Source of the DNA: an uncultured Lachnospiraceae bacterium
Lineage (GTDB): Bacteria > Bacillota > Clostridia > Lachnospirales > Lachnospiraceae
Direction of reading: 5' to 3'
DNA: 36,455 nucleotides
Assembly (NCBI GenBank): GCA_902781655.1
Contig: CACZJZ010000031.1
Coordinates: 1 to 36,455 of the forward strand
Positions within the stretch are counted from its first letter, which is position 1. Every line of letters begins with the position of its first letter. Shown here piece by piece: positions 1 to 36,455 of this stretch. Position numbers and translations under genes: made by a program. Under the pieces are notes generated by a model. It was not told where the DNA came from and ran no database searches. It saw nothing but the letters and a program-made list of their open reading frames with translations.

Positions 1-653
1 GGAAGCCTGCCGTGATGGTGGCTGACCACGATGGCGTCTGCGCCTGATTCTTCACAGATTGCGGCATCCCTTGTGCTGAGAACCCCCTTTGCCACAAACG
101 GAACGCCAAGTTTATGTGCGAATTCCGTAAAACCTTCGATGTCCCGGGCTGTCAGTGTGCCCATTCTTTCACCGTCGACGACATCCGCGCCGCCGTCCGT
201 CCCGATGCTGTGGTCGATATCGATGCCGACCGCGAAAGCCCTGTGTTTCACCGCAAAAGTTATCTGACTCCGGATCTTCTCGTGATCGGCGAAAGGCTTG
301 ATGATGCGAATCGTCTCAGCGCCGACGTCGGCAATTTTCGCGTAATCTGTATCCGTCTCCATTCCGACCCAGTTGACAATTCCCAGATCCTTTGCAGCCT
401 TGGCGTATTCTTCCATTGGCTGATGATCGAGTCCTGCCTTGTTCAGATGGGAAAATGCCGGCATCATAATCGGTGAGGAGAATTTCCTGCCCCAGAGCTG
501 CAGCGAAATATCTGCCTCATGCGTTCCGATGATACGCTCTTCTATGAGAATTTCATCCAGGAACCGCCTTGTGTGCCAGCTCGCATTTGACGCGTCCTTT
601 GGCAGCGCCGGGATCAGTCCTTCGGGTCCCGGCCAGATTGCTTCTTTTTCCAT
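1..653 (-). CDS. FMN-dependent alpha-hydroxy-acid oxidase/dehydrogenase family protein (3' end beyond window)
   Basis: Reading the minus strand from ATG at 653 gives an open frame to the window edge (about 217 residues, no stop), so the C-terminal part is missing. It resembles the FMN-binding TIM-barrel family of lactate oxidase, glycolate oxidase and L-lactate dehydrogenase. Visible landmarks are SSPIMMPAFSH (the family's early strand, usually P..iAP.g...l), VNWVGMETDT, the strand GVPFVAKGVLS with the FMN-phosphate/lysine element, and DAIVVSHHHGR, matching the family's SNHGGR motif with its catalytic His/Arg. The usual Asn-His-Gly-Gly is His-His-His-Gly here, so the substrate may not be lactate. 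The start is supported by GGAGGTAAGAT directly before ATG. Its 5' leader carries two hairpins (separate entries). The family call is firm; the substrate is unknown. Confidence 0.8.
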   Translation of the reverse strand, partial: MEKEAIWPGPEGLIPALPKDASNASWHTRRFLDEILIEERIIGTHEADISLQLWGRKFSSPIMMPAFSHLNKAGLDHQPMEEYAKAAKDLGIVNWVGMETDTDYAKIADVGAETIRIIKPFADHEKIRSQITFAVKHRAFAVGIDIDHSIGTDGGADVVDGERMGTLTARDIEGFTEFAHKLGVPFVAKGVLSTRDAAICEESGADAIVVSHHHGRL

Positions 654-686
654 ATCTTACCTCCACGTGCCGCACGAAGCACGGCA
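654..686 (-). promoter_or_regulatory. Hairpin plus Shine-Dalgarno leader module, copy 1
   Basis: On the minus strand the bases before the ATG at 653 read CCGTGCTTCGTGCGGCACG followed by TGGAGGTAAGAT. CGTGC (683-679) can pair with GCACG (670-666), and GGAGGT sits directly after the stem. Nearly the same string precedes the starts at 12042 and 17477. A possible minus-strand -10 (TATAAT, complement of 745-750) lies about 90 nt upstream of the start, with no convincing -35. Confidence 0.6.
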
Positions 687-690
687 TCCA

Positions 691-720
691 GAAGCAAAAT
701 CCACGCATGGGTTTTGCTTC
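691..720. repeat. Palindromic repeat with GCAAAA/TTTTGC arms, copy A
   Basis: GAAGCAAAA (691-699) and TTTTGCTTC (712-720) are perfect 9-bp inverted arms, with CCA-CGCA-TGG as an inner mini-stem. On the minus strand it would form a hairpin in the leader of the oxidoreductase gene, just upstream of the Shine-Dalgarno hairpin. The same architecture (GCAAAA, short inner stem, one unpaired A, TTTTGC) recurs at 23281 and 23392. Confidence 0.6.
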
Positions 721-762
721 AGTGCTTTTGTTCGTTCCGAATCAATTATACGCATAATTTAG

Positions 763-939
763 CTGGAGATTGACCATGATGCAACTGTCGTTGTTATTGA
801 GCATGACCTCGATGTTATTAAGAATGCCGATTACATCATTGACATGGGGCCGGGCGGCGGAAAGGAGGGCGGCAGGATCATCGCTTGCGGGACGCCGGAT
901 GAAATCAAACAGTCAGATGAAAGCATCACCGGGCATTAC
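763..939 (+). pseudogene. uvrA: uvrA C-terminal relic
   Basis: The frame containing 781 encodes [20 protein letters not shown], then [15 protein letters not shown] and CGTPDEI ending ITGHY. This is the UvrA C-terminal ABC region (the D-loop/H-switch IEHNLDVIK and the conserved DLGPEGGxGGG). Only about 59 residues survive, with a stop just upstream (TAG at 760), no start codon and no Walker A, signature or zinc modules. It is a fragment of excinuclease ABC subunit A or a UvrA paralogue. Its 3' end overlaps the HxlR relic in another frame, so the junction is a recombination scar. Confidence 0.75.
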
Positions 940-1060
940 AAACACAATGCTGACCAAGGGACTCCGTGAACTTGAAGATGACGGTCTGATCACCAGAAAG
1001 CAGTTCAATGAGATTCCTCCTCATGTGGAGTATTCTCTGACGGAAATGGGAAAATCAGGA
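926..1060 (+). pseudogene. HxlR-family regulator relic (winged-helix fragment)
   Basis: A frame shifted relative to the uvrA relic encodes [20 protein letters not shown] and then [20 protein letters not shown]. This is the recognition helix and wing of HxlR-type regulators (typically [10 protein letters not shown].xLkELEeDGLI.R..y.evPPrVEYsLTe.G). The N-terminal helices and the C-terminal dimer helix are missing; after EMGKSG the reading leaves the family pattern and stops at 1097-1099. No ribosome binding site or plausible start is kept. It is almost certainly non-functional. Confidence 0.7.
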
Positions 1061-1194
1061 TTTTGTCCCCGGGAGAAGAAGCAGCATACGATACAGTAAT
1101 TTCACTGGAAGAAGATAAGGGAAAATTCCTGTAGGAATCATGCATCTTGTCAGACCAATTCTACTCTTACCCGGAGTGATCGCTGGCGGAGACC

Positions 1195-2400
1195 TTACGA
1201 AAGCCCGTTTCTCTGTCGATACTCCGTTGGCGTCATGCTGACAGCTTTCCGAAACTCAGCCGTAAAATAGCTCTGGGAGCTGAAGCCGAGTCCGCGGCAG
1301 ATATTCTGGATCGAATCATTGCTGCTGAGAAGTGCGAGTTTGGCAAGCTCGAGACGCCTTGCCCGCTGGTACTGCTGTATCGTAAGACCCGTATGTTTTT
1401 TAAACTCTCTGGCCAGATAAGATTCGGAATAGCCCAATCCTTCTGCGATCTTCGGCACACTCGGTGTATTCTCCAGATGGGTGTCAAGATACTGGCGCAG
1501 CTTCTGCATGAGGGGAGGGGTCGCTTTCGCGCGGCAGTCATGAACTCGCTGAACAAAATCGTCCTGCATGGATGCGTTGATTTTGGTGACCTCCTCAAAG
1601 CTTCTCGCATTCTCCACACTGTTGATGTAACGGTCTGCGAGGGTATAGGAGACTTCCGGTGAAAGCCCTCCCCGAATCGCCGCTCTGGCACAAAGGGAGG
1701 TGAAAATGATCACAGCGTTTTTAAAATGCCGCAGGGTATCTCCGTTCCCGAGAGGGGCCATTCTCCCACGTCCAACGAGCTGGGCGGCGCGCTTGCGGTA
1801 GTCCAGATTTCCCTCTTCGATCAGGCGAAGCAGCTCCTGCTCCATTGCCCAGGTGCCGTGAGAGGAATTCCGCGGTTCTTCCTGCCTGACCGCATTTGAG
1901 GTGGAGTTCCGGTCGGCAAAACGGAAATCGCCCGGGTCCAGATGCTCTTCCCAAAGGCAGAAGTGCAGCATCAGCCCATAGTCCATGAAATGGTTGATGG
2001 GGAGCATGGGAAGCGCAGAGAGCTGCTGGCATAGCCTGCGCTTTTCTCTACCTGAGATTCCCAGCTCAGAGACGTCGGATTCCAGGCGGTAAGCGGCGAT
2101 GTCCTCCATGAAGACCGGGCCGAGCAAATGGTAATTGCGAAGTTCGTTTTGTTCTTTTTCAAAATCCAGGAGCCAGAGCAGGTCGGCATAGCCGGTAATG
2201 ACGACGGGAGAAGCGTCCCTTGCCAGAAGGGCGAACTCCTCCGGAGCCCCTGCTCCCAGGCCGAGCAGCGCCGGGATGTGTGGGGCGAAAGGACAGCTCG
2301 TGTCCGCAACCTGCAGCTCCCGGTTCAGAACGGTATAATTCAGCTCGAGACCGCAGCGCAGCAGCTCCCGGAAGAAGGAGAGCTTATGGGCAAGTTTCAT
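1195..2400 (-). CDS. AraC-family transcriptional regulator
   Basis: A 401-residue protein. The last ~100 residues form the double helix-turn-helix of the AraC/XylS family: LRQYLDTHLENTPSVPKIAE, GYSESYLAREFKKHTGLT, then the second HTH IQNICRGLGFSSQSYFTAEF and the closing MTPTEYR. The N-terminal ~290 residues match no sensor domain I can name and have no membrane segment, so this is a cytoplasmic regulator, unlike the two-TM AraC proteins of many gut Firmicutes. The ATG at 2400 follows GAGGTGTGAAGATTT, an acceptable ribosome binding site. It is transcribed divergently from the sugar symporter at 2550 and probably activates the transporter-GH2-GH78 operon in response to the imported glycoside. 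The inducer is unknown. Confidence 0.88.
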   Translation of the reverse strand: MKLAHKLSFFRELLRCGLELNYTVLNRELQVADTSCPFAPHIPALLGLGAGAPEEFALLARDASPVVITGYADLLWLLDFEKEQNELRNYHLLGPVFMEDIAAYRLESDVSELGISGREKRRLCQQLSALPMLPINHFMDYGLMLHFCLWEEHLDPGDFRFADRNSTSNAVRQEEPRNSSHGTWAMEQELLRLIEEGNLDYRKRAAQLVGRGRMAPLGNGDTLRHFKNAVIIFTSLCARAAIRGGLSPEVSYTLADRYINSVENARSFEEVTKINASMQDDFVQRVHDCRAKATPPLMQKLRQYLDTHLENTPSVPKIAEGLGYSESYLAREFKKHTGLTIQQYQRARRLELAKLALLSSNDSIQNICRGLGFSSQSYFTAEFRKAVSMTPTEYRQRNGLS

Positions 2401-2549
2401 AAATCTTCACACCTCATTTTGTGAACATCGCAGAAAAGCAGAAGAAGGCTCAATAAGCAATAAAAACAGCGAATAAATGATAAGGTATTTTCTCCCTTTT
2501 TGCTATAGTAAAATCACCAAAACCTAAAAACGATGAGGAGGGATTTTCC
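2401..2549 (+). promoter_or_regulatory. Divergent promoter region between AraC regulator and sugar symporter
   Basis: A 149-bp AT-rich intergenic region. A TATAGT hexamer at 2504-2509 is a plausible -10 for the symporter operon. No good -35 lies 17 bp upstream (TAAGGT), as expected for an activator-dependent promoter. The symporter ribosome binding site is GAGGAGGG, 8-9 nt before ATG 2550. The A-rich stretch between 2440 and 2485 with repeated ATAA motifs is where an AraC protein might bind; this is inference. Confidence 0.5.
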
Positions 2550-3950
2550 ATGGCAAGAAAAGAGAAACTCAACGAGAAGGGCATACCCTACGGCGCCAGA
2601 CAACGGATGCCCATCTGGTACGGCGGCGTGTGGTCCACCCGCGGCATTTCGGCGGCCATCAACGTGGTCCTGTGCATGAACATCGCGTTCTACTGCACGG
2701 ATGTCGTCGGTCTGAACGCCACGGTCGTCGGCACGCTGTTCCTGGTTTCCAAGATCATAGATGCCTTCACTGACCTCGGCTTCGGCTTCATCCTGGACAG
2801 GACCCATACCAGGTGGGGCAAAGCCAGACCCTATGAGGTGTTCATCATCTTTGAGTGGCTGTTTGCCGCCCTGATGTTCATGGTTCCCAACGCCAGCCAG
2901 ACTGTGCAGTATATCTGGCTGTTCATCATGTACACGATGGTCAACGCCGTCTGCGCCACGGCTCTCGGCGGCATCGACTCGGTTTACATGGCCCGTGCCT
3001 TCACCACCGAGCAGAACCAGATCAAGGCGATGTCTATCAACGGTTTTATCGTTATGTTCTGCTCCATCGTCTTCAACATCGTATTCCCGCGCTGGCTGGC
3101 TACGAGCGGCACCACGCAGGCCGGCTGGACGAAGCTTGTCATCTCTCTCGGCATCGTAATGTCCGTGATTGGCATCCTCCGCTTTATCTTCTGCAAGGAG
3201 ATCGTGGTGGACGAGTCCACGGCTGACGGCAAGAAGGTTGCCAACGATCTGAGCCTGAAGGAATCTCTCGGCCTGGTCAGCAAGAACAAGTATCTCTATA
3301 TCGTCGTGGGACTCATGCTCCTCACCTTCGTCGTCAACAACATGCAGACGGCGACCACCTACTACTTCAAGTACATCTATGGCGATCTGGCAGCCCAGGG
3401 TACCGCAGCCATCACCAGCATGGTTGTTGTTCCCGCGCTGATCTTCTTCCCCATGCTCTCCAGAAAATTCGGCACCACGAAGATTCTGCAGGCCTGCTGC
3501 CTGATCGGCATCGTCGGAATGCTCATTCGCACCATCGGCGGCCCCAATATGGCGACCATCATCATTGGCGGTCTGCTCTTCGGGATCGGCATTATGCCCA
3601 TCTCCATGATGATCAACACCTACCTCATTGACTGCATGGACTACGGCGAGTGGAAGACCGGCGTACGCATCGAGGGACTGGTCGCCTCTATCGCAAACTT
3701 TGCCTCCAAGGTCGGCAACGGCATCGCCGTTGGTCTGGTTGGCCTGATCATGGGCCTCGCGGGCTATGATGGACTGGCCGCTACCCAGTCGCCATCCGCC
3801 AACAGCGCCATCGTGTTCCTATACAACATCCTGCCGATGATCCTGTTCGTCCTTATGTTCGTGCTGAGCCTGATGTACAAGGTGGACAGTATCCGCCCGC
3901 AGATGAACGCGGATCTGGCCGCGAGACATGGAGAAATCAAAGCGGGATAA
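2550..3950 (+). CDS. GPH-family glycoside-pentoside-hexuronide:cation symporter
   Basis: A 466-residue, ~12-TM transporter of the major facilitator superfamily, GPH family (MelB, XylP, UidB relatives). The family's cytoplasmic loop 2-3 signature is seen as DAFTDLGFGFILDRTHTRWG followed by KARPYE (MelB has D.ltDp..G...D.t.tr.GkfrP). A second conserved segment is YLIDCMDYGEWKTGVRIEG in the C-terminal half, matching the DyGeyktGrR element of the family. It would import a glycoside with Na+ or H+ for the cytoplasmic GH2 and GH78 enzymes encoded next. The ATG at 2550 has a strong GAGGAGGG site. Exact substrate unknown; a rhamnosyl-glycoside or a beta-glycoside/glucuronide fits the neighbours. Confidence 0.88.
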   Translation: MARKEKLNEKGIPYGARQRMPIWYGGVWSTRGISAAINVVLCMNIAFYCTDVVGLNATVVGTLFLVSKIIDAFTDLGFGFILDRTHTRWGKARPYEVFIIFEWLFAALMFMVPNASQTVQYIWLFIMYTMVNAVCATALGGIDSVYMARAFTTEQNQIKAMSINGFIVMFCSIVFNIVFPRWLATSGTTQAGWTKLVISLGIVMSVIGILRFIFCKEIVVDESTADGKKVANDLSLKESLGLVSKNKYLYIVVGLMLLTFVVNNMQTATTYYFKYIYGDLAAQGTAAITSMVVVPALIFFPMLSRKFGTTKILQACCLIGIVGMLIRTIGGPNMATIIIGGLLFGIGIMPISMMINTYLIDCMDYGEWKTGVRIEGLVASIANFASKVGNGIAVGLVGLIMGLAGYDGLAATQSPSANSAIVFLYNILPMILFVLMFVLSLMYKVDSIRPQMNADLAARHGEIKAG

Positions 3951-4136
3951 CGCAATATCAGGGATGTCAGATAACAATTAACATACGAACGCTACACTTT
4001 TCGCTCCGAAACAGGGCGACGGATATTGCATGGTATCCGGCGATCTCCATGATAAAGGGGTTGGAACTCAAGCAGTCGCATGACTTCTTCCCTGGAAAGA
4101 AGTGACGGCAGAGCGGGAAGTGAAAGGAGCACAGGC

Positions 4137-6434
4137 ATGCAGAAAAATACGTTCAACAATGGCTGGACTTGCAACGGGAAAGCTGTCACGCTGCCGCATG
4201 ACGCGCAGATCAGCGAGAAGCGCGGTGCGGACGTATCCAACAGCGGCCACGGGTATTTCCCCGGAGGCGTTTATACCTATGAAAAGGTCTTTACCGCTCC
4301 CGCTGAGTGGGAGGGAAAGGATATTCTCATCGAGTTCGAGGGCATATATAAAAACGCAACGGTTTCTCTCAACGGGAAAGAGCTCTGCTTCCATCCCTAC
4401 GGCTACACGGGCTTCTTTGTGGAATTGACAGATTTGATTTACGACGGTGAGAACAAGCTGACCGTGGTTGCGGACAACTCCAGACTCCCCAACTCCCGCT
4501 GGTACTCCGGCTCCGGCATCTACCGCCCCGTGTGGCTGCACGTCTGCGAAAAGGGAGGCCTGCGCCCTGAGAGCGTGAAGATAAGCACAGTATCCATCGA
4601 TCCTGCTGTCGTGAAGATCGAAAGCCCCGTTTCCGTCAAGGCGGATGTGGACGGCGTGAGCGGCGAGGGCACAAGCTTTGAGCTCACGATCCCCAACGCA
4701 AAGCTCTGGAGCGACGAAACGCCTTATCTCTATACCGCAAAGATCACGGCCGGTGAGAACGATGCGATAGAGATTCCCTTCGGCATCCGTCAGATCACCT
4801 GGTCGAACAAGGGACTGTTCATCAATGGCAGGGAGACTCTGCTGCGCGGCGGCTGCGTCCACCACGACAGTGGTATCCTCGGCGCCGCGACCTACGCCGA
4901 GAGCGAGGAACGACGGGTGCGCATCTTGAAGGAAAACGGCTTCAACGCGATTCGTTCCTCCCACAATCCGGCTTCCAGGGCGCTGCTGGACGCCTGCGAC
5001 AAATACGGCATGTACGTCATGGACGAGACCTTCGACATGTGGTACAACCGCAAGAACCCCTATGACTATGGCGTCGACTTCAACGATTGGTGGGAGCGCG
5101 ACACGACTGCTATGGTGGAGCGGGATTTCAAGCATCCCTCCGTCATTCTCTACTCCATCGGTAATGAGGTGGCCGAGCCCTTTGAGCAGAGGGGAATCGA
5201 TGCCGGGAAGGCGCTGGTCGATCTCTGCCATAAACTCGACTCCACCCGTCCCGTCACCTGCGGCACGAATCTGATGATTATCAGCCGCGCCGCCAAGGGG
5301 CAGGGTATTTATCAGGACGGTGAACAGAAGACCGGCACCGGGGGCAAGAAGCAGAAGGAGGGCGGCAACGCAAGTCTCGCCTTCAACATCATGGCCTCCT
5401 TTATCGGCACCGGTATGAACAAGGGAGGCAACTCCAGAAAAGTGGATGCGCTGACCACGCCCTTCCTGGATTCTCTGGATATTGCGGGTTATAACTACGG
5501 ATCCGGCCGCTATCCGCTGGAGAAGAAGGCCCACCCCAATCGCGTCGTCTTAGGCAGCGAGACCTTCCCGCAGGACATCTGGAAGAACTGGCAGATGGTG
5601 AAGAAGTACCCCTACCTCGTGGGCGACTTCATGTGGACGAGTTGGGACTATCTGGGCGAAGCCGGGATCGGGGCCTGGAGCTACACCGGCGGCATGCCCT
5701 TCAACAGGCCTTATCCCTGGGTGCTGGCGGGCGCGGGTGTCATTGATATCCTCGGTATCCCCGACGGCAGCTGCAAGTATGCCGCCACGGTCTGGGGGGT
5801 GGAAGGCAATCCCGTCATCGCGGTAAAGCCTGTGAATCACCCCGGTGTGCGCCCGTCGAAATCTGTCTGGCGCGGCACCAACGCGATCCTGAGCTGGAGC
5901 TGGGCGGGCTGCAAGGGGAATAAAGCCGAGGTCGAGGTCTACTCAGATCAGACCACGGTGGAGTTGCTTCTCAACGGCAAGAGCGCCGGCAGAAAAAAAG
6001 TAAAAGAATGCAGGGCAATTTTTAAGGTCAAGTACGTCCCTGGCACGGTCACGGCAGTGGCCTATGACGCCTCCGGCCGTGAAACCGGTCGCAGTGAGCT
6101 TATATCCGCCGCCGCGCCGCTGAAGATCGCGGTGCGGCCGGAGAAGGCAGATGTCAGGCCTGGCGGGATCGTGTATGTTCCCGTCAACATCGAGGACGCA
6201 AACGGCATCGTGGAATCCAACGCCGACCGGAAGCTGACCGTTACCGTCGAGGGCGGCGAACTGCTGGCCTTCGGCAGTGCCAACCCCTGCACTGAGGAGC
6301 AGTACCACACCGGCAGCTTCACAACCTATTACGGACGCGCCCTGGCAGTTGTCCGTGCGGGCGAGACCGGATTTGTCAAGGTGACTGCGACGGACGGCGA
6401 CAAGACCGGCTCGTCAGAGATTGCCGTCAAGTGA
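4137..6434 (+). CDS. Glycoside hydrolase family 2 (beta-galactosidase/glucuronidase-like)
   Basis: A 765-residue cytoplasmic enzyme. I prefer ATG 4137 over the in-frame ATG at 4080 because AAAGGAG lies 7 nt upstream and the N-terminus then begins at the usual jelly-roll sugar-binding domain (residues ~1-140, with RWYSGSGIYRPVWLHV). A shortened Ig-like domain follows (~140-235). The TIM barrel starts at LLRGGCVHHD and includes FNAIRSSHNPASRALLDACD. The acid/base is Glu344 in YSIGNEVAEP and the likely nucleophile is Glu475 in LGSETFP. The C-terminal ~180 residues look like the DUF4982 and Ig-like modules common in gut GH2 enzymes. The NxK uronate motif of beta-glucuronidases is not seen, so a neutral beta-glycoside is more likely. 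It overlaps the next gene by 4 nt (GTGA), indicating translational coupling. Confidence 0.88.
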   Translation: MQKNTFNNGWTCNGKAVTLPHDAQISEKRGADVSNSGHGYFPGGVYTYEKVFTAPAEWEGKDILIEFEGIYKNATVSLNGKELCFHPYGYTGFFVELTDLIYDGENKLTVVADNSRLPNSRWYSGSGIYRPVWLHVCEKGGLRPESVKISTVSIDPAVVKIESPVSVKADVDGVSGEGTSFELTIPNAKLWSDETPYLYTAKITAGENDAIEIPFGIRQITWSNKGLFINGRETLLRGGCVHHDSGILGAATYAESEERRVRILKENGFNAIRSSHNPASRALLDACDKYGMYVMDETFDMWYNRKNPYDYGVDFNDWWERDTTAMVERDFKHPSVILYSIGNEVAEPFEQRGIDAGKALVDLCHKLDSTRPVTCGTNLMIISRAAKGQGIYQDGEQKTGTGGKKQKEGGNASLAFNIMASFIGTGMNKGGNSRKVDALTTPFLDSLDIAGYNYGSGRYPLEKKAHPNRVVLGSETFPQDIWKNWQMVKKYPYLVGDFMWTSWDYLGEAGIGAWSYTGGMPFNRPYPWVLAGAGVIDILGIPDGSCKYAATVWGVEGNPVIAVKPVNHPGVRPSKSVWRGTNAILSWSWAGCKGNKAEVEVYSDQTTVELLLNGKSAGRKKVKECRAIFKVKYVPGTVTAVAYDASGRETGRSELISAAAPLKIAVRPEKADVRPGGIVYVPVNIEDANGIVESNADRKLTVTVEGGELLAFGSANPCTEEQYHTGSFTTYYGRALAVVRAGETGFVKVTATDGDKTGSSEIAVK

Positions 6435-8992
6435 AAGAAAATATGAAGGCAACACATTTACAAGTCGAATACCTGACCGAGCCTCTGGGACTCGGCAACC
6501 CGAAGCCCCGGTTTTATTGGCACGCGGAGGGCGGAATCACGCAGAGCGCCTATCAGATCGTGTGCAAACGGAATGAAAAGACTGTATGGGACAGCGGAAA
6601 AGTAGAAAGCGCTTCTATGACGCACATCCCCTATGCGGGACCTGACCTGCACAGCCGTGAACGTGTGAATTGGTGCGTGCGGCTCTGGGATGAAAACGGC
6701 GAGCCGGGAGAACTCACAAATAGCCACTTTGAACTTGGACTTTTGAACGAGAGCGACTGGACGGCCAAATGGATCTCCGGCGACTATAAGCCCGATCCCA
6801 AACGGCGCTATCCTGTGGACTGCTTCAGGAAGGATTTTGCCGCAAAGGAGGTCGTGAAGGCGCGGCTCTATGCCACGGCCCGCGGGGTCTATGATGTGAC
6901 GGTAAATGGAAAACGCATCGAGGACTTTATCCTGGCTCCGGGATCGACGGATTATCGCAAGCGCATCCAGGTACAAACTTATGATGTGACGGAGTATATC
7001 AAAGAAAACAATACCATTGAACTGAGACTCGCTGATGGCTGGTATCGCGGCAGCGTGGCAGCCTACGGCGTCACGAACGTCTTTGGCACGCAGACCAGCG
7101 TACTTGCCCAGCTGGAGTTGACTCATGTCGACGGCAGCGTGCAAACGGTCATCACCGACGAGAGCTGGGCCTGGTCCAACGACGGCCCCATCCGCTTTGC
7201 CGATCTCAAGGACGGCGAGGTGTATAACGCGACCATGCAGCCGGGCTATTCCGGCAAGGCGCAGGTCGTGAAAGCGCCCAAGGGTGTGACGCTCTGCGCC
7301 TCAGACAACGTGCCCGTCACGGAGCATGAGCACTTCACCCCGACGCTGCTGCCCGGCAAGGTGCTGGACTTCGGACAGAATATCGCCGGGTCTTTGGCAT
7401 TCCGCGTGAAGGGGAAGAGGGGACAGCGATTACGCATCGTATGCAGTGAGTATTACGATATAAAAACGCAGTCCGTCATCCGGAACGCTGTGGAGACGAA
7501 ACCGGCTTCCGGCTGGACACGGCAGAAGCTGATCCTGAAGCTGCTTGCGCAGAAAGTCATTGGAGAGGCGGTGGATACCCCTCTGCAGGAGATCCTGTTC
7601 ACCTGCTCGGGCGGCGAGGACGTCTATAAAACCAGCTTTACGGTCTTCGGCTTCCGCTACGCGCAGATCATCGGTGACGTGGACATCAGGCCCGAGGACT
7701 TCACTTCCATCGCGCTCTATTCCGACCTGGAACAGACAGGTGACTTCTCCTGCTCCGATGAGCGGGTGAATCAGCTGGTGAAAAACACCCGCTGGAGCAT
7801 GAAGGGCAATTTCCTGGACGTACCCACCGACTGCCCCACACGGGAGCGGCTGGCCTGGACCGGTGACGCACAGGTGTTCTTCCATACCGGCGCCTATTTC
7901 ATGGACACGGCCGCTTTTTTCAAGAAGTGGCTTCGCGACATGGCCGATGGCCAGTATAAAGACGGCTTTATCGGTGCTGTCATGCCCTATAGCGGCGTGG
8001 AGATGATGTACAAAGCCACCGGCGGTTCGGTCGGCTGGGCGGACGCGATCTATCTGATCCCGTATCGCTATTACAAGCGTTTCGGCGACAAAGAGCTGCT
8101 GCGCCGGTGCTGGCCGATGATGAAGAAGTACGCGGACACGCTGCTGAAAAGGATCGAGAAGGACGGCCACTATGTAAAGGGTGTCCACCTGGGCGAGTGG
8201 CTGGAGCCTGTGGAGTTCCGTGACAAAGTCAACGGCGCCCGTGCCAGGCACCCCGAGGAGGCCACGGCTTACCTCTATCTCACCATGCGCACGATGGCGG
8301 AGATCGCGTCCTTACTGGGCGAGCCCTGCGGCGATTACGAAAAAGCCGCCGGTCGCGCAAAGTTGGCTTATCCCAGGTACGCCGAGCTGGACACCAACCG
8401 CCAGGCAAAATTGGTGCGGCCGCTTGCTCTGGGGTTGCTGGACGGAGAGGAAAAGGAAAAAGTACAGGAGAGACTGATCAGGGCGGTGCAGGACTACCGT
8501 TATCGTGTTGGCACAGGCTTTCTTTCCACCCCTTTCCTGCTCGACGAGCTGACCAAAGCCGGAGCGGACGAAACGGCCTACCGGGTGCTGCTGAACCCTG
8601 AAAAGCCCGGCTGGCTCTATGAGGTGCTGCAGGGCGCTACCACGATCTGGGAGACCTGGGAAGGCTATGTTGGCAAAAACGCCGTTGACAAGGGCGACGC
8701 CGGAAGTCTGAACCACTATTCGCCCGGCGCGGTGTGCCAGTGGCTGTTCGATACCTGCGCGGGCATCCGCGTGGACGGAGAAAACCATTTTGTGATCGCC
8801 CCCATCCCCGGCGGGACGCTGACCCACGCCGAGGCCTGCTATAAGAGCCTGTATGGCGAGGTCACCAGTCGCTGGGAGAAGACCGAAAACAGCGTGACGT
8901 ACACCATTACGATTCCCACCAACTGCACAGCCCAGATCCGTCTGCCGGGCAGAGAAGCGTTCACCGCGACAGCAGGAAAGCATCAATATTGA
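6431..8992 (+). CDS. GH78 alpha-L-rhamnosidase
   Basis: An 853-residue enzyme (GTG start; alternative ATG 6443) that hydrolyses terminal alpha-L-rhamnose from glycosides. N-terminal beta domains (~1-330) include the rhamnosidase N-terminal segment AWSNDGPIRFADLKDGEVYN. The (alpha/alpha)6 barrel carries DCPTRERLAWTGDAQ. Asp467, Glu472 and Asp479 have the same spacing (+5, +12) as Asp567/Glu572/Asp579 of Bacillus RhaB, and Glu741 in TTIWETWEG sits 274 residues after the first Asp, as Glu841 does in RhaB. All four acidic residues are therefore retained. There is no signal peptide, so it acts inside the cell after import. The GTGA overlap with the GH2 gene and the lack of a separate strong ribosome binding site imply coupled translation. 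Confidence 0.93.
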   Translation: MKENMKATHLQVEYLTEPLGLGNPKPRFYWHAEGGITQSAYQIVCKRNEKTVWDSGKVESASMTHIPYAGPDLHSRERVNWCVRLWDENGEPGELTNSHFELGLLNESDWTAKWISGDYKPDPKRRYPVDCFRKDFAAKEVVKARLYATARGVYDVTVNGKRIEDFILAPGSTDYRKRIQVQTYDVTEYIKENNTIELRLADGWYRGSVAAYGVTNVFGTQTSVLAQLELTHVDGSVQTVITDESWAWSNDGPIRFADLKDGEVYNATMQPGYSGKAQVVKAPKGVTLCASDNVPVTEHEHFTPTLLPGKVLDFGQNIAGSLAFRVKGKRGQRLRIVCSEYYDIKTQSVIRNAVETKPASGWTRQKLILKLLAQKVIGEAVDTPLQEILFTCSGGEDVYKTSFTVFGFRYAQIIGDVDIRPEDFTSIALYSDLEQTGDFSCSDERVNQLVKNTRWSMKGNFLDVPTDCPTRERLAWTGDAQVFFHTGAYFMDTAAFFKKWLRDMADGQYKDGFIGAVMPYSGVEMMYKATGGSVGWADAIYLIPYRYYKRFGDKELLRRCWPMMKKYADTLLKRIEKDGHYVKGVHLGEWLEPVEFRDKVNGARARHPEEATAYLYLTMRTMAEIASLLGEPCGDYEKAAGRAKLAYPRYAELDTNRQAKLVRPLALGLLDGEEKEKVQERLIRAVQDYRYRVGTGFLSTPFLLDELTKAGADETAYRVLLNPEKPGWLYEVLQGATTIWETWEGYVGKNAVDKGDAGSLNHYSPGAVCQWLFDTCAGIRVDGENHFVIAPIPGGTLTHAEACYKSLYGEVTSRWEKTENSVTYTITIPTNCTAQIRLPGREAFTATAGKHQY

Positions 8993-9007
8993 ACGACACA
9001 GGAAGAA

Positions 9008-9139
9008 ATGAATATGATCGCAGTATAGAGCTTCGGGCTGAAAAAAGAATTTGCACCCGATTTGACCGGAACCATCCGCAAGAACCACGAGATCGGCTTT
9101 GACGGTATCGAGCCGCTGATCCTGTTACAGGCGGAGTAG
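9008..9139 (+). pseudogene. Sugar phosphate isomerase/epimerase N-terminal relic
   Basis: An AGGAAG site and ATG (9008) begin a frame reading MNMIAV, stop, SFGLKKEFAPDLTGTIRKNH, EIGFDGIEPLILLQAE, stop. SFGLKKEF...GT..K..EIGFDGIE is the first beta-alpha unit of xylose-isomerase-like TIM barrels (AP endonuclease 2 superfamily). A TAG at 9026 replaces an expected sense codon, a second stop follows at 9137, and the rest of the barrel is absent. It probably was the third gene of the rhamnosidase operon. Confidence 0.65.
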
Positions 9140-9145
9140 GGGAAA

Positions 9146-9535
9146 ATGCCGAAAAACGTCTGGGTCCAGGACACCCAGCAGTGGTATACGGACAATCAGA
9201 TGCCGGTGCTTTGCTATTCCAGCCTCGCGAGAGGTTTCTTCAGCGGGGAATTCAAAGCCTTCGACTATGAGGGGGCAAAGAGCGTTCTGGACGGTCCGGG
9301 GCAGAAAGGCTATCTCTGCGAGGAGAACATGCGCCGCCTGCGTCGTGCCGAAACCCTGGCGGAGCGGTACCATACCGCCGTCACCGATATCGCCCTGCGC
9401 TATGTGTTCGGCAGCAGCATGAACACCTTTGCCATCATGAGCACGACCAATCCCAAACGTCTGCCCGGCAATGTGGCGGCGGCCAATCATCCGCTCAGCA
9501 GAGAGGATGTGGCGTTTTTGGAAAATGATGAATAA
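9146..9535 (+). pseudogene. Aldo/keto reductase C-terminal relic
   Basis: This 129-residue frame encodes only the C-terminal third of an aldo/keto reductase barrel: MPVLCYSSLARGFFSG (the conserved yspLa.G.l.G strand), then ALRYVFGSSMNTFAIMSTTN, the family's late SS.N..aI.gttnp cofactor-binding element. The N-terminal barrel with the catalytic Asp/Tyr/Lys/His tetrad is missing, and the frame begins 7 nt after the stop of the isomerase relic. The two relics were joined by a deletion. A separate short function cannot be excluded but is unlikely. Confidence 0.65.
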
Positions 9536-9562
9536 CTTTCTGTATCACTCTTAATCACACCT

Positions 9563-9594
9563 TGCTATTTTATTGTATTTATAATGAAATAGCA
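9563..9594. promoter_or_regulatory. Inverted-repeat operator over the toxin-antitoxin promoter
   Basis: TGCTATTT (9563-9570) and AAATAGCA (9587-9594) are perfect 8-bp arms that enclose a TATAAT hexamer (9580-9585). RelB/DinJ antitoxins usually repress their own promoter through such palindromes, so this is probably the autoregulatory operator. A matching -35 at 17-bp spacing is not obvious. Confidence 0.55.
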
Positions 9595-9631
9595 TTATTA
9601 TTCGTTTATCAGATGTGAAGGAGGCTCAGAA

Positions 9632-9925
9632 ATGGCTAGCACGATTCAGATACGAGTAGATGATGATTTGAAAGCCAAATCCGATAAGCTGTTCAGAGAG
9701 CTTGGAACAGATACGACTTCTGCTGTCAGGATGTTTCTGACGCAGGCCGTGGCAAATAACGGATTTCCATTTGAGATAAAGAAAAAGACCGCTAATCCAT
9801 ATGTAACCTTAACTGAGGATGAGTTTCTAGATAAACTTGAAGTTTCCAGGAGACACGCCGAGCAAGGACTTGTTCGGGATGCAGATGAGGTGATATCGGA
9901 TATGAGGGATAAGTATGGACTATAG
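9632..9925 (+). CDS. dinJ: RelB/DinJ-family antitoxin
   Basis: A 97-residue protein starting with the ribbon-helix-helix of DinJ: STIQIRVDDDLKAKSDKLF, then ELGTDTTSAVRMFLTQAV, with the typical NGFPFEI segment (residues ~48-54). The C-terminal half is acidic/polar, as expected for the toxin-wrapping tail. It would neutralise the RelE/ParE-type toxin encoded downstream and repress the shared promoter. GGAGG lies ~8 nt before ATG 9632. The gene overlaps the toxin gene by 11 nt, the normal arrangement. Codon use is AT-richer than in the flanking catabolic operons, consistent with horizontal acquisition. Confidence 0.88.
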   Translation: MASTIQIRVDDDLKAKSDKLFRELGTDTTSAVRMFLTQAVANNGFPFEIKKKTANPYVTLTEDEFLDKLEVSRRHAEQGLVRDADEVISDMRDKYGL

Positions 9926-10229
9926 AGTTCTCATCACATCAGATGCGGAAGCTGATCTGGAAGGGTTTATCAGATATCTTCTTTACGAGAAGAAAAATGA
10001 GCAGGCGGCAACCAATATCCTCAATGATTTCGAGGCAACAAAACAGACTCTGTCTAAAGTGGCGGCCAGTTTGAAACTTTGCGATAATTCGAAACTAAGT
10101 GCCCTGGGATACAGAAGGATGAATTTTCTGTCGCATAGATACTTTATGTTGTATCGGATTGAGGGAGAGACAGCAGTTGTGGATAATATTTTTCATGAAC
10201 TGCAAGATTATGAGAGCAAAATTATCTGA
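9915..10229 (+). CDS. RelE/ParE-superfamily toxin
   Basis: A 104-residue protein beginning MDYRVLITSDAEADLEGFIRY, the first strand and helix of the RelE/ParE fold. Late residues NFLSHRYFMLYRIEGETAVV and DNIFHELQDYE form the core strands and last helix (RelE/ParE: ..y.vlYri....v.v..v.H.r.dy). A typical toxin of this fold is either a ribosome-dependent mRNase or a gyrase poison; the pairing with DinJ favours the mRNase type, but the sequence alone does not settle it. It overlaps the antitoxin by 11 nt and has no separate promoter. Length and reading frame look intact. Confidence 0.83.
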   Translation: MDYRVLITSDAEADLEGFIRYLLYEKKNEQAATNILNDFEATKQTLSKVAASLKLCDNSKLSALGYRRMNFLSHRYFMLYRIEGETAVVDNIFHELQDYESKII

Positions 10230-10241
10230 TTGATATGGTGA

Positions 10242-10359
10242 TTCGATATAGTCTCAACTCGAATCATGCTTCTGCATCAGATCATAGGCGAAGCGACTGG
10301 CGGTTCCATCGGAGTACGAGATGAGGGTTTGTTGGATTCTGCACTGGCTTGCATTCCTT
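10242..10359 (+). pseudogene. Doc (death-on-curing, Fic-fold) toxin N-terminal relic
   Basis: The frame with ATG 10266 encodes MLLHQIIGEATGGS and then IGVRDEGLLDSALACIP before a stop. The pattern lH..li.eTGGs.GvRDegLLdSAla.p is the N-terminus of the Doc/Fic family found in type II toxin-antitoxin modules. The catalytic HPF(x)DGNKR-type motif is absent because the sequence changes at ~10355 to a transposase relic. It sits 12 nt after the RelE-type toxin stop, so two toxin genes are adjacent. Non-functional. Confidence 0.65.
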
Positions 10360-10788
10360 GAGATGAATGGTATACCTAAGGATGTCATCAGGCAGATCCG
10401 GATGGGGTATTTCTCCTTCTGCAGCAATCTCGATCTCCCTGCAAAAGAGATTTTTCTCGACTACCAGGAACGCTGGGACATTGAGCAGTGCTTCGACTAT
10501 CTCAAGAACAGCATTATTTCAAGTGATTCCCATGCACACACGGACGATTACTTCCGGGGCTGGGTATTCCTGAATCACATCAGCCTGCTGTATTACTACG
10601 GCCTGTTAAACGCTCTCAGGAACGCGGGGTTCACGGACAAATATTCCGCGGAAGATGTCCTGAAACTCACGAAGAACATCTACCGTGTGGACAGCGGAGA
10701 CAAACAGGGAATCAAAGTTTCCGCAATCCAGAAGAAGACAAAGAACGTGCTGGACACGCTCGGAGTCGATCTATTACGTAAAATTTGA
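10360..10788 (+). pseudogene. IS1634/IS4-type DDE transposase C-terminal fragment
   Basis: The open frame running to 10788 contains the C-terminal third of an IS4-superfamily (IS1634-like) transposase. AKEIFLDYQERWDIEQCFDY followed by LKNSI is the Y-(2)R-(3)E-(6)K signature with the third catalytic acid, and GWVFLNHISLLYYYGLLNAL is the following conserved helix. The first two Asp residues are lost. The open frame technically begins at 10321, but the bases 10321-10359 belong to the Doc relic. Downstream (10800-10805) a TATAAT sequence lies before the flavodoxin-like gene. Confidence 0.75.
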
Positions 10789-10866
10789 GGTTACAATGTT
10801 ATAATAAAATATCTGAAGGCACCGTAAATGAGTGAGAATGCGAATACTTAGGCGAGGTGAGAGAGA

Positions 10867-11499
10867 ATGAAAGCAATTGTTCTGAACGCAAGCCTCAGGA
10901 AAGCATGGAATACCGCCAGACTATTAAAATCAGCGGCGGAGGGCGCAAAAAGCGCCGGCGCAGAGGTTGAATACATTGATCTGTACGATCTTGATTTCAC
11001 CGGATGCAGAAGTTGTATGCTCTGCAAGAGAAAAGACGTGGAGCGGTGCCACTGCTACTGGAAAGATGACCTGGCACCCGTGATCGACAGAATTTTTCAT
11101 GCGGACGAGCTTCTGATCGGCACACCTATATATCTCGGAAGACCGACAAGCCGGTATTTTGCATTGATGGAGCGGCTGCATTTCTGTTCGCTGTCATATG
11201 ACGACTACAGCAATTATTTCATCGGGAAGATCAATGTTGGATTGTTCGTCAGCATGAATGCGACGAAGGAATTCTATGACAGCTTATATAAAGACAAATT
11301 TGAAGGTTATGCGAAAGAGTTGGAAATGCTGAATGGCAGAGTATGCCTCTACCCCTGCTATGATACGCTGCAGGTTTCCGATTATTCGCGGTTTAATATG
11401 GGAAGCTTCGACGAGAGCAGAAAGAAATTATCCCGCGAGAAGAATTTCCCTGAGGATCTGAAGAATGCCTATCAGATAGGACGGGACCTTCTGAACTGA
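10867..11499 (+). CDS. Flavodoxin-like NAD(P)H-dependent FMN oxidoreductase
   Basis: A 210-residue protein of the flavodoxin/NADPH-dependent FMN reductase fold. MKAIVLNASLRKAWNTARLL contains the phosphate-binding loop (family LNGSPRk.gNTa.LL), here with Ala-Ser-Leu in place of Gly-Ser-Pro. FTGCRSCMLCKRKDVERCHC is the cysteine-rich segment seen in iron-sulfur flavoprotein-like members (Cys-x2-Cys-x2-Cys spacing differs, so cluster binding is uncertain). LLIGTPIYLGRPTSRYFALM is the conserved P.Y.g..s...k...eR element. GAGGTGAGAGAGA precedes ATG 10867. It stands alone between relics; a redox or quinone/nitro reductase role is likely but the substrate is unknown. Confidence 0.8.
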   Translation: MKAIVLNASLRKAWNTARLLKSAAEGAKSAGAEVEYIDLYDLDFTGCRSCMLCKRKDVERCHCYWKDDLAPVIDRIFHADELLIGTPIYLGRPTSRYFALMERLHFCSLSYDDYSNYFIGKINVGLFVSMNATKEFYDSLYKDKFEGYAKELEMLNGRVCLYPCYDTLQVSDYSRFNMGSFDESRKKLSREKNFPEDLKNAYQIGRDLLN

Positions 11500-12012
11500 C
11501 TACAGATGTTTTTCTTCCCAGCGCGGAAGCTGCCTCTATTTTGGTCCGGGCGCGACCTGTTTGCCCGGACCAGAACTCTGATACGACTCTGGCTCTGCAG
11601 GCAGTTCTGTCAGAGTCTCTGCCAGATGCTTCATTGCTCTGTCAGATGCTCATTGCTGTACTTCCAGAAATATTCCCACCTACTTTATCTATTCCGCTTG
11701 CCTGGGTGCTCTTCCTCCAGCATAGCGTTCACCTCTTTGTCACAGGTCTGCCTTGATAAACGATTTACACCTCCGCGTCATCAGGATGCCATGCTGGCTG
11801 TAATTTCAAAGCACTCACTCATGTAGGAGTTTTTCAGAAAGTTTGGAAAGGACAGACATCGACAAAATGAGAAAAACTCTATATAAGTATTAATAAAATG
11901 AAATAAACTCAATATGTATATCTGCCTGTTACAGATAGAATTTATGACGCCGAATCTATCGCAGCTGAAAATAAACCTCGCTCAGAATGTAACGAAAACT
12001 GCCGCTCAAAGC
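11500..12012. other. Gene-poor stretch with short repeats
   Basis: No convincing gene on either strand in about 510 bp. It holds a 9-bp perfect inverted repeat, GGTCCGGGC (11543-11551) with GCCCGGACC (11563-11571), which lacks a downstream T-run on either strand. There is also a 20-bp direct repeat pair (GCCAGATGCTTCATTGCTCT at 11621 and GTCAGATGCTCATTGCTGTA at 11641) and a very AT-rich segment (11875-11925). Short frames of up to ~106 codons here have no recognisable family or good ribosome binding site. Confidence 0.5.
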
Positions 12013-12037
12013 CGTGCTTCGCGTGGCACGTGGAGGT
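12013..12037 (+). promoter_or_regulatory. Hairpin plus Shine-Dalgarno leader module, copy 2
   Basis: CGTGC (12013-12017) and GCACG (12026-12030) flank TTCGCGTG, followed immediately by TGGAGGT (Shine-Dalgarno at 12032-12037), with 4 nt to ATG 12042. The string GTGCTTCG...GGCACGTGGAGGTA is shared with the leaders before 653 (minus) and 17477. Confidence 0.6.
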
Positions 12038-12041
12038 AGAC

Positions 12042-12431
12042 ATGGAAGTATTACTTTCTGAACTCGAAACATATATGTACGACATTGTCGAGGTATGTAC
12101 GAGCCTTCTCGAATTCTTTGGCATTGTCGTTCTGGTGACCTCTGCCGTCCGGGCGTTCATCCGCTGGATTCGGCGTGACCGCCAGAATATCCGCCTTGAT
12201 CTCGCGCAGGGCATTGCGCTCGCCCTGGAATTCAAGATGGGCGGAGAGGTTCTTCGGACGGTAGTTGTCCGGGAATGGTCTGAACTTGGCATACTCGGGG
12301 CAATCATTGTGCTCCGCGCGATGCTGACCTTCCTGATTCACTGGGAGATCAAGAACGAGAAGAAGGACATGGCGGAAAATGCGCCCTCTGCGGCTTCGGA
12401 GGAGACTTTGCACAGGGACAAGTCCGCCTGA
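12042..12431 (+). CDS. DUF1622-family membrane protein
   Basis: A 129-residue protein with three probable membrane-associated helices: a first amphipathic/TM segment around LLEFFGIVVLVTSAVRAFI, a second around ALALEFKMGGEVLRTVVV, and a third around GAIIVLRAMLTFLIHWEI. The middle signature LDLAQGIALALEFKMGGEVL and the ending RAMLTFLIHWEI match DUF1622 (family function unknown; often ~120 residues). The tail after residue ~107 is charged and cytosolic. I prefer ATG 12042 over an in-frame GTG at 12030 because GGAGGT is placed for the former and the GTG lies inside the leader hairpin. Confidence 0.78.
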   Translation: MEVLLSELETYMYDIVEVCTSLLEFFGIVVLVTSAVRAFIRWIRRDRQNIRLDLAQGIALALEFKMGGEVLRTVVVREWSELGILGAIIVLRAMLTFLIHWEIKNEKKDMAENAPSAASEETLHRDKSA

Positions 12432-12500
12432 ACTATATGAGAATAAAGCAGGTGTACTGGCTGCGGCCATCGTGAATGGCGATGGAAAGCACCACAACTG

Positions 12501-12905
12501 TCAGCGGTAGATCATCTTCTGGTATGCGGAGGGACTCATGCCCTTCTGCGCTTTGAACACGCGGGCAAAATAGGTGATGTCCGGGATGCCGACAGCGGAG
12601 GCGATGCTTGTGATGGAACCCGCGCCGACGTTGAGAAGGCCGATGGCCTGGTCAATCCGGCGGCTGTTTACGTAGTGGGTGAAGGTGACGCCCACTTCCC
12701 TCCGAAAGGTGGCCGCGAGGTAGCTCTTATTGAGCCCGAAGTGCTCCGCTGTGGATTGCAGGGTCAGTCCGGCATCGTCCAGGTGGGCGATGAGATAGGA
12801 TACGACCTTTTGGATGATGGGAGAGTAGCCCTTCGTCTGACTGGTCCGCACCAGGCTGCAGTACCTTCGGAAAATGTCTCTGCGGATTGTACCGAGTTCC
12901 TGCAT
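12501..12905 (-). pseudogene. AraC-family regulator, C-terminal DNA-binding part only
   Basis: 134 residues from ATG 12905. They cover a linker helix (IRRDIFRRYCSLVRTSQTKG) and a complete double HTH: LTLQSTAEHFGLNKSYLAAT, then SITSIASAVGIPDITYFARV ending KGMSPSAYQK. The family's N-terminal sensor domain is missing. The same frame continues without a start codon through AYPAIRKLAYRIENAIS to about 13010, then meets a TGA, so the gene has lost its 5' half. No good ribosome binding site precedes 12905. The DNA-binding part could still be made, but the protein is probably inactive as an inducible regulator. It lies just upstream of, and divergent to, the beta-glucuronidase gene it may once have controlled. 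Confidence 0.7.
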
Positions 12906-12952
12906 ACTGATGGCGTTTTCAATGCGATAAGCCAGCTTGCGGATCGCAGGAT

Positions 12953-13123
12953 ATGCGCCTTCCGGGACTCTTCGGTGCGCATCAGTTTTACGCCGGTCAC
13001 TGGCGGAGAGGCGTCATGTACCTCGTCTTCTGCTGGACCGGCATCCCGGCAGCGCTGTCGCTCATCGACTGGATGGCGGCACTGCCGATGCGGGCGGACG
13101 AAGAGGGGTATATCGAAATTTGA
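12953..13123 (+). pseudogene. TM2-domain protein relic
   Basis: A 56-codon frame reads MRLPGLFGAHQFYAGHWRRG, then VMYLVFCWTGIPAALSLIDW and MAALPMRADEEGYIEI. GLFGAHQFYAGHWRRGV...G.P..lsliD is the TM2-domain pattern (GgfGahrFYlGr...G...l....g..g...liD). The first transmembrane helix is missing, and the upstream frame has no family similarity. The fragment ends 46 nt before the beta-glucuronidase start. It is small, and no ribosome binding site supports ATG 12953. Confidence 0.6.
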
Positions 13124-13169
13124 ACACGGCGCAGCAATCATGCAATGTAGAACAGATTGGAGGAAAGCA

Positions 13170-14960
13170 ATGTTATATCCTGTGTTGACAGCATCGAGAA
13201 TGGTCAGTGATCTGTCCGGTATCTGGGACTTCAAACTGGACGACGGGAAAGGCTTTTCGGAAGAATGGTATCGGAAGCCTCTGGAGGATGCCACCACGAT
13301 GCCGGTGCCGGCATCCTATAATGACCTGAAGGAGGGGATTTCCTTCCGGGATCACTACGGCTGGGTCTTCTATCAGCGGACGATCTCCGTGCCGGCGTAC
13401 GTGCGGAACACGCAGCGGGTGGTGCTCCGGTGCGACGCGGTCACGCATCACGCGAGGGTCTATCTGAATGGAGAGATGATCTGCGAGCATCGCGGCGGGT
13501 TCCTGCCCTTTGAGGTAGAGGTCGGCGATCTGCTGACGAACGGCGACAATCTGCTCACGATCGCGGTGGACAACGTCATCGACTACACCACCCTGCCGGT
13601 CGGCGGCCAGGCGAACATGATGGGTGGCCTGTCCATGGCGGGTGCGGCGTACCACTCGGACAAGAAACAGAACAACCCGAATTTTGACTTCTTCAATTAC
13701 TGCGGTATTACGCGGCCGGTGCGTCTGTATACCACGCCGAAGAATTACATCGCGGATGTGGCGCTGGTTCCGTCTGTGGAAGGACAGAATGCGGAGATCC
13801 GCTACAGCGTCGAGACGGTCGGCACCGGCGCCTGCAGAGTTGAGGTATATGACCGGGAAGGCAGGAGGGTGGCCAGCGCCGACGGCGCGGAGGGAACCTT
13901 GCGCATCGAGAACGTCCATCTCTGGCAGCCTCTCGCAGCGTATCTCTATCAGGTCAAAATCTGTTTTGCAGACGATGTGTATGAGCTGCCTTACGGCGTG
14001 CGGACAGTGAAGGTCGATGGAACGAAGTTCCTGATCAACGGAAGGCCGTTCTATTTCAAGGGGTATGGCAAGCACGAGGATACCTTCCCCGGCGGGCGCG
14101 GTCTGAATCTGCCGATGAATGTGAAGGATATTTCGCTCATGAAATGGCAGGGGGCCAACAGCTTCCGCTGCAGCCATTATCCGTACAGCGAGGAGATGAT
14201 GCGGCTGTGCGACGAGGAGGGAATCGTGGTCATCGATGAGACCACCGCGGTCGGCGTGAATCTGAATTTTGGCGGCGGCGCGAACTTCAACGGGCAGAGG
14301 ATCGGGACCTTCGACAGGGAGCACGGCGTGAAGACGCAGGAACATCACAGGGAGGTCATCCGCGATCTGATCGCGAGGGACCGGAATCACGCCTGCGTCG
14401 TGATGTGGAATATCGCGAACGAGCCGGATTCGTCAGGCGAGGGCGCTTATGAGTATTTCAAGCCGCTGTATGACCTGGCGCGCGAGCTCGATCCGGAGAA
14501 GCGGCCCTGCACGCTGACCTCAGTGCAGATGGCGGGCGGTCCGGAGTCGGATATTTCCGCAAAGTTGTCGGACGTGATCTGCCTCAACCGCTACTACGGG
14601 TGGTATTTCGGCGGGCCGGACCTCGAGGTGCCGGAGTTGGCGCTCCGCGACGAGCTGAAAGCCTGGGAGAAGCTTGGCAAACCGCTGATGTTCACGGAAT
14701 ACGGCGCGGACACGGTGATGGGCTTCCACGACACGACGCCGGTCATGTACACGGAGGAATATCAGGTCGACTATTACAAGATGAACAACAGAGTCTTCGA
14801 TGAGTTTGCCTTCGTCGTCGGTGAGCAGGTATGGAACTTCGCGGATTTTGCAACGAGTCAGAGCCTGCTGCGGGTCCAGGGCAACAAGAAGGGGCTCTTC
14901 ACGCGGGATCGCAAGCCGAAACTCGCGGCGCACTATTTCCGGGAGAGATGGCACAAGTGA
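13170..14960 (+). CDS. uidA: Beta-glucuronidase (GH2)
   Basis: A 596-residue cytoplasmic enzyme that cleaves beta-D-glucuronides. ATG 13170 is chosen because TTGGAGGAAAGCA precedes it and the protein then begins MLYPVLTASRMVSDLSGIWD, as E. coli UidA does; the same frame is open further upstream but runs through relics. Acid/base Glu418 is in VVMWNIANEPD, and nucleophile Glu510 is in MFTEYGADT. WNFADFATSQSLLRVQGNKK followed by GLFTRDRKPK supplies the diagnostic NxK uronate motif (Asn572, Lys574). The region GGGANFNGQRIGTFDREHGV keeps a Loop-1-like insertion near the active site, as in gut enzymes that process small drug glucuronides. A terminator follows at 14984. Regulation was probably by the now truncated AraC gene. 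Confidence 0.93.
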   Translation: MLYPVLTASRMVSDLSGIWDFKLDDGKGFSEEWYRKPLEDATTMPVPASYNDLKEGISFRDHYGWVFYQRTISVPAYVRNTQRVVLRCDAVTHHARVYLNGEMICEHRGGFLPFEVEVGDLLTNGDNLLTIAVDNVIDYTTLPVGGQANMMGGLSMAGAAYHSDKKQNNPNFDFFNYCGITRPVRLYTTPKNYIADVALVPSVEGQNAEIRYSVETVGTGACRVEVYDREGRRVASADGAEGTLRIENVHLWQPLAAYLYQVKICFADDVYELPYGVRTVKVDGTKFLINGRPFYFKGYGKHEDTFPGGRGLNLPMNVKDISLMKWQGANSFRCSHYPYSEEMMRLCDEEGIVVIDETTAVGVNLNFGGGANFNGQRIGTFDREHGVKTQEHHREVIRDLIARDRNHACVVMWNIANEPDSSGEGAYEYFKPLYDLARELDPEKRPCTLTSVQMAGGPESDISAKLSDVICLNRYYGWYFGGPDLEVPELALRDELKAWEKLGKPLMFTEYGADTVMGFHDTTPVMYTEEYQVDYYKMNNRVFDEFAFVVGEQVWNFADFATSQSLLRVQGNKKGLFTRDRKPKLAAHYFRERWHK

Positions 14961-14983
14961 GAGAAGAAACAGGATGAATATGT

Positions 14984-15028
14984 CCCGGTCCGCTTCGCTG
15001 AGATACAGCGGGGAGGGCCGGGCTTTTT
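14984..15028 (+). terminator. Rho-independent terminator after beta-glucuronidase gene
   Basis: CCCGG (14984-14988) pairs with CCGGG (15018-15022), with a nested CGCTG/CAGCG stem, followed by CTTTTTG (T-run 15024-15028). It lies 23 nt after the uidA stop. Confidence 0.75.
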
Positions 15029-15415
15029 GATGTCAATTCTGTGTATTGGTATCTTCAGCAGCAGGAACTTCCGTCAAGTGCCATTGCGATCGCTGTGGTT
15101 GGGAAAAACGGATTGTTAGCCAGTACGACCGGTATCACAGCGGAAATGATGGATCACGCTGGAAAGACTCAGATGGGAAGATCTGAATGCCAACAGGGTG
15201 GTTCATTCGGCTCGGCTATGTGGTATCCTTGATGCATCTGGAAATAATATGCTGTTTTCTCCTGTGCTCCGAAAGTATGAACGCGGTGCCGATACACCAT
15301 GTTCAAACTGATATGTGCGTGATATATGTGCCTGGCGGCGCGGGATTCCGATGCGCGAGAAAGCAGGATGCTAATTTGAACGATGTTACCAATTTTATCT
15401 ATGGGGAGGATGGGC
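15029..15415. other. Intergenic stretch; possible cysteine-rich coding relic
   Basis: No clear gene. One frame without an ATG (15031-15186) reads TSVKCHCDRCGWEKRIVSQY and then DRYHSGNDGSRWKDSDGKI before a stop. The CxCx2C cluster looks like half of a zinc-ribbon or a short zinc-binding protein, but I cannot name a family. The rest (15187-15415) should contain the promoter of the GH31 operon; a TTGAAC (15376-15381) is present without a well-spaced -10. Confidence 0.35.
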
Positions 15416-17437
15416 ATGAGAAGGAGAGAAGGGAATGCGCTGGTACAGCGAAGGGATAAGGAATTGCTGCGGATTGAGGCGTGGGGGCGCGACAGCTTTC
15501 GGGTGAGAGCGACGCAGCGGAGTGCGTTCCAGACGAATCCGGATTTGTCTGCGCTGGAAGAGAATCCGCCGGAAACGGATCAGGATGTTGTCTTTTTTGA
15601 AGAGGGTTCGAGTGAATTCCTGCAGAATGGCAGAATTCTCTGTGAGATAACCAGAACGGACAAGCTGATCTTTTATCGGGTCGATCAGAACGGAGAGAGA
15701 AAGGAACTGCTTCAGGAATACCAGCGCACGCGGGGCATGTCGGAGGAAGGCAGAAAGGAATTCAACAGTGCGCTGGAAATTGAACCGAGAACGTTTGTGT
15801 CCTACGAGGGCATGGACAACTATCGCCTCTATGCCCGCTTTGAGGCGGAGGAAGATGAAAAGCTGTTCGGAATGGGGCAGTATCAGCAGCCTTATCTTGA
15901 TCTGAAAGGCTGCAGGCTGGAGCTGGCGCATCGGAATTCGCAGGCAAGTGTTCCATTTGTGATTTCCAGCCGCGGATACGGGATGCTCTGGAATAACCCA
16001 TCCATCGGGGCGGTGACGTTTGGAAAGAATCTGACGGAATGGTACGCGGAGTCCACCAAACAGCTGGATTACTGGATCACCGCGGCGGACACACCGGCGG
16101 AAATTGAGCATCATTATGCGGATGTAACGGGGAAGGTTCCCATGATGCCGGAGTATGGACTCGGATTCTGGCAGTGCAAGCTCCGCTACAAAACGCAGGA
16201 TGAGATCCTGCGGATTGCAAGGGAGTATAAACGCAGAAATCTTCCGATAGACGTCATAGTGGTAGATTTCTTCCACTGGCCGCATCAGGGCGACTGGGAT
16301 TTTGACGCGGAATGCTGGCCGGACCCGGCAGGGATGGTGCGTGAGCTGGGAGAGATGGGAATTAAGCTCATGGTTTCCATCTGGCCGACTGTGGAGGAGG
16401 AGAGCGTCAATTATCAGGAGATGACAGAGGAAGGATTCCTTGCCCGATCAGAGCGGGGGAAACGAATCGGACAGCTGGGAAACGCGGCGCTGATCGATGT
16501 CACCTGTCCTGACGCGCGGCACTATGTGTGGGAGAAAATCAAAGAAAACTATTATGAGAAGGGAATCCGGATTTTCTGGCTGGATGAGGCGGAGCCGGAA
16601 TTCACAGGATACGAGTATCAGCATTATCGGTATTTCCAGGGAGCAGATCTGGAGGTCGGGAATATCTATCCGAGGGAATATGCCCGTATGGCCTATGAGG
16701 GAATGGCGAAGGAGGGGCAGACCAATATCGTGAATCTGCTTCGCTGCGCCTGGGCGGGATCGCAGAAATACGGCGCGCTGGTGTGGTCCGGAGACATTGA
16801 TTCTTCCTTCCGCTCGCTCAGAAATCAGCTGTGTGCCGGATTGAATATGGGACTCGCCGGGATTCCATGGTGGACGACGGATATCGGGGGCTTTCATGGA
16901 GGCAATATCCACGACCCGGCCTTCCATGAGCTGTTCGCCCGCTGGTTTGAGTTCGGGGCCTTCTGCCCGGTCATGCGTCTCCATGGGTTCCGGGAACCGT
17001 TCCAGGAACCGATGTCGGATCATGGCGGAGGAAAGGCGATCTCCGGCGCAGAGAATGAGGTGTGGAGCTATGGAAAAGAGGTTTACCGGATATGCTGTAA
17101 ATATCTGGAAATAAGAGAGCTGCTTCGTCCATATATCCGGACCCTGATGGAAGCGGCTCACACCTCTGGCGATCCTGTCATGCGCCCTCTGTTCTATGAT
17201 TTCCCGGAGGACACGGAAACGTGGAATCTGAAGGATGAGTATATGTTCGGACCGGATGTCCTGGCCGCGCCGATTCTGGAGATGGGCGAGAGGCAGAGGA
17301 AGGTATATCTTCCGGCAGGAACCTGGTATGACTTTTATACCGGGCAGGCGGTTCAGGGCGGAGAATCAGTGACGGCCGAAGCACCGCTGGATACGATGCC
17401 GGTTTATGTGCGGAATCGTGCCCTGGTATTGTCATAG
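15416..17437 (+). CDS. GH31 alpha-xylosidase/alpha-glucosidase
   Basis: A 673-residue enzyme. ATG 15416 is preferred over 15383 because GGGGAGG lies ~6 nt upstream. The N-terminal beta-sandwich (~1-230) is followed by the TIM barrel: GLGFWQCKLRYKTQDEI and LPIDVIVVDFFHWPHQGDWD. The nucleophile is Asp390 in FWLDEAEPE, and the acid/base is Asp460 in VWSGDIDSS. GLAGIPWWTTDIGGF and FGAFCPVMRLHGFREP complete the family pattern. The WLDEAEPE nucleophile motif is shared with GH31 alpha-xylosidases and related alpha-glycosidases rather than with YicI-type KTDFGE enzymes. There is no signal peptide. It starts a co-directional cluster with a sugar isomerase, a ThuA relic and phosphoglucomutase. Whether the substrate is xylosidic or glucosidic is open. 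Confidence 0.9.
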   Translation: MRRREGNALVQRRDKELLRIEAWGRDSFRVRATQRSAFQTNPDLSALEENPPETDQDVVFFEEGSSEFLQNGRILCEITRTDKLIFYRVDQNGERKELLQEYQRTRGMSEEGRKEFNSALEIEPRTFVSYEGMDNYRLYARFEAEEDEKLFGMGQYQQPYLDLKGCRLELAHRNSQASVPFVISSRGYGMLWNNPSIGAVTFGKNLTEWYAESTKQLDYWITAADTPAEIEHHYADVTGKVPMMPEYGLGFWQCKLRYKTQDEILRIAREYKRRNLPIDVIVVDFFHWPHQGDWDFDAECWPDPAGMVRELGEMGIKLMVSIWPTVEEESVNYQEMTEEGFLARSERGKRIGQLGNAALIDVTCPDARHYVWEKIKENYYEKGIRIFWLDEAEPEFTGYEYQHYRYFQGADLEVGNIYPREYARMAYEGMAKEGQTNIVNLLRCAWAGSQKYGALVWSGDIDSSFRSLRNQLCAGLNMGLAGIPWWTTDIGGFHGGNIHDPAFHELFARWFEFGAFCPVMRLHGFREPFQEPMSDHGGGKAISGAENEVWSYGKEVYRICCKYLEIRELLRPYIRTLMEAAHTSGDPVMRPLFYDFPEDTETWNLKDEYMFGPDVLAAPILEMGERQRKVYLPAGTWYDFYTGQAVQGGESVTAEAPLDTMPVYVRNRALVLS

Positions 17438-17450
17438 GCCAATATTCCTG

Positions 17451-17472
17451 GTGCTTCGCGGCACGTGGAGGT
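17451..17472 (+). promoter_or_regulatory. Hairpin plus Shine-Dalgarno leader module, copy 3
   Basis: GTGC (17451-17454) and GCAC (17461-17464) flank TTCGCG, followed by GTGGAGGT (Shine-Dalgarno 17467-17472) and 4 nt to ATG 17477. Here the module lies between two genes of one operon, 13 nt after the GH31 stop, so it is not tied to a promoter. Confidence 0.6.
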
Positions 17473-17476
17473 AGAG

Positions 17477-18415
17477 ATGGAAATCGCAGTGTTTTATCAT
17501 CATCTCCGGGAAGCGGCGCGGGAGCAGAAGCTCACGGAGGAGGAGTCGCTTGCCTGGGCAGGGTCGCTCGGCATCCGGTTTGTGGAGCTGGATGGCAGCG
17601 AATTTTTGGATGACCAGGAGGCAGAGCGGCTCGCAGGGCTGCTCAGGGCGGCAGATCTTGGCGTGTCGGGCATTTATATGACGTATGACTGGCAGTCACA
17701 TCCGGAGGACCTGAGGCAGTGCCGGCAGATTCGTCTCGGTCAGATCTTTGGCGCGAGGCATATTATGCCGATTCCGGGATTTTATGCGGACGGGCAGCAG
17801 GGATTGTCGGACAGGCAGCGGGAGCTGCAAAATATGATCCGCGGGATGAAACTGCTGTGTGCGGAGGCGGAGAAGGCCGGAATCGATGTGACAATGGAGG
17901 ATTTTGACAATGCGAGGAGTCCGATCCGTAACATGGCGGGGATGGACGCCTTTCTTGAAGCGGTTCCGGCGCTGTCCATTACGCTGGACACGGGAAACTT
18001 CCGGTATAGCGCAGAGGACGCGCTCACAGCGCTCCATCATTTCGAGGAAAAATTTCCGGGCCGCGTGCGGCATGTACACTGTAAGGACCGTCTGATTCCG
18101 GATGGTGCGGAAGACGTAGAGGCACAGCCGGGGGAGAATGGCGGCCTGCGGCAGGCCGGGGAGAAACGCCGGGCGCAGCCCGGGTCCGCCGCGCTGCGGC
18201 GGCAGTATGGGGAACCGCTCATTGCCATGGACGGTGCGGCAATGTATCCGTGCGCCGTGGGAAAAGGCTGCATGCCGATTCCGCAGATTCTGGCGGAGCT
18301 TGCAGCAAAGGGATATGACGGTATTTTGTCGATGGAGTTCTTCGGCGCCGCGTCCTATACGGACTGCATCAGGGAGTCGGCGACGTTTCTGCGGCGGTTT
18401 GCGGCAGGGGTATAA
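17477..18415 (+). CDS. Sugar phosphate isomerase/epimerase-like TIM-barrel protein
   Basis: A 312-residue protein of the xylose-isomerase-like TIM-barrel superfamily. Metal-site elements are visible: MEDFDNARSPI (Glu at the end of a central strand), LSITLDTGNFRYSAEDAL (Asp/His-type strand end), VRHVHCKDR (His-x-His-type strand) and ILSMEFFGAA (final Glu). It probably isomerises or epimerises a sugar released by the GH31 enzyme. Residues ~212-246 form an insert rich in Pro, Gly, Gln and Arg between HCKDR and GAAMYPC, encoded by DNA with two perfect GC-rich palindromes (18142-18158, 18186-18202); homologues are shorter here. GGAGGT of the leader module sets ATG 17477, 12 nt downstream of an in-frame GTG (17465). 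The stop codon abuts the ATG of the ThuA relic. Confidence 0.8.
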   Translation: MEIAVFYHHLREAAREQKLTEEESLAWAGSLGIRFVELDGSEFLDDQEAERLAGLLRAADLGVSGIYMTYDWQSHPEDLRQCRQIRLGQIFGARHIMPIPGFYADGQQGLSDRQRELQNMIRGMKLLCAEAEKAGIDVTMEDFDNARSPIRNMAGMDAFLEAVPALSITLDTGNFRYSAEDALTALHHFEEKFPGRVRHVHCKDRLIPDGAEDVEAQPGENGGLRQAGEKRRAQPGSAALRRQYGEPLIAMDGAAMYPCAVGKGCMPIPQILAELAAKGYDGILSMEFFGAASYTDCIRESATFLRRFAAGV

Positions 18416-19067
18416 ATGATGATTCGTGTGACTGTGTGGAATGAAAATGTGCATGAGAGGGAGCTTCCGGAGATCGCGAAGGTGTACCCCGAAGGAATCC
18501 ACGGCACAATTAAAAAATTTCTGGAAAAGGAACCGGATATTGAGGTGCGCACGGCGACGCTTGATCAGCCGGGATGCGCGTCAGGAGGAGATCACGGATG
18601 AAAATGTGAGGCTGGTCTGTCGGCAGGTGCATGCCGGGATGGGGCTGATCGCTCTTCACTCGGCGCATTACAGCAAGGTGATGCGTGAGCTGCTCGGCAC
18701 GCCGATGACGCTGCACTGGAGAGAGCATGACAGCGAGAAGCTCTGGTGCGTGAATCCGGCGCATCCGATCGCGCGGGGCGTCGATCCGTGCATTGTGATA
18801 CCGGACGAGGAGATGTACGGTGAGCCGTTCGGCATTCCGGAGCCCGACGAGGTGGTTTTTCTCGGCTGGTACAAGGGCGGGGAGGTGTTCCGGAGCGGCG
18901 TCACGTTCCACCGCGGCTACGGTAAAATTTTTTATTTTCAGCCGGGCCACGAGGAGCAGCCGGTCTATGAGATGCCGCAGATTCAGCGGATTATCACAAA
19001 TGCGGTGCGCTGGGCGGCACCCGGCTACCGGGTGAAGGAATATCCGGACAATGTGCATGCGGTGTGA
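18416..19067 (+). pseudogene. thuA: ThuA-family protein, frameshifted by an internal deletion
   Basis: The first frame (18416-18601) gives MMIRVTVWNENVHERELPEI and, later, EVRTATLDQPG, the start of ThuA (trehalose/sugar utilisation, class I glutamine-amidotransferase-like fold). At ~18575 the reading must shift to another frame, which continues RQEEITDENVRLVCRQVHAG, MGLIALHSAHYSKVMRELLG, PTPDE-type IPEPDEVVFLGWYKGGEVF and ends at 19067. About 24 residues normally present between the halves (the L.eevL...DVLiWWGH.aH.ev segment) are missing, so a deletion of a length not divisible by three is the likely cause. Downstream of the join the sequence is well kept, suggesting a recent lesion. Confidence 0.82.
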
Positions 19068-19120
19068 AAAGGCGGAGGACCGCTGCGAAATGGCTGAAAA
19101 TAAGGCCGCTGGTCAGAATA

Positions 19121-19184
19121 TCGACGAACAGGAGAGCAGAAGTCGACGAGCAGGAGAGGCAGAAATCGACGAGCGAGAGAGGCC
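19121..19184. repeat. Imperfect tandem repeat, three units of 22-23 bp
   Basis: Units starting TCGACGA at 19121, 19143 and 19166 share TCGACGARC(A)GGAGAG. The segment lies between the ThuA relic and phosphoglucomutase. A 39-codon frame (ATG 19090 to TAG 19209) crosses it, but unit lengths are not multiples of three and no family is recognisable. Confidence 0.6.
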
Positions 19185-19261
19185 GTATAGAGAAAGAACA
19201 CATATATAGAGAACACATGTATTGAGAGAATCAAAGTATCTGGAAGAAATGAGGGCATGAG

Positions 19262-20956
19262 ATGAACGCAAAGGAACGATATCAGGAATGGCTCGCAAAG
19301 CTGCCGGACGGCAGCGATATGAAGAAGGAGCTTCTGGCAATTGAGGGAAATGAGGCGGAGATCACGGACCGGTTCTATCAGGAGATCGTGTTCGGCACGG
19401 CCGGGCTGCGCGGTATCTGCGGCGCCGGTACCAACCGCATGAACGAACTGACGGTTGGCCGGGCGACGCAGGGGCTGGCAGCCTATATCATCCGGTCCGG
19501 AGAGGAACGGAGCCATGGCGTGGTCATTGCCTACGACTGCCGGCATCACTCCAGAGAATTTTCGGAACTCGCGGCACAGATTTTGGCGGGAAACGGGATC
19601 AAAACCTATCTCTTCCCGTCGCTTCGCCCGACGCCGGAGCTTTCGTATGCGGTGCGGAAGCTGGGATGCGCCGCCGGAATCAATATGACGGCCAGCCACA
19701 ATCCGAAGGAGTACAACGGATATAAGGTGTACTGGAAGGACGGTGCGCAGATCTCCGGCGTGGTTTCGGACGGAATTCTCGCGGAGATCGAAAAGCTGTC
19801 GCTGTTTGATCCGTTCCCGGGACTGTCCGCCGCGGATGCGGAGAAGCAGGGACTTCTGTGCATGCTGGGGGAGGACATGGACCGCAGCTATCTCGATTAC
19901 GTGGAGAGCATGGCACAGCGCGGCGCGGATGAGCTGGACCTGTCGGTGCCGATCGTCTACACACCGCTCAACGGCGCCGGCAGCATTCCGCTGACCCGCG
20001 TCATGGCGGAGCGGGGCTTTACGAATTTTGCTGTGGTGCCCGAGCAGAAGGACCCGGATCCGGACTTTACGACCGTGCCGTTCCCGAATCCGGAGAATCC
20101 GAAGGCCTTTGCGCTGGCAGAGAAGCTGGGAAAGGAGAAGGGCGCCGAGGTGCTGATCGCCACAGACCCGGACAGCGACCGCATGGCAGTGATGATCGCG
20201 GACGGCGATGGCGGATACATCGCGTTGAATGGAAATCAGACCGGCGCGATGCTGATCGCGTACATGGCGGAGGCGCAGACGGAGAAGGGGACGCTGCCCG
20301 CAAAGGCGGCGATGATCAAGTCGGTCGTGACAGGCGAGTTCGGACGGGCGATCTGTGAGGACCACGGGATCACGGTCTTCGAGACGCTGACCGGGTTCAA
20401 GAATATCTGCGGCAAAATTCCGGAGGTCCAGAAGGAAGGGTATACATATTTCTTCGGCTATGAGGAGAGCATTGGCTGCGCGCCGGGAGAGCAGGTCCGG
20501 GACAAGGATGGTATCTGCGCCGGCATGCTGATCTCGGAGATGGCGGCGTATTACCGGAAACGCGGCATGTCGATGGCGCAGGCACTGGACGCGCTGTACC
20601 GGAAATACGGATATTTTGCAGACGGCGCGGCGAGCATTGTGCTGACCGGGAAGGCCGGGCAGGAACGCATCGGGCGCATGATGATGCGGCTTCGCACGCT
20701 GAAGGACGAGAAGACGATCGACGGGACCGGGATTGATCATGTCATTGATTATCTCCATGGTTATGCGGACATTCCGCCGCAGAACTGCCTGCGGTTCTAT
20801 ATGACGGACGGCAGCTGGTTCGCGGCGCGGCCCTCCGGCACCGAGCCGAAGATCAAGTTCTACTATTATGCGGTCGATCAGGATAAGGATGTCTCCGCGG
20901 AGCGCGTGAAGAAACTCCAGAGCGCGGTGGAAAAGATTGTGAATGCGGTGGAGTGA
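19262..20956 (+). CDS. pgcA: Phosphoglucomutase / alpha-phosphohexomutase
   Basis: A 564-residue enzyme interconverting glucose-1-phosphate and glucose-6-phosphate (possibly also mannose forms). All four family elements are visible: the phosphoserine loop TASHNPKEYNGYK with Ser145, the metal loop DPDSDR (~302-307), the sugar-binding loop GYEESIG (~399-405), and the phosphate-binding loop RPSGTEPKIKF (~523). The length matches PgcA-type mutases of Firmicutes. The start is supported by the N-terminal family pattern FGTAGLRGICGAGTNRMNE. It is the last gene of the GH31 cluster, placing released sugars into central metabolism, but its 194-bp upstream gap leaves room for its own promoter. Confidence 0.94.
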   Translation: MNAKERYQEWLAKLPDGSDMKKELLAIEGNEAEITDRFYQEIVFGTAGLRGICGAGTNRMNELTVGRATQGLAAYIIRSGEERSHGVVIAYDCRHHSREFSELAAQILAGNGIKTYLFPSLRPTPELSYAVRKLGCAAGINMTASHNPKEYNGYKVYWKDGAQISGVVSDGILAEIEKLSLFDPFPGLSAADAEKQGLLCMLGEDMDRSYLDYVESMAQRGADELDLSVPIVYTPLNGAGSIPLTRVMAERGFTNFAVVPEQKDPDPDFTTVPFPNPENPKAFALAEKLGKEKGAEVLIATDPDSDRMAVMIADGDGGYIALNGNQTGAMLIAYMAEAQTEKGTLPAKAAMIKSVVTGEFGRAICEDHGITVFETLTGFKNICGKIPEVQKEGYTYFFGYEESIGCAPGEQVRDKDGICAGMLISEMAAYYRKRGMSMAQALDALYRKYGYFADGAASIVLTGKAGQERIGRMMMRLRTLKDEKTIDGTGIDHVIDYLHGYADIPPQNCLRFYMTDGSWFAARPSGTEPKIKFYYYAVDQDKDVSAERVKKLQSAVEKIVNAVE

Positions 20957-20958
20957 TG

Positions 20959-20998
20959 GTTTCGGGACATATGTGCCAGGGCGCCAATGTCCCGAAAC
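20959..20998. repeat. 12-bp-arm hairpin downstream of phosphoglucomutase
   Basis: GTTTCGGGACAT (20959-20970) and ATGTCCCGAAAC (20987-20998) are perfect arms around a 16-nt loop, 2 nt after the stop codon. There is no T-run, so it may be an mRNA-3'-end stabiliser or a dispersed repeat rather than a classic terminator. From here to 21200 I see no gene. Confidence 0.55.
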
Positions 20999-21202
20999 GG
21001 AAGAAAGTTCCGCACATTCAGTCCTCGTTTCTGCATGACCGGAACTACTGTCCCGATATGAGAGAGAGCCCATGCTGGCATTTCTCCCGCGGATGCCGAA
21101 AAAGGCGCGGCGCGGGCATGGATCAGAGCGTGGCGCTGATACGTCAATACGCCGAAGATAAGAGGAGTGTCTATTGACGCCTGAGTGCAGCTGGTGTATT
21201 GT

Positions 21203-21234
21203 ATATTTAAACAAATGAACGAATGTTCAAATAT
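21203..21234 (+). promoter_or_regulatory. ArsR/SmtB-type operator before the Zn/Cd ATPase
   Basis: TGAAC-GAAT-GTTCA (21216-21229) is an inverted repeat of the SmtB/CzrA/CadC operator type, embedded in a larger AT-rich dyad (ATATTT at 21203, AAATAT ending at 21234). It lies ~20 bp before the ATPase start, with GGAGAAA as ribosome binding site. The ArsR protein encoded at 23435 is the natural candidate to bind here. Confidence 0.7.
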
Positions 21235-21254
21235 AAAATACAGGAGAAAGCGCG

Positions 21255-23246
21255 ATGAACAGGCAGCAGACGGAATTGGAGCAGAACGAGGAAGCAAAGA
21301 GAACGGCGGCGGAAGCGCGGGAAGCCCATGAAGAAGGCGGGGACGGGGAAGAGGAGGAGATGGAGCCAAAGCAGAAGCTCCGGCAGATCCTCATCTCAGC
21401 GGCCCTCCTGCTGGCGGCATTTCTGATTGATCGGAACATGCCGGGACTTGCGATGTGGCAGCGGCTTCTGCTCTACCTGGTGCCGTACTTTGCGGCGGGC
21501 TTTGATGTGCTGAAGGAAGCCGGGGAGAGCATCGGACACGGCGAGGTGTTTAACGAGGATTTCCTCATGAGCATCGCGACGATCGGCGCGCTGGTCATCG
21601 GCTTTGTGCCGGGCGGCAGCCCGCAGTTTCCTGAGGCCGTGTTCGTCATGCTGTTTTTCCAGGTGGGCGAGCTTTTTGAGGGGATCGCGGAGGGAAACAG
21701 CAGGCGGGCGATTTCCCAGCTTCTCGACATCCGGCCGGATTTTGCCAATGTGGAACGGGACGGCGCGGTGGAGGTCGTCGCACCCGATGAAGTGCGGGTT
21801 GGTGAGGTTATTGTCATAAAGCCCGGCGAGAAGGTGCCGATGGACGGGACAGTGCTGGAAGGAAGCTCGAGTCTTGACACGGTGGCGCTGACGGGCGAGA
21901 GCGCGCCGCGCGACGTCGCCGCGGGAGACCAGATTTTGTCCGGATGCGTGAATCAGAGCGGCGTGCTGCGGGTGCGCGTGGGGAAGGCGTTCGGCGAGTC
22001 CACAGCCGCGAAGATTCTGGATCTGGTGGAGAACGCGGGCGAGGCAAAATCCAGGTCAGAGCATTTTATTTCGCGGTTTGCGCGGGTTTACACGCCGATT
22101 GTCGTGCTGGCAGCTGTGGTGCTCGCATTCGTGCCGCCGGTCCTGAGCGGAGATTTTGCCGCGAATTTTGCGACGTGGCTGCTGCGGGCGCTGACGTTCC
22201 TGATCGTATCCTGCCCGTGCGCGCTGGTCGTCTCGGTGCCGCTTGCGTTCTTCGGCGGGATCGGCGCGGCGTCCAAAATTGGTGTTCTGATCAAGGGCTC
22301 GTCATTCATGGACAGCCTCGCAAAGGCCGGAACTGTGGTATTTGATAAGACGGGGACGCTGACGAAGGGCGTGTTCGAGGTGACGACGCTGCACCCGGAG
22401 AAGATCAGCGAGAAGGAGCTGCTCCATCTCGCGGCGCACGTGGAGCGGTATTCGACGCACCCGATCGCGGTGTCGCTCCGGAATGCCTTTGGCAATGAGG
22501 ATGACGGCTGCGAGGTGGAGGATGTCACCGAGGTGGCCGGGCAGGGAATCCGCGCCCGGGTCAACGGGCGGACCGTCTGCGTCGGCAACACGAAGATGAT
22601 GGATGCGGTCGGCGCGGTGTGGAGAGACTGTGGGGAACCCGGCACGATCATTCATGTCGCGATTGACGGCGTCTATGCGGGCCACATTCATATCTCCGAT
22701 GTGGTCAAGCCGGACGCGGCGGAGGCAATTGCGTCGCTGAAGAAGCTGGGCGTCCGCAAGACAGTGATGCTGACCGGCGACCGCGAGAAGGTTGCGGCGC
22801 GCGTGGCAGGGGAACTGGGCGTCGACGCGTATCATGCGGAACTGCTGCCGGCGGACAAGGTCAGGAATGTGGAAAAGCTCCTCGCGGAGAAGACCGGACC
22901 GGAGGACGGGACGCTCGTCTTCGTCGGCGACGGCATCAACGATGCGCCGGTGCTCGCGAGAGCGGACGTCGGCATCGCCATGGGAGCCATGGGCTCCGAT
23001 GCGGCCATCGAGGCGGCGGATGTGGTGCTGATGGATGACAAGCCGAGTAAAATCGCCAGGGCGATCCGAATTTCCAGGAGAACCATCGCCATCGCAAGAC
23101 AGAATATCGTGCTGGCCATCGTGATCAAAATTGCGATTCTGATTTTGGCGGCCCTTGGGCTGTGTCCGATGTGGCTTGCTGTGTTCGGCGATACCGGTGT
23201 ACTCCTCATCTGTGTGCTGAATGCGGCGAGAACGCTGAAGGCCTGA
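21255..23246 (+). CDS. P1B-type heavy-metal ATPase (Zn/Cd/Pb exporter type)
   Basis: A 663-residue membrane pump that exports divalent metal using ATP. Visible elements: a charged Glu-rich N-terminus instead of a heavy-metal-associated CxxC domain, TM helices, TGES (~212), the metal-binding SCPCAL in the sixth TM (Cys320, Cys322), phosphorylation motif DKTGT (Asp364), STHPIA (the P1B His-Pro dipeptide), and GDGINDAP (~558). KIAILILAALGLCPMWLAVF in the penultimate TM with a Lys agrees with ZntA/CadA-type pumps rather than copper pumps. Absence of the N-terminal HMA domain is unusual but known. Repression by the downstream ArsR protein through the upstream operator is likely. ATG 21255 follows CAGGAGAAAGCGCG. 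Confidence 0.9.
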   Translation: MNRQQTELEQNEEAKRTAAEAREAHEEGGDGEEEEMEPKQKLRQILISAALLLAAFLIDRNMPGLAMWQRLLLYLVPYFAAGFDVLKEAGESIGHGEVFNEDFLMSIATIGALVIGFVPGGSPQFPEAVFVMLFFQVGELFEGIAEGNSRRAISQLLDIRPDFANVERDGAVEVVAPDEVRVGEVIVIKPGEKVPMDGTVLEGSSSLDTVALTGESAPRDVAAGDQILSGCVNQSGVLRVRVGKAFGESTAAKILDLVENAGEAKSRSEHFISRFARVYTPIVVLAAVVLAFVPPVLSGDFAANFATWLLRALTFLIVSCPCALVVSVPLAFFGGIGAASKIGVLIKGSSFMDSLAKAGTVVFDKTGTLTKGVFEVTTLHPEKISEKELLHLAAHVERYSTHPIAVSLRNAFGNEDDGCEVEDVTEVAGQGIRARVNGRTVCVGNTKMMDAVGAVWRDCGEPGTIIHVAIDGVYAGHIHISDVVKPDAAEAIASLKKLGVRKTVMLTGDREKVAARVAGELGVDAYHAELLPADKVRNVEKLLAEKTGPEDGTLVFVGDGINDAPVLARADVGIAMGAMGSDAAIEAADVVLMDDKPSKIARAIRISRRTIAIARQNIVLAIVIKIAILILAALGLCPMWLAVFGDTGVLLICVLNAARTLKA

Positions 23247-23280
23247 CGGGTTGAAAGCGGGGGGAGGTGCTGACGCATTT

Positions 23281-23307
23281 GGCAAAACCGCATCCGCGGA
23301 TTTTGCC
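23281..23307. repeat. Palindromic repeat with GCAAAA/TTTTGC arms, copy B
   Basis: GGCAAAA-CCGC-ATCC-GCGG-A-TTTTGCC: outer 7-bp and inner 4-bp arms with one unpaired A. It is followed by TCAGCGAGGTA, as is copy C 111 bp downstream. Confidence 0.7.
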
Positions 23308-23321
23308 TCAGCGAGGTATGG

Positions 23322-23355
23322 GTTTGAAAGTGGCGTCGATACGCCACTTTCAAAC
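23322..23355. repeat. 15-bp-arm perfect hairpin between repeats B and C
   Basis: GTTTGAAAGTGGCGT (23322-23336) and ACGCCACTTTCAAAC (23341-23355) are perfect arms with loop CGAT. It stands between the two palindromes and could act as a bidirectional block or RNA-stability element between the ATPase and ArsR genes. No T-run follows. Confidence 0.7.
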
Positions 23356-23391
23356 AGCAGCAACGGTGCTGACGCACCGGCTGCCGCATTC

Positions 23392-23418
23392 GGCAAAACC
23401 GCATTCGCGGATTTTGCC
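23392..23418. repeat. Palindromic repeat with GCAAAA/TTTTGC arms, copy C
   Basis: GGCAAAA-CCGC-ATTC-GCGG-A-TTTTGCC differs from copy B at one base, in the loop. It is followed by TCAGCGAGGTA, whose GAGGT (23424-23428) serves as the ribosome binding site of the arsR-type gene starting at 23435. Confidence 0.7.
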
Positions 23419-23434
23419 TCAGCGAGGTACTAGA

Positions 23435-23737
23435 ATGGAAGAGGAGTGCACCATTCCGGATGACAATGAAATAGAGACGCTCGCGGAACTATTCAAAATA
23501 TTCGGAGACACCACGCGCATCCGCATTTTGTTTGCTCTGTGCGGAGAGGAGCGCAATGTTAGCGGGATTGCCGAAGCGCTCGACATGACACAGTCGGCTG
23601 TCTCGCACCAGCTGAAGATCCTGCGCACCGCACGGCTCATCCGTGCCCGCAGAGACGGCAAGCAGATATATTATTCCCTCGCCGATGAGCATGTGCATAC
23701 CATCATCGGTGTGGGGAGAGAACATATTGAGGAATAA
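23435..23737 (+). CDS. ArsR/SmtB-family metal-sensing repressor
   Basis: A 100-residue winged-helix repressor. IFGDTTRIRILFALCGEERN and VSGIAEALDMTQSAVSHQLK, then LRTARLIRARRDGKQIYYSL, give the classic ArsR HTH and wing. The C-terminal DEHVHTIIGVGREHIEE holds Asp/His residues in the alpha5 helix arrangement (D..H.......H..E) used by SmtB/CzrA/ZiaR for zinc, so a Zn/Co/Cd sensor is favoured over arsenic (no CVC motif). ATG 23435 with GAGGT 7 nt upstream is preferred; an in-frame extension back to 23267 would only translate the palindromic repeats. It probably represses the upstream ATPase gene. Confidence 0.9.
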   Translation: MEEECTIPDDNEIETLAELFKIFGDTTRIRILFALCGEERNVSGIAEALDMTQSAVSHQLKILRTARLIRARRDGKQIYYSLADEHVHTIIGVGREHIEE

Positions 23738-23763
23738 GTGCGGGGACAATTTCTGGGGGGGCG

Positions 23764-25164
23764 ATGAGTATGGCTGTTGTGGGAGCTGTGATGGCGCCGC
23801 ATCCGCCGCTGATTCTTCCGGAGGTCGGCAGAGGAGCGGAGAAGGAGATCGCGGAGACGGCGCGGGCGTATGAGGCGGCGGCAGATTTCGCTGCCTCGCT
23901 GGAGCCGGAGACGGTTGTACTGTCGTCGCCGCACAGCGTGATGTACTCGGACTATCTCCACATTTCACCGGGGACGCACGCGGAGGGTGATATGGCGCGG
24001 TTCGGCGCGCCGCAGGTGCGGATCGCGCGGGAGTATGACGAGGAACTGTCGGAGAGGATCTGTGCGCTCGCGAAGGAGGCGGAGATTCCGGCCGGGTATC
24101 TGGGCGAGCGGGATCCTGCCCTCGATCATGCGACGATCGTGCCGCTGTATTTTATTATGAAGAAATGGCGGAACTTCCGGCTGGTACGGCTCGGGATCTC
24201 GGGGATCAGTCTTGCGGATCACTACCGGCTCGGAATGCTGGTACAGCAGGCGGCGGAGGAGCTGGGGCGCCGCGTGGTTTATGTGGCGAGCGGAGATCTG
24301 TCGCACAAGCTGAAGGCGAACGGGCCGTACGGATTTGATCCGCATGGTCCGGTTTATGATGACAAAATCATGGATGTCTGCGGCAGGGCGGACTTTGAGA
24401 AGCTGCTTGAGTTCGACCCGGTGCTGCTGGAGAAGGCGGCGGAGTGCGGGCACAGATCCTTCGTGATTATGGCCGGGGCTCTGGACCGGCTCGCCGTGGA
24501 GCCGCACCGGCTGTGCCATCAGGATGTGACAGGCGTGGGATACGGTGTGTGTACGTACCGGGTGACCGGGAGAGACGCGGCGCGCAATTTTCTGGACCAG
24601 TACGAGGCAAAGGAGAAGGAAAGGCTCAGGCAGCGCCGGGTGAAGGAAGATCCGTACGTGGCTCTTGCGCGGGAGACGGTGGAGACCTTCGTCCAGGATG
24701 GACGCAAAATTCCCTATCCGGCGAAGGGAGAAGTGCCGGATGAGATGCGGACGCGGTCGGCTGGCGTCTTTGTGTCGCTCCATATCGCGGGGGAGCTGCG
24801 CGGCTGCATCGGGACAATCAGCCCGGTGCGGCGGAATATCGCAGAGGAAATTGTGAACAATGCCATCAGTGCATGCTCACGCGATCCGCGCTTTGATCCG
24901 GTGCGGGAGGAGGAGCTTCCATATCTTGAATATGGAGTGGATGTCCTTGACCCGCCGGAGGACATTGTATCCCCGGCACAGCTCGACGTGAAAAAGTACG
25001 GTGTCATTGTCTCCAGGGGAGAGCGCCGCGGTCTTCTCCTTCCGAATCTGGAGGGTGTTGACGACGTGCAGGAACAGATCCGCATCGCGAGAAAGAAAGC
25101 CGGGATTCCTGATTTTGAACGCGATGTAAAACTCCAGCGCTTTCAGGTCGTGAGACATGAGTAG
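23764..25164 (+). CDS. amrA: AmmeMemoRadiSam system fusion: Memo (LigB-like) plus AMMECR1 domains
   Basis: A 466-residue fusion. Residues ~1-270 are a Memo/class III extradiol dioxygenase-like domain (APHPPLILPEVGRG with the metal-site His, SSPHSVMYSDY, VYVASGDLSHKL). Residues ~290-460 are an AMMECR1 domain, with the signature ELRGCIGTISP and ending near KLQRFQVVRHE. In many bacteria the Memo (AmrB) and AMMECR1 (AmrA) proteins are separate and occur with a radical SAM partner; their joint function is not established. A GGGGGGG stretch precedes ATG 23764. The radical SAM partner lies 120 bp downstream on the same strand. The system is cytoplasmic; its substrate is unknown. Confidence 0.9.
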   Translation: MSMAVVGAVMAPHPPLILPEVGRGAEKEIAETARAYEAAADFAASLEPETVVLSSPHSVMYSDYLHISPGTHAEGDMARFGAPQVRIAREYDEELSERICALAKEAEIPAGYLGERDPALDHATIVPLYFIMKKWRNFRLVRLGISGISLADHYRLGMLVQQAAEELGRRVVYVASGDLSHKLKANGPYGFDPHGPVYDDKIMDVCGRADFEKLLEFDPVLLEKAAECGHRSFVIMAGALDRLAVEPHRLCHQDVTGVGYGVCTYRVTGRDAARNFLDQYEAKEKERLRQRRVKEDPYVALARETVETFVQDGRKIPYPAKGEVPDEMRTRSAGVFVSLHIAGELRGCIGTISPVRRNIAEEIVNNAISACSRDPRFDPVREEELPYLEYGVDVLDPPEDIVSPAQLDVKKYGVIVSRGERRGLLLPNLEGVDDVQEQIRIARKKAGIPDFERDVKLQRFQVVRHE

Positions 25165-25189
25165 CAGATAGAGACAGCGCTGGTCTGCC

Positions 25190-25262
25190 CCTGACAAGTT
25201 TTGATATGATCCCCTTTGCCTGTATGGGACGACTGTGTCATGCACAGGCTGACCTTGTCAGG
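25190..25262 (+). promoter_or_regulatory. Inverted repeats and extended -10 promoter before the radical SAM gene
   Basis: CCTGACAAG (25190-25198) and CTTGTCAGG (25254-25262) are perfect 9-bp arms. Between them lie an extended -10 (TG-A-TATGAT, 25202-25210) and an inner GCCTGT/ACAGGC pair. The downstream outer arm runs into an AGGAGG sequence. The element could be an operator around a promoter or, if transcription starts upstream, a folded leader. Confidence 0.5.
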
Positions 25263-25284
25263 AGGAAATTTCCGGGAGGCGGCG

Positions 25285-26121
25285 ATGAGCGCGGTTTGTG
25301 ACGTTTGTTTCAGGCATTGTCAGATCGGGGAGGGTGAAACCGGCTTCTGCAGTGCGAGGCGCTGTGTGAACGGAGAGGTTGTATGCGGCAGCTATGGGAA
25401 GCTGACGTCTCTTGCACTCGACCCGGTCGAGAAGAAGCCATTGCGGCGGTTTTATCCCGGCAGCCTGGTGGTTTCGGTGGGAAGCTATGGCTGCAGTCTG
25501 GACTGCCCGTTTTGTCAGAACAGCAGTATTTCCCGCAAGACGGATGACGCGGGCACACGGTTCGTCAGTCCGGAGGAGCTGGTGCGGATCACGAAGGAGG
25601 CAGGAAGCAGGTATCCGGACGTGATCGGTGTGGCCTACACGTATAATGAACCGCTCACGTTCTGGGAGTATGTGAGGGATGCCGGCAGACTGGTGCACGA
25701 GGCTGGCATGAAAAACGTGCTGGTCACGAGCGGCAACGGTTCGCTCCGGGTTTTGGAAGAAATCCTTCCGTACATGGACGCGATGAATATTGATCTGAAA
25801 GGTTTCCGCGAATCCTATTACCGGAATTTTCTGCACGGTGATCTGACCATGGTGAAGGAATTTATCTGGGAGGCGGCGTCCCGGAGTCACGTGGAGCTGA
25901 CGACGCTGGTGGTTCCGGGGATGAACGATTCGGAGGAGGAGATCCGGGATGCTTCAGCATGGATTGCGTCTCTCGATGGAAAGGGTGAAATCCCGTATCA
26001 TCTGAGCAGATATTTTCCGCGCTATCATCTGGACATTCCGGCGACACCGGTTGAACGGGTATACCATCTCGCGGATATCGCCAGGGAGAGACTCCGGTAT
26101 GTATACACAGGGAACTGCTGA
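25285..26121 (+). CDS. amrS: AmmeMemoRadiSam system radical SAM enzyme
   Basis: A 278-residue radical S-adenosylmethionine protein. ATG 25285 (GGGAGGCGGCG upstream) yields the family's start MSAVCDVCFRHCQIGEGETG with Cys5, Cys8, Cys12 and Cys22. The [4Fe-4S] cluster motif is Cx3Cx2C in YGCSLDCPFCQNSS (Cys70, Cys74, Cys77). YTYNEPLTFWEYVRD and MNIDLKGF are further AmrS-type conserved segments, and SRYFPRYHLDIPATP matches the C-terminal family pattern. It is the third component of the AmmeMemoRadiSam set; the reaction is not established. The gene is followed by a long palindrome at 26147. Confidence 0.92.
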   Translation: MSAVCDVCFRHCQIGEGETGFCSARRCVNGEVVCGSYGKLTSLALDPVEKKPLRRFYPGSLVVSVGSYGCSLDCPFCQNSSISRKTDDAGTRFVSPEELVRITKEAGSRYPDVIGVAYTYNEPLTFWEYVRDAGRLVHEAGMKNVLVTSGNGSLRVLEEILPYMDAMNIDLKGFRESYYRNFLHGDLTMVKEFIWEAASRSHVELTTLVVPGMNDSEEEIRDASAWIASLDGKGEIPYHLSRYFPRYHLDIPATPVERVYHLADIARERLRYVYTGNC

Positions 26122-26146
26122 CGCGCGGCAGCGATGAAACAGGCGG

Positions 26147-26219
26147 AATTGTCCCTGACGAGTTTAGCATGGTTGGGACAATTTTTGTCCCAACCATGCT
26201 AAACTCGTCAGGGACAATT
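26147..26219. repeat. Long perfect palindrome made of two inverted 37-bp units
   Basis: Arms 26147-26181 and 26185-26219 are complementary over 35 bp with a 3-nt centre (TTT). Each half begins AATTGTCCCTGACGAG and ends TTGGGACA. The left 37 bp (26147-26183) has its own terminal inverted repeats AATTGTCCC/GGGACAATT. A second copy of that 37-bp unit lies at 27167. The hairpin lies 25 bp after amrS and could also stop transcription. Confidence 0.85.
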
Positions 26220-26242
26220 TTCCGGAAGAGAGGAACTGAATC

Positions 26243-27139
26243 ATGCAGCATATTACGGATGAGCATTACATTTACGAACATGCGGAGACAAATGTGCCGG
26301 CCGCCCATGCGTCGGACGGCGAGGTTGTGATTTTTGACACCAGGGACTGTTATAACCGGCTGGTGCAGAGGGAGGATATCTCCCTGGAGGAGCAGGTGGG
26401 AGACGAGCCGGACAATCCGGCCACGGGCCCGCTGTATGTGGACGGAGCGGAGCCCGGCGATGTGCTGGCTGTCGACATTCTCAAAATTGATGTCGCAGAC
26501 CACGGCGTGGTCGCGATGGGAAGCGGTCCGTTCCGCGACCGCTCGGTTCCGGAGCGGTTTCACATTCTTCCGATCCGGGACGGTGTGACAGAATTTCATG
26601 GCGTTCACTGGCAGCTTCGGCCGATGATCGGCGTCATCGGCACTGCGGTGCCGGGCCGGAAGGTGGCGACCTTCGATGCCTTCGAGGGTGGCGGCAACAT
26701 GGACAGCCGTGTGATCACAGAGAGGGTGACTGTGTGGCTGCCGGTCCGCGTCCCCGGCGCGATGCTCGCCATGGGAGATATTCATGCTTCAATGGGAGAC
26801 GGCGAGGTCTGCGGGACAGGCCTCGAGGCAGACGGATCCATCACCGTCCGCGTTCGTGTCAGGAAGAATTTTGAACTCAACTGGCCTGTGACGGAGACAC
26901 CGGACATGTTCTACGTCAACACCAATGCGAACAGCTGTGACGATGCGATCCGGGCCGCCTATATGGAAATGCGGCGCCTCATCGCCCGCGCCACTGGGTG
27001 GGACGAGACGGAGGCCGCGCTCTATATGACACTCCGCGGCACACTTGAGGCCAACCAGGCCTGCCTTGTGCCAAACGGCGGGGGCAACACCTTCCGCGTC
27101 GGCACGCCAAAATCCGCGGAACTCCCGCGGCTGATCTGA
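26243..27139 (+). CDS. Acetamidase/formamidase family protein
   Basis: A 298-residue protein of the FmdA/AmdA family, which hydrolyses short amides to the acid and ammonia. Typical segments are GPLYVDGAEPGDVLAVDILK, MIGVIGTAVPGRKVATFDAF with the following GGGNMD, and AMLAMGDIHASMGDGEVCGT (family GD.H...GdGEv.gtgiE), all belonging to the beta-rich catalytic core. It has no signal peptide or membrane segment. ATG 26243 is preceded by AGAGAGGAACTGAATC, an acceptable site. It lies alone between two copies of the 37-bp repeat. The true substrate is uncertain, as many family members are uncharacterised. Confidence 0.9.
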   Translation: MQHITDEHYIYEHAETNVPAAHASDGEVVIFDTRDCYNRLVQREDISLEEQVGDEPDNPATGPLYVDGAEPGDVLAVDILKIDVADHGVVAMGSGPFRDRSVPERFHILPIRDGVTEFHGVHWQLRPMIGVIGTAVPGRKVATFDAFEGGGNMDSRVITERVTVWLPVRVPGAMLAMGDIHASMGDGEVCGTGLEADGSITVRVRVRKNFELNWPVTETPDMFYVNTNANSCDDAIRAAYMEMRRLIARATGWDETEAALYMTLRGTLEANQACLVPNGGGNTFRVGTPKSAELPRLI

Positions 27140-27166
27140 CAGAGAAAGGCTTGCCGCGGGCGCAAT

Positions 27167-27203
27167 AATTGTCCCTAACGAGTTTAGCCTGTTTGGGACA
27201 ATT
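27167..27203. repeat. 37-bp repeat unit with 9-bp terminal inverted repeats
   Basis: AATTGTCCC (27167-27175) and GGGACAATT (27195-27203) flank TAACGAGTTTAGCCTGTTT. It matches the unit at 26147-26183 at 34 of 37 positions. Its right part encodes the last codons (...LSQTG, stop) of the minus-strand serine hydrolase, so the repeat appears to have replaced that gene's original end. Confidence 0.8.
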
Positions 27204-28782
27204 TCTGGAAGAATACCGGCGAAACAGTCCGCTCAAGGCGGAGTGTGAAGCCGGTAATTTTGTGTGCGGCGTCCTCCGTGAACTGGAGAGGCATGTCGAT
27301 GAAGAGGGTGTCTTCCTTCAGCCCGGGAACGCGGAAGAGGTTTCCTGTGAGATGTTCGAGCGGAAGGAGCCATGCTTTGTAGGCGAGGAACAGACGGCTG
27401 TCTTTCTCACAGATGCGGTAGACGCCGTAGGCGTCGGAGCGGTAGGAACCGGCGCACTCCGTCGCGCTGTGGCGGAAACCGGCAGGGATGGCTGATGCAG
27501 AACCGTCTGCAGAGGCCACGGAGCTGTCCGGCGCATGATTTTCCGCGGATGCGGCGTCCATCTCAGGGCTATGAATCGCCGCGCCGTCCAAACCGGCGGC
27601 GCCGCACAGGTCCAGTTTCCAGCCCTCGCAGGAACCGGTGTTGTCGTTCTGGTAGGGGTGTAGTCTGTCAGCCCAGTCGATGGCGGGGAGGCCGAGGGCG
27701 CGGTCGATGGCGGTGTAGACCAGTTCCATCAGAAACGGTGTGACCGGCGCATGGTGGTTGCAGAGTGCAAACATGCCAAAATTCTGCCCCGGCAGGAAGC
27801 ATTCGATGGAGGAGTAGCCCTCGATTTCGCCGCAGTGGTACCGCAGCGTCAGGCCGCGGTAGATGGTTGTCTTCCACGCCATGCCGTACTCGCCGATACC
27901 GGGAACTTCCGGAAATTTCCACGGGAAGGCGGACATGACGACGGCGGGGGTGTGCATTTCGTCCATGACGCGGGCGGAGTAGAGCTGCTTTCCCTCAAAC
28001 TGTCCGTTCTGCAGATGGAGCGTGAGCCATTTCAGCATGTCGGCAGGGCATGAGTTGACGCCTGCGGCCGGCACGCCGACGTTCATTTCCCAGGCGGGCA
28101 TCTCGGTGAGCCCGGTGAGCCATGGCTGGCTGCTCTTTTTGCTCTCCGGGATCGGCGTCCGCTCGAGATACCCCTTCGCCCAGTTGCTGGTTCTGCGCAT
28201 CGCGGCGACGCTCAGCACGGTATGGGTCATGCCGAGCGGCGTCAAAATCCGCTCCTGCACGAGGTCCTCAAATTTTCTGCCGGTCACTTCCTCCGCGACG
28301 ATGCCGATCAGGTTGTAGATGGTGTTGCTGTACTGCGCCTTGTAGCGGAATGGCTCGTTCGGCTCCAGAAACCGGATGCGGCGCAGATATTCCTTTCTGG
28401 TGATGGCGTCGTCCGGCCACATGGCGTCATGCCCGGCGATCCCGGTGCGGTGATACAGCATGTCGCGCAGTGTGCACTCCTTCGTGGCTGTCTCATCATA
28501 AAAGGAAAGCTCCGGCAGGTAGTCGTGCACAGGCCGGTCAAAATCCAGCACGCCCTCGTCGACCAGGGAGGCGATCACCGCGGAGCAGAAGGATTTTGAG
28601 CAGGAGGCGATGCCGCCGAGGGTCTCGCCGGTCATCGGCAGCCTCTCTGCGATGTCCCGGTATCCGAATCCTTCCACCTGCAGTGCTCTGCCGTCCTGAC
28701 AGATGCTGAGCGTTACGCCGGGCACATTCCACCAGCGAAGCTCGCCTTCCACAAATTCGTCAGTCAAAATTTTCTCTTCCAT
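27184..28782 (-). CDS. Serine hydrolase, class C beta-lactamase/PBP-like family
   Basis: A 532-residue protein. The catalytic elements of the serine beta-lactamase-like (PF00144) fold are present: SxxK as Ser60-Cys-Ser-Lys63 in GGIASCSKSF, YSN at 151-153 in KAQYSNTIYN, and an HxG-type triad in LRYHCGEIEGYSS (~335). The core spans residues ~1-380; the C-terminal ~130 residues include a low-complexity Asp/Ala/Ser linker and a beta-rich domain like DUF3471. No signal peptide is seen, so it is probably a cytoplasmic esterase or peptidase-like hydrolase rather than a beta-lactamase. ATG 28782 has AAGGAGA upstream. The last codons lie within the 37-bp repeat at 27167. Confidence 0.85.
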   Translation of the reverse strand: MEEKILTDEFVEGELRWWNVPGVTLSICQDGRALQVEGFGYRDIAERLPMTGETLGGIASCSKSFCSAVIASLVDEGVLDFDRPVHDYLPELSFYDETATKECTLRDMLYHRTGIAGHDAMWPDDAITRKEYLRRIRFLEPNEPFRYKAQYSNTIYNLIGIVAEEVTGRKFEDLVQERILTPLGMTHTVLSVAAMRRTSNWAKGYLERTPIPESKKSSQPWLTGLTEMPAWEMNVGVPAAGVNSCPADMLKWLTLHLQNGQFEGKQLYSARVMDEMHTPAVVMSAFPWKFPEVPGIGEYGMAWKTTIYRGLTLRYHCGEIEGYSSIECFLPGQNFGMFALCNHHAPVTPFLMELVYTAIDRALGLPAIDWADRLHPYQNDNTGSCEGWKLDLCGAAGLDGAAIHSPEMDAASAENHAPDSSVASADGSASAIPAGFRHSATECAGSYRSDAYGVYRICEKDSRLFLAYKAWLLPLEHLTGNLFRVPGLKEDTLFIDMPLQFTEDAAHKITGFTLRLERTVSPVFFQKLSQTG

Positions 28783-28931
28783 GCCGGTCTCCTTCCAGGT
28801 TGTGTGTGAATGCAGTCATGTGATCAGCGGTTCAGAGCACGATTGCGGCGGGTCCGGTTCGTACAGCAGAGCTGTCACGGCTGCCGCTTCGTCTGTATCG
28901 CGTTGGAGCTTAGAGCATATTGTAATCGTTT

Positions 28932-29030
28932 CTGACTGCAGTGGCATGAAAAATATCCTTCAGAACTTCAGATATTCGCCCTGTCTGCGGTGGCATAAAA
29001 CTATTCTGTCTGCAGTGGCATGATAAATAT
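28932..29030. repeat. Three 25-bp repeats upstream of the copper operon
   Basis: CTGACTGCAGTGGCATGAAA (28932), CTGTCTGCGGTGGCATAAAA (28981) and CTGTCTGCAGTGGCATGATA (29006) share CTGNCTGCRGTGGCATRA. Copies 2 and 3 are 25 bp apart and copy 1 is 49 bp from copy 2. They end 3 bp before the csoR promoter. The rest of 28783-28931 shows no gene. Confidence 0.65.
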
Positions 29031-29032
29031 TG

Positions 29033-29092
29033 TTGACATAAACCCCATAGGGGTATATTATTTCATCGCAGTGAGATACCCAGGAGGGGTAT
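29033..29092 (+). promoter_or_regulatory. csoR-copA promoter with two copper operators
   Basis: TTGACA (29033-29038) and TATTAT (29056-29061) are spaced 17 bp. ACCCC-ATA-GGGGT (29042-29054) lies between the -35 and -10, and a second dyad, ATACCC-AGGAG-GGGTAT (29076-29092), lies downstream of the start site. Both match the G/C-tract dyads bound by CsoR repressors. Copper would release CsoR and open the promoter. Confidence 0.8.
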
Positions 29093-29108
29093 TAAAGGAC
29101 AAGAGGAA

Positions 29109-29588
29109 ATGAAAATGGCACAGAAACAGACGAGAATCCAGAAAGCAGTGATCAACCAGGAAGCAGCGCCGAATCAGGAAGCGGCGCCGAACCGGGAAGC
29201 GGCGCCGAATCGCGAGACGGCACTGGATCAGGGCGCAGACATGAATCCGGATCAGCTTGCGGAGCTTGCAGAAAAGCAGGCGGAGGAAGAGACGGTCTGC
29301 TGCGGGTCCGGACGCCACAAGAAAAGAACGCCGGAGGAGCAGAGAGCGCTTCTGATTCGTCTCAAGAAGATAGAAGGGCAGATACGCGGATTGGAGAAAA
29401 TGGTGGAGAACAATGCCTACTGCCCGGATATTCTGATTCAGTCCTCCGCGGCGGCCAGCGCACTGAACAGCTTCAACAAAATCCTGCTCGGGTGTCATAT
29501 CCGCGGCTGTGTGGCGGAGGATATCCGGGACGGCAGAGATGAGACGATCGACGAGCTGTGCAATGTGCTGCAGAAGCTGATGAAGTAA
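29109..29588 (+). CDS. csoR: CsoR-family copper-sensing repressor with repeat-bearing N-terminal extension
   Basis: 159 residues, longer than usual CsoR (~90-120). The C-terminal ~85 residues are the four-helix DNA-binding domain: RLKKIEGQIRGLEKMVENNA, then YCPDILIQSSAAASALNSFN and LLGCHIRGCV. The Cu(I) ligands are conserved (Cys105, His130, Cys134), marking a copper sensor. The N-terminus holds four 6-residue repeats (NQEAAP, NQEAAP, NREAAP, NRETAL), encoded by 18-bp units, plus a second Cys pair (VCCGSGRHKK) that might add metal binding. AGAGGAA lies 5 nt before ATG 29109. It is the first gene of the copper operon and should autorepress it through the two upstream dyads. Confidence 0.9.
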   Translation: MKMAQKQTRIQKAVINQEAAPNQEAAPNREAAPNRETALDQGADMNPDQLAELAEKQAEEETVCCGSGRHKKRTPEEQRALLIRLKKIEGQIRGLEKMVENNAYCPDILIQSSAAASALNSFNKILLGCHIRGCVAEDIRDGRDETIDELCNVLQKLMK

Positions 29589-29639
29589 GCGATTTCCGGA
29601 ACAGCACAGGAACCGCCGATTCAAATGGAAGTGATTCAT

Positions 29640-32387
29640 ATGGAAGAAAGAAGGTCAAAGACGACAATGGAACATTACATTGTGACAGGCATGACGTGCG
29701 CGTCCTGCCAGGCCCATGTGGAGAAAGCTGTGGCAAAGGTGCCCGGCGTCAAATCGGTCAGCGTCTCCCTGCTGACCAATTCGATGGCTGTGGACGGGAC
29801 GGCATCGGACGAACAGGTGATCAAGGCGGTGGAGGATGCCGGATACGGCGCAAGGCCGCAGGCGGCGGGAGGGAAACCGGCTGGCGCATTCGATGCGGGC
29901 GGATCCGGGCCAGCCGCGTCGGCCAGGCTGGCGGCTGAGGAGGAAGCACTGAAGGACACAGAGACGCCGAAGCTTGTGCGCCGGCTTGAATTGTCCATCG
30001 CTTTTCTGATCCTTCTGATGTATATCACGATGGGCCACAACATGCTGAACTGGCCGCTGCCGGGCTTTCTGGTGCACAACCACCTCGGCCTCGCGCTGAC
30101 CCAGATGCTGCTCGCCCTGACGGTGATGATCATCAACCGGGCGTTCTTTATCTCCGGCTTCAAGTCGCTGTTCCACGGCGCGCCCAACATGGATGCCCTC
30201 GTGGCGCTCGGCTCCAGCGTCTCCTTCGGATGGTCCGTGTATATCTTCTACCGGATGACCTGGATGATCACCGGCGGCGCCGCCAACATGGACCTCATGG
30301 AGCTTTACCACAACGAATTATATTTTGAATCAGCAGCCATGATACCGGCGCTCATCACAGTCGGCAAGACGCTGGAATCCCTGTCGAAGGGACGCACGAC
30401 GGATGCCCTGAAGAATCTGATGAAAATGGCGCCGAAGACCGCGGTGGTGGAACGCGGCGGCAGTGAGGTGACGGTCGGCATCGACGATGTCAGAATCGGC
30501 GATATCTTTGTGGTCAGGCCGGGCGAGGCCATTCCGGTGGATGGCGTGATCGTGGATGGCGAGACAGCGGTGGATGAGTCCGCGCTGACAGGAGAATCCG
30601 TCCCGGTGGATAAAACTGCCGGCGATGCGGTCAGTGCGGCGACAATCAATCAGTCCGGCTTCATCCGGGCGCAGGCGTCGCGCGTGGGAGAGGACACAAC
30701 CTTTTCCCAGATCATTCAGATGGTCTCGGACGCGGCCGCGACCAAGGCGCCGATCGCGCGGATCGCGGACCGCGTGTCGGGTGTGTTTGTGCCCGCCGTG
30801 ATCGCCATTGCGGCGCTGGTCTTCATCTGCTGGCTGTTTGCCGGACAGAACGTCGCCTTCTCGCTCGAGCGGGCCATCACCGTACTTGTCATCTCCTGCC
30901 CCTGCGCCCTTGGCCTCGCGACACCCGTCGCGATCATGGTGGGCAATGGCATGGGCGCCCGCAGCGGCGTGCTCTTCAAGACTTCCGAGGCGCTCGAGAA
31001 CGCAGGCAAAATTCAGCTTGCCGCGCTTGACAAAACTGGTACGATTACGGAAGGAAGGCCGGAGGTCACGGACCTGATTCCCGCGGCGGGCGTCACGGAG
31101 AGTGAGCTTCTCCGCAAAGCGTATGCGCTGGAGAAGAAGAGCGAACATCCTCTTGCGCGGGCGATTGTCGCACATGTGGAGAACCACGCTGGCGCAGCCG
31201 GGGCGGGACAGAGCGGAGATGAAGTCACAGATTTTGCCGCGCTGTCAGGCAACGGGCTGGCGGGAAAGCTGGACGGACATGTGCTGCACGGAGGGTCTGG
31301 GCGGTTCATTGCGACGCTCGCTTCCATCCCGGCAGATCTCGCGGAGAAGGCGGACGCGCTGGCCGAGCAGGGCAGGACACCGCTGTATTTTGAGGAAGAC
31401 GGAAGGCTTCTCGGCATCATCGCCGTGGCCGATGTGATCAAGCCGGATTCCGCGCAGGCGGTAAGGCAGCTGCAGAAGATGGGCATCGAGGTCGTGATGC
31501 TGACCGGAGACAATGCGCGCACGGCGAGAGCCATCGGAAAGCAGGCCGGTGTGGACCGCGTCGTCGCGGGCGTGCTGCCGGACGGAAAGGAAGCGGTCAT
31601 CCGGGAGCTGCAGAAGCGGGGCCGGGTGGCGATGGTCGGAGACGGCATCAATGACGCGCCGGCACTCACCCGGGCGGACACCGGCATCGCGATCGGGGCA
31701 GGCACCGATGTGGCCATTGATTCGGCGGATGTCGTGCTGATGAATTCGAAGCTGACAGATGTCGCGGCGGCGGTGCGGCTGTCCAGGGCGACGCTCCGCA
31801 ACATTCACGAGAATCTGTTCTGGGCCTTTGCCTACAATGTGATTCTCATTCCGGTGGCGGCGGGTATTTACCCGGGGGTTCGGATCAATCCGATGATCGG
31901 CGCGGCGGCCATGGCGCTCTCAAGCTTCACCGTCTGCATGAATGCGCTGAGGCTGAATCTGTTCCGGGTCCATGACGACTCTCACGACAGACCGCTCCGT
32001 CACAGGGCGCTGCCGGAGGAGCGCCGTCTGGAAACAGAGAAGAGACCGGCAGAGGAAGCAGCGGCAACGGGAGCAGAGGCAGCGGAAGCAACCATGGCGG
32101 AAGCTGCGGCACCGGGAGCAACCGCAACGGAAACATTGACAGCGGAAACATCGAAGAAAAAAGAGGAGGAAACAACGATGACTAAGACAGCGAAGATCCA
32201 GGGTATGATGTGCGAGCACTGCGAGATGCATGTGAAGAAGGCGCTCGAGGCGCTTGACGGTGTCGAGGGAGCGGTGGTATCCCATGAGAGCGGGACGGCC
32301 GTCATCACCGAGAGCCATGAGGTTCCGGAGGCGGAAATCAAAAAGGCCGTCGAGGACGCAGGGTACGAGTTTGTGAGCCTTTCCTGA
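29640..32387 (+). CDS. copA: Copper-exporting P1B ATPase CopA with C-terminal CopZ-like domain
   Basis: 915 residues from ATG 29640 (GGAAGTG upstream; an in-frame ATG at 29625 is weaker). It pumps Cu(I) out of the cytoplasm. An N-terminal HMA domain carries GMTCASC (Cys20, Cys23). Eight TMs follow, with [11 protein letters not shown] (Cys420, Cys422), DKTGT (Asp464), SEHPLA, TGES and GDGINDAP. After the last TMs (~residue 780) an Ala/Glu-rich low-complexity linker leads to a second HMA domain at ~847-915, with [14 protein letters not shown] (Cys858, Cys861). A C-terminal HMA domain is unusual for CopA. AGGAGG sits 8 nt before the in-frame ATG 32178 that begins this domain, so it looks like a fused copZ gene that may still be translated alone. 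Confidence 0.93.
32164..32180 (+). promoter_or_regulatory. copZ: Internal ribosome binding site and start codon for a CopZ-like product in copA
   Basis: AGGAGG (32164-32169), an 8-nt spacer, and ATG 32178, in frame with copA. Initiation here would give a 69-residue protein beginning [20 protein letters not shown], the size and pattern of CopZ copper chaperones, ending at the copA stop (32387). Confidence 0.55.
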
Positions 32388-32436
32388 GCGATTTGGCGCG
32401 GAACGGGAAAAAAGAAGAGATGGACAGGCGACTGGT

Positions 32437-32556
32437 CAGAAGCCATACCTTGCAGGGAGGCCTGCACCATGGCTTCTGGCGACCGCTCATCATCGAGTAC
32501 GAAGCATGAGACGATGGCGGAGCCGCCGTATGGAATGGGGCAGATTTTATCTGCCC
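32437..32556 (+). ncRNA. Candidate structured RNA element, copy 1 (leader of membrane protein gene)
   Basis: Starts with a strong hairpin: CAGAAGCCAT (32437-32446) with ATGGCTTCTG (32469-32478) and inner TGCAGG/CCTGCA. Bases 32474-32555 align without gaps to 36141-36222 (58 of 82 identical by hand count). The last part is a perfect hairpin GGGCAGAT-TTT-ATCTGCCC (32538-32556). The ribosome binding site of the next gene follows 13 nt later. The element is not coding: mismatches are spread over all codon positions and stops occur. Confidence 0.5.
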
Positions 32557-32585
32557 TATTCGACTGTAATAAGGAGAAGCGGGCG

Positions 32586-33284
32586 ATGCGCAACACGGCA
32601 GAGGGAAACAAAGCAAAGAGCAGAATGCCGGAGATCGGCGAGGCGGTATTTGACATCGGATATCTGTTGTTTGATCTGGTGGCCGCCATCGTATTTTTTG
32701 TGAGGGCGGATGGCCGGACGGTCTTCCTGCTGTACGGCGCACTGGCGCTGATTCTGGGAGGCGGGGATGCGTTTCATCTGCTGCCGCGGGTGTCGAGAGC
32801 GCTGCATGGAACGACGGAGAAGACGGAGTGGCGTCTTGGCCTCGGTCTGGCAGTTTCCTCGGTGACCATGACCGTGTTTTATATTTTGCTGATGTATATC
32901 TGGAAAGCGACATTTCCAGCGATCGCCCTGCCGGCGCCGATTGCCGCGCTTGTCTGGGGGACGGCACTGCTGCGCATCGCGATCTGTCTTTTCCCGCAGA
33001 ACAACTGGTTCCGGAAGGAGGGCAGTCCGCGCTGGTCGCTCTTCCGCAACGCGCCGTTTATCGTGACCGGCGTGTGTCTGGTGGTTCTCTACGTCATGTC
33101 CGGCAATGCCAATGGCTATGGTCTGTGGCGGATGGCCGCCGCGATTCTCATCAGCTTTGGCTGCTATCTTCCCGTGACCATCTGGGCGAAGAAAAGGCCT
33201 AAAATCGGTATGCTCATGATTCCCAAAACCTGCGCCTACATCTGGATGATCGCGATGGGGCTCGGGCTGCTCAGCAAAATCTGA
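32586..33284 (+). CDS. Polytopic membrane protein of unknown function
   Basis: 232 residues from ATG 32586 (AAGGAG 9 nt upstream); an upstream in-frame ATG at 32469 would translate the candidate RNA element and is rejected. About six to seven TM segments are visible: IGYLLFDLVAAIVFFV, VFLLYGALALILGG, LGLAVSSVTMTVFYILLMYI, IAALVWGTALLRIAICLF, FIVTGVCLVVLYVM, MAAAILISFGCYLPVTIW and YIWMIAMGLGLL. A loop GGGDAFHLLPRVSRAL after TM2 is the most distinctive motif. I do not recognise the family. It follows copA by ~200 bp, so it may be co-expressed with the copper genes, but the structured leader suggests separate control. Confidence 0.75.
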   Translation: MRNTAEGNKAKSRMPEIGEAVFDIGYLLFDLVAAIVFFVRADGRTVFLLYGALALILGGGDAFHLLPRVSRALHGTTEKTEWRLGLGLAVSSVTMTVFYILLMYIWKATFPAIALPAPIAALVWGTALLRIAICLFPQNNWFRKEGSPRWSLFRNAPFIVTGVCLVVLYVMSGNANGYGLWRMAAAILISFGCYLPVTIWAKKRPKIGMLMIPKTCAYIWMIAMGLGLLSKI

Positions 33285-33521
33285 GAGGACGGAGGATATC
33301 CTGATATTTATGGCCAACGGTTCCGGATGAATCGTGTGCGGGAATTTTACGATCGTTCCGATGTCTTTTTCGGTGGGGCGGAAATCGGTCTCGCGGAGAA
33401 ACGGAAAGTAAAGTATGATAAGAAGGTAAAAACGACACCGGATAGCCGCAGGGCGTAGAACGTATGATGCGCCTTGCGCGCAGTCGGTGCGGTCAGGGGG
33501 CGAGACAAAGGGAGGGTAAAC

Positions 33522-35372
33522 ATGAGCCGTTATTTCTGTAATCCAGTCAACATGAGCTACCGCTATCAGTTTAATGAGGGGCAGGGAGGCGGCTTCTCTC
33601 TGAACCGTGAGGCGGCGGACCCGTCGATGATTTTGTTCAGGGGGAAGTACTACATTTTTCCGAGCATGACCTGCGGCTTTCTGGTCAGTGAGGATATGGT
33701 GAACTGGCGTCAGGTGCCGCTGAAGAATGTACCGACATATGATTATGCGCCGGATGTGCGCGCGATCGGAGACTGGATGTATTTCTGCGCGAGCCGGCGC
33801 GGGACAATCTGCGATTTCTACCGCACGAAGGATCCGGAGTCCGGGGAGTTCGAGCGGATCCCGGGGACATTCGATTTCTGGGACCCGGATCTGTTTCTGG
33901 ATGATGACGGGAAACTCTATTTCTACTGGGGCTGCAGCAATGTCACGCCGATCTGGGGTGTGGAACTCGATCCGGAGACGATGCACCGGATCGGGGAGCC
34001 GAAGGTTCTCATCGGCGACAGCCATGACCGGCTGGGGTATGAGCGGATCGGAGAGGATCATCATCACCAGGCGGGAAGCGGCGCGGTCTTCAAAATCATG
34101 CAGACCATGATCGCGAAGCAGACAGGGTTGGAGCCGTCTCAGGTGACGGTGGAGATGGTGGAGAAGGCGCTTGAGGCGCTGCCGCCGGAGCAGCAGGAGA
34201 TGGCGAAGGCAGCCTTGTCGGATGCTCCCTATATCGAGGGGGCCTGGATGACAAAATACGAGGGGAAGTATTATCTGCAGTATGCCTGCCCGGGGGCGGA
34301 ATATAATGTCTACGCAGACGGCGTGTACGAGGGAGATTCCCCACTCGGACCGTTCCGGCCGGCGGCGAACAATCCGTTTTCCTACGAGCCGGGCGGATTC
34401 ATGCCCGGCGCTGGACATGGTTCCACCATGCAGGATCGGGAGAGAAGCTGGTGGCACACCGCGACGATGCGGATCTCGGTAAACCACACGTTTGAGCGGC
34501 GCATCGGCATCTGGCCGGCCGGTTTTGACAGGGACGGAGAGCTGTTCTGCAACCAGCGGTACGGAGACTGGCCGACGGACGCCGACAGACTTGCGAAGGA
34601 TCCCTTCGCGGAGCCTGACTGGATGCTGCTTTCCTATGGAAAGCCGGTCACGGCGTCCAGCGAGGAGTGCCCGGAGAAGGCGGCAGCGAACGCGGTCAAT
34701 GAAAATGTGCAGAACTGGTGGAAGGCTGCCGCGGACGACACCGCACAGACGCTGACGGTGGATCTCGGGGAAGACTGCACGGTAAATGCCGTGCAGGTGA
34801 ATTTTGCTGATGATTTTGGCACGGTAAAGGAGCTTCCGGCGGGCGCAAGCGCGCAGGGCGATCCCGGCCGCGGGCGGTATATCGAGGAGCGGGAATTCCG
34901 CACGAGGTGGCTGCTGGAGACGAGTGAGGACGGCGCGCACTATACAGTGCTGGAGGACAAACGGACGGCGGAGACGGATCTGCCGCACGACCTGGTTGTT
35001 CGGGCGGAGGGCGTGAAGGCGCGCTTTGTACGGCTCACCGTGACGGAGCTGCCTTATGGACAGAAGGCCTGCGTGTCGGGACTCCGCGTGTTCGGCCGCG
35101 GAAACGGCGCCGTGCCGGAGAAGGCCACGGCTGTCTCTGCGGTCCGCGATGAGGACCGGATGGGAATGACGGTCTCCTGGAAGGGAAACGGCACCGGATA
35201 TGAGGTGCTCTGGGGGCACGATCCGGAGAAGCTCTATCATGATTACCGCGTGTTCGGCAGAGAAACGGTCGAAATCAGGGCGCTGTCGTCGGACCAGGAC
35301 GCATACTGGGTGCGCGTGGATTCGTTCAATGAAAACGGGATTACCAGAGGCGAGACCATCAAGGCTGACTGA
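33522..35372 (+). CDS. GH43-family glycosidase with C-terminal carbohydrate-binding-type modules
   Basis: 616 residues from ATG 33522 (GGGAGGGTAAAC upstream), probably a cytoplasmic beta-xylosidase or alpha-L-arabinofuranosidase. The five-bladed propeller's three acidic residues are visible: base Asp33 in EAADPSMILF, pKa modulator Asp121 in FWDPDLFLDDDG, and acid Glu239 in APYIEGAWM. Between blades, residues ~190-232 form a helical insert (MIAKQTGLEPSQVTVEMVEK) not typical of the family. Residues ~370-535 resemble an F5/8-type C (discoidin) module, ending VKARFVRLTVTELPYGQKAC, and the last ~75 residues look like an Fn3-type domain (GMTVSWKGNGTGYEVLWG). There is no signal peptide. The FNR-like regulator follows after 19 nt and may be co-transcribed. 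Confidence 0.85.
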   Translation: MSRYFCNPVNMSYRYQFNEGQGGGFSLNREAADPSMILFRGKYYIFPSMTCGFLVSEDMVNWRQVPLKNVPTYDYAPDVRAIGDWMYFCASRRGTICDFYRTKDPESGEFERIPGTFDFWDPDLFLDDDGKLYFYWGCSNVTPIWGVELDPETMHRIGEPKVLIGDSHDRLGYERIGEDHHHQAGSGAVFKIMQTMIAKQTGLEPSQVTVEMVEKALEALPPEQQEMAKAALSDAPYIEGAWMTKYEGKYYLQYACPGAEYNVYADGVYEGDSPLGPFRPAANNPFSYEPGGFMPGAGHGSTMQDRERSWWHTATMRISVNHTFERRIGIWPAGFDRDGELFCNQRYGDWPTDADRLAKDPFAEPDWMLLSYGKPVTASSEECPEKAAANAVNENVQNWWKAAADDTAQTLTVDLGEDCTVNAVQVNFADDFGTVKELPAGASAQGDPGRGRYIEEREFRTRWLLETSEDGAHYTVLEDKRTAETDLPHDLVVRAEGVKARFVRLTVTELPYGQKACVSGLRVFGRGNGAVPEKATAVSAVRDEDRMGMTVSWKGNGTGYEVLWGHDPEKLYHDYRVFGRETVEIRALSSDQDAYWVRVDSFNENGITRGETIKAD

Positions 35373-35391
35373 TGGATCGGACTGTAAATTT

Positions 35392-36120
35392 ATGAAGGAA
35401 AACAACTGCGCGTGCAGGTTCAGCAATCAGGGCGAATACTGTATTTCCAACATCCGGCTCTTTCGGGATCTGCCGGCAACGATTCAGGAGCAGCTGATCG
35501 GCAAGGCGGTGCACTCTTCTTATGCCAGGGGGAGCTTTCTGGTGGCGAACGGAGACGAGATCCGCTCCGCACTGATCATCCGGAGCGGGAAGGTCAAAAT
35601 CTCCCGCTCCGAGGCCTCCGGGGAAGAGCATATTCTGGATGTGCTGCACGATGGGCAGGCAGTCTGGCACGGAATCTTTCTGAAGGACCATGTCTATCAT
35701 TACGATGTGATCTGCCTGACGGATGTGAAGCTCTGCGAAATTCCGCGGGAGGAGCTGCTCTCTGTGTTTCGGGAGAATCCGCAGGTCACGATGAATCTGA
35801 TCGGCATGCTGAGCACGGAGCTCGATGAGGCGGAGGAGAAGGCACTGCTGCTTTCCATCCGCGAGCCGAAGAAGCGGCTCGCGGAGTTCCTGCTGTATCG
35901 GGACCGCCGCTGCCTCGGCGGAGAAATTCATCTGAAGCTGGAGGACATCGCCGCCTCCGTTAATCTCCGCACCGAGACCGTGAGCCGGAACATCGCGCAG
36001 CTCGCAAGGGACGGGCTGATCGAGCGGAGGGGACGCGGCCGCCTGCGCGTGACGGATCGGGACAGACTGGCGGAGTTTGTCGCACAGCTGACGGAAACAA
36101 GGAAAAAACAGACGGATTGA
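35392..36120 (+). CDS. Crp/Fnr-family regulator with FNR-like cysteines
   Basis: 242 residues from ATG 35392 (weak ribosome binding site; 19 nt after the GH43 stop). An N-terminal cyclic-nucleotide-binding-type beta roll (~25-125) and long dimer helix precede a winged HTH. Its recognition helix LRTETVSRNIAQLARDGLIE has Glu-x-x-Ser-Arg, as in E. coli FNR. N-terminal Cys6, Cys8 and Cys17 (MKENNCACRFSNQGEYC), together with Cys115 in KLCEIPREEL, equivalent to the Cys122-Glu-Ile-Pro of E. coli FNR, make a four-cysteine set suited to an oxygen-labile [4Fe-4S] cluster, though the N-terminal spacing differs from FNR. No cAMP-binding arginine pattern is seen. Likely an anaerobic redox/oxygen sensor; targets unknown. 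Confidence 0.85.
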   Translation: MKENNCACRFSNQGEYCISNIRLFRDLPATIQEQLIGKAVHSSYARGSFLVANGDEIRSALIIRSGKVKISRSEASGEEHILDVLHDGQAVWHGIFLKDHVYHYDVICLTDVKLCEIPREELLSVFRENPQVTMNLIGMLSTELDEAEEKALLLSIREPKKRLAEFLLYRDRRCLGGEIHLKLEDIAASVNLRTETVSRNIAQLARDGLIERRGRGRLRVTDRDRLAEFVAQLTETRKKQTD

Positions 36121-36140
36121 TTGTGCATAAAAGCCGCCGT

Positions 36141-36222
36141 TTCTGGAGACCACTCATCGTCGTATGCGAAGCGCGAGAGGTTTGCGGATTCATCTTGTCG
36201 GGCAGGGCAGGTTTCATCTGCC
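36141..36222 (+). ncRNA. Candidate structured RNA element, copy 2
   Basis: Aligns without gaps to 32474-32555: TTCTGGAGACCACTCATCGT here against TTCTGGCGACCGCTCATCAT there. The distal hairpin is at exactly the same distance (65 nt): GGCAGGT-TTC-ATCTGCC (36206-36222). Here a G-U pair replaces the A-U pair of copy 1. The hairpin is followed by TTGCTTTGTTTTTCTC, so it may act as a terminator. A weaker 5' stem (CAGACGG 36109-36115 with CCG..TCTG 36137-36145) overlaps the end of the regulator gene. Confidence 0.5.
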
Positions 36223-36263
36223 TTGCTTTGTTTTTCTCAATCATATTTGTTTCAATGAAAATT

Positions 36264-36307
36264 GCGGCAAGGAATCCTGTGGTTTTAACCACGGGGGGAA
36301 TTGCCGC
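36264..36307. repeat. Hairpin at the 3' end of the IS200-type transposase
   Basis: Outer arms GCGGCAA (36264-36270) and TTGCCGC (36301-36307), inner arms GTGGTT (36279-36284) and AACCAC (36287-36292). It overlaps the transposase stop. Subterminal hairpins like this are recognised by IS200/IS605 transposases, so this may be the right-end structure. Confidence 0.45.
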
Positions 36308-36455
36308 CCTCATTTTCAGCCCGCATGTACTGGTTCTGAATATAACGCTCTACTATGTCTTTACTCATATTTCCAAGTGTACTCATATAATAACTGTTGG
36401 ACCAGAGATGTCCGCCCCACAATTTCTGATGCTTGATTTCTGGATGCTTCTTGAA
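36285..36455 (-). CDS. tnpA: IS200/IS605-family transposase TnpA, C-terminal part (runs off window)
   Basis: Minus-strand frame from the window edge to TAA at 36285 (56 residues). It reads KLWGGHLWSNSYYMSTLGNM and then SKDIVERYIQNQYMR, the conserved C-terminus of the Y1 HUH transposase (WgghfWspSYfv.TvGnvs.e.v..YIe.Q). The catalytic Tyr and HUH motif lie outside the window or earlier in the protein, so completeness cannot be judged. The tail after IQNQ (YMRAENEGGNSPRG) is encoded by the hairpin region. Confidence 0.88.
   Translation of the reverse strand, partial: FKKHPEIKHQKLWGGHLWSNSYYMSTLGNMSKDIVERYIQNQYMRAENEGGNSPRG

Follow-up and report, generated by a model that had tools for sequence, protein, structure and literature searches.

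Two diverged sequence copies, about 3.7 kb apart, lie within the window (the whole 36,455-nt stretch of Lachnospiraceae DNA that was analysed), and both are old, worn members of a repeat of about 144 nt that we designated W. W is probably a mobile repeat of the non-autonomous kind rather than a gene-specific RNA switch. It is multicopy, intergenic, patchily distributed, structured, tied to terminators and missing at the orthologous sites of relatives, and it has spread in a few gut bacteria, mostly via landing directly after transcription stop signals. A non-autonomous mobile element was the third option offered for the pair in an initial annotation, and the terminator-bound spread and the empty orthologous sites speak in its favour.

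Positions 32474-32555 and 36141-36222 were aligned without a gap, with 58 of 82 identities and 31 of 40 in the first part, exactly as initially counted, and the 9/8/7 split of mismatches over the codon phases was as even as had been stated. The motif described as common to the pair was present, as were the hairpin at +65 and its change from A-U to G-U. As a control, the best partner among 300 random 82-mers from the window reached 52 identities, compared to 58 for the two units, and the next best place for copy 1 in the window gave 38 identities on the forward and 39 on the reverse strand. The motif TTCTGGNGACCNCTCATC, with up to three mismatches, occurred at two places in the window (shuffle mean 0.43; two reached in 4 of 100 shuffles). 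A coding origin was rejected: the open reading frame across copy 1 (32469-33284) is the downstream gene's frame extended upstream, with a likely start at ATG 32586.

The 82-nt unit proved to be the 3' half of W. Lined-up copies contained three modules, namely a long palindrome, the conserved block of the initial annotation and a terminal hairpin; the 82-nt unit corresponds to modules two and three, and copy 1 has module one as well. Copy 1 starts further back, at about 32422, and takes in a long hairpin (about 32435-32480) that had been missed, only the last bases of which fall in the 82-nt unit. On the + strand, stem P1 (GGCG/CGCC) closes a three-way junction with P2 and P3, and hairpin P4 comes after; P2 is the long hairpin, and P3 comprises CCGC, CATCATC, a GA/GA internal loop and GTGC/GCAC. 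A covariance model, R1, was built on five W copies, copy 1 among them. The features in the window are as follows.

32422..32565, + strand: copy 1, whole W element (P1-P4); R1 positions 1-144, 129 bits, E 1.1e-23, copy 1 itself being among the five sequences used to build R1.
32435..32480, + strand: P2 hairpin of copy 1, in the region with a fold z-score of -6.51; mapped by eye from the model alignment.
32483..32520, + strand: P3 hairpin of copy 1, which in the family consensus has a GA/GA internal loop; from the model structure and pair counts.
32530..32564, + strand: P4 hairpin of copy 1, core GGGCAGATTTTATCTGCCC, without a T-run after it.
36128..36232, + strand: copy 2, W element with most of the long hairpin (P2) lost; R1 39.5 bits, E 5.2e-5.
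36150..36187, + strand: P3 hairpin of copy 2, degraded.
36200..36236, + strand: P4 hairpin of copy 2, then TTTGTTTTT, terminator-like.

Copy 1 has a copper-type P-ATPase gene, with HMA and E1-E2 ATPase domains, on one side and, on the other, a membrane-protein-like gene that starts at 32586 and had no Pfam match. Its 3' end lies about 20 nt upstream of the ATG at 32586, just before the ribosome binding site AAGGAG (32571-32576), as initially described. No syntenic counterpart of copy 1 was found; in the relatives, the homologues of the membrane gene that follows copy 1 had no adjoining copper-ATPase match. Copy 2 lies downstream of a gene of the FNR/CRP type, which has a cNMP-binding and a Crp HTH domain and stops at 36120, and beside the end of an IS200-type (Y1) transposase (PF01797, 36330-36452, minus strand), which agrees with the initial description; the Y1 coding end is about 100 nt past the P4 of copy 2, and copy 2 may serve as a present-day terminator for the preceding gene. 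The transposase end as a whole (36259-36455, minus strand) is where the contig stops, and 36259-36330 is 97% identical to a stretch of genome G028 beside a Y1 match.

The sister genome, G006, also carries copy 2, without the IS, and copy 2 is therefore old. In G006 a toxin-antitoxin-like gene pair lies between the FNR-type gene and copy 2, and pflA-like and pflB-like genes follow copy 2 (all named by eye). In the window, an IS200-type element occupies the place after copy 2, and the early suggestion of a displaced downstream gene is thus a reasonable one. The 3' end of the FNR-like gene in the window (36040-36120) matches the 3' end of the PIN-like toxin gene of G006 (L078 1452-2447; gene names by eye). 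Because the tail of the FNR-type gene runs into the end of this toxin-like gene, the toxin-antitoxin-like pair seems to have been deleted in the window, and this deletion seems to have given the FNR-type regulator a new C-terminal tail.

Copies of W were abundant in the genome from which the window derives (G000; 2.76 Mb, 53 contigs), where a search with copy 1 returned 30 rows at E <= 10 and BLAST with a by-eye consensus returned 35 at E <= 0.01, palindromic double rows included. A covariance-model search, which the initial annotation had proposed, recovered many further copies with covarying stems. At E <= 1e-4, R1 returned 14 rows in G000, 34 in G006, 10 in G015 and 8 in G028, and, of the 62 genomes of the genus, had no match in the remaining 58, under strict filters that lose weak matches. 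BLAST with the consensus detected W in five of 61 genomes, the own genome included: the same four, and G011 with one weak row. A pattern scan of named genomes yielded nine stretches, four each in the rumen assemblies RUG409 and RUG10675 and one truncated copy in Porcincola intestinalis, a named species of Lachnospiraceae; the fuller W copies belong to uncultured rumen genomes. Plasmid, phage and viral-contig collections gave no W match with the 144-nt query (two collections) or the exact pattern (the third). No description of W was found among the literature matches listed, in a search covering few of the subscription papers. Some W units are in tandem, and others have lost P2 with the left end kept, as if between two GGCGAC repeats. 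Tandem arrays of P2-P3 or P3-only units were observed at L067 212-449, L295 466-804 (with a period of 91 nt by match spacing) and L301 534-686.

W has a single orientation, in which its 5' end GTGAAGGCG abuts the last T of an intrinsic terminator. Among 34 copies whose left end could be recognised, a set picked by left-end sequence, 32 were preceded by a hairpin and T-run, compared to 55 of 1000 random positions; 33 of these 34 copies had a T at -1, 30 had one at -2 and 31 at -3. The set was drawn from 42 left ends, with one spurious end and seven inner tandem units set apart, and L052 and L081 in it are one locus in two genomes. The association was also assessed in 62 copies for which left-end letters were ignored, some orthologous pairs being included. 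A terminator lay within -60..+40 of the left end in 44 of the 62 copies, and at random positions in 88 of 600. When flanking windows of the same size (60 nt) were compared, a terminator was found in 29 of 62 left flanks and in 4 of 61 right flanks read outwards. This set leaves out inner tandem units and two of 23 new spans (L292, cut by a contig end, and L303, an inner unit). Partial copies that were weaker, for example L044, L048, L055, L092 and L093, are likewise outside it. A left-end terminator was lacking in 18 of the 62 copies, among them both window copies. Under a stricter T-run rule, 24 rows were positive out of 41, a set that included two inner tandem units, compared to 88 of 500 random positions.

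Gene context was assessed at 43 loci with a simple gene caller. The preceding gene was co-directional in 31 of the 41 cases where one was called, and a called frame overlapped the element at 7 of the 43 loci, mostly a neighbour's frame running in. The neighbours are unrelated, including tRNAs (just upstream of the element at L071, L080 and L068), PNPase and copper ATPase genes and, by eye, rpmA/obgE, rpsT/lepA and secA, which argues against a cis-regulatory RNA of one gene type, as initially considered. A stand-alone small RNA, also among the initial options, is unlikely, since most copies begin at the T-run of the preceding gene and this start would leave a promoter no room.

The clearest case of an insertion is a W copy downstream of a PNPase-type gene in G006, for which the own genome provides the empty site: both flanks are 94% identical and meet at one base. 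The own-genome terminator ends CTTTCTTTG and the sequence runs straight on without W, while in G006 there are 124 extra nt, beginning GTGAAGG, immediately after CTTTCTTT of the terminator. No target duplication of at least 3 nt was present at this locus, the sole empty site at nucleotide level. The PNPase-site query gave a partial match in 56 of 62 genomes and R1 had no match at this site in G015 or G028, so that a gain in G006 is the more economical reading compared with several separate losses. In RUG409, a full W copy lies exactly after the rpmA terminator, between rpmA and obgE. This interval was matched in 59 of 62 genomes, and W was absent from it in the 15 relatives read, whose intervals include two that are identical and a few other long ones.

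The left end of W is constant and the right end is ragged. By eye, P4 was complete in 15 of 34 copies and was otherwise cut, absent or replaced by tandem units. The ragged right ends may partly be later deletions; at the PNPase site of G006, the 3' cut of W coincides with the junction. With regard to the features that define MITEs (derivatives of DDE transposons), namely terminal inverted repeats and a target-site duplication, most right ends are not an inverted repeat of the left, and L068 and L074 have GTGAA/TTCAC (by eye). These two G015 copies (L068 1320-1628 and L074 1445-1577) have additional sequence at the 3' end, TTCACACGCAG..., with which the left-end GTGAA can pair; by eye, this pairing would lengthen the closing stem, as in Clostridiales-1 RNA.

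The initial annotation had proposed a structured RNA. A conserved, covarying structure was found, whereas the 82-nt units alone folded little better than shuffles (z-scores of -1.91 and -0.29). Copy 2 with flanks was also unremarkable (-0.91), and the region 32430-32570, which contains copy 1 and the upstream hairpin, gave -6.51. RNAalifold on a plain MAFFT alignment of 13 copies predicted only 20 pairs, three of them with two-sided change. In alignments fitted to R1, which are biased in the model's favour, two-sided compensatory change was present in 40 of 54 pairs for 32 copies (shuffles 20.5) and in 45 of 54 pairs for 63 rows (shuffle mean 29.1; 0 of 500 shuffles). In the 63 rows, 87.1% of cells were paired versus 76.4% when shuffled, and sliding the partners by 1-3 columns brought pairing down to 27-39%. 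The G015 copies have different stem letters and the same layout. For a strand test, in which two antisense rows were dropped from the 63 and the aligner itself favours G-U, P2 and P4 gave 94 G-T versus 49 A-C, P3 without one fixed column gave 37 versus 64, and P2-P4 summed, the one fixed column left out, gave 131 versus 113. The counts for P2 and P4 oppose those for P3, and therefore neither strand is singled out as the folding strand; there was no clear sign of selection on RNA rather than DNA folding.

One-ended single-strand transposition would fit these observations best, because one end of W is fixed and the other ragged. In one-ended HUH/rolling-circle transposons, the other end is loosely defined. 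A helper acting in trans would join the fixed 5' end of W to the single-stranded T-run exposed at the terminator hairpin and, like those transposons, would set the other end loosely. Carriers of W were searched for such a helper and none was found: Y1 transposase, group II maturase and reverse transcriptase were each missing from some. Y1 was found in five of seven carriers, the exceptions being G006 and G087, and in 8 of the 14 non-carriers tested; in the own genome, the fragment next to copy 2 is its sole occurrence. Two of the seven carriers had the group II maturase domain PF08388 and four had the reverse transcriptase domain RVT_1. These absences are soft, because the assemblies are draft (G006 is 93% complete, in 260 contigs) and a single, truncated W copy (L092) was all that was observed in G087.

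It is also conceivable, if unlikely, that W spreads by retroposition of a structured RNA, with a reverse transcriptase that would join an RNA copy to the terminator T-run. Either a group IIC-intron-like route or T-run priming on poly(A)-tailed antisense RNA would leave one fixed and one ragged end, in line with the fixed T-run junction and ragged far end of W, and the covarying stems are in keeping with an RNA. Group IIC introns, too, insert behind hairpins such as gene terminators with short sequence recognition (PMC3898094). Unlike these introns, W is 144 nt long, has no group II intron among its Rfam matches and lacks the maturase domain in five of seven carriers, and a group II intron was rejected as a class for W. 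RVT_1 was absent, moreover, from the draft sister genome with the demonstrated insertion.

Movement of W by a Y1 enzyme (RAYT or IS200-type), as a palindrome of the REP/BIME type with the IS200 beside copy 2 as a possible helper, appears distinctly improbable. Y1 enzymes use single-strand hairpins as substrates and have a fixed left-end target, and W is palindromic, dispersed, tandem and mosaic, with Y1 in most carriers and a Y1 coding end close to copy 2. However, two carriers lack Y1 and more than half of the non-carriers tested have it, copy 2 is present in the sister without the IS, and a W match was found at only one of 13 scanned Y1/maturase loci of carriers, the locus holding copy 2 itself (the scan excludes two further Y1 matches of carriers). 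REP elements with a RAYT/Y1 gene were rejected as a class for W, a Y1 gene in carriers flanked by repeats being the defining feature. REP/BIME elements of the GTAG and CGTC super-families resemble W in being palindromic, extragenic, often clustered and mostly downstream of genes, yet PMC3733652 gives REPs as 20-40 bp hairpins with a 5-13 bp stem and a GTAG/CGTC tag, whereas W is a 144-nt multi-helix element whose carriers share no common Y1 gene.

The Rfam comparison also proposed initially gave no match in the window at gathering thresholds, and a permissive scan of 32380-32600 gave one match (9.7 bits, E 6.1). The view that the pattern belongs to no named family was nearly right: one copy, in another genome, just reaches the cut-off of Clostridiales-1 RNA (RF01699). 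A permissive scan of 13 W loci listed RF01699 in five, all from G015, which contributed seven loci (L074 48.1 bits, L080 44.6, L077 31.4, L071 30.3 and L064 27.0; gathering cut-off 48), and no RF01699 row was listed for the other eight, window copies included. Opposite strands of the matching copies gave no RF01699 row, which argues against a mere hairpin effect. When R1 was run on 28 RF01699 loci, the best match was 18.6 bits, in P2 only (E 0.036), with three weaker rows at E 0.41-0.92. RF01699 is itself patchy and multicopy: it exceeded its cut-off in 11 of 30 genomes and in none of 14 control genomes. G015 alone gave 50 rows, among which a few W copies may be counted, while G085 gave 29 and G057 gave 19; some copies were in tandem. 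RF01699 copies stood behind terminators in 6 of 25 cases (L220, L233 and L238 dropped from the 28 loci) versus 58 of 400 random positions, and so were not especially concentrated there.

A functional regulatory or small RNA family, forming a divergent branch of Clostridiales-1 RNA and kept for a role in the host, would account for the covariation, the shared P1-P4 layout and the RF01699 scores of the five G015 loci. We regard this as quite unlikely, given the patchy distribution (4 of 62 genomes), unrelated neighbours, empty sites and frequent truncation, the failure of R1 to find Clostridiales-1 copies and the absence of a net strand preference in the G-T and A-C counts. That W is a second-chance terminator or insulator arisen in place is scarcely credible: W does stand behind terminators and the P4 of copy 2 has a T-run, but many P4 hairpins have no T-run after them, and one sequence at unrelated loci with empty orthologous sites demands spread.

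Small interspersed repeats are already known in several bacteria. W shares their character in being short, multicopy, mostly intergenic and variable between relatives. The pneumococcal examples are BOX, RUP and SPRITE. Like W, these are small and dispersed, as a rule shorter than 200 bp, and encode no transposase themselves, and BOX is modular, with a variable number of modules and extensive secondary structure (PMC3049150). BOX and RUP, with which W was compared by description, are said there to carry terminal inverted repeats and target duplications, and insertion at the end of a terminator T-run is a feature of W that the available portion of PMC3049150 does not describe for BOX, RUP or SPRITE. 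The precise T-run junction, the fixed 5' and ragged 3' end and the lack of a consistent Y1 or reverse transcriptase partner would suggest that W moves in an unusual way.

The columns 'y n n' in the 2010 paper that named Clostridiales-1 RNA reportedly stand for a candidate RNA that is not cis-regulatory and not a switch. The table row for this RNA reads 'y n n', with Clostridiales and human gut (PMC2864571). By eye, W resembles Clostridiales-1 RNA in its closing stem, long P2 with a CUUG-type loop, P3 with a GA/GA internal loop and P4; several genomes hold both families in multiple and tandem copies. In contrast, W is without the conserved unpaired sequences of RF01699, and RF01699 copies are not specially associated with terminators. 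We treat W as a family in its own right among the small interspersed repeats, one that may have a deep connection to Clostridiales-1. It is a tentative and rather doubtful extension that the two are branches of one superfamily of tiny mobile elements sharing a multi-helix fold, in which W would be the terminator T-run specialist with one fixed end, moved by a mechanism without Y1, group II maturase or recognised reverse transcriptase, and the 'sRNA' of Rfam would be mobile DNA. As a warning, covarying multicopy structures catalogued as candidate RNAs, Clostridiales-1 included, are possibly mobile DNA. At several RF01699 copies (L213-L242), complementarity of the closing stem extends into flanks that differ between copies, and some RF01699 copies have, by eye, TATAAT-like letters just upstream.
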